NCBI GenBank assembly: GCA_029289095.1
Contig: JARFUG010000021.1
Span: 1-43,142, forward strand
DNA from: Desulfuromonadales bacterium
GTDB lineage: Bacteria; Desulfobacterota; Desulfuromonadia; Desulfuromonadales; JACZKF01
Direction: 5' to 3'
Length of the DNA stretch: 43,142 nt
The notes below the pieces were generated by a model. The model searched no databases and was not told where the DNA came from. It saw only the letters and a list, made by a program, of their open reading frames with translations. Within the stretch, counting starts at the first letter, position 1. The number at the start of each line of letters is the position of its first letter. Below are positions 1 through 43,142 of the stretch, one piece after another. The translations under genes were made by a program, and so were the position numbers.

Positions 1-18
1 AGCAATTATACTGCAGAC

Positions 19-60
19 ACAAAGAAAGGGGAGTCCGAACGCAGACTCCCCTTTCTTTGT
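19..60 (-). terminator. Hairpin terminator downstream of the cytochrome gene
   Basis: Near-perfect 17-bp inverted repeat (arms 19-35 and 44-60, 8-nt loop) whose arms end in AAAGAAA/TTTCTTT. It lies 54 bp beyond the stop of the minus-strand cytochrome gene. The symmetry makes it usable in either direction, so a gene entering from the left could share it. Confidence 0.75.
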
Positions 61-81
61 TGAGCCAAGAAGTGAGAAGTT

Positions 82-110
82 CTCCTCACTCCTCACTCCT
101 CACTCCTCAC
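82..110. repeat. Heptanucleotide tandem array CTCCTCA x4
   Basis: Four perfect CTCCTCA units plus one base, between the cytochrome stop codon and its terminator. It belongs to the 7-bp-period arrays that recur through this window. Confidence 0.85.
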
Positions 111-113
111 GAA

Positions 114-392
114 TTACCTCTTATGACACTCGTTGCAGCGGGTGGGGCCTGCTTTCATCTCTTCGTGGCACCCCTTGCAGCCGATTCCGTGGGCAAAGTC
201 CCGGTTTATTTCGATCTTGGCGGGAGTCCCCGTGTGACACTTGGCACAGTCCAACTTCCCGGCGTGCATCGTGTGGTCAAAGGTTACATTGCCGTTTTTG
301 GCCTGGTAGGTGTAGACGTCGGCTGCGACGGCCCCCATGGCGATCCCTGCAGAAAACGCGGTTGCCAGTACGATAGCGGTCAACTTCTTCAT
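114..392 (-). CDS. Periplasmic triheme c-type cytochrome (c7/PpcA-like)
   Basis: Small secreted multiheme cytochrome expected to shuttle electrons in the periplasm between inner-membrane quinol oxidoreductases and outer-membrane or soluble partners. The 92-residue product has a signal peptide (residues 1-24, MKK then a hydrophobic stretch ending AVAA). Three heme-binding CXXCH motifs follow: CAKCH (49-53), CKGCH (72-76) and CNECH (86-90). Extra histidines at 40, 43 and 68 are candidates for the distal ligands of bis-His hemes. The mature size (~68 residues) and three hemes match the c7 family of Geobacter/Desulfuromonas. The start at 392 was chosen because AAAGGAGG lies 8 nt upstream (401-407); an in-frame start 7 codons further up has no such site. 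Single gene with its own terminator. The electron partner is unknown. Confidence 0.93.
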   Translation of the reverse strand: MKKLTAIVLATAFSAGIAMGAVAADVYTYQAKNGNVTFDHTMHAGKLDCAKCHTGTPAKIEINRDFAHGIGCKGCHEEMKAGPTRCNECHKR

Positions 393-472
393 GAGAATAC
401 CTCCTTTGTACATGTGTGATGAGCTCGATCTTACGCAGCTCTAAAATAATCGCATTCGACTTTCTTTACACT

Positions 473-502
473 CGACATCGAGCCCACTGCCAGCCGATGT
501 CG
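473..502. repeat. Hairpin in the 393-690 intergenic stretch
   Basis: Arms CGACATCG (473-480) and CGATGTCG (495-502) with a 14-nt loop, upstream of the divergent cytochrome and nucleotidyltransferase genes. A related CATGTCGGGTC occurs about 40 bp on. Its role (operator or RNA structure) is unknown. Apart from the promoter at 632-659 I see nothing else in 393-690. Confidence 0.4.
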
Positions 503-631
503 GGCTGAAAAGTCCTCATTTCGACCATTTACCATCTTCCATGTCGGGTCGGACGGAGCCGCTCACACCACGTTTTTTTGCCCCTCTCCATCCCATTTCC
601 CCCCCGTGCGCCCTTCTCCCCCAAACTTTTC

Positions 632-659
632 TTGACAACGGACTGTGGAGAGCTACTGT
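632..659 (+). promoter_or_regulatory. Sigma-70-like promoter for the nucleotidyltransferase gene
   Basis: TTGACA (632-637), 16-bp spacer, TACTGT (654-659); predicted start of transcription near 666, 25 bp before the ATG at 691. The -35 is perfect, the -10 moderate. Confidence 0.5.
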
Positions 660-690
660 GGATTAAGACCTTTCACACCCCGGTGAATCA

Positions 691-1440
691 ATGGAGTCGA
701 CCCAACCCACCCCGCAGGAGCGCAGCACGGCGGCATCGGTACTGGAGGAACTAATTCCGCAGACCCAATGGTCGGTGTACGAGCCGATCCTCCGCGAAGC
801 AACGGCGCAGGGGCTCTGCTTCGCAGTCGGCGGGGGGATTGCCTTTTCCCTCTACGCCGGCCACCGCCGCAATACGAAAGATCTCGATCTCTTTGTTCCG
901 GCTTCACACCACGCTTCCTTTCTGCAGTTGATGAGCCGGTCGGGCTTCCACGAATACACTGAACTCCCCTACGATCGCACCTGGAGTTATCGCGGCATCC
1001 GCGATGGCTACATTCTCGATGTCATCTGGCGGATGCTCAACAACCGCGCCCCACTCGACGACGCCTGGATGACGCGGGGATGGGAAATCGAGACGCGCGG
1101 CGTGGCGCTGAGACTTCTGCCGGTGGAAGAGCTGATCTGGACCAAGCTCTACATTGTCCACAGGGATCGCTGTGACTGGCCCGACATTCTCGTTCTTCTC
1201 GGCGCACGCGGTGCACGCCTCGACTGGCGCCACCTGCTGCTGCGCGTCGGAGAAGACGCTCCCCTGCTCGGATCGGTTCTCGCGCTCTTTCGATGGATGT
1301 GTCCCGGGCAGGCAGCGTCCCTGCCGACGTGGGTCTGGTCTGAGGTGGGGTTGACGATGGAAGAGAGCACCGGCGCTCTGCCCTCCGTCGACCGGCGCAG
1401 AACAGAGTTGCTGGCAAAAGGGAACTGGTATCCGATGTAG
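691..1440 (+). CDS. Nucleotidyltransferase-fold protein (AbiEii/MNT-like)
   Basis: A 249-residue protein with the polymerase-beta nucleotidyltransferase signature. A GGG run at 47-49 is followed by R-x-T-x-D-L-D (R60 to D66), which would place the two metal-binding aspartates at 64 and 66; D110 in the strand GYILDVIW is a candidate third carboxylate. A later segment, PVEELIWTK...R-D-x-x-D-W-P-D-I (144-166), resembles the substrate-contacting helix of AbiEii/DUF1814-type transferases. No antitoxin or toxin partner (AbiEi-like HTH or HEPN protein) is adjacent, so a toxin-antitoxin role is not supported. The ATG has no strong ribosome-binding site, so the start is the best available rather than proven. 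The downstream isomerase follows after 27 bp on the same strand and may be co-transcribed. The substrate is unknown. Confidence 0.75.
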   Translation: MESTQPTPQERSTAASVLEELIPQTQWSVYEPILREATAQGLCFAVGGGIAFSLYAGHRRNTKDLDLFVPASHHASFLQLMSRSGFHEYTELPYDRTWSYRGIRDGYILDVIWRMLNNRAPLDDAWMTRGWEIETRGVALRLLPVEELIWTKLYIVHRDRCDWPDILVLLGARGARLDWRHLLLRVGEDAPLLGSVLALFRWMCPGQAASLPTWVWSEVGLTMEESTGALPSVDRRRTELLAKGNWYPM

Positions 1441-1467
1441 AGCCGTAAACGTCATGGAGGCGGCGCC

Positions 1468-2241
1468 ATGCAGATCGGAGCGATGAACCACCCGGCATGC
1501 GATCCTGTCGAAGAGATCAGGTGGATGGCCGCCATGGGGCTTGAATTCGTCGATCTCACCCTGGAGCCCCCGGGGGCCGCCTACTGGCAAATCGACATTC
1601 GAGAAATCAGGACAATGCTCGACGCGCACGGGATGGAAATCATCGGCCACACCGCCTGGTACCTCCCGCTCGGGCACCCCTTTGAAGAGGTGCGCCGAGG
1701 GGCCGTCGACGCGTTCCTGCGCTGCGCAGAGGTCTTCTCACAGCTAGGCGCGTCCGCCATGAATATCCACCCCGACAGAAACGACCCAATGCGTCGGCGC
1801 GAGGCCCTCATCGCGCGCAACCTGAAGAGCCTGGAGGAGATCGCGGCGGGGTGCCGTCCCCTCGGGATAACACTGATGGTCGAGAACATCCCCGGCGCCT
1901 TCAACAGCGCGGCCCAATTAGGCGAACTCCTCGATCCGCTCCCCGAGCTTGCTCTGCATCTCGATCTCGGCCACACCAATCTCGATGTCGCGCAGGACAG
2001 CGCCGAATCGATCCTCGCCGTCTACGGTTCGCGCCTCAGGCACGTCCATCTTCACGACAATCTCGGAGGGAGCGCCGACCTCCATCTCCCTCTGGGCGCC
2101 GGAACCGTCGATCTGCCACGATCGCTGAATGCCCTTAAAAAAGCAGGCTACGACGGCACCATCACTCTCGAGGTTTTCGCCCCCGACCGCGAACTGCTGC
2201 GCTTCAGCGCCCAGAAGCTGAGAAGGGTTTGGGGGGAGTGA
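1468..2241 (+). CDS. Sugar phosphate isomerase/epimerase family TIM-barrel protein
   Basis: A 257-residue xylose-isomerase-like TIM barrel (AP endonuclease 2 superfamily). Motifs spaced as in the family are visible: MVENIPG (Glu metal ligand), LHLDLGH (Asp/His), RHVHLHDN (His/Asp) and TITLEVF (C-terminal Glu). Such proteins use a divalent metal for sugar or inositol isomerisation/epimerisation, or nick abasic DNA; the length and compact motifs favour a sugar-type enzyme over a DNA nuclease, but the substrate cannot be read from sequence. A GGAGG site lies about 9 bp before the ATG. It is probably co-transcribed with the nucleotidyltransferase upstream. A heptamer remnant and a palindrome follow the stop codon. 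Confidence 0.82.
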   Translation: MQIGAMNHPACDPVEEIRWMAAMGLEFVDLTLEPPGAAYWQIDIREIRTMLDAHGMEIIGHTAWYLPLGHPFEEVRRGAVDAFLRCAEVFSQLGASAMNIHPDRNDPMRRREALIARNLKSLEEIAAGCRPLGITLMVENIPGAFNSAAQLGELLDPLPELALHLDLGHTNLDVAQDSAESILAVYGSRLRHVHLHDNLGGSADLHLPLGAGTVDLPRSLNALKKAGYDGTITLEVFAPDRELLRFSAQKLRRVWGE

Positions 2242-2312
2242 GGACAGAGGACAGAGGGCGGAAAACGAGAGATGCATTCCCCCTCCTTGATTAGGAGGGG
2301 GTCAGGGGGTGG
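2239..2312. repeat. Heptamer remnant plus G/C-rich palindrome
   Basis: Just past the isomerase stop, AGGACAG-AGGACAG-AGGGCGG repeats with a 7-bp period (about 2244-2265). It is followed by a perfect palindrome with 9-bp arms CCCCCTCCT (2279-2287) and AGGAGGGGG (2293-2301), then a G-rich tail TCAGGGGGTGG. The palindrome-plus-G-rich-tail layout matches the elements at 9235-9300 inside uvrA and 37594-37647. The hairpin lacks a T-tract, so it is better read as a REP-type element than a terminator. Confidence 0.7.
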
Positions 2313-2351
2313 TAGAGATCGATCAACCACAACCCACCTGCCAACAAATGA

Positions 2352-2436
2352 CGGCCGCGAAGCGGCCTGACGCCGCCGAAGGCGGCTGACTAATGACGCC
2401 GCAAAGCGGCCTGACCTGACGCCGCCGGAGGCGGCT
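2352..2436. repeat. Cluster of four TGAC-linked palindromes (REP/BIME-like)
   Basis: Four short hairpins in alternation: type A GCCGC-gaa/aaa-GCGGC (2354-2366, 2398-2410) and type B GCCGCC-gaa/gga-GGCGGC (2372-2386, 2421-2435), linked by TGAC-containing spacers. The same hairpins in inverted orientation, with GTCA linkers, occur at 32171-32225. The last unit runs into the start of the EamA transporter gene and provides its GGAGG. Confidence 0.8.
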
Positions 2437-2441
2437 GATCA

Positions 2442-3338
2442 ATGACGAGCAAAGACCGGATCATCGCTCTGGCGGCGGCGCTTTTTGCCGTTTTCGTCTG
2501 GGGCGCTTCTTTTGCCGTCACCCGCGCGGCGGTGCAGGAGATCGCGCCGATGGCCCTGGCGTTTCTGCGTTTCGCCCTCGCCGCAGCGATCCTCTGGCCG
2601 GCGGCGATGCGATTCGATGTGTCCCCGACCCGGGCCGAGCGGCGAACGATCTTTGTGCTGGGTTTCCTCGGGGTCACTCTTTATTTCGCCTTTGAAAACG
2701 TCGGGCTCGTTTTCACCACCGCCTCCCACGGCGCCCTCATCATCGCCATCATCCCCCTGGTCACCGAGCTGATTGTCGCTCGGCGGGACCGGAGGCGCCT
2801 CTCGACCCCGGTCCTCACCGGCCTGGCAGCCGCCCTTGCGGGGGTGGCGCTCATCTTCGGACACGACAGCGCAGAGCCAGCCGGCGCCCTCGGCGACCTG
2901 CTGATGCTCGGGGCCGTCGCTTCCTGGGTCGGATACACCCTCGTCGCCGAACGCATCGTGCCGAAATATCCCGGTATTTACCTGACGTGGAAAATCATGG
3001 CCGTCGGCGCGCTGACCCTTCTGCCGGCCGCTCTTCTTGAAGCGTTCTTCCTCCCCTTCGCTCCGCCCTCGGCCGCCGCCTGGGGGGCGGTAGCGTTTCT
3101 CGGGATCTTCTGCTCGGCCCTGGCGTACTTGACGTGGAATTACTCCATCCCGATCCTCGGGGTCAACGCAACCAACACCCTCATCTACCTCATTCCCCTT
3201 GTCGGGGTCCTGACGGGGGTGCTTGCCCTCGGAGAGCCGTTCACCGTGCGCATCGCCCTGGGAGGCGCTCTCATCGTCGGCGGCGTCGCGTGGGCGGGAT
3301 GGCGCCAGCAGGCGGCGCTGAGGATGAGGGATGACTGA
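2442..3338 (+). CDS. EamA/DMT-family transporter (10 predicted TM)
   Basis: A 298-residue integral membrane protein made of two EamA repeats of about five helices each. The N-terminal half begins ALFAVFVWGASFAVTRAA and includes PMALAFLRFALA, a typical first-repeat pattern; the second half begins near LGDLLMLGAVASWVGYTLVAE. Family members export metabolites such as amino acids, purines or polyamines, or take up solutes; the substrate is not predictable here. The start at 2442 is preceded by GGAGG at 2427-2431, which lies in the arm/loop of the last palindrome of the upstream repeat cluster. That repeat therefore supplies the translation signal, and the start-codon context GGCGGCTGATCAATGACG is a near copy of repeat sequence 60 bp earlier. 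No obvious promoter of its own. Confidence 0.87.
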   Translation: MTSKDRIIALAAALFAVFVWGASFAVTRAAVQEIAPMALAFLRFALAAAILWPAAMRFDVSPTRAERRTIFVLGFLGVTLYFAFENVGLVFTTASHGALIIAIIPLVTELIVARRDRRRLSTPVLTGLAAALAGVALIFGHDSAEPAGALGDLLMLGAVASWVGYTLVAERIVPKYPGIYLTWKIMAVGALTLLPAALLEAFFLPFAPPSAAAWGAVAFLGIFCSALAYLTWNYSIPILGVNATNTLIYLIPLVGVLTGVLALGEPFTVRIALGGALIVGGVAWAGWRQQAALRMRDD

Positions 3339-3639
3339 AGACAGAGGACGGAGGGCGGAGGGGCGAATGAGGGGACGTCTTGCCGAAGATGACCCAGGTC
3401 AAGGAACGTCGTCTCCCCCTTCGTTACCCTGATACTTGCCGAAGAGAATTCTGAAAACCTGAAACGAGCGTCCCGTGTGGTTAGTAATGTCAAATAATTC
3501 TGAGATATTGGTGCTGTCAAGGCGTCGCCAACGCAGGCCTAGCCATGCGCTAAGTCAAGTTGGCGCACCGCAGACAGCGCCGAAAAGAGCCAGAATCAGA
3601 AGACGCGATTAGCCGCACGGGGCGCTAACTGGAGAAAAC
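3339..3639. other. Intergenic stretch before the NADH dehydrogenase gene
   Basis: Holds a heptamer remnant right after the transporter stop (AGGACGG/AGGGCGG units, about 3343-3362), an FNR/DNR-like dyad ATGAC-CCAG-GTCAA (3389-3402) and a possible -10 TGATAC (3430-3435). No ORF is supported and no hairpin with a T-tract was found. Confidence 0.5.
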
Positions 3640-4974
3640 ATGGATGTTCGTTGTCAGGCTGAAGAGGTGAAAAACGGCGGGAGGCCGCGAGTGGTCATTC
3701 TCGGTGGGGGCTTCGCCGGACTGAATGTGGCCAAGGGGCTCAAGGACGCTCCCGTCTCGATCACTCTTATCGACCGCTGCAATTATCACCTCTTCCAACC
3801 CCTCCTCTACCAGGTCGCCACCGCCGTTCTTTCACCTGCCGACATCGCCTCGCCGATCCGCCACATCCTTCGCGGACAGCCCAATACCCGCGTGGGGCTG
3901 GCAGAGGTGGAATCGATCGACCTGGAGCACAGGCGCGTCCATTTGAACAAGGGAGGGCTGAGCTACGACTACCTCGTCGTCGCCCTCGGCGCCGGCCACT
4001 CCTATTTCGGCCACGATGAATGGGAGCGATTTGCACCCGGGCTCAAGACGATCGAGGACGCCCTCGAAATCCGTCGCCGCGTCCTGCTGGCCTACGAAGA
4101 GGCCGAATGGGAGAGCGACGAGGCGCTGCGCCAAGCCAAGCTCACGTTCGTCGTCGTCGGCGGAGGTCCGACGGGGGTGGAGATGGCCGGAGCACTCAAA
4201 GAGATCGCCTCCAAGGCGATTCCGAAGGACTTTCGTTTTATCGACACCACCACTGCCCGGGTCATCCTTGTCGAGGCCGGCCCGAGACTCCTTCAGGGGA
4301 TGTCGGAGGAATCCGCCCGGGATGCCAAACGCCAGCTCGAAGAGATGGGGGTCGAGGTTCGCCTTGAACACACCGTCACCGATGTCAGGGAAGGAGAGGT
4401 CCTTCTGGGAGACGAGCGCCTCCCCGCCGGCAACGTGATCTGGGCCGCCGGCATACGCGGCTCGCACGTCGTTCGCAGTCTCGGGATTCATCTCGACAGA
4501 ATCGGCCGCGTCCCTGTCGCTCCGGACCTGAGCCTGCCGCAGCACCCCGAGGTCTTCGTCATCGGAGACCTGGCGCGGGTGGACGACCCGCAAACGGGAG
4601 AGGCGGTCCCAGGAGTCGCTCCGGCCGCCATCCAGATGGCGAAACATGTCGCCCGAATCATCCAGAGGCAGAGCGCAACTGGAAACTATCCCCAGCGACC
4701 TTCCTTTCGTTACCGGGACAAGGGGACGATGGCGACCATCGGGCGCAACCGTGCCGTCGCCGCCATCGGCGGATTCAACTTTGCCGGTTTTTTCGCCTGG
4801 ATTCTCTGGTCGCTGGTGCACATCTGGTCGCTTCTTGGATTCCGCAAAAGGGTCTTCGTCATGTTCTCCTGGCTGTGGGGATATCTTTCGTACACTAAAA
4901 ATGCCCGGCTGATTACCGGCGATTTTGAAGCCCGCAAGACTGGAGACGCTCGGGAAAAGAGCGATCACTGCTGA
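3640..4974 (+). CDS. Type II NADH dehydrogenase-like FAD/NAD(P) oxidoreductase
   Basis: A 444-residue pyridine nucleotide-disulfide oxidoreductase-fold protein resembling NDH-2, the single-subunit, non-proton-pumping NADH:quinone oxidoreductase. The N-terminal FAD-binding motif VVILGGGFAGLNVAKGL (about 18-34) and a second dinucleotide motif FVVVGGGPTGVEMAG (about 170-184) are intact. FVIGDLARVDD near residue 306 is the FAD-contacting C-terminal GD motif. The last ~60 residues contain hydrophobic, aromatic helices (FAGFFAWILWSLVHIWSLLGF and VMFSWLWGYLSY), the usual membrane-association region. It lacks redox cysteines, which argues against a disulfide reductase. The AGGAG-like site is weak (GGAGAAAAC ATG). 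It stands alone. In an anaerobe it may serve NADH disposal or oxygen tolerance (inference). Confidence 0.88.
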   Translation: MDVRCQAEEVKNGGRPRVVILGGGFAGLNVAKGLKDAPVSITLIDRCNYHLFQPLLYQVATAVLSPADIASPIRHILRGQPNTRVGLAEVESIDLEHRRVHLNKGGLSYDYLVVALGAGHSYFGHDEWERFAPGLKTIEDALEIRRRVLLAYEEAEWESDEALRQAKLTFVVVGGGPTGVEMAGALKEIASKAIPKDFRFIDTTTARVILVEAGPRLLQGMSEESARDAKRQLEEMGVEVRLEHTVTDVREGEVLLGDERLPAGNVIWAAGIRGSHVVRSLGIHLDRIGRVPVAPDLSLPQHPEVFVIGDLARVDDPQTGEAVPGVAPAAIQMAKHVARIIQRQSATGNYPQRPSFRYRDKGTMATIGRNRAVAAIGGFNFAGFFAWILWSLVHIWSLLGFRKRVFVMFSWLWGYLSYTKNARLITGDFEARKTGDAREKSDHC

Positions 4975-5222
4975 TCCTTGCGCGAAAAAACAGGAGAGCG
5001 CCGGTTTTTTCGCAATTCTGCAAACAACGTGCTTTCTCCTGCAAGATCCCGAATTTTTTGAAGATCTGTTTGGAATTCCTTCATTTTGTGCGCTTCATCT
5101 CCGGAGAAGTGCGCCATCTGTTTCGCATCGACGCAGAAAAAACACACTCTCCCGCCACCGGAACAGGCACAAAAGCTCTGAACTCTCTGAAACTTCAGCA
5201 CAAAGCCCCTCCTACCCAATCA

Positions 5223-5238
5223 TGGCACGCGACTTGCT
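5223..5238 (+). promoter_or_regulatory. Consensus sigma-54 (-24/-12) promoter
   Basis: TGGCAC-GCGAC-TTGCT: GG at 5224-5225 and GC at 5236-5237 are separated by exactly 10 bp, matching TGGCAC-N5-TTGCW at every conserved position. Predicted transcription start near 5249, about 39 nt before the ATG at 5288. The remaining part of 4975-5287 holds no supported gene. Confidence 0.85.
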
Positions 5239-5287
5239 AAAATCAGATAAGATCACTGAACTCACATCTCCAGAAGGAGGAGCACGG

Positions 5288-6043
5288 ATGAAAGCGAACC
5301 TCAACGGCGCCAAAATCGCCTATGAAAACTTCGGCAGCGGCCCCGCCATCGTCGTTCTTCACGACGGCCCCTCCAACCGGGAAATCGGGTCGCTCTTCGC
5401 ACCGCTGGCCGAGGGGGGCTACCGCGTCATCGTCAGTCATCTCGACGGATTCGGAAAACGCCTCGACAGCGAAGACTTGTCCGACTATTCGGAAAAGGCC
5501 ATCTCTCTTCTCAACTTCCTGGGGATCGGGCGCGCCGTATTCTTCGGAATCGGGCAGGGGGGAATCGTCCTTCTCAACATCCTTGAAACCTCTCCCCGCC
5601 GGGTTGCCGCTTCGAGCATCGTGATCGGAGAGGCAACTGCCCAGGAGATCCGCTCTCTTGCCGAACGCTTCGAGAATCGCGTCAAGGAAGAGGAGGAACG
5701 AACCGATTTCAAGGAAGAACTTCTGCGCGCCCTTCCGGCCGCCCGAAAAGAAAAAACGGTCTGTTCTTCCATGGCGCACCTTCGTCGATGGATCAACAGC
5801 GTCTGCAGCAAAAACCTTTATCTCTCGATCATCCAGCACCGCAGCGCCGCGCGCGCCACGTTCGACATTCCGCCGGTGATCGTCGAACCCGAAGAGGGCA
5901 AAACGCCCACACAGGCAAAGCCCAAGCGCAAGGGGGCGCGAAGTCGCCTCGCACAGATCAACACCCACCTCGCAGCTCTCTTCAACTCCCTCTACCCCCC
6001 GGAAGAGGACCCCGAGGAAGAAATCCTCATCGACCACGGTTGA
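5288..6043 (+). CDS. Alpha/beta-hydrolase-fold protein lacking the nucleophile
   Basis: A 251-residue protein whose first ~110 residues follow the alpha/beta-hydrolase pattern: strand [10 protein letters not shown] (21-30, HxG-type oxyanion loop), [14 protein letters not shown] (45-58) and the nucleophile elbow FFGIGQGG (85-92). The G-x-S-x-G serine is glycine (G89), so classical serine hydrolysis is unlikely. The C-terminal part is charged: a Lys/Arg-rich segment around 215-225, a helix [19 protein letters not shown] and an acidic tail. No cap domain is evident. The start at 5288 follows AGAAGGAGG by 7 nt; the longer in-frame reading upstream overlaps the sigma-54 promoter and is excluded. 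A sigma-54 promoter points to an inducible role. Possible jobs are binding, scaffolding or sensing. Function unknown. Confidence 0.8.
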
Positions 6044-6085
6044 TTTCAGCACTGCCCAAACCCGGGCGAGTCCCCTCGCCCGGGC

Positions 6086-6162
6086 CAACTCCCAACTCCC
6101 AACTCCCAACTCCCAACTCCCAACTCCCAACTCCCAACTCCCAACTCTCAACTCTCAACTCC
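6086..6162. repeat. Heptanucleotide tandem array CAACTCC x11
   Basis: Eleven 7-bp units: eight perfect CAACTCC, two CAACTCT, one CAACTCC. It ends 8 bp before the -35 box of the uvrA promoter. It is the longest array in the window by unit number. Confidence 0.92.
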
Positions 6163-6169
6163 CATCAAT

Positions 6170-6198
6170 TTGACCTGAACGCCGCGATCGATTAATCT
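6170..6198 (+). promoter_or_regulatory. Sigma-70-like promoter for uvrA
   Basis: TTGACC (6170-6175), 17-bp spacer, TAATCT (6193-6198); predicted transcript start near 6205, about 25 nt before the uvrA ATG. No recognisable LexA box was seen. Confidence 0.55.
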
Positions 6199-6229
6199 AT
6201 CTGATTGTTCATGACCGAAAAACTCCTCT

Positions 6230-9200
6230 ATGGAAAGCGTTCAGGTGTCCGAAGAAAAAGAGTGCATACGGGTTCGCGGAGCCCGCCAGAACAATCTGAA
6301 GGGGCTCGACCTCGATATTCCGCTGGGAGAGCTGGTCGTCGTAACGGGTGTTTCAGGCTCAGGCAAGTCGTCCCTCGCCTTTGACACCATCTATGCCGAG
6401 GGGCAGCGCCGGTATGTCGAGACGTTCTCCCCCTACGCCCGGCAGTTCCTCGACCGCATGGACAAGCCGCAGGTCGAGCGCATTGAGGGAATCCCCCCCG
6501 CCATCGCCATCGACCAGACGAACCCGGTGCGCACTTCACGCTCCACCGTCGGGACGATGACCGAGCTCAACGACCATCTCAAACTCCTCTTCGCCCGCGC
6601 CGCCCGCCTTTTCTGCAAGGGGTGCGGAGCCGAGGTGCGCCGCGACACCCCGGAGAGCATCGCCGGACGCCTGTTGGAGGACTGGGGCGCACAGCGCGTC
6701 CTGATCGTTTTCCCCGTCACTATCCCCCACAACTTCTCAGCAGACGAGGTCAAAGAACTCCTCGCCAGGCAGGGATACACGCGCATTCACAGCGAAGTCG
6801 GGAAGCATCTCGAAATCGTCCAGGACCGTCTTCGTCTCGACCCTGCCAAACGCCAGCGCCTGTTGGAAAGTCTGGAAGGGGCGCTGAAGGCCGGGCAGGG
6901 GCATGTGAGCGTTTACAGGGCTGAGGGAGGAGTTCCCCGGCGCTTCTCGAGCGCCCTGCACTGCCCCGACTGCGACCTCGCCTATCACGATCCGGCCCCC
7001 CACCTCTTCTCCTTCAACTCTCCCGTCGGAGCCTGCGACACGTGCAGGGGGTTCGGGCGCGTCATCGGCATCGATTACGGCCTCGTCATCCCGGATGAGG
7101 GGAAGACGCTGGCCGAGGGAGCGATCAAGCCGTGGCAGACCGAGAGCAACCGGGAGTGCCAGGACGACTTGGTGAAGTTTGCGAAAAAGCGCGGCGTGCG
7201 CCTCGACGTCCCCTGGCGGGATCTGACCGATGAGGAGCGCCACTGGGTGATCGAGGGGGAAGGGAGCTGGGACGATGGACTCTGGTACGGATGCCGCCGC
7301 TTCTTTGACTGGCTGGAGACGAAGGCCTACAAGATGCACATCCGGGTCCTGCTGTCGCGCTACCGCGCCTACGACATCTGCCCGGCATGCAACGGTGCGC
7401 GCCTGAAGCCCGAAGCGTTGCTGTGGAGCCTTGGGGGGACTGGCTCACAGGGGACTGGCTCCGCAATGCGCCTGTCCCCGATGAATGAGGCGACAGGACA
7501 GGGGACAGAGACAGGACAGGGGACAGGCGCCTTTTCTTCGAAAAGGAGCCAGTCCCCAAGCCGGTCTCTGAACATCCATGAGGTCATGCTTCTGCCCATC
7601 GACCAGTGCCTTGCCTTCTTTGAGGAGTTGCGCCTCCCCGCCCCCCTCGACGAGGCGGCCGACCTGCTTCTCACCGAGATCCGCTCGCGTCTGCGCTACC
7701 TGGTGGAGGTCGGGCTCGGGTATCTCACCCTCGATCGGCAGTCGCGCACCCTCTCCGGGGGAGAGGTGCAGCGCATCAACCTGACGACGGCTCTCGGCAC
7801 GAGCCTGGTCAACACCCTTTTCGTCCTCGACGAGCCGAGCATCGGACTGCACCCCCGGGACATGGAGCGCATCGTCTCGGTGCTGCACAGGCTGCGCGAT
7901 GCCGGAAATTCGCTCCTGGTGGTGGAGCACGACCCCCAGGTCATTCTCGCCGCCGATCGTCTCCTCGATATCGGACCCGGTCCCGGAGAGCGCGGAGGAG
8001 AGATTGTCTTTTTCGGCCCGGCGCAGGACATCCTGAAGGCGCAGGGGTCGCTGACGGGGGATTACCTTTCGGGGAAAAAGCAGGTCGGGACCGCTCTGGC
8101 CGATTATCCGGAGCCGGGCTGGTCGAGGGGGGGCACAAGAGCCGCCGCCCCTACGGGAACTGCCGACACGCTGGAGATCATCGGGGCGGCAGCGAACAAT
8201 TTGAAGCAGATCGACGTCTCCATCCCCCTGAACCGCCTGGTAGTTGTCACGGGGGTCTCGGGAAGCGGCAAGAGCACTCTCATCCAGGACGTCCTCTATC
8301 ACGCCCTCTCCAAGCTCAAGGGGAAACCGGCGGAGATGCCGGGAGCGCACCGGGAGATCCGCGGGTTCGAGGGGGTGCGCGACGTCGTCCTGGTCGACCA
8401 AAGTCCCATCGGACGCACGACGCGCTCCAATCCGGCGAGCTATGTCGGAGCTTTCGACGCCATCCGCAAGATCTTCGCCGCCGACCCCGTGGCGAAGGAG
8501 CGCGGCTACACCGCGGGCGCCTTCAGCTTCAACTCGGGGGCAGGGCGTTGCCCGGCCTGCGGCGGAAACGGCTTCGAGCATGTGGAGATGCAGTTCCTCT
8601 CCGACGTCTACCTGCGCTGCCCCGAATGCGACGGACGACGCTACCGCCCGGAAATCCTGGAAGTAAAGGTCGTCCCCACTGGAGGCGGCCATGGCCGCTC
8701 CATCGCCGAGGTCCTGGAGATGACGGTGGCCGAGGCCTGCGCCTTTTTCGCCGATGCTCCGGAAGTGGTGCGGCACCTCGAACCGCTGGCGGCGGTGGGT
8801 CTCGAGTACCTCAGGCTCGGACAGCCGGTCCCGACCCTCTCAGGGGGAGAGGCCCAGCGCCTCAAACTCGCCGGACACCTGGTCGAGGCGAAATCCGCCA
8901 CCCGCAGTTCCTCCTCACTCCTCACTCCTCATGCCTCACTGTTTTTGCTCGATGAGCCGACGACGGGGCTGCATTTCGACGACATCGCGCGTCTTCTCGG
9001 CGCTTTCCGAAGGCTGCTGGGCGCTGGACACTCCCTGGTCGTCATCGAGCACAACCTCGACGTCATCCGCTGCGCCGACTGGATCATCGACCTCGGCCCC
9101 GAGGGGGGGGACGCCGGGGGGGAGATCGTCTGCGCCGGAACGCCGCAGGAGGTGGCGGCGCATCCGTCGAGCCACACGGGGAGGAGCCTGCGGGAGTATG

Positions 9201-11935
9201 CGGCGCATATGGCAAGCCTTCAAATCCCCCCTCACCCCCCTTTGTCAAAGGGGGGAAATATTCCTTCTCCCCCCTTTGACAAAGGGGGGCCGGGGGGGAT
9301 TTCACCGGGCGAATCGATCACCATCCGCGGCGCCCGGGAGCACAACCTGCGCGACATCGACCTGGAGATTCCCCGGGGGAAATTCACTGTCATCACCGGC
9401 ATCAGCGGCAGCGGAAAGAGCACCGTCGCCTTCGACATCCTCTTCAACGAGGGGCAGAGGCGCTATCTCGAATCGCTCAATGCCTACGCCCGGCAGTTCG
9501 TGCAGCCCGCCGCGCGTCCGGAGGTCGACGCCATCTTCGGCATTCCCCCCACCGTCGCCATCGAGCAGCGCACCAGTCGCGGAGGACGCAAGAGCACGGT
9601 GGCGACGATGACGGAGATCTACCATTTCCTGCGCCTGCTCTTCGTCAAGCTCGGCGTGCAGCACTGCCCGGCGTGCGACATCCCCATCGAGCCACAGAGC
9701 GCCGAGGCGATCCTCGCCCGGGTCATGGGGGAATGGCGGGGACGGCAGGTTGAAATCCTCGCGCCGCTGGTGACGGCGCGCAAGGGATACTACACCGATC
9801 TAGCCAAGTGGGCGGCGGCCAAGGGGTTTTCTCACCTCCGGGTCGACGGCATCGCCACCCCGACAGACGACTGGCCCCGCCTCGACCGTTTCCGGGAACA
9901 CACCATCGAGCTCCCTGTCGCTCGCCTCGGCGTCGCTCCGGAGTCGGAGGAGGAGTTGCGCCGCGTTCTCGCCCTCGCCCTCGATTACGGCAAGGGGATT
10001 GTCATCGTCGCCTCCCCCAAGCGGGTCACCGGGGAGAAGCGACAGAAGGGGGAAACGATCTTCTCCACCCGGCGGGCCTGCCCCGGATGCGGGCTCAGCT
10101 TCTCCGAACCCGATCCGCGCCTCTTCTCGTTCAATTCGAGGCACGGCTGGTGTCCGACCTGCTTCGGAACGGGGGCGCTCCTTGCCGGGTTCGACGCCGA
10201 GCAAACGGGGGAAGAGATCTGGTGGAACGCCTGGTACGAGGGGGAAGAGAAGGTCTGCCCCGACTGCCGGGGGCGGCGTCTGCGTCCCGAGTCCCTCGCG
10301 GTGCTTTTCGATGGACACAGCATCGCCGACCTGACGTCCCTGCCGGTCGAAAGGATCGAGGCCTACTTTCGAGAGCTGACGCTTGCGGGGCGCGCAGCCG
10401 AAGTTTCCCGTGACATCCTGTCCGAGCTGCGCTCGCGCCTCGCCTTCCTGCGGGAGGTGGGGCTCTCGTATCTCTGCCTCGACCGCGCCGCGCCGACTCT
10501 CTCGGGGGGAGAGGCCCAGCGCATCCGCCTGGCGGCCCAGCTCGGCTCCAGCCTGCGGGGGGTCTGCTATATCCTCGACGAACCGACCATCGGGTTGCAT
10601 CCGCGCGACAACCGCATGCTCCTCGACACCCTCGGGAAACTCGAGGGGAAAGGGAACACTATCGTCGTGGTCGAGCACGATGAGGAGACGATCCGCCGCG
10701 CTGAGCACGTCATTGATCTCGGCCCCGGCGCCGGCGTGCGCGGAGGGCATGTCGTCGCCGCCGGGTCGGTCGCCGACCTGATGGCCAACCCCGAATCGGT
10801 CACCGGCCGGCTGCTGGCCCGCCCTCTCATTCACCCCATGACCCGCAGGCGCCCTCCGGGGTTCGGCGCAGCGACTATCGAAGTCGTCGGTGCGACGCGC
10901 CACAACCTGAAGGACCTGCACGTCGCCTTTCCTTTGGGGCGCATGGTGGGGATCAGCGGCGTCTCCGGCAGCGGAAAGAGCACCCTGGTGCGCCACGTTC
11001 TGCACGAAAACCTCAGACGCCTGGTCGGCGCGAGAGGGGGCTCGTCCAAGGACAAGGGAAAGATTCAGGTGCAGGGATGTCGCGAGATCCGGGGGTGGGA
11101 GGAGGTGCGCCGCGTTCTGGAGGTCGACCAGACCCCCATCGGCAAGACTCCGCGTTCATGTCCGGCGACCTACGTCGGCTTCTGGGACGAGATCCGCCGC
11201 CTCTTCGCCGGCACTCCCGAGGCCCGCTTGCGCGGCTACGGACCTGGGCGCTTCTCCTTCAACCTCAAGGAGGGGCGCTGCCCCGAATGCGAGGGCCAGG
11301 GGATCAAAAAGATCGAGATGAGCTTTCTCCCCGACGTGCGCATTCCCTGCGACCTCTGCGCCGGAGCGCGCTTCACCCCGGAGACTCTGGCTGTACGCTA
11401 CAAGGGGAAGACGATCGGTGATGTTCTCGCCATGGACGTTGAGGAGGGGGTCGAGTTCTTCGTCGCGCACCCGAAGATCCATCACGCCTTGAAACTCCTG
11501 CACGACGTCGGCCTCGGCTACCTCACCCTCGGGCAGCCAAGCCCCACCCTCTCGGGAGGGGAAGCCCAGCGCATCAAGCTCGTGACGGAACTGGCGAAGG
11601 AGGGTTCCGCTCGCGGCACGCAGCGCACAGCCGCTCTCTACATTCTCGACGAGCCGACCATCGGGCTACACATGGCCGATGTGGAGAAACTCATCGATGT
11701 TCTTCATCGCCTGACGGAGGGGGGGAATACAGTTCTCGTCATCGAGCACAATCTCGATGTCCTCGCCGAGGCCGACTGGCTCATCGACCTGGGTCCCGAG
11801 GGGGGCGAAGGAGGAGGGAGACTGACCGCCGTCGGCACGCCGGAAGAAATCGCCGCAGGAGGCGAATCCCACACGGCGCGCATTCTCGGTGAGTTTCTGG
11901 CGGCGCGCCGGGAGGAAGTGAGGAGTGAAACGTAA
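6230..11935 (+). CDS. uvrA: Tandem double-length excinuclease ABC subunit UvrA
   Basis: UvrA scans DNA for bulky lesions and loads UvrB in nucleotide-excision repair. Normal UvrA is ~940 residues with two ABC ATPases; this 1901-residue product is two complete UvrAs fused head to tail (about 1-998 and 1027-1901), giving four ATPase modules. Walker A motifs: GVSGSGKSS near 40, GVSGSGKST near 675, GISGSGKST near 1055, GVSGSGKST near 1580. Four LSGGE signatures are each followed by LDEP Walker B motifs. CxxC zinc modules are present in both halves. Known double-length UvrAs occur in other bacteria, so the fusion itself is probably ancestral. Repeat-derived inserts sit at about 401-445, 634-642, 891-903 and 999-1026, all in frame. 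The start ATG lacks a good ribosome-binding site. Confidence 0.95.
7450..7557. repeat. Nested inverted-repeat (BIME-like) insertion inside uvrA
   Basis: Outer arms GGGGACTGGCTCC (7450-7462) and GGAGCCAGTCCCC (7545-7557), 13/13 complementary; inner arms GCGCCTGTCCCC (7468-7479) and GGGGACAGGCGC (7519-7530), 12/12 complementary. The element is 108 bp, divisible by three, and encodes a Gly/Ser/Thr/Gln-rich stretch between ARLKPEAL and SLNIHEV, which are normally close together in UvrA. GGGGACAG/CTGTCCCC motifs recur in the element at 22959-23153. Confidence 0.88.
8126..8162. repeat. Repeat-like linker in uvrA ([13 protein letters not shown])
   Basis: A GC-rich stretch, GGGGGGCACAAGAGCCG followed by CCGCCCCTACGGG, encodes [13 protein letters not shown] between ATPase modules 1 and 2. 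It resembles dispersed GGGCACAAGA..CCCCTACG repeats seen in other bacterial genomes (from memory, not checked). There is no second copy in this window. Confidence 0.4.
8911..8938. repeat. Heptamer array CTCCTCA inside the uvrA ATPase
   Basis: Three perfect CTCCTCA units and one TGCCTCA (28 bp) lie within the coding frame between the LSGGE signature and the Walker B LLDEP of ATPase module 2. They encode a Ser/Leu/Thr/Pro patch where family members have only a short linker. Same unit as the intergenic arrays at 82, 20415 and 39911. Confidence 0.88.
9225..9300. repeat. Paired C6/G6 palindromes inside uvrA between the two UvrA halves
   Basis: Two 21-bp palindromes, 9235-9255 and 9269-9289, each C6-TTTG-N-CAAA-G6, followed by CCGGGGGGGATTTC. 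They encode PPLSKGG...PPFDKGG...GGISPG exactly at the junction of the two UvrA copies. The reading frame is intact on both sides. Confidence 0.9.
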
Positions 11936-11955
11936 AATCTTTAGGAGGCCTACGC

Positions 11956-11988
11956 TTTTACTCCTCACTCTCACCCCTCACTTCTCAC
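11956..11988. repeat. Degenerate heptamer array after uvrA
   Basis: CTCCTCA, CTCTCA, CCCCTCA and CTTCTCA units follow the uvrA stop. The last uvrA codons (GAGGAAGTGAGGAGTGAAACG) are themselves in the complementary heptamer pattern, so the C-terminal tail may derive from the repeat. No intrinsic terminator is evident between the convergent genes. Confidence 0.6.
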
Positions 11989-12003
11989 GAATTTGGAAAG
12001 CCG

Positions 12004-12375
12004 TCACCCCGCTCCGGAATCGACGACGACTCCACGCGTTTCGACATCGAAAATCGTCATGAGATTCTCAGGGGTGAAGCGGCATACCTTCTCGTCTTTT
12101 CCGGGACGATTCCAGACGAGCACCTCTCCTTCCCGGCGATTCTCCCGCCGCACCCGGTCGGGGAAGTGGTTGTGCAGTTCCTGCCACATCTGCTCGGTGT
12201 CCAGGAGTTGGAATCCCTCCAGCCATTTGATCCCCTCCTCTTTCGCCAGGCGCTCCTCAAAGCGGTCAAGAAGCTCGAAATCGACGAAGTCGTGCTCCCG
12301 GCGCCACCATTTGATAAAGGTGTGATCGGCGCCTCGGCGATTATCCAGCTCATGCCTGATATCCCTGCTTTCCAT
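12004..12375 (-). CDS. Hypothetical protein downstream of pcm
   Basis: A 123-residue, charged soluble protein with no signal peptide or membrane segment. It is rich in aromatic residues (FIKWWRREHDF near 20-30, WLEGFQLL near 52-59) and ends in a small beta-like segment, TIFDVETRGVVVDSG. I do not recognise the family. It follows pcm on the same strand by 36 nt and has a strong ribosome-binding site (AAAGGAGG about 5 nt before ATG), so it is very likely the second gene of that transcript. Function unknown. Confidence 0.7.
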   Translation of the reverse strand: MESRDIRHELDNRRGADHTFIKWWRREHDFVDFELLDRFEERLAKEEGIKWLEGFQLLDTEQMWQELHNHFPDRVRRENRREGEVLVWNRPGKDEKVCRFTPENLMTIFDVETRGVVVDSGAG

Positions 12376-12411
12376 GGTTCCTCCTTTCGTAGTCGACGGA
12401 AGTCCCGGTTC

Positions 12412-13086
12412 TCATTCCTCCGTCTTTTTGCCGTACCCTCCGGTCAGAGGGACGAAGGCGACGCCCAGCACATCCCGTGTGACGATTTCGCCCGAATCGT
12501 CCTTCTCCAGCATCAGAAGCTCCTGTCCCATGGAGAAGGCGCCGACCGGGATCACCAGGCGCGCACGGATTTTTAGCTGCGCGATGAGAGGGGGGGGAAC
12601 GTGCGGCGCTGCGGCGGTGACGATGATCCCGTCATAGGGGGCATGTTCCGGCCACCCCTCGTAGCCGTCGCTGCTGCGCACCTCGATATTGCCGTACCCG
12701 AGGCGTTCGAAGCGGCGAACAACACGATCAGCCAGATCCGCGACAATCTCGATGCTGTAGACCTTCTTCACCAGGCGCGACAGAATGGCGGCCTGGTATC
12801 CTGATCCCGTCCCGATCTCCAGGATGACATCGTCAGGTTCAGGCACGAGCAGATCGGTCATCAGGGCCACGATGAAGGGCTGAGAAATCGTCTGTCCGTC
12901 CTCGATGGGGAGCGCCCGGTTCTCGTAGGCCGCCCCGCGCAGGTGAGAAGGAACGAACTCCTCCCGCGGCACTTCGTCCAGCGCCGCCATCACGCGTGCG
13001 TCCGGCGCCTCTTTGCCCGTTACCGAACGGACATATCGCCAGTCGCTCCGGATCGCTTCGAGCATCTGGAGTTTTGCCTGGAGCAT
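12412..13086 (-). CDS. pcm: Protein-L-isoaspartate O-methyltransferase
   Basis: Repairs age-damaged proteins by methylating isoaspartyl residues with S-adenosylmethionine in the cytoplasm. The 224-residue sequence carries the family motifs in order: LPIEDGQTISQP (around 60), the SAM-binding loop EIGTGSGYQAAILSRL (around 90), acidic SIEI, the catalytic-region strand DGIIVTAAAP and the closing VAFVPLTGGYG. Length is standard. An in-frame TTG two codons upstream would put the GGAGAG only 1 nt away, so the ATG at 13086 with about 7-nt spacing is preferred. A 123-residue hypothetical gene follows in the same direction. Confidence 0.95.
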   Translation of the reverse strand: MLQAKLQMLEAIRSDWRYVRSVTGKEAPDARVMAALDEVPREEFVPSHLRGAAYENRALPIEDGQTISQPFIVALMTDLLVPEPDDVILEIGTGSGYQAAILSRLVKKVYSIEIVADLADRVVRRFERLGYGNIEVRSSDGYEGWPEHAPYDGIIVTAAAPHVPPPLIAQLKIRARLVIPVGAFSMGQELLMLEKDDSGEIVTRDVLGVAFVPLTGGYGKKTEE

Positions 13087-13271
13087 CGCCAATCTCTCCC
13101 TCTTATCTCCAGTTTATCTCCCCCCCATAAAGGCGCAACCCTTTGAAATAGTAAGAAAGTGCCAAATCCAGACCTTAATTATAAGCATTTACTCATTCTG
13201 CCGTTGGCTTTCACTAAAGGAGCAGTTAAAATTGTGCCACTTTCAAGAGCCTGGCTTGATGGAGGATCTGC

Positions 13272-14456
13272 ATGAATGACGATCAGAAACAGGCGGAAGA
13301 GAAGGCGTTCAAAAAACTTCTGGACAACCCCGACTGTCTCCAGGGAGTCCTCGACACCATCGTCTGCGGAGTGGTCGCCGTCGACCTCCAGGGGCGCGTC
13401 ACCTATTCCAACAACAGCGCCAGGCGCATTATGGGGCTCTCCCGGGACGCTCTCATCGGTCAGCACTTCGACAACCCGCATCTGCGGCTCCTGGCGGAGG
13501 ACGAAAAGTCTCTGCATCCCGGCGAGTACCCCTTGAACCGGGTGCTGAGCGGAGAGACGGTCCGAGGTGAAATCTACACCCTCGAGAATGCCGAGAAGGA
13601 GAAACTGCACATCCAGTTGAACGCTCTTCCCCTGTACGATGAGGGAGGAGAGATCTCCGGCGCAGTCGCCGACTTCTTCGACGTCACGGTCGCCAAAGAG
13701 TCCGAGCGGGTGCTGCGCCGGGCCAAAGCCGATGCCGAAGAGGCGAGTCAGGCCAAAAGCCGTTTTCTCGCCACAGTCAGCCACGAAATCCGCACCCCCA
13801 TGACGGTCTTCATGGGAATGGTCGAGCTCGCGCTTGCCGGAGAGCTTTCTCCCGAGCAGAGGCGCTACCTCGAGACCGCCCTCTCATCTGCCGACTCCCT
13901 GCTGCTGCTCATCGAAGAAATCCTTCAATTCTCCGAACTGGAAGCCGACACCCTTGTCCTGACGCTGGAGAGATTCGATCTTTCCCGGTCTATCCGCGAG
14001 GTGCTCGCACCTTTCCAGGAGCAGGTCCACCGCAAGGGACTCGAGCTGCGTCTGAGCCTGGCGCCCGATCTTCCCAAGCGGGTCACCGCAGATGAGCGCC
14101 ACCTGCAGTGCATTCTGCGCAACCTTGTGGAGAACGCCGTGAAGTTCACCTCCGAAGGATGGGTGGAGGTGGAGATCTCTTTGTGTCCCAACTGTCTTCC
14201 CGAAAAAGAGTCGATCCGCTTCACGGTGCGCGACAGCGGCATCGGCATCGATTCGGACAAGATCGATCTTCTCTTTCGTCCCTTCACCCAGCTCGACGCC
14301 ACCTCCACCCGCTCCTTCGACGGCGCCGGACTCGGTCTGGCCATCTGCAAGGGGCTGGTCGAGAAAATGGGGGGAGAGATCCGGGCCTCTTCAAATTCCG
14401 GTCCGGGGAGCACGTTTTCTTTCTATCTCCCCCTGGAAGCCGAAAGGCCTTCTTGA
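13272..14456 (+). CDS. Cytoplasmic PAS-domain sensor histidine kinase
   Basis: A 394-residue soluble histidine kinase. A PAS domain (about 20-140) begins VLDTIVCGVVAVDLQGRVTYSNNSA and ends at the coiled DVTVAKESERVLRRAKADAEEASQAKS linker. HisKA holds the phospho-accepting His in SHEIRTPM (about 174). The HATPase domain has N box NLVENAVKF, G1 DSGIGID and G2 GAGLGLAI. There is no transmembrane segment, receiver domain or adjacent response regulator, so it is an orphan kinase sensing a cytoplasmic signal. The domain order matches hybrid kinases that have lost the receiver. The ribosome-binding site GGAGGATCTGC precedes ATG. Ligand and partner are unknown. Confidence 0.9.
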   Translation: MNDDQKQAEEKAFKKLLDNPDCLQGVLDTIVCGVVAVDLQGRVTYSNNSARRIMGLSRDALIGQHFDNPHLRLLAEDEKSLHPGEYPLNRVLSGETVRGEIYTLENAEKEKLHIQLNALPLYDEGGEISGAVADFFDVTVAKESERVLRRAKADAEEASQAKSRFLATVSHEIRTPMTVFMGMVELALAGELSPEQRRYLETALSSADSLLLLIEEILQFSELEADTLVLTLERFDLSRSIREVLAPFQEQVHRKGLELRLSLAPDLPKRVTADERHLQCILRNLVENAVKFTSEGWVEVEISLCPNCLPEKESIRFTVRDSGIGIDSDKIDLLFRPFTQLDATSTRSFDGAGLGLAICKGLVEKMGGEIRASSNSGPGSTFSFYLPLEAERPS

Positions 14457-14462
14457 CATTCC

Positions 14463-14509
14463 GCTTCGCGAAGCTAGCTTTAATCAAAGCTGTACAGTAA
14501 AAATACAAT
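14463..14509 (+). promoter_or_regulatory. Promoter region with two palindromes before the DUF2231 gene
   Basis: A good -10 TACAAT (14504-14509) with a weak -35 TTAATC (14480-14485), preceded by palindromes GCTTCGCGAAGC (14463-14474) and AGCTTT-AATC-AAAGCT (14476-14491). The second overlaps the -35 and is a candidate operator. Confidence 0.4.
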
Positions 14510-14533
14510 GAGAGCTTTCGGGAGGATTCCTTC

Positions 14534-14992
14534 ATGGCGCCAGAACATCCAGGCGGGGTTCGAAGCACGGCATCGATCGGCGGACACCCCCTGCACCCGA
14601 TGGGGATCCCCATCCCGATCACACTTCTGCTCCTCCTTCCCTTCTCGGACCTCGCCTTCGGAATCACCCGCGACCTCTTCTGGGCGCGGGCGTCCTGGTG
14701 GCTCGTCGTCCTGGGATTCATCTCGGGCGCCGTTTCCGCCGGGGTCGGTCTCGTCGACTTCATCACGGTGCGACGGGTGCGTGAACAGATGGCCGGATGG
14801 CTCCACGTCGGCGCGGCCACTCTCGCCCTGCTCTTCACCTTCTGGAACATCCTGGTGCGCTGGGACGATACGGCCGGAGCGATCTACCCCTGGGGGGTGA
14901 TCCTCTCCATCCTCGCTGCGGCCCTCGTCGGCGTCGCCGGCTGGTACGGCGGCGAACTCGTCTACCGGCACAAGATCGGCGTTGCCGATTAG
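14534..14992 (+). CDS. DUF2231-family membrane protein
   Basis: A 152-residue inner-membrane protein with four predicted helices: 21-38 (IPIPITLLLLLPFSDLAF), 52-75, about 93-110 and 120-140. The starting motif HPLHPMGIPIPI with its paired histidines is the hallmark of DUF2231, a family of small membrane proteins sometimes linked to heme or metal-containing partners; no function is established. The ribosome-binding site GGGAGGATTCCTTC precedes the ATG. It stands alone between the histidine kinase and a minus-strand gene. Confidence 0.82.
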   Translation: MAPEHPGGVRSTASIGGHPLHPMGIPIPITLLLLLPFSDLAFGITRDLFWARASWWLVVLGFISGAVSAGVGLVDFITVRRVREQMAGWLHVGAATLALLFTFWNILVRWDDTAGAIYPWGVILSILAAALVGVAGWYGGELVYRHKIGVAD

Positions 14993-15005
14993 CTCCCCTC
15001 CCCCC

Positions 15006-15386
15006 TCAATCTGCCGGGAAAGCGATAGTGCTCAGCAGGGCGTTCTCCGCCTGCCGCGAATCGAGACGCGTATGCTGAACGACGATAGGGATATCCGATT
15101 CGATGATCGAGGCGTAATCAGTGTCTCTCGGTATCGTTTCCGGGTCGTCAAGATCGTTGAAGCGCAGATGCACCGTGCGCCGCGCCGGAACGGTGATGCG
15201 GTAAGGGCCCGCCGGCTCGCGGTCTTCGAAATATATGCTGATCTCGATGTGCGCCACATCATTGCTGGTATTGAGCAGGCATGCCGTTTCATGACTGGTC
15301 ATTTGTGGTTCCGGTCCGTGGCTCTCCCCTGGGATGTATCCCTCCGGGATGGCCCATAGCCGGCGCCCTGTCGCTTTTCCCTTCAT
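15006..15386 (-). CDS. Sensory rhodopsin transducer (ASRT) family protein
   Basis: A 126-residue soluble beta-sandwich protein of the Anabaena sensory rhodopsin transducer family (PF07100). The family pattern is continuous: GRRLWAIPEGYIP, SHETACLLNTS, HIEISIYFEDREP, GPYRITVPARRTVHLRFNDL and TDYASIIESDIPIVVQHTRLD. In Anabaena the tetramer couples a photoreceptor to gene expression, but most homologues occur without a rhodopsin, and none is seen here. A small-ligand or sugar-binding, or regulatory, role is therefore more likely (inference). The start at 15386 has AAAGGGGCGG directly upstream; an ATG 7 codons earlier has none. Tail-to-tail with the DUF2231 gene, only 13 bp apart. Confidence 0.88.
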   Translation of the reverse strand: MKGKATGRRLWAIPEGYIPGESHGPEPQMTSHETACLLNTSNDVAHIEISIYFEDREPAGPYRITVPARRTVHLRFNDLDDPETIPRDTDYASIIESDIPIVVQHTRLDSRQAENALLSTIAFPAD

Positions 15387-15496
15387 TTTCCGCCCCTTTC
15401 TTGTCATTCCGTCTGAAGACCTGCTTTAAACCTGAATCTGTGAGATTGATTTATCAAATTCACGACCATTTTGCAGAACAATACCACAAGAAGCTT

Positions 15497-15525
15497 CTCC
15501 TCACTCCTGACCCCTCACTCCTCAC
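15497..15525. repeat. Heptamer array CTCCTCA (4 units)
   Basis: CTCCTCA, CTCCTGA, CCCCTCA, CTCCTCA plus C, followed by GAATTCAGGT. The same downstream flank (C-GRATTCAGGT) follows the array at 16078, so the repeat unit appears to extend beyond the heptamers. Confidence 0.85.
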
Positions 15526-15616
15526 GAATTCAGGTTAAAGGTACTCTAAGACGCTCCGAAGCGATGTCAACCAGAGATCACGTCCGCATAAAAATTTGAG
15601 CTCTTTAATTATTGTG

Positions 15617-15644
15617 TTGCCAAAGCGGAAAAACGCGATAGAGT
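15617..15644 (+). promoter_or_regulatory. Possible promoter for the DUF3135 gene
   Basis: TTGCCA (15617-15622), 16-bp spacer, TAGAGT (15639-15644); predicted start near 15651, shortly before the ribosome-binding site. Confidence 0.35.
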
Positions 15645-15667
15645 GGGAGAAGAAAGGAGGGAGCTGT

Positions 15668-16015
15668 ATGGAGCGTCACGATCCCATGGACGACATCGCC
15701 CGTCTCGGCGAACTGCATGCTAGCGATCCCGAGGCTTTCGAAAGGCTGCGGAAACGGATTATCGACGAGGCCATCCAGAGTTTTCCGGAGGAGCACCGCG
15801 CCCGCGCCTTCGGTCTTCAGTTCCGGATCGATCAGGAGCTGAGCCTCTGCAAAGACCCGATCTCCCGGATGAACCGCATGGTGGAGATCTTCTGGGAAGG
15901 CGTTCAGCAATTCGAGGCAGCCATCCGTGATCCGGAAACCTTTGCGGAGGGGAAAAAGCGCAAGACTCCCGGGGAAGTCATCTCATTGGACGCCCGGAAG
16001 AAATCACTGCACTGA
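15668..16015 (+). CDS. DUF3135-family protein
   Basis: A 115-residue, alpha-helical, charged cytosolic protein matching the DUF3135 pattern: an N-terminal LHASDPEAFERLRKRIIDEAI helix, then AFGLQFRIDQELSLCKDPISRMNRMVEIFWEGVQQFEAAI. The family is common in proteobacteria and has no assigned function. The start at 15668 was chosen for the AAAGGAGGG seven bases upstream; a longer in-frame reading has no such site. Monocistronic, with a clean terminator 28 bp after the stop. Confidence 0.8.
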   Translation: MERHDPMDDIARLGELHASDPEAFERLRKRIIDEAIQSFPEEHRARAFGLQFRIDQELSLCKDPISRMNRMVEIFWEGVQQFEAAIRDPETFAEGKKRKTPGEVISLDARKKSLH

Positions 16016-16042
16016 AGCTCTTCTCGCAAGCGCAAGACAACA

Positions 16043-16076
16043 AAGGCGACCCCTCCGAAGGGTCGCCTTGTGTTTT
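16043..16076 (+). terminator. Intrinsic terminator after the DUF3135 gene
   Basis: Arms AAGGCGACCC (16043-16052) and GGGTCGCCTT (16060-16069), 10/10 paired, 7-nt loop, then GTGTTTT. The T-tract is short. Confidence 0.8.
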
Positions 16077-16077
16077 C

Positions 16078-16106
16078 CTCCCCACTCCCAACCCCTCACT
16101 CCTCAC
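16078..16106. repeat. Heptamer array CTCCTCA-type (4 units)
   Basis: CTCCCCA, CTCCCAA, CCCCTCA, CTCCTCA plus C between convergent genes, again followed by GGATTCAGGT. Confidence 0.8.
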
Positions 16107-16115
16107 GGATTCAGG

Positions 16116-16943
16116 TCAGAGAAAGAGAATCAGGCTCACCGCCATCACCAGCATCCCCACCACAAGTCCGTAGAGGGAGAGGTGATGCTCTCCGTATTCG
16201 CGGGCGGCGGGGAGGAGTTCGTCGAAGGAGATGTAGACCATGATCCCCGCAACACCGGCAAACAGGAGATAGCTGAGGGTCTCGCTGAAGAAGGGGCGAA
16301 GGATGAGAAAGCCGACCAGGGCGCCAAGGGGTTCGGCCAGCCCCGAGGCGAATGAATAGAAGAAGGCTTTGGCGCGGCTGCGGGTGGCGTAATAGATCGG
16401 CACCGAAACGGCGATCCCTTCCGGGATGTTATGAATGGCGACGGCGACGGCGATGGAGACGCCAAGGGCCGGCTCGTGAAGGGCCACGGCGAAGGTGGCC
16501 AGCCCCTCGGGGAAGTTGTGGATGGCGATGGCGATGGCCGTCATGTACCCCATGCGAAGAAGACGCGCGTCCTGCGGGAGCTTCTCTGCGGCGGCGATCT
16601 CCTCGACCTTGTGCATCTCGTGGGGGTTTTCGTAGGAGGGGACGAGCCGGTCGATGATGCCGATGAAAAGAAGTCCGGCGACAAAGGCCGCCAGCGCCCA
16701 CCAAGCTCCGGCCTGTGCGCTGCCGAGCGTCTCGGCGAGCCCTTGCTGCGCTTCAGGCAGGAGTTCGGCCAGCGAAATGAAGATCATGACCCCGGCCGAA
16801 AAGCCGAGAGCCACCGAGAGAAAACGGGTGTTGGTGTGACGGGTGAAGAAGGCGATAGCGCTCCCGACGCCCGTGGCGAGACCCGCCATCAAGGTCAGAG
16901 CAAAAGCAAAGAGGACATTCTCAGTCGGCATGAAAAAGCTCAC
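16116..16943 (-). CDS. zupT: ZIP-family metal transporter ZupT
   Basis: Inner-membrane divalent metal (Zn, Fe, Mn) importer of the ZIP family, 275 residues, about eight helices. The two metal-site helices carry the signature histidines and glutamates: IAIHNFPEGLATF and VAIHNIPEGIAVSVP. The cytosolic loop between helices 3 and 4 holds a modest His/Glu-containing segment (NPHEMHKVEEI). Length is close to E. coli ZupT (257). The start is GTG at 16943, with an alternative ATG four codons in; neither has a convincing ribosome-binding site, so the first few residues are uncertain. No metalloregulator is adjacent. Confidence 0.9.
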   Translation of the reverse strand: MSFFMPTENVLFAFALTLMAGLATGVGSAIAFFTRHTNTRFLSVALGFSAGVMIFISLAELLPEAQQGLAETLGSAQAGAWWALAAFVAGLLFIGIIDRLVPSYENPHEMHKVEEIAAAEKLPQDARLLRMGYMTAIAIAIHNFPEGLATFAVALHEPALGVSIAVAVAIHNIPEGIAVSVPIYYATRSRAKAFFYSFASGLAEPLGALVGFLILRPFFSETLSYLLFAGVAGIMVYISFDELLPAAREYGEHHLSLYGLVVGMLVMAVSLILFL

Positions 16944-17006
16944 AAAGGCGAATGCATGCAGCAGGGGACGTAGCAGGAATGGAAGATTTCCGGGACCGGG
17001 AAAAGC

Positions 17007-17033
17007 TTCCGCCGCTGGAAACGCGGCGGAAGC
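17007..17033 (-). terminator. Hairpin after the 34-residue ORF
   Basis: Arms CTTCCGCCGC (17007-17016... on the plus strand) and GCGGCGGAAG (to 17033), 10/10 paired with a 7-nt loop. Read on the minus strand it is followed by CTTTTCC. It starts 4 bp after the small ORF's stop, supporting that ORF as a transcribed unit. Confidence 0.55.
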
Positions 17034-17036
17034 GAG

Positions 17037-17141
17037 TCAACGTCTGAACGGCTTCTCCTCGACCCTGACAGGGATCGGAACCGGAGCCGGGAAAAACCGC
17101 TTGAGGAGATCGGCGACCACTTGGCGCACTCTGTCGACCAT
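17037..17141 (-). CDS. Possible 34-residue small protein
   Basis: An ORF of 34 codons, MVDRVRQVVADLLKRFFPAP then a Val/Pro-rich, basic tail. It begins with an amphipathic helix and is net positively charged. It is preceded by a near-ideal ribosome-binding site (AAAGGAGG five bases before ATG) and followed by a 10-bp hairpin. Spacing and strand put it between the SIR2 gene and zupT. It is not homologous to anything I recognise. Translation is plausible; function is unknown. Confidence 0.5.
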   Translation of the reverse strand: MVDRVRQVVADLLKRFFPAPVPIPVRVEEKPFRR

Positions 17142-17212
17142 GGCTGCCTCCTTTGCGGCTTGAGTTCTTTGAATTTTAACACGCGATTTCCATGGTGACA
17201 AATCAGCTCGGC

Positions 17213-18013
17213 TCATCGCTCCCCGGCCAGGGTGCTCAGAAATCCCAGAAGCGCATTGCCGGGATCGTCGCGCTCGGGGGAAATCATGGTGATCCCCCAA
17301 TGGGCGAGTACCGCCTCCTGAACAGGATTATGCACGGGGCTGAAGAGGTAGGAGCGGGGTCGCTCCCCGCCAGGAAAACGCTCCCACAGGCGGGAGAGGC
17401 GATAGAAAAGAAGGCGCAGATTGATATCGGAGAGGCTGTAGCCGATAAAGAGGACCGAACGCGCCAGAGAGTCTGAGCGCAGCTTGATATCGAGCGGAGA
17501 TTCGAATTCGAGACGCTCGAAAAAGCTCACCTCGTTCAAAATGAGAGTGTCTGGATCGTCGAAGTCGCCGTGGTATTTGATGATCTGAGTCATCCCATCA
17601 CGCACATTCACGAGATCGTTGACGGTGACGACCTTCACAAAAGGACGCTCGTACAGCTCAAACGCCTTCTCAAGCCAGCGGTCGTAATTGGTGGTGTAGA
17701 GGATGGGAAAATCGAGTTTGACGATGAGTTCATGGATGCGTGATTCGGCGAGCCGCTTCTCACCCGGAGGGCGATGCCATGTGCTGTCCATCCAGCGGGA
17801 AAGTTCGGTCAGATCTCCTTTGCGGATCCGGTAATACTCGGCGAGCGCCTGATAATGTCCGAGGCGGATGAATTCCTGGGGGTCGTATCCGAGGTCGGTC
17901 CCCATCCGGCAGATCAGCTCTTCCCACGAGGGGAGTCCGAGGTTCATTGAAACGCCGGCGCCGACAACGAGAATGACGGTTCGCTCCCGGATCGATCTGA
18001 GCAGTTCGTCCAT
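17213..18013 (-). CDS. SIR2-like domain protein
   Basis: A 266-residue protein that is a single SIR2-type Rossmann domain. NAD-binding motifs are intact: VVGAGVSMNLGLPSW (17-30), TTNYDRW (107-113, N109) and KYHGD (146-150, H148); the Asn and His correspond to the catalytic pair needed for NAD cleavage in defence SIR2 proteins. FIGYSLSDINLRLLF near 195 is the usual C-terminal strand of the SIR2_2 group, whose members have the TTNYD/FxGxSxxD pattern. The zinc-binding cysteines of deacetylase sirtuins are absent, favouring NADase-type or anti-phage activity over protein deacetylation. No effector or sensor partner (TIR, MqsR-like, Argonaute, HerA ATPase) is adjacent, so a defence role is only suggested. 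It sits 81 bp downstream of hypF on the same strand. Confidence 0.82.
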   Translation of the reverse strand: MDELLRSIRERTVILVVGAGVSMNLGLPSWEELICRMGTDLGYDPQEFIRLGHYQALAEYYRIRKGDLTELSRWMDSTWHRPPGEKRLAESRIHELIVKLDFPILYTTNYDRWLEKAFELYERPFVKVVTVNDLVNVRDGMTQIIKYHGDFDDPDTLILNEVSFFERLEFESPLDIKLRSDSLARSVLFIGYSLSDINLRLLFYRLSRLWERFPGGERPRSYLFSPVHNPVQEAVLAHWGITMISPERDDPGNALLGFLSTLAGER

Positions 18014-18094
18014 GTTCGGCCTCCGTTTGCCTCAGAATAACGCAGCCTCGTACGGGATCAACAGGTTCGCAGCAGATGACGCTGCCGTCAGCAC

Positions 18095-20350
18095 TCACGC
18101 TCTTGCAGCCACGGCCGCCTGTCCCAGGGAGAGACCTCCGTCGTTCGGAGGGACCAAAGAATGGGTAAGGACCTCGAAGCGATCCGCGCGAAGGAGCGCC
18201 GAGGCGCTTTCGGTCAGAAAAAGATTCTGGAAAACCCCTCCGGAGAGGACGACGCGCCCAGGGGCGCCCTCATCGCGGAGGCGACGGCACATGGCGGCGA
18301 CGATCTGCGCCAGAGCCCGGTGGAATCGGGCGCTGACGACTGCGGCGGGCGCGCCCTCGAGAAGGTCTTCCACGGCTCCCCGGATCAGGGGAGAGGGATC
18401 GACGATCCATCCGTGTTGATCACGGCGCAGATCGCAGCGATAGCTCCCCGTCTCCTTCGGGTCCAGGATCATCTCCAGTTCGAGGGCGGCCTGCCCCTCG
18501 TAGCTGACCGTCGTCCGCAGGGCGCACAGGGCGGCGACGGCGTCGAAGAGGCGTCCGCAACTGGAGGTCATGGGGGAATTGAACCCTTTCTCAATCATCT
18601 GCAGCACGATCCGCACGGCAGACGCCTCGATCTCTTCCAGGAAAGGAAGCGCAGGATAATCCCTTCCGTAGACCTGGTAGATGTATGAAAGGGCCATGCG
18701 CCACGGCTCCTTCGTCGCGGCATCCCCTCCCGGCATCGCCGCATAGGCCAGATGCCCTGCGCGCCGGTAGCCGGTCAGATCGCCGACGAGAAATTCTCCC
18801 CCCCAGATTCGGCCGTCCGCACCGTACCCGATCCCGTCGAAGATGACGCCGATGGCGTCCTCTTCAGTCCCATGCTCGGCCAGGCAGCTCGCAAGATGGG
18901 CATGGTGATGCTGCACCGCCACTTTTCGAGCGTTCGGGAACGCCTCGGCATAGCGGGACGAATCGTAGTCGGGGTGCAGATCGTGGGCGACGATCTCCGG
19001 AGTGAGATCGAGGATCGCCCTGAGGTGATCGACCGTCCGGCAAAAAGAGGAGAACGTTTCGGGATTCTTCAGATCCCCCACGTGATGGCTCAGATAGGCG
19101 CGATCGTCCCGTGTCAGGCAGACCGTGTTCTTGAGCTCCCCTCCCACTGCCAGGACACATGGCTGCGATCGAGGCAGAAGAACCCCCCGGGGGACGTATC
19201 CGCGCGAGCGACGCAGCAGCAGCGGACGCCCCGACATGGTGCGCGCGATGGAGTCGTCGGTGCGGATGTGAATGCGCCGGTCGTGGGTCAGAAAGGCATC
19301 GGCGATCCCCCCGAGGCGCTCCTGCGCATCGCCGTCTTCAAAGGCGATCGGCTCGTCGGAGTGGTTGCCGCTCGTCATGACCAGGGCCGTGAACGAATCT
19401 TTCAGCAGGAGATAGTGCAGCGGCGTGTACGGAAGCATGACGCCGAAATACCGGTTGCGGGGAGCGACAAGGGGAGAGAGGGGGTGCTCTTCACGTTGAC
19501 GCAGCAGGACGATGGGACGCTCGGCGCCGCTGAGGAGGCGCGCTTCGGTTTCATCGAAACGGGCGTAGCGAGCCACATCGTCAAGATCGAAGGACATGAG
19601 GGCGAAAGGCTTTTCGTCGCGCACCTTGCGCCGACGAAGTTCGGCGACCCCCTCGCCGCTGCGCGCATCGACGGCGAGATGGTACCCCCCCAGTCCCTTG
19701 ATCGCCACGATCTTTCCATCCCTGAGCAGAGCGACGGCGGCCATCACCGGGTCGTCGCAAGGCAGCAGCGCTCCCTCGGCGTCTCGAAGAGAAAGCCGAG
19801 GGCCGCATTCGACGCAGGCATTGGGCTGTGCGTGAAAACGGCGAGAAACGGGGTCTTCGTATTCGGCAAGGCACGCCGCGCAGAGCGGGAAATCGACCAT
19901 GGTCGTGCTGGGGCGGTCGTAAGGAACGGCGGTTACGATGGAGTAGCGGGGTCCGCAGTTGGTGCAGTTGATAAACGGATAGCGGTACCGGCGGTCGGCG
20001 GGGTCGAAGAGCTCCGCGAGGCACTCGGGGCAGACCCAGGTGTCCGGCGCGATCTGTGCGCTCCTGCGTGTCTCGTCCCGGCTGGCGAGAATGGAAAACT
20101 CGCCCTCCTCCTGTGGCGCGATCTCTTCGACGTGAAAACCGGTGATGACCGCCAGTGGGGGGTGCTCCCGCTGCAGGGCGCGAGCGAAGGCGCCCAGGGC
20201 CTCCTCATCTCCCTGCGCCTCGATGCTCACTCCCCGTGCGTCGTTGAGAACCCACCCCGCAAGGGCGTATCGACGAGCGAGCGAAAAGACGAAGGGGCGA
20301 AAGCCGACCCCCTGCACGATCCCCTCGATTTCAAATCTGCGACGGCGCAA
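18095..20350 (-). CDS. hypF: Carbamoyltransferase HypF (NiFe-hydrogenase maturation)
   Basis: HypF activates carbamoyl phosphate with ATP and transfers the carbamoyl group to HypE, giving the CN ligands of the [NiFe] site. Domains in order: acylphosphatase (FEIEGIVQGVGFRPFVF at the start, to ~90); paired zinc fingers (CPECLAELFDP and CTNCGP; CAACLAEYEDP and CVECGP); YrdC/Sua5 domain (about 190-370, IVAIKGLGGYHLAVDA); and the Kae1-like carbamoyl-transfer domain with VQHHHAHLASCLAEH and IGVIFDGIGYGADG. TTG at 20350 was chosen because GAAGGAG precedes it by about 8 nt and it gives 751 residues, essentially the E. coli length; the upstream in-frame GTG (20389) has no ribosome-binding site and overlaps a palindrome. 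No other hyp or hydrogenase genes are near. Confidence 0.94.
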   Translation of the reverse strand: MRRRRFEIEGIVQGVGFRPFVFSLARRYALAGWVLNDARGVSIEAQGDEEALGAFARALQREHPPLAVITGFHVEEIAPQEEGEFSILASRDETRRSAQIAPDTWVCPECLAELFDPADRRYRYPFINCTNCGPRYSIVTAVPYDRPSTTMVDFPLCAACLAEYEDPVSRRFHAQPNACVECGPRLSLRDAEGALLPCDDPVMAAVALLRDGKIVAIKGLGGYHLAVDARSGEGVAELRRRKVRDEKPFALMSFDLDDVARYARFDETEARLLSGAERPIVLLRQREEHPLSPLVAPRNRYFGVMLPYTPLHYLLLKDSFTALVMTSGNHSDEPIAFEDGDAQERLGGIADAFLTHDRRIHIRTDDSIARTMSGRPLLLRRSRGYVPRGVLLPRSQPCVLAVGGELKNTVCLTRDDRAYLSHHVGDLKNPETFSSFCRTVDHLRAILDLTPEIVAHDLHPDYDSSRYAEAFPNARKVAVQHHHAHLASCLAEHGTEEDAIGVIFDGIGYGADGRIWGGEFLVGDLTGYRRAGHLAYAAMPGGDAATKEPWRMALSYIYQVYGRDYPALPFLEEIEASAVRIVLQMIEKGFNSPMTSSCGRLFDAVAALCALRTTVSYEGQAALELEMILDPKETGSYRCDLRRDQHGWIVDPSPLIRGAVEDLLEGAPAAVVSARFHRALAQIVAAMCRRLRDEGAPGRVVLSGGVFQNLFLTESASALLRADRFEVLTHSLVPPNDGGLSLGQAAVAARA

Positions 20351-20388
20351 AAAAGAATCTCCTTCGACTGTTTCCCTTTCTTTTAACA

Positions 20389-20406
20389 CCGTTTGACATC
20401 AAACGG
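20389..20406. promoter_or_regulatory. 18-bp palindrome upstream of hypF
   Basis: CCGTTTGA-CA-TCAAACGG, 8-bp arms. On the minus strand it lies within the spacer between a TTGCCG (-35-like) and a TTAAAA (-10-like), about 40 bp before the hypF start, and is a candidate operator. The 2-bp centre does not fit the FNR spacing (4 bp). Confidence 0.45.
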
Positions 20407-20414
20407 CAATTTTT

Positions 20415-20459
20415 CTCCTCACTCCTCACTCCTCACTCCCACTACCAACTCCTCACTCC
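20415..20459. repeat. Heptamer array CTCCTCA (hypF-DASS intergenic)
   Basis: Three perfect CTCCTCA units, then degenerate CTCCCA, CTACCAA and CTCCTCA units, directly upstream of the DASS-gene terminator. Confidence 0.85.
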
Positions 20460-20464
20460 AGGCA

Positions 20465-20503
20465 TAAAAAAGCCCCGCTCCGGAGGAGGCCGGGAGCGGG
20501 GCA
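20465..20503 (-). terminator. Intrinsic terminator of the DASS symporter gene
   Basis: Arms GCCCCGCTCC (20472-20481) and GGAGCGGGGC (20493-20502), 10/10 paired; on the minus strand followed by six T. It lies 36 bp after the stop at 20539. Confidence 0.88.
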
Positions 20504-20538
20504 CGGGCCCCGGGGAGGGCCTTGTACCAGCGGGTCGA

Positions 20539-22281
20539 TTACTTGGCCATGGCGACCCAGGTCGGCAGTTCGTTCAGAACGACGCCGAAGACCGGGATGA
20601 CCAGGGCGTAGGTCAGAGCCGTCACCAGGATCACGCCGATGATGTTCAGGCCAAAACCGCTGCGCACCATCTGGGGAATCGTCACATACCCGGAGCCGAA
20701 GACAATGGCGTTGGGGGGGGTGGCGACCGGCAGCATGAAAGCACACGACGCGGCGATGGCTGCAGGAACGATGAGGAGCAGGGGGTTCTGGCCCAGTCCG
20801 ATGGCCACTGCCGAGAGGATCGGCATCGACATGGCGGCGGTGGCGGTGTTGGAGGTCATCTCGGTAAGGAAGATGATGAGCGTAGCCACCGCGATCACCA
20901 GAACCAGAACGGGAGCGTTTTCCAGCAGGCTGACCTGATTGCCGATCCAGGTGGCGAGCCCCGTCTTGCTGAAACCGTCAGCCAGGGCGAGACCGCCGCC
21001 GAAGAGGATCAGAACTCCCCAGGGCATCTTCGTGGCCCAGTGCCAGTCCATGACGAAGAGGTTCTTTTTCATGTTGACGGGAATCAGAAAGAGAATCAGT
21101 CCCCCCGCCATGGCGATGGTTGCATCGGTGATGAAGGCCGGATTGGGGAAAATCGCCGAAATCTGCTGGGCGAAGATCCAGCAGAGCGCAGTGCAGCCGA
21201 AGACAAGAGCGGTCCAGCGTTCACCGGCGTTCATCTGCCCCATGGCGCGCAGTTCTTCGTTGATAAGCTCGCGTCCGCCGGGGACTTTCTTAAGCTTCAT
21301 CGGATTGATGATGCGGGTCAGCCAGAACCAGCACAGCGGAAGCATGATGACGACCAGCGGGACGCCGACCATGAGCCACTTGGCGAAAGTGATCTCATAT
21401 CCATAGGTTTTCTGCAGGTAGCCGGCAAGGACGGTATTGGGGGGGGTGCCGATGAGGGTTGCCATCCCGCCGATGGAGGCGGCAAAGGCGATCCCCAGCA
21501 TCAGGTTGAGTCCGAAGGCGAATTTTTCGGGGGAAAAGTCGATGTGCTTGTCGAGCCCCTCTTTCTTCCCCTCGTGGATGACGTGGGCGATGATCGCCAG
21601 ACCGATCGGCATCATCATGACGGCGGTGGCCGTATTGGAAACGAAGGCCGAAAGCGCCGCGGTAGCGACCATGAAGCCGAAGATCAGGCGGCTCGGAGAG
21701 AAGCCGACGACCTTGACGATATTCATGGCGATGCGGCGGTGCAGGTTCCAGCGCTGCATGGAAAGAGCGATAATGAAGCCCCCCATGAAAAGGAAGATAA
21801 GATGGTTCGCATAGGGAGTGGTTGCGTTGCCGGTGGACATGATCCCCAATGCGGGGAAAAGGACGATGGGCAGAAGGCTCGTGGCGGGGATCGGGAGCGA
21901 TTCGCACATCCACCAGGTCGCCATCAACAGGGCGATCGCGGCCATTTTCTGGGCCATGGGCTCCATGCCCGCCGGCGCCGGAATGATCAGCATGAGGATG
22001 AAGAGGAGCGGACCGAGCCACAGGCCCATCTTCTGGCGACCGGTGTACTCGCGGGGCTCGCCCTCCTGCACTCCGCCGGGTCCCGCCGTGATGCGGCGCG
22101 TGTGCTCAGCCGGCGCCTCTTCCATCTCATCGGCAAGATCGACCTCGCGCTCCTGGCGTCCGTTGCTGAAATGGAGATGGTCCTTTTTCAATTTGCGCAG
22201 CATGGCACGGGGGCTGTAGAGCACGAGGCCCTTGACCTCATCGTGCATCTCCCAGAGACGGTTCCAGGCGGTTGTCATCAT
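20539..22281 (-). CDS. DASS/SLC13-family anion (dicarboxylate) symporter
   Basis: Sodium-coupled divalent-anion importer, 580 residues. The first ~85 residues are a hydrophilic cytoplasmic extension with basic and acidic patches (LRKLKKDH, EVDLADEMEEAPAEH), longer than usual; about a dozen membrane segments follow. Family features: the SNT-type motif in FVSNTATAVMMMPIG, the mirror motif TSNTATAAMSMP, and LIGTPPNTV / VATPPNAIVFGSG. The two SNT and two TPPN-like loops form the sodium and carboxylate sites. In this lineage the likely substrates are succinate, fumarate or malate (inference). The start at 22281 (MMTT) has GGAGAG six bases upstream; the longer reading would overlap its own sigma-54 promoter. 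Expression is probably sigma-54-dependent. Confidence 0.9.
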   Translation of the reverse strand: MMTTAWNRLWEMHDEVKGLVLYSPRAMLRKLKKDHLHFSNGRQEREVDLADEMEEAPAEHTRRITAGPGGVQEGEPREYTGRQKMGLWLGPLLFILMLIIPAPAGMEPMAQKMAAIALLMATWWMCESLPIPATSLLPIVLFPALGIMSTGNATTPYANHLIFLFMGGFIIALSMQRWNLHRRIAMNIVKVVGFSPSRLIFGFMVATAALSAFVSNTATAVMMMPIGLAIIAHVIHEGKKEGLDKHIDFSPEKFAFGLNLMLGIAFAASIGGMATLIGTPPNTVLAGYLQKTYGYEITFAKWLMVGVPLVVIMLPLCWFWLTRIINPMKLKKVPGGRELINEELRAMGQMNAGERWTALVFGCTALCWIFAQQISAIFPNPAFITDATIAMAGGLILFLIPVNMKKNLFVMDWHWATKMPWGVLILFGGGLALADGFSKTGLATWIGNQVSLLENAPVLVLVIAVATLIIFLTEMTSNTATAAMSMPILSAVAIGLGQNPLLLIVPAAIAASCAFMLPVATPPNAIVFGSGYVTIPQMVRSGFGLNIIGVILVTALTYALVIPVFGVVLNELPTWVAMAK

Positions 22282-22760
22282 GAGTGGCTCTCCAAGGCTT
22301 GAGGGAAATAAAAGAAATACGGAATGCCACCAGTAGAGCAACCATAATGCCAACCCTTCGCCAAACCAAACGGCGTTAAAATTTCAGACTGCTCCTCCTT
22401 TAAATTCCGGGCACTTAGACTTTGAGAAGGGCGACTTGCCCAAATATCGTTATAAAGATCCTTTCAACATTGTCCCAACTCCCCTCGTAAAAAATGGCGT
22501 ATTTCGGCCGCATTTTGCAAAAAGTCCCTATTTGACTGGCCAGAAATGAGCCCATAAAGGTGAATTTTGGCCACCTCCCAGAGTATAACCACGATTCACC
22601 GCTGTTTTCCCGCTGCACATCGCCAAGATCCCGTCCAACGCAGGAGGAACTCACCCAATAGATTCCGTCGTCTGAGTCCAACGCGATTGACAAGGCGCCG
22701 CAACCGATCTCTCAAATATCTTTTTGCGCCATGAAAACGCAGTCGGCCGCGCACGGCGCG
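22282..22760. other. Regulatory intergenic region upstream of the DASS gene
   Basis: 479 bp, clearly AT-richer than its neighbours. Besides the sigma-54 promoter it holds a 10-bp palindrome TTTTGCAAAA (22513-22522), 165 bp upstream of the promoter and in the usual range for enhancer sites of NtrC-type activators. Open frames here are short, lack ribosome-binding sites and look non-coding. Confidence 0.55.
22337..22352 (-). promoter_or_regulatory. Sigma-54 promoter of the DASS symporter gene
   Basis: Read on the minus strand: TGGCAT-TATGG-TTGCT; GG and GC are 10 bp apart, matching the sigma-54 consensus at all but one position. Predicted transcript start near 22325, about 44 nt before the ATG. 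The activator is most likely the NtrC-family regulator encoded 0.9 kb upstream (23157-24545). Confidence 0.82.
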
Positions 22761-22943
22761 CTAGAATCGGAGAGACTGGTAGCTCAATGCCGTAATCACT
22801 CCGGAGACGACACCCGCTGCGAGAAAGAAGAATCCGAAGAATGCCAGGACGGCGGCATGACGGCGATAGCGGCGACGCCATGCCAGGAAGGCGAGATAAA
22901 AGCAGAGAAGTGAAAGCGGAATGGAGAGAATCAGCAGGATCAT
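22761..22943 (-). CDS. Small two-helix membrane protein
   Basis: A 60-residue protein with two hydrophobic helices (2-22 and about 31-52) separated by a basic hairpin WRRRYRRH, giving an N-out/C-out type hairpin. It follows the response-regulator gene on the same strand; before the 195-bp element inserted, its ATG would have been only 8 nt after the regulator's stop, suggesting an operon with the two-component system. There is no clear ribosome-binding site of its own, so translation coupling is likely. I do not recognise the family. A longer reading upstream runs through the mobile element and is rejected. Confidence 0.55.
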   Translation of the reverse strand: MILLILSIPLSLLCFYLAFLAWRRRYRRHAAVLAFFGFFFLAAGVVSGVITALSYQSLRF

Positions 22944-22958
22944 ATCGAGGTCAGTCGC

Positions 22959-23153
22959 GAATGGCGCTAGTTTAAGGAAACGGATGTCAGCAAAACCGGG
23001 ACTGTCCCCGCAGGGGGCTGTCCCTGGCTTTTGCGGCGCGAACCACCACAGTTGCATAGCCCGTAAACATCTGGGACAGCCCCCGATGGGGCCGGGGACA
23101 GTCCCGTGTTTACTCCATAGCAGTAGCAAGAGGGGCTTAAACTAGCGCCATTC
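22959..23153. mobile_element. 195-bp MITE-like element with 18-bp inverted termini
   Basis: Perfect terminal inverted repeats GAATGGCGCTAGTTTAAG (22959-22976) and its complement (23136-23153), flanked by an 11-bp direct repeat AGGTCAGTCGC (22948-22958 and 23154-23164) resembling a target-site duplication. Inside are nested inverted arms GGGACTGTCCCC..GGGGGCTGTCCC (about 23000-23029) and GGGACAGCCCCC..GGGGACAGTCCC (about 23073-23105). No transposase is encoded, so the element would be non-autonomous. The right direct repeat spans the regulator's last codons and stop. Confidence 0.85.
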
Positions 23154-23156
23154 AGG

Positions 23157-24545
23157 TCAGTCGCTCACCTCGATCTCATACTTCTCGAGCTTATAGCGCA
23201 AGGTTCCGCGGGGTACGTTGAGGAGGCGGGCGGTCTTTGCCACGTTTCCCCCGGTGATGGCGACGGCTTTGGCGATGATGTCCTTTTCGATGCGCCCGAC
23301 GACGTCCTCGAGAAGAATTCCCTCCGGGGGGATCTCGAAGGAGAAATCCGCCTCCTTGCGCGGAGACTCCCCCCAGATCTCCCGCGGCAGGTGCTCGGGG
23401 CGGATGACTTCAGCGCTGGTCATGATGCAGATGCGCTCGACCATGTTGCGCAGCTCCCGTACGTTCCCCGGCCAGTGGTAGCGCATGAGCAGATCGAGAG
23501 CCTCGCGGGAGACCTCGCGGTTCCCCTTGCTGAACTCGAGACCGAAGCGCTTGAGGAAATAGTCGAGAAGCGGGGGAATGTCTTCGCGGCGCTCCCGAAG
23601 GGGAGGGATGTGAATCGGAAAAACATTCAGACGATAGAAGAGGTCCTCGCGAAAGGCCTTCTCGTCGATGGCCTCACGGAGGTTGCGGTTCGTCGCGGCG
23701 ATCACCCGCACATCGATGTCGATGTTGCGCGTTCCGCCGAGGCGCCGGATTTTCCGGTCCTCCAGGACTCGCAGGAATTTGACCTGGAGATTGAGGTCCA
23801 TCTCGCCGATCTCGTCGAGAAAGATGGTGCCGCTGCTCGCTTCCTCCAGCAGTCCGATCTTGCGGGTCTTGGCGTCGGTGAAGGCGCCGCGCTCATGGCC
23901 GAAGAGTTCGCTTTCGAGAAGATTATAGGGAAGCGAGCCACAGTTGATTTCGATGAGGGGGCGGGCCTTGCGGGGAGAAAGATTGTGAATGGCGCGGGCG
24001 ACCAGTTCTTTTCCCGTGCCGCTCTCGCCGGTGATGAGGACCGTGGCGGTCTCGTGCTTGGCGACCTCGCGGATTTGCCGGTAGACCTGCAGCAATTGGG
24101 GGCTGGTGCCGACCATGTCGGCGCCGCTCAGAAGGCCCTTGTCCTTCCCGGCCCTTCGCAGGCTGCGCACCTGGCGCCGCAGGCTCTGGGTTTCGAGGGC
24201 GAGGCGAACGATGAGATGAATGGCGTCGGCCTTGAAGGGCTTCTTGATGTAGTCGTAAGCCCCCATTTTCAGCGCCTCGACGGCGCTCTCGACCGTTCCG
24301 TAACCGGTGATGATGATGACGAGCAGGTCGGGGTCGATTTCGCGGATGGAGCGCAGCACGTCGAGACCACTGCGGTTGCCGAGATTGAGATCGAGCAGGA
24401 CAAGATCGATCTCCTCCTCGGCGATCATCCGGACGGCGGCTTCTTCATTGTCCACCGAAAACGGCCTGAATCCATCCTCGGCGAGAATGCGTTCGAGATT
24501 TTCACGGATGAAAGCTTCGTCGTCGACGATCAGTATCTTGTCCAT
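23157..24545 (-). CDS. NtrC-family sigma-54-dependent response regulator
   Basis: A 462-residue three-domain activator. Receiver (1-120): acidic D8/D9, phospho-acceptor D52 in LVLLDLNL, lysine in DYIKKPFK. AAA+ domain (about 145-375): Walker A GESGTGKE near 172, Walker B region GTIFLDEIGEM, arginine-finger segment FREDLFYRLNVF. The sigma-54-contacting loop reads GAFTDA instead of the usual GAFTGA (near 217), a known natural variant. C-terminal Fis-type HTH (about 420-458): GGNVAKTARLLNVPRGTLRYKLEKY. AGGAGA precedes the ATG. It forms a pair with the upstream kinase gene (119-bp gap, same strand). With a sigma-54 promoter before the nearby DASS gene, a DctD-like role is likely. Confidence 0.93.
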   Translation of the reverse strand: MDKILIVDDEAFIRENLERILAEDGFRPFSVDNEEAAVRMIAEEEIDLVLLDLNLGNRSGLDVLRSIREIDPDLLVIIITGYGTVESAVEALKMGAYDYIKKPFKADAIHLIVRLALETQSLRRQVRSLRRAGKDKGLLSGADMVGTSPQLLQVYRQIREVAKHETATVLITGESGTGKELVARAIHNLSPRKARPLIEINCGSLPYNLLESELFGHERGAFTDAKTRKIGLLEEASSGTIFLDEIGEMDLNLQVKFLRVLEDRKIRRLGGTRNIDIDVRVIAATNRNLREAIDEKAFREDLFYRLNVFPIHIPPLRERREDIPPLLDYFLKRFGLEFSKGNREVSREALDLLMRYHWPGNVRELRNMVERICIMTSAEVIRPEHLPREIWGESPRKEADFSFEIPPEGILLEDVVGRIEKDIIAKAVAITGGNVAKTARLLNVPRGTLRYKLEKYEIEVSD

Positions 24546-24623
24546 GCTGTCTCCTGCCCCCGTTCTTCCATGTCAGTGCAAACGAGCCTGCATTGTAGTG
24601 TAAACGGAATGAAGAATCCAGAA

Positions 24624-24650
24624 ATTCGGGAGCCAGGAGCCAGGAGCCGC
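24624..24650. repeat. GGAGCCA heptamer array (3 units)
   Basis: GGGAGCC-AGGAGCC-AGGAGCC repeats with a 7-bp period between the kinase stop and the regulator start. It is the same unit as TGGCTCC (complement) at 32285-32298. Confidence 0.75.
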
Positions 24651-24664
24651 TTACCTGAACTTAA

Positions 24665-27163
24665 CTATCCTCCTTCAAGCGGAAAACGCAGGATGAACGT
24701 CGTCCCCTCGCCAAGCTGGCTCTCAACCTCGATGCGCCCCCCGTGCTCGGAAATGATGTTGTGGGTGATGGAGAGACCGAGTCCCGTTCCTCCTTCCTTG
24801 CTGGTGTAGAACGGCTCGAAGATGAGCGGTAGCCGATCGGTCGGAATCCCCTCCCCCGTATCGGCGAATCGCACCTCGATCTGGTCTCCGCAGACGGCGG
24901 CCGATATGGTGAGAACGCCCCCCTTCTGCATCGCCTCCAGGGCGTTGGTGATGAGGTTGAAGACGGCCTGCTTCAGCCGCGAAGGTCCCAGGGGAAAGGT
25001 TGGAAGGCCCTCTTCGATTTCGGTGATCAGGGTGATCCCGGAATGCTCGCACTGCTTCTTGACGAGAAAGAGGGTGTCCTGAAGTACGGCGTTCAGATCC
25101 CCATGGGTCAGGGGAGAGCGGGGAAGAGAGGCGAAATTGAGGAGCTCGTTGACAAGGCCCTCCAGGCGTTCGATCTCCTGCAGGGCTCGCCGGATGAGCG
25201 ACTGGTCGGCCGGCTGGGCCAGAAGCCGGTCATGGAGTTCGTCCAGCAAAATACTGACTCCCGTGAGCGGATTTCGCACTTCGTGCGCGATTCCTGCCGA
25301 GAGGCGTCCCAGGGATGCGAGCCGCTCCATGCGCTCCATGCTCTGTCGCAGGTTCACTCGCTCGGTCAGGTCTTCGACCGTCAGGATGTGCCCCCCCTCC
25401 CCTGGAGCCAGAGGGAGCAGGGCCAGACGGAACGTGAAAACTTTACCCGCGCGCTCCGCCGAAACATAGCGGCTCCAGCGCTCGGTCCCCGCACCGAGAG
25501 GGGCCTCCTTGAGGGCCTCGAGGAGCTCGGGCCAGTGGGCGAAGAGCACAGTGAGCGGACTCTGTCGTACGATGGAGGGAAGCTCGAGGATCCTTCGCGC
25601 GGGCCCGTTGGCGGAGGTGACTTCGAACGATTCGTTAAGGATCAGAATTCCCGTTTCGATGTTCTCGAAGACCGTTTCCTTGAAATTGCGCTCACGCAGA
25701 ATCTCCCTGCGTGAACGCCATTGCGCATCGAGGCTTCGCAGAAGCCTCTCACGCCGATCCCGAAGCTCTTCGGCCATGGCGTTGAACGAGGCGGCGAGCT
25801 CGCCCACCTCGTCCTTGGAGGTGACGCGCACCCGGGTGTGGAGCTTGCCCCGGGCCATGTCCTGGGTGCCGGCGATGAGGTTCTGCAGGGGGCCGGAGAT
25901 GCCGCTGGCGAGGCGCCATGCTGCGATGAAGACGAGAAAACCGGTGATGGTGATCAGAAGCCACGTCTCGCTTGCGAAACGGGTGAACTCCTTGCGGATC
26001 AGCGCCGAGGCTTCGAGGGCGGGGCGGTGAAAATTTTGGAGTTCCGCACCGATGGTGATCCCGCCGAAAATCCCCCTTTGCCCGAACTGCCCTCCTCCAT
26101 AGAAGATGGGAGAATAGGCCATGATTTTCTGGGAGCCGCCAACATTGGTGACGTCGACAACGCCGGTCTCTCCCCTCAGGACCGCCTCGGCTGCCACGGG
26201 ATAGTTCGGGTGGATGAAATCGGCGTAAAGGAGATTATAGGGGATAATCCCCCTTTCGATCTTCTCCGGAGACGACTCAGACGTATAGGGGGGCACGAGG
26301 ACGCCTTCAGGGTCGAGACCGCGGATATTCCAATATTTGGGATGGGTGACGATCCATCCCTCATCATCGAACATGAAGGCATAGTTCCCATCCGCATAGA
26401 CGGGGAAAACCACATAGCGCTCTTCGGTCGAATGAATGTGCTGGGTGAATTCCATCAGGTGCCGATGGTCGAGAGAAAGAACGACGACTCCCAGGATCTC
26501 ACCCGCAACGTCCCGCTGCGCCTTGGCAAAGCGCACCACTCCGCGGAACTCGGCCCCCTCGATCGTCGCCTCGGGAGAGGGCGCCCCACGCAGTTGCTCT
26601 TCCATGCTCACATGCCACCCGGTCACATGGGAGACATAGACCTGCCCGGGAGGAAGCTGCATCGCTTCGAGAAAATAGGTCTCGGTTCTGTAGGTGGTGT
26701 TGGCCGGATCGGAAACGTCGCGCAGTTCGGTCTCGATACGTTCATCGACGATGCGAAGGCGCTCTCGACCGTCTGCGCCGATGTAGGCGATCTCGGAGTA
26801 CAGAGGAATTTCTTCGCGGATCTCCACCATCTCCTGGTCCGTTCCTCCCCGGTACCAGATCGGGCGACGATGATGACTGCTGAAGGCGAGATAGGTCCGG
26901 GGGTCGGGTGGGTGAAGGGCCAGGTCGTGCAGATTCCCTTCGACACGACCCAGGAAATCGGCAACCTCGACGGCGACCATCTGTGCCCTCAGCTCCAGGG
27001 CGCTCGCCGCCTGGGAATCGAGGGCTTCCGTGGCGCTCTCCCGCAGGAGGGTCTCGACCGACTTCAGCTTCTGGGTGGAGTTGAACGCCAGAACAGCCAG
27101 GGGGACCAGAGAGAGTGCCCAGAATGCGTAGAGTACTTTTCGCTGAAGATTCAGTCGTGGCAT
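24665..27163 (-). CDS. Membrane sensor histidine kinase (DctB-like)
   Basis: An 832-residue inner-membrane kinase. TM1 about 10-30 ([17 protein letters not shown]), a large periplasmic sensor of ~360 residues of the dCACHE type ([22 protein letters not shown] helix, then domains containing YVSHVTGW and [19 protein letters not shown]), TM2 about 398-417 and a HAMP linker. A PAS domain ([28 protein letters not shown]) follows. Then HisKA with [12 protein letters not shown] near 620 and an HATPase with [19 protein letters not shown] and [14 protein letters not shown] plus NtrC-type partner and DASS transporter fit C4-dicarboxylate sensing. The start at 27163 is preceded only by TATAAT 7 bp before the ATG, with no ribosome-binding site. 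The ORF could extend further but the extra residues look non-coding. Confidence 0.93.
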
Positions 27164-27256
27164 GGACGCGATTATAGCAGCATGCCCAACTGGATGAAAA
27201 GGCCCATCCCCGCGATCCTGCTGCACGAAATCGTACATGCAGGGGAAAAAAACTCT

Positions 27257-27285
27257 TTGACACTCCCCGGCCGATTCTTTAGGAT
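27257..27285 (+). promoter_or_regulatory. Sigma-70-like promoter of the polyprenyl synthase gene
   Basis: TTGACA (27257-27262), 17-bp spacer, TAGGAT (27280-27285). Predicted start near 27292, 31 nt before the ATG. Confidence 0.65.
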
Positions 27286-27322
27286 ACCCGGGATTGTCTA
27301 CTGAGGAGCGTGTGCGACGCCG

Positions 27323-28291
27323 ATGCAGAAAGCGCTGGAATTACTGAATCAGGATCTTGCCAGGGTCGAAGCCCAGTTCAAGAAGGATCTCGACTCCGAC
27401 GTGTACCTTATCCGAAAAGTCGGAGAGTATGTCCTTGCCAGCGGCGGCAAGCGCATCCGTCCCATGCTTCTGCTCCTGTGCGCCCGCATGTCCGGTTACC
27501 GCGGCGATGCCCACATCGGTCTTGCCAGCGTCGTCGAATTCATACATACCGCCACCCTCCTTCACGACGACGTCGTCGACGGCGCCGTTCTGCGCCGCGG
27601 AAACGCCTCAGCCAACTCGGTCTGGGGGAATGAAGCTTCCGTCCTCGTCGGCGACTTTCTCTTCGCCAAGTCGTTCTCCCTCATGGTGCGGGCCGGCGAT
27701 CTGAACATCCTTCGCACCCTCTCCGATGCCACCACCATGATGGCCGAAGGGGAGGTGCAGCAGCTCATCAACACCTGCGACGTCGAACTCGATGAGGAGA
27801 ACTACATGACGGTGGTGCGCAACAAGACCGCCGTCCTCATTGCCGCAGCATGCCAGTGCGGCGGAATTCTCGGCGGCGTCGATGACGTAAAAGAGAAGGC
27901 GCTGGCAGAGTTCGGGATGGATCTCGGCATCGCCTTTCAGTTCATGGACGACTCCCTCGACTACATTGCTGATCAAAGCGAGTTCGGCAAGGCCAAGGGA
28001 CACGATCTCGCCGAGGGGAAGGTCACTCTTCCCCTGATTCACGCCCTGAGAACCTGCTCCGAATCGGACCGCCAGCAGGTCGCCGCCATCCTCGAAAAAG
28101 ACGAACTCGACGAGGGGGATCTCTCCTTCGTCATCGCCCTCATCGATGCGGCCGACGGTATCGGCTACACCCGCAGGCGCGCCAAGGAACTCGTCGAACA
28201 GGCCAAATCGACGATTCGCGACTTTGTCTCTTCTCCGGAAAAAGAAGCTCTATTCGAACTGGCCGACTACGTCGTGAGCCGCGCCAAGTAA
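27323..28291 (+). CDS. Polyprenyl diphosphate synthase (trans, chain-elongating)
   Basis: A 322-residue class I isoprenyl diphosphate synthase, likely making the C40-type side chain of menaquinone (octaprenyl-type). Both aspartate-rich metal motifs are present: first DDVVD (82-86, in [15 protein letters not shown]) and second [10 protein letters not shown] (about 205-214). The GGKRIRP (41-47) motif, binding isopentenyl diphosphate, is intact. Length matches IspB-type enzymes rather than shorter FPP synthases. Product chain length cannot be proven from sequence. The start follows GAGGAG by ~14 nt. Monocistronic, between the kinase (divergent) and frdB (convergent). Confidence 0.9.
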
Positions 28292-28379
28292 TCGCTCCGC
28301 CTCTCCTCCTCCCGCCCTGCTCCTTTCCCTTGTCTCCCGCACGGCCCGCAGGCCGTCTGCAGGCCGTCCTTCAAATCGC

Positions 28380-28475
28380 AAGAACCCGAAAGTCCACCAC
28401 CAAGACACTAAGAGAACCATTGACTCTAAAAAAATTTACTTGGTGCACTTGGCGTGTTGGTGGTGAAACAAGGCT
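28380..28475. repeat. Inverted repeat with CACCACCAAGACAC arms
   Basis: CACCACCAAGACAC (about 28395-28408) and GTGTTGGTGGTG (about 28456-28467) face each other across ~48 bp, with a second smaller repeat CTTGGTGCACTTGG. CCACCAAGACACYAAG-type units recur in other bacterial genomes (from memory). The remainder of 28292-28500 includes short GCAGGCCGTC direct repeats. No gene is seen. Confidence 0.45.
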
Positions 28476-28504
28476 TTTGTGCGAATGCATCAATATTTAA
28501 GGCA

Positions 28505-28533
28505 TAAAAAAAGGGCGGTCTTTCGACCGCCCC
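28505..28533 (-). terminator. Intrinsic terminator of frdCAB
   Basis: Arms GGGCGGTC (28513-28520) and GACCGCCC (28525-28532) with a TTTC loop; read on the minus strand it is followed by seven T. Sits 30 bp after frdB. Confidence 0.88.
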
Positions 28534-28562
28534 GGCATTCTCACTCCATTGAAACCGATCTT

Positions 28563-29333
28563 TTAGAAGCCGCCCCCGGCCGCTTTCTTCTCAACCTGGG
28601 GAATGGCTTTGAGAAGCTCGCGGTTCATGCGGGAGATAAAGGTGACCTTGATCCCCTTGGGGCAAGCCGCTTCACACTCGTAGTGATTGGTGCAGTTGCC
28701 GAATCCTTCAGCGTCCATCTGCGACACCATCGCCTTGACGCGGCGGGCCGCTTCGACTTCCCCCTGGGGGAGGACGCCGAGGTGCGAGACCTTGGCCGAA
28801 ACGAAGAGCATGGCCGAGGCGTTGGGGCAGGCCGCGACGCAGGCTCCGCAGCCGATGCAGGCAGCGGCGTCCATGGCGATATCGGCATTGACCTTGGAGA
28901 CCGGAATGGCGTTTCCGTCGGGAACGCCGCCGGTGTGCGCCGAAGTGTAGCCGTAGGACTCGATGATGCGGTCGAAGGCGCTGCGATCGACCATGAGGTC
29001 CGAGATGAGCGGGAAAGCCTTGGCTCTCCACGGCTCGATGTAGATGGAGTCTCCATCCTTGAACTTGCGCATGTGGAGCTGGCAGACGGTGATCTCGGTA
29101 TCGGGTCCGTGGGCGATGCCGTTGATCATCTGGGAGCACATGCCGCAGATCCCCTCGCGACAATCGTGATCGAAAACGATGGGGTCTTTGCCGCTTTTGA
29201 TCAGGTCCTCGTTGACCTCATCGAGCATCTCGAGAAAAGACGAATCGGGGCTGACGTGCTTGGCCTCGTACCGCTCAAGGGAGCCCTTCTCCTTGGGCCC
29301 CTTCTGTCGCCAGACATAGAGAGTCAGATTCAT
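28563..29333 (-). CDS. frdB: Fumarate reductase/succinate dehydrogenase Fe-S subunit
   Basis: The 256-residue iron-sulfur subunit carries electrons between FrdA flavin and the FrdC quinone/heme side. A plant-type [2Fe-2S] N-terminal domain has cysteines in [15 protein letters not shown] and a further Cys in ITVCQLHM. The C-terminal domain carries [12 protein letters not shown] and [15 protein letters not shown], giving the [4Fe-4S] and [3Fe-4S] sites. Length and arrangement match Geobacter FrdB/SdhB. It overlaps frdA by one base (29333) and ends the frdCAB operon before an intrinsic terminator. Confidence 0.95.
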
Positions 29334-31246
29334 TATTTGTAACTCCTTACGGCAAGTTCGACGTTTTCGAATTTCAGAGGCTCCTTGTGCAGCTCAGGCT
29401 CCTTGTCGATCCCCTTGAATTCCCAGGCGCCCACATAGCAGAAGTTCTCGTCGTCGCGCATCGCCTCGCCGTCCTCGGTCTGGTGCTCGACGCGGAAGTG
29501 TCCGCCGCATGACTCTTCTCGATGCAGGGCATCCTTGACGAAGAGTTCGGCGAACTCGAGGAAGTCGGCCAGCCGCCAGGCGTTCTCGAGCTGCTGGTTG
29601 GTCGATCCGGAGACGCCGGTGACGTTGACGTTGTTCCAGAACTCTTCGCGCAGCTCGGGGATGCGTTTGATAGCCTCTTTGAGGCTCTGCTCGCTTCTGG
29701 CCATGCCGGCGTTGTTCCACATGACCTTGCCGAGTTCACGATTGAGTTCGGAAACGGTCTTCTTCCCTTTGATGGAGAGGAGCTTGTCCATCTGCCCCTG
29801 AATCTCCTCGCGGGAACGCTTGAACTCGGGGTGATCGTCCTTGACCTTGCCGGGGGTGATGCGGGCGAGGTAGTTGGCGATGGTATTGGGAATGACGAAG
29901 TAGCCGTCGGCCAGACCCTGCATCAGCGCGGAGGCGCCGAGACGGTTGGCGCCGTGGACCGAGAAGTTCGCCTCGCCGAGGACGAAGAGGCCCGGGACGT
30001 TGCTCATGCAGTTGTAGTCGACCCAGAGCCCGCCCATCGAGTAGTGCGGAGCGGGATAGATGCGCATCGGCTGCTTGTAGCCGTTCTCGTCGGTAATCTT
30101 TTCGTACATGTCGAAAAGATTGCCGTAGCGCTCGCGGATCTTGTCTTCGCCAAGGCGCTTGATCGAATCGGCGAAGTCAAGGAAGACGCCGCGCTTGCCG
30201 GGGCCGACGCCGCGATTGTCGTCGCACTGCTCCTTGGCTGCGCGCGAAGCGATGTCACGGGGCGCCAGGTTTCCGAAGGACGGATACTTGCGCTCCAGGT
30301 AGTAGTCGCGCTCGTCCTCGGGGATCTGGTGCGCGGCCCGCTCGTCGCCCTGCTTCTTCGGGACCCAGCAGCGGCCGTCGTTGCGCAGCGACTCGGACAT
30401 GAGGGTGAGCTTCGACTGATGGTCGCCCGACTGCGGGATGCAGGTCGGATGGATCTGGGTGTAGCAGGGATTGGCGAAGTACGCCCCCTTCTTGGCCGAG
30501 CGCCAGGCGGCGGTGACGCTGCACCCCATGGCGTTGGTGGAGAGATAGAAGACGTTGACGTAGCCGCCGGTGCACAGAACGACGGCGTCGCCCCAGTACG
30601 ACTCGATCTGGCCGGTCACCAGGTTGCGGCAGGTGATCCCCTTCGCCTCGCCGTCGACGACGACCAGGTCGAGCATCTCACGACGGGTATGGAGCTTGAC
30701 GCTGCCGGCCTGAACCTGGCGACAGAGAGCCTGGTAGGCGCCGAGCAGAAGCTGCTGGCCGGTCTGGCCGCGGGCGTAAAAGGTACGGGAGACCTGGGCG
30801 CCGCCAAAGGAGCGGTTGTCAAGATAGCCGGCATAATCGCGGGCGAAGGGGACCCCTTGCGCGACGCACTGGTCGATGATGTTGTTGCTCACCTGCGCAA
30901 GGCGCCAGACGTCGGCTTCGCGGGCGCGGAAGTCGCCCCCCTTGATGGTGTCGTAGAAGAGGCGGTAGATGCTGTCGCCGTCGTTGGGATAGTTCTTGGC
31001 GGCGTTGATACCGCCCTGGGCGGCGATGCTGTGGGCGCGGCGGGCGCTGTCCTGATAACAGAACGCTTCGACGTTGTACCCGAGCTCGCCCAGGGTCGCG
31101 GCGGCGGCGCCCCCGGCGAGGCCGGTGCCGACGACGAGAACCTTGAATTTGCGCTTGTTGGCGGGATTGACCAGCTTCATCTCAAAGCGATGGCGGTCCC
31201 AGGATGTCTCAATAGGTCCGGTAGGACATTTTCCATCAAGTATCAC
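29333..31246 (-). CDS. frdA: Fumarate reductase/succinate dehydrogenase flavoprotein
   Basis: Catalytic flavoprotein interconverting succinate and fumarate, 637 residues. FAD-binding motif [22 protein letters not shown] (~36-57), FAD-attachment region [15 protein letters not shown] (His of the covalent 8-alpha-histidyl FAD) and the active-site segment around [20 protein letters not shown] are present. A C-terminal [20 protein letters not shown] segment contributes substrate and flavin contacts. The N-terminal extension [20 protein letters not shown] is characteristic of Geobacter-type FrdA, which acts in both directions. The start is GTG, preceded by AGGGAG at 8-nt spacing. Second gene of frdCAB, 13 bp after frdC. 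Confidence 0.95.
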
Positions 31247-31259
31247 AGTCGTAACTCCC

Positions 31260-31928
31260 TTAGAGTCTGATCACGCCGAAAAAGATCGTGATGGGTACGA
31301 TGACGAAACCGAGAAGGATGACCACGGCGACTCCGCGTCCGCCTTTTTCCAGCGTTGGGAGAGTCGCGTCGTTTGTGGCCCCCAGAGACTGGAAGAAGCT
31401 CTGAATCCCGTGCGCAAGATGCAGCAGCAGAACGACCATGGCTGCGATGTAGATGAGGGTCATCGGGAACCCCTGGAAGCCCATGACGACCATGCGGTAC
31501 ACATCGTGGCGCTGAGCGGCGTCGACGAAGGTGGCGTAGTAAGGATGGAAGGCGTGCACCGTGAAGTGCAGAACGTGGAAGATGATGAACGCGCCGAGGA
31601 TCACTCCCGTCCAAATCATCGTCCGGGCAGAGAAGGAGGTGCGATGATTCTGCTTCATTGCATACTCGCTCGGACGGGCAGCCTTATTCTCCAGATAGAG
31701 GCTGACCCCCATCCAGATGTGAACGAGGAAGACCGTCAGAAGCGCGAGACGAAAGAGCCACAGCCCAGGGCCAAGCCCCTGCAACCCTGCTGCGTAGGCG
31801 TTGATCCCGCCCGGCCCAGCAAAAATGGTGAAATTGCCGAGCATGTGGACGATAGCGAACAGAACCATAGCCAGGCCCGTCACCGCCATGATGTACTTCT
31901 TACCGAGTGATGATTTGTACCATTGCAT
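31260..31928 (-). CDS. frdC: Succinate dehydrogenase/fumarate reductase cytochrome b subunit
   Basis: Membrane anchor of the B. subtilis/Wolinella diheme class, 222 residues with five helices (about 14-37, 57-78, 102-125, about 150-173 and 198-219). Histidines within helices, e.g. [26 protein letters not shown] and LHLAHG, are candidate axial ligands of two b hemes. Start at 31928 (MQWYKSS): GAAGGG is 9 nt upstream, while the upstream ATG (31937) abuts that GAAGGG and would leave no spacing. First gene of frdCAB. Confidence 0.93.
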
Positions 31929-32170
31929 AGCCACCATCCCTTCTAAGAGTAATTTAACCGCGCAGCAGAATAACAGGAGAAAACCTGTTTTTCAACTCTT
32001 TTTTTGTATACAGCATACAGATGTATAGATATTGGAAATTCATGAATAATTCACCTGAAAGGTCCTTATTTAAATCGTCTTTTTGAGGGGGTTTTCAGAT
32101 ATTGAAAAAGGGGGAGATTTAATACAAAAATCGGCCCGCCGCTGCGCAAACCGCTACCGCGGGGTCGTTG

Positions 32171-32225
32171 GTCAGCCGCCTTCGGCGGCGTCAACCGCTG
32201 CGCGGTGTCAGGCCGCTTCGCGGCC
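32171..32225. repeat. GTCA-linked palindrome cluster (inverse of 2352-2436)
   Basis: Three hairpins separated by GTCA: GCCGCC-ttc-GGCGGC, ACCGC-tgc-GCGGT and GGCCGC-ttc-GCGGCC. Stem sequences and linkers are the reverse complement of those at 2352-2436, so the window carries two copies of one palindrome family in opposite orientation. Confidence 0.8.
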
Positions 32226-32228
32226 GTT

Positions 32229-32298
32229 CGTCTTCCGTCTTCCGTCTTCCGTCTTCCGTCTTCCGTCTTCCGTCTTCCGTCTTCTGGCTCCTGGCTCC
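32229..32298. repeat. Heptamer array CGTCTTC x8 + TGGCTCC x2
   Basis: Eight perfect CGTCTTC units followed by two TGGCTCC units, all in one 7-bp register, immediately downstream of the palindrome cluster and ending 7 bp before the XRE regulator's stop codon. It shows that different heptamer species can be joined in frame. Confidence 0.93.
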
Positions 32299-32304
32299 CG
32301 CCCC

Positions 32305-33225
32305 TCACTCCCTGAGCACGGGATGAAACTCTCCCGTCTCGGGATCCCATCGGTATCGGCCGGCGTCCCAGATTGTCTCGAGTTCGGACCAGTCGAGACG
32401 GACCCCTTCCATTTCGTCGAAAGCGTCCGAGGCCTGAAGCATTTCGCCGTCGTCGATGACGCCGTCGCCGTCAAGGTCTGCCCAGATGTAGGGAGCCGTC
32501 CGCACCTGCTGCGCCCCGGCGACGGAAACGGAGCCGCCGCGCCCGTTCAGATGCGCGACGACTTCCCCGCGGAAGGAGCCGAGTTCTCCCATCTGCGCCT
32601 CCGGGGAGACCCGCACCAGGTAGGAGACGGTCTGTCTCGCGTTCCCCGTCTTGAGAATCCAGCGGATCGTCCCCTCGACGTTGTCGAGGCTGGAGGCGGG
32701 GGGATAGGCCTCGATGACCATCCATCCGGGGGGGATGTTTTCCCGCAGAATGAGCCCTCCAGTCTCCCCGGCGACATCGAGACGAACCCGGACCGGGACG
32801 AGGCTCCCGGGCGCCGCATACCGGGGAAGGACGCGCTCGGCGCCGATCCGGACGTCGGGCTCCGCGTGATCGAAAGACAGCCAGTAGCCGCCGATCAAAA
32901 AAAGGATGAGCAGAGCGAGAAGGACGGAGCCGACCACGAGTCGTCGGGTCGGCTTCGGGCCGGGGGGCTGGGACTGGAGGGACTCGTCCGGGCCGGGCTC
33001 TGCCTGCCTCAGAATCTCATCGAGGGGGACTTCGAGGGCTTCGGCAAGCTTGAGGACGTTTTCGCGCTTGACGGTGGGATAGCGGTTGTTCTCCCAGCGC
33101 GAAATGGTATCGGTGGTTACGCCAACGACTTTCGCGATGTAGAGCTGCGTCAGCTTTTTCTCCTCGCGGATGCGGCGCACGGCAGATCCGTCGAGGCACA
33201 GTGTCGGCGATCGATTCTCATGCAT
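32305..33225 (-). CDS. Membrane-anchored XRE-family regulator with periplasmic EF-hand loop
   Basis: A 306-residue protein. Residues about 13-72 form an XRE HTH (VRRIREEKKLTQLYIAKVVGV; TDTISRWENNRYPTVKRE). A Pro-rich linker (76-93) is followed by one transmembrane helix (96-117), putting the C-terminal 185 residues in the periplasm. That domain has an immunoglobulin/beta-sandwich-like half (VRLDVAGETGGLILRENIPPGW...) and a perfect 12-residue EF-hand loop, DLDGDGVIDDGE (250-261; D250, D252, D254, G255, I257, E261), dockerin-like. The architecture recalls RodZ but sequence outside the HTH does not. Inferred role: calcium or cell-surface signal coupled to transcription. The ribosome-binding site GAGGAAATCTCA precedes ATG. 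Confidence 0.8.
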   Translation of the reverse strand: MHENRSPTLCLDGSAVRRIREEKKLTQLYIAKVVGVTTDTISRWENNRYPTVKRENVLKLAEALEVPLDEILRQAEPGPDESLQSQPPGPKPTRRLVVGSVLLALLILFLIGGYWLSFDHAEPDVRIGAERVLPRYAAPGSLVPVRVRLDVAGETGGLILRENIPPGWMVIEAYPPASSLDNVEGTIRWILKTGNARQTVSYLVRVSPEAQMGELGSFRGEVVAHLNGRGGSVSVAGAQQVRTAPYIWADLDGDGVIDDGEMLQASDAFDEMEGVRLDWSELETIWDAGRYRWDPETGEFHPVLRE

Positions 33226-33252
33226 TGAGATTTCCTCGGAAAAAACCTTGAA

Positions 33253-33282
33253 ATTGTAGCAAACCGCTCTCTAGCGAGTAAA
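33253..33282 (-). promoter_or_regulatory. Promoter of the XRE regulator with internal dyad
   Basis: On the minus strand TTTACT (33277-33282), 18-bp spacer, TACAAT (33253-33258). The spacer contains CGCT-CTCT-AGCG (33265-33276), a 4-bp-spaced dyad; a repressor bound there would block the promoter, so autoregulation is plausible. Confidence 0.45.
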
Positions 33283-33423
33283 CAGGAAAAGATTTGATAT
33301 GCCCTTGCCCGACATCGTCCCCTGTGCGATTTTGATTTTTTCTTTTCATCGCTCCCCATCTGGCACAAAACCACGACTCAAGCAGTTGATTTTGCGGCAA
33401 TTTTTCCCTGCAAATTTTTCCCG

Positions 33424-33452
33424 TTGACAGCAGATCCAAAGGGGAGTAAAGA
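33424..33452 (+). promoter_or_regulatory. Promoter of the ATP-grasp/GNAT/KamA operon
   Basis: TTGACA (33424-33429), 17-bp spacer, TAAAGA (33447-33452). Predicted start near 33459, leaving a ~150-nt untranslated leader before the ATG at 33608. Confidence 0.6.
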
Positions 33453-33509
33453 AGCGGCAACGGACGCGTTCCGGTGCGGGCACGCATATTGAAGTCAGCA
33501 TAAAAAGCG

Positions 33510-33602
33510 ACCCCTTTTTATAGCCGCCTGCCCCGTACCGAAAGAACCCTTCCGCCGTCCCCGCCGGGGAACTTCTTTCGTCAACAGGCTCAAAAAAGGG
33601 GT
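33510..33602 (+). promoter_or_regulatory. Structured leader that can sequester the first ribosome-binding site
   Basis: ACCCCTTTTT (33510-33519) is perfectly complementary to AAAAAGGGGT (33593-33602), which contains the Shine-Dalgarno sequence of the first ATP-grasp gene. Nested within this 10-bp stem is a second hairpin, CGAAAGAA (33539-33546) with TTCTTTCG (33573-33580), and inside that CCCC (33559-33562)-GCC-GGGG (33566-33569). The layout fits a translational switch. I cannot match it to a known riboswitch class. Confidence 0.55.
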
Positions 33603-33607
33603 TCAAT

Positions 33608-34681
33608 ATGCACGTCGCTCTCGCCTTCAATCTGAGGCGCGATTCCGCTTGCGAGCTGGAATCGTCCGCCGCCGCCGTTTCATCCACTTCCTCCGCCGAC
33701 GATCTCTATGCCGAATGGGACGACATCCACACCATCCAGGCCGTGGAGCGCGCACTCGCATCGCGCCATCGCGTCTCCCTGGTGGAGGCCGACCTCGACG
33801 CCTTCGGCAAGCTGCGCGCCCTGAAGCCCGACCTCGTCTTCAACATGGCCGAGGGGCTTTTCGGAAACAGCCGTGAGGCGCAGATCCCGGCCATCCTCGA
33901 CATGCTGGCCATCCCTTACACCGGCAGCGACCCCGTGACCCTGGGGATCTGCCTCGACAAGCGCCGCACCAAGGAGGTCCTCGCCTGGCACGGCGTCCCG
34001 ACGCCTCGCTTCTCGGTGGTAGAGAGTCTGCTCGAAATCCCCGCGCGCCTGCGCTATCCTCTTATGGTGAAGCCGATCCTCGAGGGATCGAGCAAAGGGG
34101 TGACCGACAAGGCGCTGGTGCGCGATCGCCGTGCTTTGGTGAAGCAGGTCGAGTGGGTCCTGTCGACCTACGGCCAGCCAGCGCTTATCGAAGAGTTTCT
34201 CCCCGGGCGCGAGTTCACCGTGGCCCTGCTCGGCAACGGCTCGTCGCTGCAGGTTCTGCCGATCGTTGAGATCAACCTCGACGCCCTCCCCCCCGGAGTG
34301 AGCCCCATCTACTCCTATGAAGCCAAGTGGCTCTGGGACACGGAGGAAAATCCCCTGGAGATCTTCTCCTGCCCCGCCCCTGTCGAACCGCTTCTTCAGC
34401 GCCAGATCGAGGAGATCTGCAAGAAGGCGTTTCGCGTCCTGGGATGCCGCGACTGGTGCCGCATCGACGTGCGTCTCGATCAGCGCGGACTTCCCCAGAT
34501 CATCGAACTCAACCCTCTCCCCGGCATTCTCCCCCGCCCTGAGCAGAATAGCTGCTTCCCCAAAGCGGCGCGGGCCGCCGGACTCTCCTACGATGCGCTG
34601 ATTCTGAGCGTGGTCGACGCGGCTGCCCAACGGCTCGGCCTCTGCGAGTGGGGGGAGAATGAGAATCGCCGTATCCTTTAA
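33608..34681 (+). CDS. ATP-grasp ligase, D-Ala-D-Ala-ligase-like (first of two)
   Basis: A 357-residue ATP-grasp enzyme joining a carboxylate to an amine via an acyl-phosphate. Motifs: N-terminal LVFNMAEGLFGNSREAQIPAILDML (Ddl-like, ~78-102), lysine of RYPLMVKPILEGSSKGV (ATP and flexible loop, ~150-170), ALIEEFLPGREFTVALLG, and RIDVRLDQRGLPQIIELNPLPG with Mg-binding residues near 290-312. True Ddl enzymes make cell-wall D-Ala-D-Ala, but no mur genes are near, and pairing with a second ATP-grasp, a GNAT and KamA argues for a dedicated pathway. Start: AAAGGGG precedes ATG. It overlaps the next gene by 23 bp. Confidence 0.87.
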   Translation: MHVALAFNLRRDSACELESSAAAVSSTSSADDLYAEWDDIHTIQAVERALASRHRVSLVEADLDAFGKLRALKPDLVFNMAEGLFGNSREAQIPAILDMLAIPYTGSDPVTLGICLDKRRTKEVLAWHGVPTPRFSVVESLLEIPARLRYPLMVKPILEGSSKGVTDKALVRDRRALVKQVEWVLSTYGQPALIEEFLPGREFTVALLGNGSSLQVLPIVEINLDALPPGVSPIYSYEAKWLWDTEENPLEIFSCPAPVEPLLQRQIEEICKKAFRVLGCRDWCRIDVRLDQRGLPQIIELNPLPGILPRPEQNSCFPKAARAAGLSYDALILSVVDAAAQRLGLCEWGENENRRIL

Positions 34682-35675
34682 CCGCGTCCCCCCGACATTG
34701 CTGCGCGGCGAGTCGGCCGATCGCATTTCCGAGGAAGGGGCTGAAGTCGAAGCCGAAGCCGTCTGCCGGACCCTTTCGGAGATCGGATACGAACCGGCGC
34801 CGGTTCCCCTCGGCGAGGACATCGAAGCCTTCGTCCGCGAACTGCGCCTGTGCTCCCCCGCGATCGTCTTCAATCTCTGTGAGGGATTCTGGGGAGACAG
34901 CAGAAAGGAGATGCACGTCGCGGCCCTTCTGGAGCTGCTCGGCTACACCTACACGGGCGCTCCCCCCTTGTGCCTCGGGCTGACGCAGGACAAGGCCCGC
35001 ACCAAGGACCTGCTGGTGCGCCACGGCCTGCCGACGCCGGGGTACGCCCTCGCGAGAGTCGGCGAAGCGTTTCCGAAAGCTCTCGACCTGTGCTGGCCCC
35101 TCTTCGTCAAGCCCCGCTTCGAGGACGCCTCTCTCGGAATCACCTCCGAGAGCATCGTCGAGACCGAAGAGGCCCTGCACCGGCGCATCCGCTATATCCA
35201 CGAGACCTACCATCAGGACGCCCTCATGGAGGAGTTCATCGAGGGGCGCGAATTCAATGCCGCGCTCATCGGCTCGGCCCCCTTCGAGACCCTCCCTCTT
35301 TCGGAAATCCGTTTCGGCAAAGGACTCGCCCGCCCCATCGTGAGCTACGACGGCAAATGGCGGGAAGACTCCTCCGAATACCAGAAGACGCAGCCCCTCT
35401 GCCCGGCGCCTCTGCGATCGAGGGAGGACCTCCTTTTGCGCGATGTCTCCCTGCGCGCCTGCAAACTGCTCGGGTGTCGTGATTACGCCCGTGTCGACAT
35501 CCGGTTGCGCGACGGCGTCCCCTACATTCTCGAGGTCAATGCCAATCCCGACATCTCCCCGGAGGCCGGCCTGGCGAGGGCGGCGCGGGCGGGACGGATC
35601 AGCTATCACAACCTTATAGAGCGCATCGTCACAATGGCGCTCAAGCGCAAGGAGAACGTCCATGCGAAAGCTTGA
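34659..35675 (+). CDS. ATP-grasp ligase, D-Ala-D-Ala-ligase-like (second of two)
   Basis: A 338-residue ATP-grasp protein, sister to the first but well diverged. Conserved parts: VFNLCEGFWGDSRKEMHVAALLELL, GAPPLCLGLTQDKARTKDLL (substrate/ATP side), LFVKPRFEDASLGI, ALMEEFIEGREFNAALIG and RVDIRLRDGVPYILEVNANPD near 286-306. The loop reads DASLGI rather than the EGSSKGV of the first paralogue, which suggests a different substrate. Its ATG lies inside the end of the first ligase gene (23-bp overlap), implying coupled translation. It overlaps the GNAT gene by 14 bp. Confidence 0.87.
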   Translation: MRIAVSFNRVPPTLLRGESADRISEEGAEVEAEAVCRTLSEIGYEPAPVPLGEDIEAFVRELRLCSPAIVFNLCEGFWGDSRKEMHVAALLELLGYTYTGAPPLCLGLTQDKARTKDLLVRHGLPTPGYALARVGEAFPKALDLCWPLFVKPRFEDASLGITSESIVETEEALHRRIRYIHETYHQDALMEEFIEGREFNAALIGSAPFETLPLSEIRFGKGLARPIVSYDGKWREDSSEYQKTQPLCPAPLRSREDLLLRDVSLRACKLLGCRDYARVDIRLRDGVPYILEVNANPDISPEAGLARAARAGRISYHNLIERIVTMALKRKENVHAKA

Positions 35676-36144
35676 AGCCGCAGACCTGCCGGAACTCACC
35701 CGCATCCTGCGACAGACCGAGGCCTTCACCCCGGTCGAAATCGACTGCGCCCTCGAACTGCTGCAGATCGTCCTGGACGACCCGTCTCAGACCGACTACC
35801 TCGTCGCCGTCGCCGAGGCGAAGGGGCGCATCGCCGGCTACGTCCTCTACGGTCCGGTCCCCCTCACGCAAGGGACGTACGACATCTACTGGATTGCTAC
35901 CGATCCGGCCCTTCACGGCCAGGGGTTCGGCCGGCTCCTGATGGAACATGCCGAAGCCGACGCCAGCGCCAGGGGCGCTCGCATGATCTGCCTGGAGACC
36001 TCCTCGCAGGGGAGCTACAGCCGCACCCGAAGTTTCTACGACAGGGCCGGGTACGTGGAAGAGTCGCGCATTCGCGATTTCTACCGTCCCGGTGACGACC
36101 GCATCACTTACGTCAAACGTTTTCCACAGAAGAAGGAGAACTGA
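35662..36144 (+). CDS. GNAT-family N-acetyltransferase
   Basis: A 160-residue acetyltransferase with the GNAT acetyl-CoA loop HGQGFGRLLMEHAE (101-114) and the preceding strand IYWIATDPALHG. It ends in the family's usual FYDRAGYVEESRIRDFY segment. Substrate unknown; placed after two ligases and before KamA it may acetylate the amino group of the aminomutase product, as AblB does for beta-lysine (inference). The ATG lies within the preceding ATP-grasp gene; the next gene starts 5 bp after its stop. Confidence 0.9.
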   Translation: MRKLEAADLPELTRILRQTEAFTPVEIDCALELLQIVLDDPSQTDYLVAVAEAKGRIAGYVLYGPVPLTQGTYDIYWIATDPALHGQGFGRLLMEHAEADASARGARMICLETSSQGSYSRTRSFYDRAGYVEESRIRDFYRPGDDRITYVKRFPQKKEN

Positions 36145-36149
36145 AGAGG

Positions 36150-37238
36150 ATGGAAACGTGGCAAAAACTGCTGCAGGCGAGCATCACCCGCCCCGCCGAC
36201 CTCACCCGTCGTTTCGGCATCGATTCTCGCCCCCTCGAAGAGGTGGCGGAGCGCTACCCCATGCGCGTCAACCCGTACTACCTCAGCCTGATCAAATCCG
36301 CAGGCGACCCGATCTGGCGCCAGGCCGTTCCGAGTGCTGAAGAACTGACCGACTTCACCTGCCCGGAGGACCCCCTGGAGGAGGAGAACCAGAGTCCGGT
36401 TCCCAACCTGGTGCACCGGTACCCCGACCGCGTCCTTTTTCTGGTCTGCTCCGAGTGCGCCATGTACTGCCGCTTCTGCACCCGCAAACGCAAGGTGGGG
36501 GGCGAAGAGATGGCGATCACCCGCACTTCGATCGAGGAAGGGCTTGCCTATATCCGCAGCCGTCCCGAGATTCGCGACGTCATCCTCTCAGGCGGCGACC
36601 CTCTTCTTCTTTCGGATGAACGCCTCGAGGAGATACTGAAGGCCTTGAGGGCGATTCCGACGGTGGAGATCATCCGCATCGGCACCCGAATCCCCGTCGT
36701 ACTTCCCCAACGCATCACCCCCGCGCTGGTGCGGGTGCTGCGCCGCCATCATCCGCTGTACATCAACACCCATTTCAATCACCCCGACGAGATCACCGAG
36801 AGCTCTTCGCGCGCCTGCGCTCGCCTGGCCGACGCGGGAATCCCCCTCGGGAACCAGACGGTCCTGCTGCGCGGCGTCAACGACGATCCTTCGACGATGA
36901 AGCGCCTCATGCAGAAGCTCCTCGCCATCCGCGTCAAGCCGTACTACATCTACCAGGCCGACATGGTGAAGGGGACCGACCATTTCCGCACCAGCGTAGA
37001 AGAAGGGCTCGAGATCGTGCGCGCCCTCCGCGGACACACCTCCGGAATGGCCTCGCCCGCCTATGTCATCGACGCCCCCGGCGGCGGCGGCAAGATTCCC
37101 CTGCTGCCCGACTATCTGCAGAACCTTGGTGAAAACGTTGTGCTGAAGAACTATCTCGGCGAGAGCTACACCTACCGCAATCCGCCTCGGCCGGCCGAGG
37201 CGGAGGAGTCGCGTCGGGTTGTCAACGCTCATCCATGA
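36150..37238 (+). CDS. KamA-family radical SAM aminomutase
   Basis: A 362-residue radical SAM enzyme related to lysine 2,3-aminomutase. The [4Fe-4S] motif CAMYCRFC (C103, C107, C110) is followed by TRKRKVG. The C-terminal segment HTSGMASPAYVIDAPGGGGK ends in K315, the PLP lysine position, and D308 plus D271 (YQADMVKGTDHFR) align by motif with the aspartates that hold the lysine epsilon-amino group in Clostridium lysine aminomutase. Glutamate 2,3-aminomutases replace those positions, and EpmB enzymes lack the GGGGK motif. Thus a basic amino acid, probably lysine, is the favoured substrate. It is shorter than typical KamA (~416) because the C-terminal oligomerisation part is trimmed. Last gene of the operon, followed by a terminator. 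Confidence 0.9.
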   Translation: METWQKLLQASITRPADLTRRFGIDSRPLEEVAERYPMRVNPYYLSLIKSAGDPIWRQAVPSAEELTDFTCPEDPLEEENQSPVPNLVHRYPDRVLFLVCSECAMYCRFCTRKRKVGGEEMAITRTSIEEGLAYIRSRPEIRDVILSGGDPLLLSDERLEEILKALRAIPTVEIIRIGTRIPVVLPQRITPALVRVLRRHHPLYINTHFNHPDEITESSSRACARLADAGIPLGNQTVLLRGVNDDPSTMKRLMQKLLAIRVKPYYIYQADMVKGTDHFRTSVEEGLEIVRALRGHTSGMASPAYVIDAPGGGGKIPLLPDYLQNLGENVVLKNYLGESYTYRNPPRPAEAEESRRVVNAHP

Positions 37239-37254
37239 GCCCGTTCTTACAGGC

Positions 37255-37292
37255 AAAAACTCGGACGAAAATCTTTTCGTCCGAGTTTTTTT
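37255..37292 (+). terminator. Intrinsic terminator of the ATP-grasp/GNAT/KamA operon
   Basis: Arms AAAAACTCGGACGAAAA and TTTTCGTCCGAGTTTTT, 17/17 paired with a 2-nt loop, then T-run. Strong. Confidence 0.92.
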
Positions 37293-37295
37293 CTC

Positions 37296-37324
37296 TTGCA
37301 ATCGCAGCTACATGGATGTATTGT
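37296..37324 (+). promoter_or_regulatory. Promoter of predicted small RNA 1
   Basis: TTGCAA (37296-37301), 17-bp spacer, TATTGT (37319-37324), starting 4 bp after the operon terminator. Confidence 0.45.
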
Positions 37325-37330
37325 ATCGAC

Positions 37331-37398
37331 ATCTGACGGCCGCAAGGCCTCAGTGAACCCCGTACTCTCCCCCCCCTCCGAGTGCGGGGTTCTTTTTT
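37331..37398 (+). ncRNA. Predicted ~68-nt small RNA 1 with C-rich terminator loop
   Basis: No ORF. From the predicted start: a 5' hairpin GGCC-GCAA-GGCC (GNRA loop, 37338-37349), then a terminator with 13-bp arms GAACCCCGTACTC and GAGTGCGGGGTTC (37355-37367, 37380-37392; one G-U) and TTTTTT. Its 12-nt loop (37368-37379) is TCCCCCCCCTCC, similar to the 16S anti-Shine-Dalgarno CCUCC. See the sister RNA 2 with the same plan. Confidence 0.5.
37355..37398 (+). terminator. Terminator of small RNA 1
   Basis: 13-bp arms around a C-rich 12-nt loop, followed by six T. No protein gene lies between it and the previous terminator. Confidence 0.8.
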
Positions 37399-37408
37399 AA
37401 CTTTACCC

Positions 37409-37437
37409 TTGCCCGCTGATACAGTTCACCGTAACAT
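37409..37437 (+). promoter_or_regulatory. Promoter of predicted small RNA 2
   Basis: TTGCCC (37409-37414), 17-bp spacer, TAACAT (37432-37437). Same geometry as the preceding unit. Confidence 0.4.
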
Positions 37438-37443
37438 ACATCA

Positions 37444-37510
37444 TCAATTTGTCCCGGCCCAGGTCGGGAGTTCGCCCCGTGATTCCCCCTCCTTCACGGG
37501 GCATTTTTTT
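37444..37510 (+). ncRNA. Predicted ~67-nt small RNA 2 (sibling of RNA 1)
   Basis: No ORF. A 5' hairpin TCCCG..CGGGA (37452-37469) precedes a 9-bp terminator GCCCCGTGA/TCACGGGGC (37474-37482, 37494-37502) with 11-nt loop TTCCCCCTCCT and seven T. Both loops share CCCCCTCC. Same spacing plan as RNA 1, so the pair looks like a duplicated regulatory RNA unit. Confidence 0.5.
37474..37510 (+). terminator. Terminator of small RNA 2
   Basis: 9/9 paired arms, C-rich loop, seven T. Third intrinsic terminator within 260 bp. Confidence 0.8.
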
Positions 37511-37519
37511 ATCCCGCCC

Positions 37520-37690
37520 CCCGACCCCCCCGGCTCATCGCCCCCCCCCCCTGTTGCACAGAGCGAGGCGACCCCCCCGGCTCTACGAGCCACCCCCCCT
37601 GTTGCACAGGGGGGGCAAAGCCATGTCCCCCCTATGCAATAGGGGGGAAGGCCGCTCGCGGCCAGGAGGTCGCTCCCAACTCCCAACTCC
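37520..37690. repeat. C/G-run palindromes, duplicated block and CAACTCC remnant
   Basis: A ~40-bp block (ACCCCCCCGGCTC.., CCCCCCTGTTGCACAG) occurs twice (about 37522-37562 and 37571-37610). Two palindromes follow: C6TGT-N3-ACAG6 (37594-37615) and C6TAT-GCA-ATAG6 (37627-37647), of the same design as the palindromes inside uvrA. A short CTCCCAACTCCCAACTCC array closes the region just before the YyaL gene. No ORF is supported. Confidence 0.75.
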
Positions 37691-37751
37691 TGTTGCCCCT
37701 TCCCGCTCCGATGCTACTGTTTAAGAACAACCTTCCATCGAAGGAGTCCTC

Positions 37752-39884
37752 ATGGAACGCAACATCTCCCGGGAAGATGCCGTCCTTCGTCTTTCCCGCA
37801 TAGACACCTCCGCCCTTCCTCCCGACGGCGGTCCCGATTTCAACCGGCTGATCTTCGAAAAGAGCCCTTATCTGCTGCAGCATGCAGAGAATCCCATCGA
37901 CTGGCATCCGTGGGGGGACGAGGCTTTCGATCGCGCCCGCAGGGAAGACAAGCCGGTTTTCGTCTCCATCGGCTATTCGACCTGCCATTGGTGCCATGTC
38001 ATGGAGCACGAGTCGTTCGAGGACGAAGAGGTCGCCCGCACCCTCAACCGCGCTTTCGTCTCCATCAAGGTCGACCGGGAGGAGCGCCCTGATGTGGACG
38101 CCACCTACATGACCGTCTGCCAGATGATGACAGGCGGGGGGGGATGGCCATTGAACCTCCTTCTGACGCCGCAACGCACGCCCTTTTTTGCCGCGACCTA
38201 CCTCCCCAGGGAGGGCCGCAGAGGGATGCCGGGGTTCATTCCGCTTCTGGAGAAGGTCGCGCAGATGTGGGCAAACGACCGCGCCCGTCTGGTCCAAAGC
38301 GCCGATGAGGTCAAAAGCGCTCTGGAGAGGCTTCTCAGGGAGGAATACGCCGAAGGGGAACTGGGGGAGACGCCCCTTCGCGGCGCCTTCGACGACTTCC
38401 TCCAGAACTTCGATCGGCAGAACGGAGGATTCGGCGACGCGCCCAAATTTCCGACGCCCCACAACCTTTCGTTCCTTCTGCGCTACGCCCAGCGCACCGG
38501 CGAGGAGCAGGCCCTCAACATGGCTCTTCGGACTCTTCAGGCGATGCGCCTGGGGGGGATCTACGACCAGCTCGGTTTCGGGCTTCATCGCTACTCGGTC
38601 GATGCACGCTGGCTCGTCCCCCATTTCGAGAAGATGCTCTACGACCAGGCGCTGACGGCACTGGCCTGTCTCGACGCCTTCCAGATCAGCGGCGACGACT
38701 TCTTCGGACAGTCGGCCCGCGAGATCCTGGCGTACGTGCAACGGGACCTCGCTGGTCCCGACGGGGGGTTCTGCTGCGGCGAGGACGCCGATTCGGAAGG
38801 GGCTGAGGGGACGTTCTACGTTTGGACGCCCGCGCAGATCGAGGAGATCCTTGGAGCCGATCTCGCGGCGGTCTTTTGCCGCAGCTACGGCATCACCGCC
38901 GAGGGGAACTTCGAAGGCAAAAATATTCCCCATCTGCGCGAGGACCTCGCCGCACTGGCGCAAGAGGCCGGGGTCAGGCTTGATGAACTCGCGGCGACTC
39001 TCGAACAGGCGAGAAGCCCGCTCTTCGAAGCGCGCCAGGGGCGCATTCGCCCTCATCGCGACGACAAGATCATCACCAGTTGGAACGGTCTGACCATCGC
39101 CGCCCTTGCACGGGCGGCAGCGATTTTCGAAGACCGGACGGCGCTCGCGGCGGCCATTTCCGCCGCGAACTTTGTTCTGGAGCGGATGCGGACCCCGCAA
39201 GGGCGGCTCCTGCGCCGCTATCGCGCAGGAGAAGCGGCGATCCCGGCCTTCCTGGAGGACTATGCCTTCTTCGTATGGGGACTCATCGAAATCTACATGG
39301 CCGATTTCGACCCCTCGATCCTCCGGAGCGCCGTGGAGTTGACCGAAGAGATGGAGAAACTCTTCGCAGATGCAAAAGGTGGGTATTTCGACAACGGCGC
39401 CGATGCCGAGGAGGTCCTCGTCCGGGGCAAATCGGCCCAGGACGGCGCCCTCCCCTCGGGGAACTCGGTGGCCGCCCTCAACCTCTATCGCCTCGCCGAC
39501 CTCACCGGCAACGCAAGCTTCGAAAACCGGGCCGAACGCCTCCTTCGCGCCCACCTTCCCCAGGTCGAGCGCTACCCTTCGGCCTTCACGCAGATGCTCA
39601 TCGCCCTCGATTACGCCCTCGGCCCCCGGCAGCAGATCGTCCTCGTCCCCGGCGACGACGAACGTCCCCTGGCGGAGATGCTTCAGGCGCTGCGGCGCCG
39701 TTTTCTGCCCTGCACCGTCGTTGTGCTTCATCGTCCGGGAGACGCAGTCCTGGAAGGCATATCGTCGATCGTGGAAGGGAAAGAGTCCGTTGAGGGACGG
39801 GCGGCCGCCTACGTGTGCATGGACAGAAGCTGCCGCGCAGCGGTGACATCGGTTGCGGAATTGGAAGAGTTGCTCGGGAACTAA
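37752..39884 (+). CDS. YyaL/DUF255-type thioredoxin-fold protein (SSP411-like)
   Basis: A 710-residue two-part protein. The N-terminal ~170 residues are a thioredoxin fold carrying the canonical CHWC (C78-C81) in [20 protein letters not shown]. The remaining ~500 residues follow the alpha/alpha toroid (six-hairpin glycosidase-like) pattern, e.g. [54 protein letters not shown] and [15 protein letters not shown]. The family is broadly conserved in bacteria and eukaryotes (SPATA20/SSP411); its activity is not established, possibly redox or sugar-related. Strong ribosome-binding site GAAGGAG. Stands alone on this strand, followed by a heptamer-array hairpin. Confidence 0.92.
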
Positions 39885-39887
39885 GCA

Positions 39888-39939
39888 GAGTGAGGAGTTG
39901 GGAGTCAGGACTCCTCACTCCTCACTCCTCACTCCTCAC
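39888..39939. repeat. Heptamer array CTCCTCA x4 with inverted flank
   Basis: AGTGAGGAGT (about 39888-39898) faces the array at 39911-39939 (four CTCCTCA units), so the transcript can fold into a hairpin between the convergent YyaL and DUF3618 genes. Confidence 0.85.
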
Positions 39940-39943
39940 GGCC

Positions 39944-40834
39944 CTAATGCAACTGCCGCTCTCCTTCCTCTTGAGCGGCTTCAGTGGCAGCGCCGATGAC
40001 ATGACCGGCCTTTTCCACCTGTTCGCGCCCGGCTTCCCTGGCCCTTTGCCGGATCTCCTCACCCTTTTCCCCCAACCACTCGTCTTCCTGGCGGGTCGGC
40101 GGCAGCATCGCCCCGAGGAACGCTCCCGCGGCGGCTCCGAGAACCCCGAGAAGCAGGGGCTGTTCGTGGATCGTTTCCGACAATGTCCCCCTGGTCTGCT
40201 TCATGCGCTCACCGTAGCGGTGCGCCCTTTCGCCGAACTCCTCCCGGGCGCCATGCGCCTTTTCTTCCCACGCGTGGATCCTTTCGGAGGTGCGCTCACC
40301 CGCCTCATGCCCGGCATCCTCCCATTCGCGACGTTTTCCCCGGGCTCTTTCTCCTACGCTGTGAAGCCTCTCGCCGGCCCGGTGCATCGTTTCGCTCACC
40401 TTGTGAGACACCTCGCCGGCCTTGCTGCGCAAACGCCCGGAGACCTCTGAGCCGGTTTCCCTGGCGTGCTCCAGCCCGGCGCTCCCCCTCCCCCCCCTTC
40501 TGGCTTCGGTGGAGAGCATCAGCCACCCCAGGCTGATCCCCATGAGGGCTGCCGGGATCGGGTTCGCCCTGATGGCGCTGTTCAGGTTGGAGGCGTAATC
40601 GCTCGGCCCTCCCTGTACGTAGTGCCATGCCCGATCGAACATCTCCGACGGGGAGAACCTGCGTTCGATCTGTCTCAGCGTCGAATCGAGCTCCCGCCGG
40701 ATCTGCTCGATCTCCGCCTCGAGGTCCTCGGGGGACTTGTTACCGAGATCCTCATCGCGAGTCGGTACGTATCCTTCCCGGTACGCCGCTTCTTCTTCGA
40801 GTCTTTGCTCTTCGGTATAGTCTCGCTCGTTCAT
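39944..40834 (-). CDS. DUF3618-domain membrane-associated protein
   Basis: A 296-residue protein starting with an acidic N-terminus and the DUF3618 motif SPEDLEAEIEQIRRELDSTLRQIERRFSP (about 34-62). A hydrophobic segment IPAALMGISLGWLML (about 92-108) and a glycine-rich helix PLLLGVLGAAAGAFLGAML (about 228-246) bracket a long, charged, amphipathic coiled-coil-like middle (about 120-225). Such proteins occur with YqjE-like partners in envelope-stress operons. Third gene of its operon; its ATG overlaps the preceding stop as ATGA. A gas-vesicle or ribosome-tethering role has been proposed for relatives, but nothing here shows it. Confidence 0.82.
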   Translation of the reverse strand: MNERDYTEEQRLEEEAAYREGYVPTRDEDLGNKSPEDLEAEIEQIRRELDSTLRQIERRFSPSEMFDRAWHYVQGGPSDYASNLNSAIRANPIPAALMGISLGWLMLSTEARRGGRGSAGLEHARETGSEVSGRLRSKAGEVSHKVSETMHRAGERLHSVGERARGKRREWEDAGHEAGERTSERIHAWEEKAHGAREEFGERAHRYGERMKQTRGTLSETIHEQPLLLGVLGAAAGAFLGAMLPPTRQEDEWLGEKGEEIRQRAREAGREQVEKAGHVIGAATEAAQEEGERQLH

Positions 40835-41226
40835 CGTACATGCTCCCTTACCAGTTGCCGGTCATGACGAAACGACTCCGCCGTCCGGTGGGGCTTGAGG
40901 TTCTTGGCCTTCAGATGGCTGCGCCCGTTGACCAGCAGGGCAATGCCGATGATCGCGACGAAAAGACCGACGACCAGAGCGGCAACCCAGGGTGGCCAGA
41001 CGTACGACAGCCCGATCACGAGGGCGGCAAGCAGAACCAGCAGACCGGCAAAGGCGACAAGGGCGCCTGCCGCCAGCATCATCACGCCCGAACTCGCTGT
41101 CGAAACCTTCTCATTGACTTCCGCCCTGGCCAGAGCGACCTCATGTCGAAGCAAAGAGGTCATCTCCCGCGTCAGTTCCGAAAAGAGACTGCTCAACGTA
41201 CGCTCGTTGTTCTTAATCGTTTGCAT
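40831..41226 (-). CDS. YqjE-like (phage holin 3_6/DUF1469) membrane protein
   Basis: A 131-residue membrane protein with a pair of closely spaced hydrophobic helices (about 42-70 and 78-100) after a charged N-terminal segment SLFSELTREMTSLLRHEVALARAEV, the pattern of the YqjE/DUF1469 family. E. coli yqjD and yqjE neighbours form a similar operon. The start at 41226 was chosen because GAGGAG is 4 nt upstream; the longer reading runs into the previous gene without such a site. Middle gene of a three-gene operon. Confidence 0.85.
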   Translation of the reverse strand: MQTIKNNERTLSSLFSELTREMTSLLRHEVALARAEVNEKVSTASSGVMMLAAGALVAFAGLLVLLAALVIGLSYVWPPWVAALVVGLFVAIIGIALLVNGRSHLKAKNLKPHRTAESFRHDRQLVREHVR

Positions 41227-41848
41227 GATGCTCCTCCTCTGGCGAAATGAAGCTTCTTCGCGGCAACTCCTCGCCCGTCGACGGATCTCTTGCCACATCC
41301 TCCATCGGCTCATCGGGAGAAAGAATTATTCCGCCGCTCTCTTCCTCCTTGCGCTCACCCTCGAATCCGCTTCGAACCGTTTCCTTGGCGCTCTCGAAGA
41401 GCGGCTTCCTCGAGCCGTATTCGCTTTCGGAACGGTGCGGAGTGCTCTTGAGCATGCGCGTCAGGAGGAAGCCGGCAGCAACCGCCCCACCCAGCATCAG
41501 AGCGGGCTGCCGGCGCGCCAGGTCTTCAAACTGATGAAGAAGGGCATCGGCGTCCTTTCGTTGCAGGTTTTCTGCGATGCGCTCCATTGCTTCAGCCCCT
41601 TGCCCGAGCAGGCGGGCTGTCGAAGGCTGCTCCGATTCGAGGCGCGAACACGTCTCTTGCAGGGCAGATGCGATGCTCCCCAGGGATCTGGCTGCCGTCG
41701 ATTTCTGTTCTTCGAAAAATCCTTTTCCCTTTCGGCGCGCCTCCTCGGTGAATTCTCCTGCGCTCTCCCTTGGGCGCTCGCTTTGTGAAGCCTCGCCCTC
41801 GGTTCCCGGCGGAGAATGGACATTCATCTCTTCGTATATTTCTGTCAT
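41213..41848 (-). CDS. Hypothetical charged protein with a C-terminal-half membrane helix
   Basis: A 211-residue protein, no family recognised. The first ~110 residues are charged and predicted helical (SIASALQETCSRLESEQPSTARLLGQGAEAMERIAENLQRKD), followed by a hydrophobic segment PALMLGGAVAAGFLLTRML (about 115-133) and a charged tail ending SPEEEHHAND. The helix-plus-single-TM layout resembles YqjD/ElaB (DUF883), which bind ribosomes at the membrane, but the sequence similarity is not clear enough to claim it. First gene of the operon; the GGGAGAGAAACC before ATG is a modest ribosome-binding site. Overlaps the YqjE-like gene by 14 bp. Confidence 0.75.
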   Translation of the reverse strand: MTEIYEEMNVHSPPGTEGEASQSERPRESAGEFTEEARRKGKGFFEEQKSTAARSLGSIASALQETCSRLESEQPSTARLLGQGAEAMERIAENLQRKDADALLHQFEDLARRQPALMLGGAVAAGFLLTRMLKSTPHRSESEYGSRKPLFESAKETVRSGFEGERKEEESGGIILSPDEPMEDVARDPSTGEELPRRSFISPEEEHHAND

Positions 41849-42184
41849 GGTTTCTCTCCCATTTTCCGTCAGCCCCCTTTCATAAAGATAAGCCTTGACG
41901 GAGGCTGGGCCTGAACATATTTTCTTCGCTTTGACAAATAGTTATCACCATTCTAAGCCAAGTCAAACACGCCCCCGGCCATCCCCCCTGCGCCGCCGTG
42001 ACATAGCACGGAAGTCGAAACGGAAAGTGGAAAACGATCCCCTCTCCCCCCTACTTCAAACACCTTGACCACCCATTTAAACATGTGTAGCCTCTAACCT
42101 GAAAAAGTAACCCTCGCTAACGAGCAGAGACACATGGCGCAGCAATCGCCGTCATCCGGAAAAAACATTCTTAAAGGATAAAAA
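41849..42184. other. Divergent intergenic region at the right end
   Basis: 336 bp between the divergent envelope operon and the PD-(D/E)XK-like gene. Beside the promoter above, it contains TTGACC-N17-TAGCCT (42065-42093), a weak plus-strand promoter, and a small hairpin CTCG-CTAA-CGAG (about 42112-42123). No supported ORF. Confidence 0.4.
41939..41966 (-). promoter_or_regulatory. Possible promoter of the three-gene envelope operon
   Basis: On the minus strand TTGACT (41961-41966), 16-bp spacer, TAACTA (41939-41944). The predicted start near 41932 leaves an ~84-nt leader. Confidence 0.4.
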
Positions 42185-42568
42185 ATGCAATCTTCTTCAA
42201 CCTCTACGGAAATCAAGCATTACCTGATGATCAGCGCTCTGGTCGATCGGCTCCGCAAGGGCGGGTACACCGAAATCGAGGCCGACCATGTCGTGAACGG
42301 CGTTCGCCCTGGTGAAATCATCGGTGAGGATGGAGCTTTGACGCCCGACGTGGTCGCCAGCAAAGATGGTCGCAAGGTTTACTTTGAAGTCAAAACGGAA
42401 GAAGACCTTTTTTCACCCAGGACTGAAGAGCAGATTCGTACTTTTCTTCGCTACGCCGAAGAAACAGGGGGCGAATTCTGCCTTCTCGTCCCTGCCCGTT
42501 GCTGCGTCAGGGTGAAGTACCTTCTTGAAAGCCTTCAACTGCCGGAGACGACCGTCCTGTACATCTGA
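42185..42568 (+). CDS. Small PD-(D/E)XK nuclease-like protein
   Basis: A 127-residue protein. After an N-terminal helix LMISALVDRLRKGGYTEIEADH comes LTPDVVASKDGRKVYFEVKTEEDL, which fits the PD-(D/E)XK fold: the aspartate of PDVV and the E-x-K of FEVK are separated by the usual ~10-15 residues. It continues with EEQIRTFLRYAEETGGEFCLLVPARC, the helix-strand expected to follow. Such folds occur in restriction-like and repair nucleases; the length suggests a minimal core. Start ATG follows AAAGGATAAAAA. The substrate is unknown, and I cannot tell a nuclease from a relative that has lost activity. Confidence 0.6.
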   Translation: MQSSSTSTEIKHYLMISALVDRLRKGGYTEIEADHVVNGVRPGEIIGEDGALTPDVVASKDGRKVYFEVKTEEDLFSPRTEEQIRTFLRYAEETGGEFCLLVPARCCVRVKYLLESLQLPETTVLYI

Positions 42569-42693
42569 AAAATGAAGCTGTCTGGGGCGCAGAGAAGGAG
42601 GGGCGGATGTCTTGACTGTCCCCCGATTACTGCTAAGGGAAGTGTGAGGCGCCACATCCTGCTTGCAACCCCCCAACCGAACGCGAGGTGCAA

Positions 42694-43142
42694 ATGGAAA
42701 AAAGAGATATCATCAAGACGCTGGAGTCGCTGGCACAGCTCGACATGGACGCATGGCACGCCTACGGCCAGGCGATCGAAAAATCCGAAGACATCGGAGT
42801 GCGGCACAAGCTGGAGAAGTTCCGCGCCGACCACGAGCGGCACATCTCCGAACTTTCCGAAGCGATCCGTAAACTCGGTGTGGAGCCACCCAACTTCTCA
42901 CGGGACTTCAAAGGCTTTCTGATCGAGGGGTGGACCGTCCTGCGCAGCGTCACTGGCGTTCAGGGGGTGCTCGCCGCCATGCAGACCAACGAGAAGCTCA
43001 CCAACCGCAAGTACGCCGAAGCGGTCAAGCTCGACCTGCCGAGCGACCTGAAAACCCTTGTCGCCGCCAACTACCAGGACGAAAAAGAACACCTCGCCTA
43101 CATTCAAAAACAGATCGACTACTGGGTGAAGGAAAAGGATAC
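42694..43142 (+). CDS. Ferritin-like four-helix-bundle protein (DUF2383-like), partial
   Basis: Starts with ATG at 42694 (GAGGTG upstream) and continues past the window edge, 149 codons visible, no stop. Helical throughout: ESLAQLDMDAWHAYGQAIEKSED, LEKFRADHERHISELSEAIRKLG and later KEHLAYIQKQID, with the Glu/His pairs of a ferritin-like diiron site (D-H-E-R-H in helix 2, D-E-K-E-H in helix 4). This resembles DUF2383/PA2169-type proteins, often linked to stress or metal handling. The 3' end is missing, so length and completeness are unknown. It sits 125 bp after the PD-(D/E)XK-like gene on the same strand. Confidence 0.78.
   Translation, partial: MEKRDIIKTLESLAQLDMDAWHAYGQAIEKSEDIGVRHKLEKFRADHERHISELSEAIRKLGVEPPNFSRDFKGFLIEGWTVLRSVTGVQGVLAAMQTNEKLTNRKYAEAVKLDLPSDLKTLVAANYQDEKEHLAYIQKQIDYWVKEKD

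Follow-up and report, generated by a model that had tools for sequence, protein, structure and literature searches.

Several described systems share parts with the locus analysed here. NAGGN synthesis uses an acetyltransferase and an ATP-grasp ligase, fused in some lineages, to make an acetylated peptide. The AblA/AblB pathway brings a lysine-2,3-aminomutase and an acetyltransferase together in one operon. The window (a 43,142-nucleotide stretch of DNA from a Desulfuromonadales bacterium) contains an operon that resembles each of these in part. Like NAGGN synthesis, in which the GNAT-ATP-grasp protein Ngg works with AsnO, it has an acetyltransferase and an ATP-grasp ligase; in contrast to that system, the operon has no amidotransferase, contains KamA and a second ligase instead, and in related modules is fused in the order LigB-GNAT. 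Like the AblA/AblB pathway, it combines the lysine-2,3-aminomutase fold, both lysine aspartates and an acetyltransferase, but it adds two ligases, its GNAT does not match AblB, and canonical AblA/AblB coexists with it. The features of the operon are as follows.

33424..33452, plus strand: possible, weak promoter (TTGACA, 17 nt, TAAAGA; by eye only)
33608..34681, plus strand: LigA, ATP-grasp ligase of the Ddl fold, 357 aa (profile match and own clade)
34659..35675, plus strand: LigB, second ATP-grasp ligase of the Ddl fold, 338 aa (profile match and AlphaFold model)
35662..36144, plus strand: GNAT N-acetyltransferase, 160 aa (Pfam Acetyltransf_1)
36150..37238, plus strand: KamA, short lysine-2,3-aminomutase-like radical SAM enzyme, 362 aa (profile scores; alignment to LAM 2a5h)
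37255..37290, plus strand: intrinsic terminator of the operon (16-pair stem and T-run)

On recheck the gene coordinates are exact, and so are the overlaps of LigA with LigB (23 bp) and LigB with GNAT (14 bp) and the 5-bp gap between GNAT and KamA that an earlier reading of these letters without database searches (the sequence-only reading) had given; the ligase loops EGSSKGV and DASLGI are also as it gave them. Its claim of one promoter found no support: the promoter scan passed no plus-strand promoter-like site, and the by-eye TAAAGA, 17 nt after the TTGACA at 33424, matches the −10 consensus at only 3/6 positions. The strong terminator that it named is present, with its 16-pair stem and T-run, but a scan of 32.5–38 kb found 5 terminator-like sites where 4.1 were expected, so that 37255–37290 is distinguished only by its long stem. 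No known RNA was found over 32900–37800.

Genome searches (fixed E cut-offs of 1e-70, 1e-60, 1e-25 and 1e-100) placed LigA, LigB, GNAT and module-type KamA in one identical set of 28 genomes out of the 117 of the class, and the four genes are contiguous in every one of the 28. The complete module is present at 63 of the 80 LigA loci, which span many phyla, in the same order at 61 (L005 was scored complete with its KamA split into two frames), and this order is kept from Desulfuromonadales to Gemmatimonadota, Aminicenantes, Bacteroidota and others. A partial module occurs at 11/80 LigA loci despite room for all genes, and LigA stands alone at 7 Chlorobi-type loci, one of which is cut by a contig end. 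Further GNAT-bearing loci of the phylum carry the complete module in 26 of 40 cases; these loci, from 39 genomes, were hand-picked out of 96 GNAT-bearing genomes, in some cases because they held long open frames. GNAT is detached from the module in two of the phylum's families, and in families with a detached GNAT or the arginine-decarboxylase variant described below, a KamA-family gene scored above the cut-off in 14/14 genomes. Because carriers outside the class are mostly MAGs, single odd placements, such as a Bathyarchaeota carrier, may be binning errors. Carriers include, by record title, Desulfuromusa, Desulfuromonas, Pelobacter and Geoalkalibacter; Desulfuromusa kysingii (L023) is a cultured carrier, in which a deacetylase gene follows immediately downstream of the module. 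Among ORFs of at least 80 aa near the module, no neighbour is conserved in all phyla, and recurrent neighbour families are local except for a deacetylase, polyamine genes and an ATP-grasp gene (F79, two loci). Recurrence of the gene set across phyla goes beyond chance, and together with the 28/28 co-occurrence in the class it led us to reject chance neighbours. The operon is real and behaves as one module, and the strong co-occurrence supports the sequence-only reading.

Both ligases score below the cut-off for every match listed (25 of 41 for LigA, 25 of 37 for LigB). The top NCBIfam match listed for LigA is a D-Ala-D-Ala ligase subfamily (182.9 bits, cut-off 243) and that for LigB reaches 139.3 bits (cut-off 243), so neither attains the curated score of a D-Ala-D-Ala ligase. 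In the tree, LigA is separated from Ddl in its own clade, which comprises 120 of the 124 rows labelled LigA; some second ligases, including L027 and L083, received that label because their LigA score was slightly higher. The AlphaFold model of LigB (pLDDT 93) has Ddl as its best structure matches. Both ligases share with Ddl the fold and the ATP/Mg and catalytic residues, and K97, K144, E187, K215, R255, D257 and N272 (DdlB numbering) are kept in 235/235 LigA/LigB rows of an alignment that counts one genome twice (L028 and L186). The positions that differ from Ddl include H63, S150, Y216, S281 and L282, which we take to be its substrate residues. H63 is Glu in 234/235 rows; LigB has Trp for Y216 in 111/111 rows, Ala for S281 in 92/111 and Gly for L282 in 111/111. 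G276 of LigB is Asp in 69/69 rows of the first set and in 9/9 decarboxylase-variant rows, and in the wider phylum set (42) is Asp in 23 and Cys in 19; LigA position 216 in that set (40) is E in 14, W in 11 and R in 9. The window ligases both lack E15, H63, Y216 and L282, and LigB also lacks G149, S150, G276 and S281; of the five presumed substrate residues LigA keeps S150 and S281 only, and LigB none. A true Ddl encoded elsewhere in the genome (331.9 bits, cut-off 245.65) keeps E15, H63, S150, Y216, S281 and L282. With these pocket residues replaced and a true Ddl elsewhere, LigA and LigB are not Ddl, which supports the earlier reading.

KamA, aligned to LAM 2a5h, has the cysteines of the CxxxCxxC motif (C103/C107/C110), the PLP lysine K315 and the two lysine-binding aspartates D271 and D308, the catalytic residues of a lysine-2,3-aminomutase. 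Their presence, claimed earlier, is borne out, and they are near-invariant: among the 62 of 64 module KamA rows longer than 300 residues (L042 and L054 included), each cysteine and aspartate is kept in 62/62 and K315 in 60/62. In E. coli EpmB, Glu takes the place of the aspartate that module KamAs carry at 308. The window KamA exceeds the cut-off of the general KamA-family model (312 against 199.2 bits) and falls short of those for AblA (TIGR03820; 476.8 against 525.4) and EpmB (TIGR03821; 258.1 against 369.3). An EpmA-linked KamA of the same genome (L002) is also below the EpmB cut-off (262.0 against 369.3), so the EpmB score alone does not discriminate here. EpmA and EF-P are absent from the 4.1-kb stretch containing the window KamA (L001) and from within 3.5 kb of any module KamA; the genome's own EpmA (335.3 bits, cut-off 286.9) lies beside another KamA. 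KamA thus lacks both the score and the AblB partner of AblA, and both the score and the EpmA/EF-P linkage of EpmB, and the genome encodes AblA, an EpmA-linked KamA and Ddl separately.

In the KamA tree (aminomutase pieces below 240 aa omitted), the window KamA groups with the EpmA-linked KamAs found in its class (branch support 100/98) and not with AblA, and E. coli EpmB is far from it. Module rows fall together in 62 of 64 cases; L054 has a very long branch and L042 lies among LAM-type enzymes. The tree suggested that EpmA-linked KamAs derive from inside the module clade (99/95), but AU tests favour neither arrangement (p 0.61 and 0.48); they used 66 rows (64 in the last), from which 18 locus groups whose rows were long or odd, 20 near-duplicate groups and one copy of E. 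coli EpmB were omitted. The EpmA-linked (EpmB-type) KamAs of Desulfuromonadia are the nearest relatives of KamA. The copy in this genome is 59% identical and resembles the window KamA in its N-terminal region (by eye) and lysine residues, but it adjoins EpmA, whereas the window KamA is encoded separately, next to ligases. A clustering of KamA with EpmB, which the sequence-only reading had set against its own proposal, is found for the EpmA-linked enzymes but not for E. coli EpmB, and counts partly against that proposal. Compared with AblA, module KamA is shorter, and the GVNDC Cys of LAM and of the genome's own AblA, to which we ascribe a zinc role, is Asp in the window KamA, and at least 60 of 62 module rows have a residue other than Cys there. 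The AblA score, the AblA/AblB genes elsewhere in the genome and the tree led us to reject the operon as a simple AblA/AblB duplicate.

The closest solved structure to GNAT is 2r7h (Dde_3044; TM 0.92, 38% identity, full length), a 'putative D-alanine N-acetyltransferase' of the same GNAT family; the D-alanine label is the depositor's annotation. The only paper found to mention 2R7H deals with a tRNA-acetylating toxin. Neither the AblB nor the Ngg model is among all 5 matches of GNAT.

A histone-deacetylase/acetylpolyamine-amidohydrolase-type protein occurs in 21/28 module genomes and 2/32 others of the order (at E 1e-100, missing from 7/28 module genomes), a co-occurrence that 0/20000 within-family shuffles reached. 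The window organism's gene (L167) lies on another contig and scores 254.3 bits for Pfam Hist_deacetyl, a domain found in all five members scanned (233–257 bits). Single-frame fusions join HDAC to GNAT at 4 loci, LigB to GNAT at 6 and GNAT to agmatinase at 1, counts that do not measure frequency, since long open frames were one reason for choosing the phylum loci. The earlier reading had neither the deacetylase partner nor the link to polyamines described below.

We consider it rather probable that the module is biosynthetic and makes an N-acetylated, beta-lysine-containing small conjugate. KamA would convert L-lysine to beta-lysine, as its residues and family suggest. LigA and LigB would each use ATP to turn a carboxylate into an acyl phosphate and couple it to an amine, forming two successive amide bonds from substrates other than D-alanine. 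GNAT would acetylate an amine on either beta-lysine or the conjugate, and in the 21/28 module genomes of the class that encode it, the window's included, the deacetylase-type enzyme may strip the acetyl group for deprotection or turnover. The order of the genes, their conservation and all-or-none distribution in the class, the fusions and the residue changes are observed, while the reactions and the product are proposals. On the best reading the product is amine-rich with a removable acetyl group; it may act as an osmolyte, a metal- or nucleic-acid-binding cation or a storage compound.

One of the ligases, LigB most probably, could accept a polyamine or agmatine in place of an amino acid, giving an acetylatable beta-lysyl (or peptidyl) polyamine from which agmatinase could unmask agmatine to putrescine after ligation. 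This is a tentative reading, and we would not expect it to hold. It draws on a pyruvoyl arginine decarboxylase gene upstream of LigA-LigB in 9 genomes from 5 families of the phylum (with one intervening gene in G172) and ahead of the Nitrospinae module L042, on agmatinase-family (7/9) and deoxyhypusine-synthase-like (5/9) genes in those nine genomes, on the GNAT-agmatinase fusion (L181; agmatinase 223.2 bits, cut-off 174.3), on the deacetylase partner, whose best PDB match is the acetylpolyamine amidohydrolase 9gkz, and on the LigB changes at S281, L282 and G276, whose roles we assume. However, only 23/42 wider phylum LigBs have Asp at G276 (19 have Cys), no polyamine gene adjoins the window operon, and a gene order common to related families could reflect one ancestral arrangement. 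By analogy with N-acetyl-beta-lysine and NAGGN, the logic of KamA, GNAT and ATP-grasp ligase could instead yield an acetylated beta-lysine dipeptide that accumulates under salt stress, and the four carrier genera named above are presumably marine or saline in habit. We think this unlikely: other carriers presumably belong to soil, hot-spring or subsurface lineages (some by record title), GNAT does not match AblB, AblA/AblB is encoded separately, a cationic conjugate would be atypical among compatible solutes, and the module is not associated with AblB (20/28 module genomes, 18/32 others of the order; p 0.29).

If the enzymes acted on a protein or peptide, adding a peptide tag or modifying it in the manner of EF-P, and not on small molecules, this would fit the grouping of KamA with EpmA-linked enzymes, the several RimI-type protein acetyltransferases among the next GNAT matches after 2r7h, and the deoxyhypusine-synthase-like neighbours. 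Such a role is distinctly improbable, as the ligases are nearest to Ddl, a small-molecule ligase, module KamAs have no EpmA or EF-P nearby, and the genome's own EpmA sits with a different KamA. The Ddl fold and nearest models of the ligases would also suit D-amino-acid ligases that alter peptidoglycan, but the separate Ddl retains the pocket residues lost from LigA and LigB, and 0/20 neighbour proteins scanned is a mur protein; a cell-wall role is very improbable and was rejected as the lead reading.

The all-or-none occurrence of the module in the class and its conserved order across phyla indicate that the pathway is selected for a product. The co-occurrence and the KamA residues support the earlier proposal of an uncharacterised pathway that is conserved and includes an aminomutase of the lysine type. 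Curated models name its parts no further than 'KamA family' and near-misses to D-Ala-D-Ala ligase, and the open-access literature on parts of the gene set or a possible pathway does not describe the set, though an earlier mention in a 2009 amidoligase survey is possible; the enzyme families are known and the pathway is undescribed in the literature searched. More speculatively, and with the odds against it, beta-lysyl-polyamine or beta-lysyl-peptidyl-polyamine conjugates may form a new metabolite class in about ten phyla, in which LigA would build the acid part, LigB would add an amine such as agmatine or putrescine, and the removable caps for regioselective amide formation would be acetyl (GNAT/deacetylase) and guanidino (agmatinase) groups. 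If the proposed pathway is true, it would add a widespread beta-amino-acid metabolite, assign a role to the lysine aminomutases outside the AblA and EpmA-linked groups, and tie such aminomutases to a deacetylase-family enzyme and polyamine genes.

We re-read the window sequence across the operon, and the four open reading frames, their overlaps and their gap took the same values as in the sequence-only reading, which had proposed an uncharacterised beta-amino-acid pathway. Profile searches identify the first two products as Ddl-fold ATP-grasp proteins (LigA and LigB), the third as a GNAT and the fourth as a radical SAM relative of lysine aminomutase (KamA), whose reported motifs are present. 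A terminator scan recovered the proposed terminator; the proposed promoter did not pass a standard promoter scan. The operon and its surroundings comprise:

~32.1-32.3 kb: RKTEDG peptide repeated in an overlapping frame, which suggests a short tandem DNA repeat
32305-33225, reverse strand: helix-turn-helix regulator, divergent from and adjoining the operon
33608-37238, forward strand: the four operon genes
37540-37650, between the operon and the following gene: repeated C/G-rich CTGTTGCACAGGGGGG-like motifs, seen by eye
37752-39884: 710-aa downstream gene (Pfam Thioredox_DsbH/DUF255), N-terminally similar to family F47, a module neighbour in three Pelobacter-type loci (L017:11996-14131)

A LigA scan with one genome per species gave 117 confirmed loci, of which the best 80 were retained. 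Judged by record title, these 80, almost all from MAGs, include Desulfuromonadales, Bacteroidetes/Ignavibacteria/Kryptoniota, Aminicenantes, Acidobacteria, Gemmatimonadetes, Calditrichaeota, Lentisphaerae, Planctomycetes, Nitrospinae, Chlorobi and Akkermansiaceae, with a single Bathyarchaeota MAG. All four module genes lie inside 6 kb in 63 of the 80; a contig end truncates 6 loci, and the remaining 11 hold a partial set. Conservation of gene order across Desulfuromonadales and other phyla, which the sequence-only reading had proposed to examine, holds, with LigA-LigB-GNAT-KamA in 61 of the 80; among the complete loci, the Nitrospinae and Planctomycetes modules are rearranged. Within the window's class, searched in 117 genomes, an identical set of 28 carries LigA, LigB and GNAT, and the top 28 KamA matches (at least 596 bits; next, 512) adjoin them. 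Module genomes number 28/60 in the order and 0/57 elsewhere in the class, counts that come from related and hence non-independent genomes, although several families contain both module and module-free members.

LigA stands alone in seven Chlorobi-type loci (L055, L056, L060, L063, L067, L070, L072; L067 ends at a contig end), where a short protein (family F7) precedes it and an RsmB/NusB-like protein (F13) follows in 5/7; a module-clade KamA lies at another site in all three genomes checked (L091, L092, L137). The GNAT is detached in three loci of one family (L190, L191, L245), two genes downstream of an MreB gene (assigned by profile scan in L190, by eye in the others). Where KamA and the ligases are apart, KamA comes immediately after a small MerR-like gene (L245, L246, L248, L249, L250, L252; the one scanned is MerR_1). 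In L236-L239, again from a single family, LigA is separated from KamA-LigB by genes for a sensor kinase and for a response regulator of sigma-54 type (identified by profile scan of L236).

The window genome encodes a second KamA (L002; 349 aa, 59% identical) adjoining EpmA (335.3 bits vs cut-off 286.9), a canonical AblA followed by AblB (L003), and, on a different contig, a true Ddl above cut-off (331.9 bits); LigA and LigB fall below it. Because all these have separate genes, the module copies none of them. In a tree of 106 sequences, 62/64 module KamAs share one side of a branch (100/98) with EpmA-linked Desulfuromonadia KamAs, apart from AblA/LAM. The separation from EpmB expected earlier thus stands for E. 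coli EpmB, which is distant, but not for the EpmA-linked Desulfuromonadia KamAs, which may derive from within the module group. Cluster cysteines and both lysine aspartates are kept in 62/62 module KamAs longer than 300 residues; the second of these aspartates is Glu in E. coli EpmB. A LAM-clade KamA replaces the module KamA in Nitrospinae L042, and a KamA-family gene exceeds cut-off in 14/14 genomes whose families show either the arginine-decarboxylase variant (below) or a detached GNAT. We infer that lysine 2,3-aminomutase activity is the common denominator of the module aminomutases. Extra KamA-family paralogues (L135, L136, L142, L145) occur in three Desulfuromonadales genomes (G003, G007, G012), some mutually clustered and some adjoining AblA/AblB.

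LigA and LigB were aligned to E. coli DdlB in a first and a wider set, with the window genome's own Ddl as control. ATP and catalytic residues are kept in both. The proposed comparison with Ddl shows other pocket residues changed in LigA and LigB and intact in the control. H63 is Glu in LigA (83/84 first set, 40/40 wider) and LigB (69/69, 42/42); Y216 is Trp in LigB (111/111) and in 83/84 first-set LigA, but only 11/40 wider-set LigA. In place of L282, LigA mostly has Cys or Asp, and LigB has Gly; LigB has also mostly replaced G149, S150, S281 and G276 (G276 by Asp in 69/69 first-set and 23/42 wider-set rows, the other 19 having Cys). One clade holds 120/124 LigA-labelled rows (0.992), and the LigB predicted model (pLDDT 93) best matches Ddl structures. 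For GNAT, the sole close solved structure from the profile search is 2r7h (Dde_3044), labelled by its depositors a putative D-alanine N-acetyltransferase and also returned by Foldseek (TM 0.92). Sixteen residues are invariant among 31 GNAT sequences, which suggests a single conserved substrate.

Of the best 80 LigA loci, 9 encode, within the fetched stretch, a histone-deacetylase-family protein closest to acetylpolyamine amidohydrolases. Its gene sits immediately downstream of the module in L023 and L057; in six loci it begins 2.1-2.5 kb upstream of LigA, and in L012 7.6 kb upstream. L024 terminates within a fragment of the gene. Genome searches found the protein in 21/28 module genomes (absent from seven) vs 2/32 genomes of the order that lack the module (Fisher, 2.7e-8), and 0/20000 within-family shuffles reached the observed value. 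The window genome's copy (L167, 594 aa) is on a different contig. In four loci (L168-L171) it is fused in a single frame to the module GNAT, and it adjoins module genes in L181, L182 and L202. Other fusions join LigB to GNAT (six loci), an ATP-grasp protein to GNAT (L052, Planctomycetes) and GNAT to agmatinase (L181; agmatinase model 223.2 vs 174.3). The region upstream of LigA-LigB encodes a pyruvoyl arginine decarboxylase in nine genomes from five families of the phylum (L186, L187, L192, L197, L199, L240-L242, L253); 7/9 also have an agmatinase-family gene and 5/9 a deoxyhypusine-synthase-like gene; an arginine decarboxylase also precedes the module in L042. No polyamine gene lies beside the window operon.

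The enzyme families are already known; the open-access literature searched yielded no account of the gene set, nor of its combination, distribution or partners. In other ATP-grasp operons, linked ligases are argued to ligate successively, with GNAT possibly capping (PMC4431377). As we infer the module reactions, KamA would make beta-lysine, LigA and LigB would form two amide bonds via acyl-phosphate chemistry, GNAT would add an acetyl group and the deacetylase-type partner would take it off. Given the polyamine neighbours and the altered LigB acceptor residues, an amine would be an attractive candidate acceptor.

Follow-up and report, generated by a model that had tools for sequence, protein, structure and literature searches.

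Few known RNA classes sense salt or osmotic state directly. Among translational riboswitches, preQ1-II, SAM-II, and c-di-GMP-II are pseudoknots: the pairing partner of the Shine-Dalgarno (SD) strand is a loop that lies within a second helix. The genes with which Na+-I riboswitches are associated include ablA, dapB, MgtA, and other osmotic or ion genes (PMC9337991). In addition, an aminomutase and an acetyltransferase of Pelobacter carbinolicus have been named ablA and ablB, and PMC3543383 proposes them as makers of the osmolyte Nepsilon-acetyl-beta-lysine. Weak riboswitch candidates have also been described in Geobacter, namely the yjbM and nifV motifs (PMC11109978), and the yjbM motif lies close to the SD and AUG. 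Like the leader studied here, these are rare, lineage-limited structured leaders within the wider group; they differ in preceding other genes, are known from 3 and 4 representatives, and are set apart from our leader by description rather than by sequence. Pelobacter, Desulfuromonas, and aminomutase are unmentioned in the main text of that paper as covered by a term search, and a term search of PMC11109978 and PMC8632094 gave no description of our leader. More generally, such a description was not found in the literature searched, which lacks many journals and is therefore weak evidence of absence.

The leader considered here lies in a window of 43,142 nucleotides (the whole stretch of DNA analyzed) from a Desulfuromonadales bacterium, and its features and operon are all on the plus strand. 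The operon begins with a D-Ala-D-Ala-ligase-like ATP-grasp protein (33608-34681, 357 aa), followed by a second protein of the same type (34659-35675, 338 aa), a GNAT acetyltransferase that is a candidate ablB (35662-36144, 160 aa), and a KamA-family radical SAM enzyme (36150-37238, 362 aa) whose best match is the lysine 2,3-aminomutase AblA, at a score below that model's own cut-off. Of 80 related loci, 54 have the genes in the order ATP-grasp, ATP-grasp, GNAT, KamA; these span several phyla, and some loci are cut by contig ends. By analogy, the operon probably makes an osmolyte, and its equivalence with the ablA/ablB operon of P. carbinolicus is putative. An acetyl-beta-lysine pathway would here be accompanied by the two ligases. 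The leader in front of this operon is one copy of a real, conserved, structured RNA that is lineage-limited, and we consider this apparently undescribed element a good candidate for a translational riboswitch of a new class, one that would serve osmoregulation.

A predicted sigma70-type promoter, consisting of TTGACA (33424-33429), a 17-nt spacer, and TAAAGA (33447-33452), precedes the leader at 33424-33452, and the same pattern was present in 22/22 leaders in one set and 29/29 in another. It lies 12–17 nt before the outer helix, P1, in 28 of 29 leaders (27 nt in the remaining one, L119). Given this near-fixed distance, the transcript is expected to start just before P1, near 33459 in the window, and the position of the promoter suggests that leader and gene share a transcript. 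The original prediction had put the leader at about 150 nt, which fits the promoter, and had named a transcription start downstream of 33519 as grounds for abandoning the idea; the conserved promoter lies instead upstream of the whole structure. Divergent from the leader is an XRE-type regulator gene with a C-terminal extension (32305-33225, minus strand), a relative of which (51%) was found at a single locus, L006, among the 80 related ones.

The starting point of the original prediction was a perfect 10-nt complementarity, which we confirmed: ACCCCTTTTT (33510-33519) and AAAAAGGGGT (33593-33602) are exact reverse complements, and the second strand includes the SD (AAGGGG, 33596-33601). Dinucleotide shuffling of the 132 nt upstream, with the SD end kept constant, yielded so long an exact complement, CCC included, in 5 of 2000 shuffles. 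The lowest-energy nested fold of the window leader joins this SD helix to both of the nested stems that had been proposed, an 8-bp stem (33539-33546 with 33573-33580) and a 4-bp AGCC/GGCT stem (33522-33525 with 33587-33590). Free-energy folding thus recovers the SD helix, and gives the leader only modestly unusual stability against shuffles, at about two standard deviations: z was -1.93 for 33459-33640 (6/200 shuffles equally good) and -2.42 for 33459-33625 (3/200). Because these values are mild, folding energy alone is insufficient to settle whether the structure is real. The SD itself is of an unusual GGGGU type that is rare in the source genome. In a survey of 209 long ORFs, with start sites picked by rule, GGGGTT fell inside the SD window in two and GGAG in 107; AAGGGGT was found in none, from which it appears that a longer overlapping frame had taken the place of the leader's own gene. 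Of 51 leaders, 49 retain the CCCC core together with GGGGT, the exceptions being L119, where the core is lost, and L103, where the SD is lost to an insertion. Constancy of GGGGTT across leaders is the expected product of a pairing constraint.

Alignment of the relatives places this pairing in a different architecture. P1, the conserved outer helix, is formed by a 5' strand at 33466-33480 and a 3' strand at 33532-33549, both identified by covariation and by an alignment-free swap test; in the window it has one C.C mismatch (33467/33548) and an AAA bulge in the 3' strand (33541-33543). Inside it, a junction (33481-33497) carries a conserved ACGA in most relatives (A in 37/40, C in 33/40, and G in 32/39 rows), which the window lacks, reading T, T, G at these positions. 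The junction leads to P2 (33498-33524), a predicted hairpin made of GC plus AUAAAAAG, a CGACCC loop, and CUUUUUAU plus A plus GC, and an A-run/U-run stem of this kind is predicted for 19 of the 22 leaders taken as representatives. The anti-SD strand (33510-33519) holds a CCCC at 33511-33514 that is invariant in 40/40 rows. It is followed by a second short 5' strand, AGCC (33522-33525), which pairs with GGCT (33587-33590, identified by alignment conservation) in 92.7% of cells. Two further hairpins complete the fold: P3, a small GCC-NNNN-GGC hairpin present in the other 39 alignment rows and absent from the window, and P4 (33558-33570), which reads TCCCC-GCC-GGGGA and is paired in 95.9% of cells. 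The long-range pairings are ACCCC (33510-33514) with GGGGT (33598-33602) and AGCC with GGCT. Since the anti-SD sits within the loop of P1 and the SD outside it, their pairing crosses P1 and is a pseudoknot. The nested 8-bp stem takes up 33539-33546 of the P1 3' strand, so that it can form only in place of P1. The conserved fold differs from the nested architecture originally drawn. In nested folding of 22 leaders, the SD-locked form was favored over the SD-free form by a median difference of -3.9 kcal/mol; the SD-free form was the more stable in 5/22, and P1 was present in 18/22 SD-free folds. These close energies, which ignore the pseudoknot, look like those of a two-state leader.

Covariation supports the outer helix and P4. 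Our alignment, A7, holds 40 distinct leaders from 52 sources, with near-duplicates and L021 and L119 left out, and because it was fitted to a model containing part of P1 together with P4, its counts lean to that structure. In it, 13 of 14 P1 pairs and all four P4 pairs show changes on both sides, where the original prediction would have been dropped had relatives shown no compensatory changes. In the structure as a whole, 89.8% of cells are paired, a level that none of 500 shuffled alignments reached (80.2% after shuffling), and offsetting the partner strand by a single column cuts pairing to at most 57%. The model did not contain four of the P1 pairs, those of columns 10-13 with 102-105, and one of these, 13-102, has both-side changes in 15 cells. 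The P1 strand-swap test does not depend on the alignment. For the swap tests, 49 leaders were thinned to 22 below 0.80 similarity, and L103 and L119 were dropped. Cognate P1 strands gave a summed energy of -591.5 kcal/mol against a permuted mean of -442.6 (sd 17.1), with 0/10000 permutations reaching it, and the window ranked second of 22 when wider segments were used.

The SD helix behaves differently: its five pairs hold in 38–39 of 39 rows, and none has changed on both sides. Being invariant, these pairs are conserved yet uninformative by covariation. The original claim of an SD-hiding leader stands, with the compensatory changes placed in P1 and P4 rather than in the SD helix. P2 showed no significant covariation, and its swap test was not significant (1654/10000 permutations reach the observed sum). 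The same was true of the swap tests of AGCC/GGCT (434/5000), which has no both-side change in the alignment, and of the pairs flanking the CCCC/GGGG core (762/5000). As none of the three beat permutation, we do not claim covariation for these elements. RNAalifold, run on a plain MAFFT alignment of the 22 leaders, returned the ACCCC/GGGG helix only, without covariation, a null result that reflects how poorly this alignment renders P1. P1 was then placed by hand, and covariance models were built.

The window copy is an outlier in its own family. It lacks P3 and reads ATATTGAAG at the ACGA core of its relatives. The original prediction missed a second exact 10-nt complementarity, between GCATATTGAA (33484-33493) and TTCAATATGC (33602-33611), which contains the ATG; a match of this length to the start-codon region occurs in the window alone among 49 leaders, the next longest being 8 nt. 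With both pairings, the window leader can, as judged from its letters, form a single long, interrupted duplex across SD and AUG. The window copy may be a tighter and possibly signal-blind lock, with sensing altered or lost. Since the copy is atypical, what is inferred for the family may not apply to it. The data show a regulatory RNA in the course of change, in which a private hairpin over the start codon has apparently taken the place of part of the conserved core.

At the level of close relatives (63–76% protein identity, L004-L025), 21 of 22 loci show a comparable leader preceded by a TTGAC promoter. The exception is L017, from a Geobacteraceae MAG, where the leader of the full operon differs and has a TTGACA/TATATG-like promoter of its own. 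A covariance search of homologous leaders, proposed with the original prediction, was run with two models. R1, trained on six relatives with the window copy excluded, detected the window copy at 64.5 bits (E 1.6e-11) and gave 20 matches in 56 sources; R2 was trained on 20 leaders, the window included. The source genome has a single copy of the RNA. Across the order, R1 matched 41 and R2 46 of 136 genomes; 47 have the operon's first gene, the ATP-grasp one at 33608 in the window, at E up to 1e-80. RNA and gene occur together in 45 genomes, and in 44 of these the RNA abuts the ATG by coordinates, the ATG being included in the covariance model. Two genomes with the gene and no model match (G022 and G023) are, by contig coordinates, those of L019 and L021, whose leaders resemble diverged members (25.7 and 19.7 bits); in one other (G084), the RNA is present without the ATP-grasp gene. 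In the sole non-abutting case, G090, RNA and gene are separated by an insertion. Here (L116, G090:C5:443000-448000, 680-1484), the leader is split just before the SD, with some 670 nt before the ATP-grasp gene; the insert holds a reverse-strand frame that by eye resembles an IS200-type transposase, and the end, examined as L103, matches Rfam anti-hemB (RF02837) below threshold.

Beyond the order, the RNA is very rare. In the class, 46 of 277 genomes match, all in the own order, with 0/141 among the others. Matches in a sample of the phylum numbered 6/395. A single one, in G284, came from outside the class, and there the RNA again precedes the same ATP-grasp gene; G284 is itself the only match among 22 genomes of its class. 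The operon in other phyla, as in L017, has no such leader at a detectable level, and so does not require the RNA.

In three genomes, the RNA stands, promoter included, before unrelated genes, and these extra contexts hint at the signal. In L114 (2002-2142), it precedes an MgtC gene, followed by C39-peptidase-like, RLAN/RimK ATP-grasp, GCS2, and N-formylglutamate amidohydrolase genes, and in L115 (1001-1136), a C39/RimK-type set without MgtC. L119 (4922-5047, minus strand) is a degenerate copy before a DUF5698/DUF2179 membrane-protein gene. Short frames follow the RNA in two of these, of 42 codons in L115 and about 30 in L119, where the stop overlaps the start of the DUF5698/DUF2179 gene. The association with the C39/RimK gene set is not general, as the RNA was found there in only 2 of 25 genomes.

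Known classes do not account for the leader, in keeping with the original remark that no class was recognized. Rfam 15 gave no match in the window at gathering score, two chance-level matches at E up to 5, and four matches in 18 sources at E up to 3, one of which touched a leader end (the inserted element of L103). The leader matches neither the lysine riboswitch, nor thermometers, nor any other Rfam 15 family. In common with riboswitches in general, a conserved, covarying, structured domain occupies the 5' leader; the counterpart of an expression platform is visible at the sequence level, as an anti-SD conserved opposite the SD in 38–39 of 39 rows. The structured leader able to hide its SD is genuine.

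On this basis, the leader is likely to be a cis-acting, riboswitch-like element of translational control for the probable osmolyte operon, with putative switching and a putative ligand. Transcription from the conserved promoter would give a leader of about 150 nt in which P1 encloses P2, the loop and 3' strand of P2 carrying ACCCC(U). In a closed state, the anti-SD would hold the SD (and in the window the start codon as well), leaving the first gene untranslated; in an open state, P1 and P2 would form without the SD pairing, and ribosomes could load. The P1/P2/P3 domain would thereby influence the opening and closing of the SD:CCCC pairing, and with it translation initiation. As the SD strand belongs to the conserved fold, we favor an OFF switch, in which the signal would stabilize the pseudoknot. 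The element stands before a lysine-2,3-aminomutase/acetyltransferase operon and, in rare cases, precedes MgtC and peptide-ligase genes, so the signal would most likely be osmotic or ionic status, in the form of an ion, the end product of osmolyte synthesis, or c-di-AMP. The fullest version of this proposal, which we offer tentatively and regard as possible, is a new riboswitch class, nearly confined to the order, that senses osmotic or ionic state through a P1-enclosed SD pseudoknot and controls Nepsilon-acetyl-beta-lysine-type synthesis plus a few MgtC, peptide-ligase, and DUF5698/DUF2179 genes.

Other explanations share parts of this evidence. Protein-bound leaders likewise show a conserved fold and an occluded SD, and the conserved ACGA junction and P3 loop could be the binding site of a trans-acting factor, so that a regulatory protein or small RNA, and not a small molecule, might gate the SD. 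Against this, no regulator gene was seen traveling with the operon; the XRE-type gene, the candidate at hand, was matched in one of 80 related loci and was set aside as a cognate factor. The three further contexts with unrelated genes also lower the likelihood that a product of the operon regulates its own synthesis, and we consider a trans-acting factor unlikely on the whole.

A structure without any specific signal, giving constant low translation, folding-coupled translation, or a temperature response, seems rather improbable as well. It would agree with the invariant SD pairing, with the modest fold stability in the window, and with the persistence of the window copy and L119 despite the loss of conserved core features. 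Simple SD hairpins and thermometers, however, need no covarying enclosing helix, no conserved unpaired ACGA, and no conserved P3. The SD pairing comprises four G-C pairs plus A-U pairs within a complex conserved fold, and four G-C pairs would be strong for a thermometer. The anti-SD and SD strands also form an inverted repeat in the DNA, as a palindromic operator for a DNA-binding protein or a chance complementarity would; but P1 covaries as RNA, CCCC core and GGGGT are retained in all leaders except two, and the shuffles put the chance rate at 5/2000. DNA-level or chance origins are largely refuted by the P1 covariation and are very improbable. A riboswitch-like leader thus remains our preferred reading.

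Set against the systems described at the outset, this leader is a compact candidate, tightly tied to a probable osmolyte operon. The Na+-I riboswitch (DUF1646 motif, RF03071 'Sodium') resembles it in adjoining lysine 2,3-aminomutase (ablA) and osmotic genes, and differs in mechanism, since transcription termination is given for the tandem ablA case (PMC9337991) whereas the SD is the target here. Its model has 55 positions compared with ~150 in our leader, the leaders match it in neither sequence nor structure, and none of the 136 genomes of the order carries it. With the c-di-AMP riboswitch (ydaO, RF00379), the common element is control of osmotic stress. The leader does not match RF00379, which occurs elsewhere in only 6/136 genomes; the c-di-AMP cyclase (PF02457) is present in 127/136, the source genome included, so c-di-AMP is available as a signal. 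Next to five of the six RF00379 copies (L205-L210), the following frames are potassium-uptake-like (TrkA-like or Kup-like by eye, without HMM), and the remaining locus, L206, is too short to judge. Finally, although preQ1-II, SAM-II, and c-di-GMP-II were not matched in the Rfam scans of the leaders, they are like the leader in that folding is coupled to access to the SD.

Follow-up and report, generated by a model that had tools for sequence, protein, structure and literature searches.

The window analysed here is the whole 43,142-nt stretch of forward-strand DNA from a Desulfuromonadales bacterium (GCA_029289095.1, contig JARFUG010000021.1), and all coordinates refer to it. An operon comprising two ATP-grasp genes, a GNAT gene and a KamA-like gene is closed by a terminator at 37255-37290, which sets the two putative small RNA (sRNA) genes that follow (unit 1, 37296-37398; unit 2, 37409-37510) apart from the operon. 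Downstream of the pair lies a gene for a DUF255 / thioredoxin-like protein.

Anatomy of the two tandem units

The features of the region are as follows.

37255..37290, + strand: terminator of the upstream operon, a 17-nt perfect inverted repeat with a T tail
37296..37324, + strand: unit 1 promoter, -35 TTGCAA, 17 nt, -10 TATTGT (from the sequence; orthologue boxes match)
37331..37398, + strand: unit 1 predicted small RNA, ~68 nt (from promoter position and terminator end)
37333..37353, + strand: unit 1 5' hairpin CTGACGGCCGCAAGGCCTCAG (fold of the 218-nt region; present in orthologues with differing sequence)
37355..37398, + strand: unit 1 terminator, 13-bp stem (fold; model R1, 58.5 bits)
37409..37437, + strand: unit 2 promoter, -35 TTGCCC, 17 nt, -10 TAACAT (from the sequence; orthologue boxes are better)
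37444..37510, + strand: unit 2 predicted small RNA, ~67 nt (from promoter position and terminator end)
37452..37469, + strand: unit 2 5' hairpin TCCCGGCCCAGGTCGGGA (fold; also in relatives)
37474..37510, + strand: unit 2 terminator, 9-bp stem (fold; model R2, 62.6 bits)
37752..39884, + strand: DUF255 / thioredoxin-like gene (PF03190; Pfam, synteny), a neighbour and not part of the sRNA unit

A sequence-only reading of this DNA had placed two tandem promoter-hairpin-terminator units at 37293-37510, and exact search verifies each element at its position in the window. The RNA lengths of 67-68 nt given in that reading agree with the arrangement of the boxes, assuming a start 7 nt past the -10 box. 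The terminator loop of unit 1 is UCCCCCCCCUCC (RNA; written TCCCCCCCCTCC in the exact search) at 37368-37379, and that of unit 2 is UUCCCCCUCCU (RNA; written TTCCCCCTCCT in the exact search) at 37483-37493. These loops, 11-12 nt in length, hold the anti-Shine-Dalgarno core CCUCC after a C run and have CCCCCTCC in common (37372-37379 and 37485-37492), a motif that occurs elsewhere in the window three more times on the + strand and three times on the - strand. By fold, the loops of the 5' hairpins are short and not C-rich in the sense of the cuckoo RNAs discussed below. The 218-nt region as a whole folds at -81.3 kcal/mol (z -6.1), a value equalled by none of 200 shuffles.

Both promoters are weak and sigma-70-like, with 8 of 12 consensus bases each, and a mechanical promoter scan at 9 of 12 consensus bases reports none. 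The boxes of relatives are closer to consensus (TTGCAT/TTGATT and TAGAAT/TATAGT). Since the window promoters are weak by consensus, the case for the units rests on comparison with these relatives. The earlier statement that no open reading frame intervenes needs qualification: mechanical ORFs at 37382-37642 and 37449-37724 overlap the region, but they are without support as genes. Between unit 2 and DUF255, three C-run-rich short palindromic repeats of REP-like character (CCCCCCTGTTGCACAGGGGGG and variants) are found at 37522-37673, and a hairpin at 37731-37744 (CCTTC-CATC-GAAGG) would cover the DUF255 ribosome-binding site, GAAGGAG.

Conservation across the order and comparison with ordinary terminators

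A DNA search of 38 relatives recovers the unit 2 terminator in many genomes at 85-95% identity, and several of these relatives have a unit-1-like match 100-210 nt upstream of it on the same strand. Once oriented, the loci repeat the full anatomy of the window: -35 and -10 boxes, a 5' hairpin whose sequence varies between genomes, a linker of about 4 nt, and a terminator with a C-rich loop (ACCCCCCCUCC in unit 1, UACCCCUCCU in unit 2). At E <= 0.1, covariance models of the unit 1 and unit 2 terminators (R1 and R2) have matches in 110 and 117, respectively, of the order's 118 genomes. The weakest among them will be due to chance; strong matches, of 45-73 bits, are seen repeatedly in many family-level groups. 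When the R1 and R2 lists are combined, the tandem pair with unit 1 first and both units on one strand is present in at least 15 genomes from seven family-level groups (G000, G005, G009, G011, G012, G020, G025, G026, G036, G045, G046, G053, G054, G063 and G080), with a spacing of roughly 90-320 nt. Outside the order, no genome of the phylum sample exceeds 39 bits with R1, and R2 matches in the sister orders of the class are few and weaker, reaching 44 bits at most. Among named genomes, 12 records match an exact pattern; almost all carry the names of Desulfuromonadales or their relatives, for example Geothermobacter hydrogeniphilus, Geoalkalibacter and Desulfuromonas.

The flanks of the units are unalignable across the order and the C-rich loop is constant; the orthologues were partly collected by terminator match, so the figures for loop conservation are selected to some extent. 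Tandem order, promoters, 5' hairpins and loop are all conserved over the order, as expected of the sibling small RNAs proposed earlier. Rfam at its gathering threshold gives no match across the whole window, and the literature searched on sRNAs of Geobacter and its relatives contains nothing on a tandem C-rich-loop family. From the sequence comparison, the two units appear to belong to an order-wide, multi-copy sRNA family that is apparently uncatalogued.

The units could alternatively be mere terminators in C-rich intergenic DNA, with loops that reflect composition and have no RNA function. C runs abound in the DNA immediately downstream (37511-37640), and a sequence-only alignment of 29 unit 2 copies shows primary conservation concentrated in the terminator hairpin. 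RNAalifold on these copies returns a consensus for the terminator only; the 5' hairpin is not recovered because the 5' loop lengths vary, and it was assessed instead by its fold z-score against ordinary terminators. Conservation that followed only the terminators would speak against functional RNAs, and the outcome is mixed in this respect: primary sequence is conserved in the terminator hairpin, and the presence of a promoter and of a 5' hairpin that varies in sequence is conserved as well.

The comparison set consists of 299 distinct terminator-like hairpins from the fetched loci. A CCC..UCC loop is found in 97 of them, compared with 10 for the mirror motif, and 186 have neither CCC..UCC nor a looser form of it. 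Loop length is mostly 10-14 nt in the C-rich terminators and most often 3-7 nt in the ordinary ones at the same loci. Promoters and 5' hairpins are features that were unused in selecting the copies, and both distinguish the two classes. The mean promoter score upstream is 8.66/12 for the 97 C-rich terminators versus 5.97/12 for ordinary ones (P ~7e-23), and the mean fold z-score of the 45 nt upstream is -2.48 versus -0.41 (P ~9e-22); the compared hairpins are related rather than independent, so that these P values overstate the evidence, although the effect is large. A test free of terminator selection used 28 loci picked by their DUF255 gene alone. C-rich-loop terminators lie upstream in 15 of these loci by a strict rule and, on reading, in two more (G013, G024) with a slightly different pairing register; the remaining terminators in these regions are ordinary. 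The constancy of the C-rich loop goes far beyond what terminator function needs, and the operon already possesses a perfect terminator of its own at 37255-37290, so that an additional pair is unneeded for termination. We therefore consider it improbable that the units are terminators and nothing else.

Paralogues, location and relation to atoC RNA

Single genomes contain several copies at unrelated places, in which the loop is kept and the stems differ. Examples from two genomes of one family read AAGCCCGGTGAC[CCCCCCCCUCC], AGUCCAGCAUGC[AUCCCCCCUCC] and AGACCCGAACCU[ACCCCCCCUCC]. The genome of the window itself has at least one further candidate unit, a third copy at C7:84764 (L124, G000:C7:84300-85100) with a C9UCC loop and a different stem (GGGCCATATCC[UCCCCCCCCCUCC]GGATATGGCCC), as well as a tandem atoC-like pair on contig C38 near 18655 (L127, G000:C38:18400-19000). 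In nearly all copies, the C run is followed by UCC(U). A constant loop on a changing stem is what selection on the loop predicts; the copies were found partly by their loops, which makes loop constancy supporting rather than independent evidence.

Unit 2 is located upstream of DUF255 in many genomes, and Rfam classes the similar atoC motif (RF01733; Weinberg et al. 2010, PMC2864571) as probably cis-regulatory. Both observations would suit cis-acting leaders or attenuators of DUF255, with transcripts from the unit promoters either terminating or reading through. However, unit 2 ends about 240 nt short of the DUF255 start in the window, 11 of the 28 DUF255 genes lack such a unit altogether, and paralogues occur at many unrelated loci. 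In some families, among them f18 and f19, unit 2 is found away from DUF255 and ends ahead of a convergent gene, one encoded on the opposite strand (L010, L013, L015, L070). Where a convergent gene follows, a unit closed by its own terminator cannot serve as that gene's leader. A role as DUF255 leaders thus seems very improbable to us. Because the paralogues keep the loop with changed stems and several copies precede convergent genes, the units are best read as free-standing sRNA genes and not as leaders, and the pair as two such genes that are often, although not always, located between the upstream operon and DUF255.

The atoC RNA is the nearest Rfam family, scoring 24.5 bits at 37424-37508 against a gathering cut-off of 50, and by this curated cut-off the window units are not atoC members. 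Unit 2 nevertheless aligns along the whole atoC model (5' hairpin, then terminator hairpin) and has CCCUCCU in its terminator loop. The two share promoter, leader, 5' hairpin, 4-nt linker and a terminator with a CCCUCCU loop, and they occur in the same order of bacteria. In contrast to the window units, atoC has the stem GCCCUGG, the loop frame CUUNCCCUCCUGG, and loci of its own, several of them before a convergent Rrf2 gene. A search with the atoC model gives matches above the cut-off in nine genomes; another 61 have weaker ones, and most of the matches lie at other loci. In the atoC copies, TTGAC and TATAAT-like boxes ~17 nt apart precede a 5' hairpin and a terminator hairpin whose loop contains CUUNCCCUCCUGG; the Rfam consensus itself starts with the -10 box. 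At four loci (L102, L110, L115, L120) the next gene is a convergent Rrf2 regulator. With its own promoter, its own terminator and a convergent neighbour, atoC looks like a sister sRNA gene, and the cis-regulatory label looks wrong at these four loci. The family described here calls the nature of the Rfam entry into question. A further weak match, to anti-hemB RNA (RF02837; 25.2 bits against a gathering cut-off of 49.5), is a generic two-hairpin match without a C-rich loop.

Taken further, each genome of the order might encode as many as about ten sibling sRNAs, with the misfiled atoC RNA among them, that share one anti-Shine-Dalgarno mimic under differing promoters and together provide signal-integrating translational control of a set of mRNAs with G-rich ribosome-binding sites. 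We offer this wider scheme tentatively, as a possibility that we rate at somewhat below even.

The terminator loop as a candidate pairing site

It seems to us probable that the two units are tandem genes for trans-acting sRNAs whose anti-Shine-Dalgarno loops block ribosome-binding sites. Each unit would produce an RNA of ~67 nt, started by its own promoter and ended by its own terminator. The 5' hairpin may guard the 5' end and space the molecule, and the terminator hairpin would expose C4-8-UCC(U) as a single-stranded loop that copies the anti-Shine-Dalgarno core of 16S rRNA. This loop is predicted to pair with ribosome-binding sites containing GGAGG or GGGAG in target mRNAs and thereby block ribosome entry, which is the likeliest mechanism. 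Hfq would probably sit at the U tail, whose length suffices for this protein, and an Hfq gene is present in 37 of 37 relatives. Having the same loop on different promoters and stems, the siblings could allow different signals to act on overlapping targets. The anti-Shine-Dalgarno loops of the sequence-only reading hold up insofar as the loop complements GGAGG and is kept as the stems change; their pairing with ribosome-binding sites is a prediction.

RNAs of this functional kind are known. SmelA075/099 have anti-Shine-Dalgarno loops with variable stems (PMC3927594), UCCC loops of LhrC block the Shine-Dalgarno sequence (PMC4132741), and a C/U-rich terminator loop of RepG pairs with a G repeat (PMC8295292). 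The cuckoo RNAs of Alphaproteobacteria (CcsR1-4, SmelA075, SmelA099; PMC3927594, PMC10253847) resemble the window units in being multi-copy siblings with anti-Shine-Dalgarno loops on varying stems. They differ in that a single RNA carries CCUCCUCCC in several of its hairpin loops, whereas the window units have C4-8-UCC in the terminator loop. The motif CCUCCUCCC is absent from the window loops UCCCCCCCCUCC and UUCCCCCUCCU, and a CUCCUCCC loop is found only in the sibling group L002/L017. CcsR RNAs are moreover DUF1127-linked and cut from one precursor, in contrast to the separate promoters of the window units and their KamA-like and DUF255 neighbours, among which there is no DUF1127 gene.

A cuckoo RNA repeats its motif in at least two loops, which neither window unit does; two C-rich loops in one RNA are found only in G002, G022 and G034. 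In these copies (L162, L163 and L161, respectively), 5' hairpin loop and terminator loop both consist of a C run plus UCC, and they are closer to the cuckoo design.

LhrC1-5 of Listeria (PMC4132741) are likewise multi-copy, with UCCC in the terminator loop and a blocked Shine-Dalgarno region, but they repeat the UCCC motif in the 5' loop and the linker, belong to Firmicutes, and show no sequence relation. RepG of Helicobacter (PMC8295292) also uses a C/U-rich terminator loop as its pairing site; its target is a length-variable G repeat in an mRNA leader and not a Shine-Dalgarno sequence, and multi-copy siblings are not described in that study. What the units have in common with the anti-Shine-Dalgarno-loop sRNAs (RepG, LhrC, RsaE) is an unpaired C-rich loop (UCCC or CCUCC) in a free-standing promoter-to-terminator gene. 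The functional kind is thus known, and the family is new.

Desulfuromonadales include metal-reducing bacteria, and to our knowledge post-transcriptional control has been little explored in this order. The family provides concrete, conserved candidate sRNA genes with a defined candidate pairing loop. It also extends the cuckoo-type and LhrC design, a constant anti-Shine-Dalgarno loop with a variable stem and many siblings, to a further bacterial group.

Targets were sought in the window and across genomes. Within the window, GGAGG lies no more than 30 nt upstream of 3 of the 25 gene starts examined, and neither target prediction in the window nor the G-rich starts across genomes revealed a conserved mRNA target. 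The signature GGAGGGGG-spacer-ATG occurs everywhere, at about twice the frequency of the reversed control across genomes, as ordinary Shine-Dalgarno use explains. The second ATP-grasp gene (34659) offers the strongest complement to the loop within the window (-20.1 kcal/mol) but was rejected as a target: its G run varies among relatives and falls within the coding sequence upstream.

The lack of a conserved mRNA target in these searches, together with C runs that extend beyond the Shine-Dalgarno complement, would suit real RNAs whose loop binds a protein, such as a cold-shock-like protein with affinity for C-rich sequence, or acts as an sRNA sponge that captures G-rich RNAs. Yet the UCC(U) end retained in nearly all copies fits pairing with (A)GGAGG, and the proven relatives in kind act by mRNA pairing. 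A CsrA sponge is unlikely, as the loops have no GGA on the transcribed strand. We judge a protein-binding or sponge function to be unlikely, and Shine-Dalgarno blocking remains our preferred reading.

The first ATP-grasp gene, at 33608, the best target candidate in the vicinity, was also discarded as a conserved target. Its start region AAGGGGUU is conserved in 18 genomes, and the leader element AACCCCUUUUUA is equally conserved; pairing within the gene's own leader accounts for the G-rich start, so that the sRNAs are unneeded to explain it. This leader, at 33448-33610 on the + strand, is itself a conserved element of ~150 nt. In the 18 genomes, AACCCCUUUUUA can pair with AAAAAGGGGUU, the ribosome-binding site, through invariant C-G pairs, and further conserved stems are present besides this pairing. 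An Rfam search of the leader at E <= 1 gives no sensible match. The operon that follows it (two ATP-grasp genes, GNAT, KamA-like) resembles N-acetyl-beta-lysine genes, and the element is a candidate for a riboswitch-like or protein-responsive leader.
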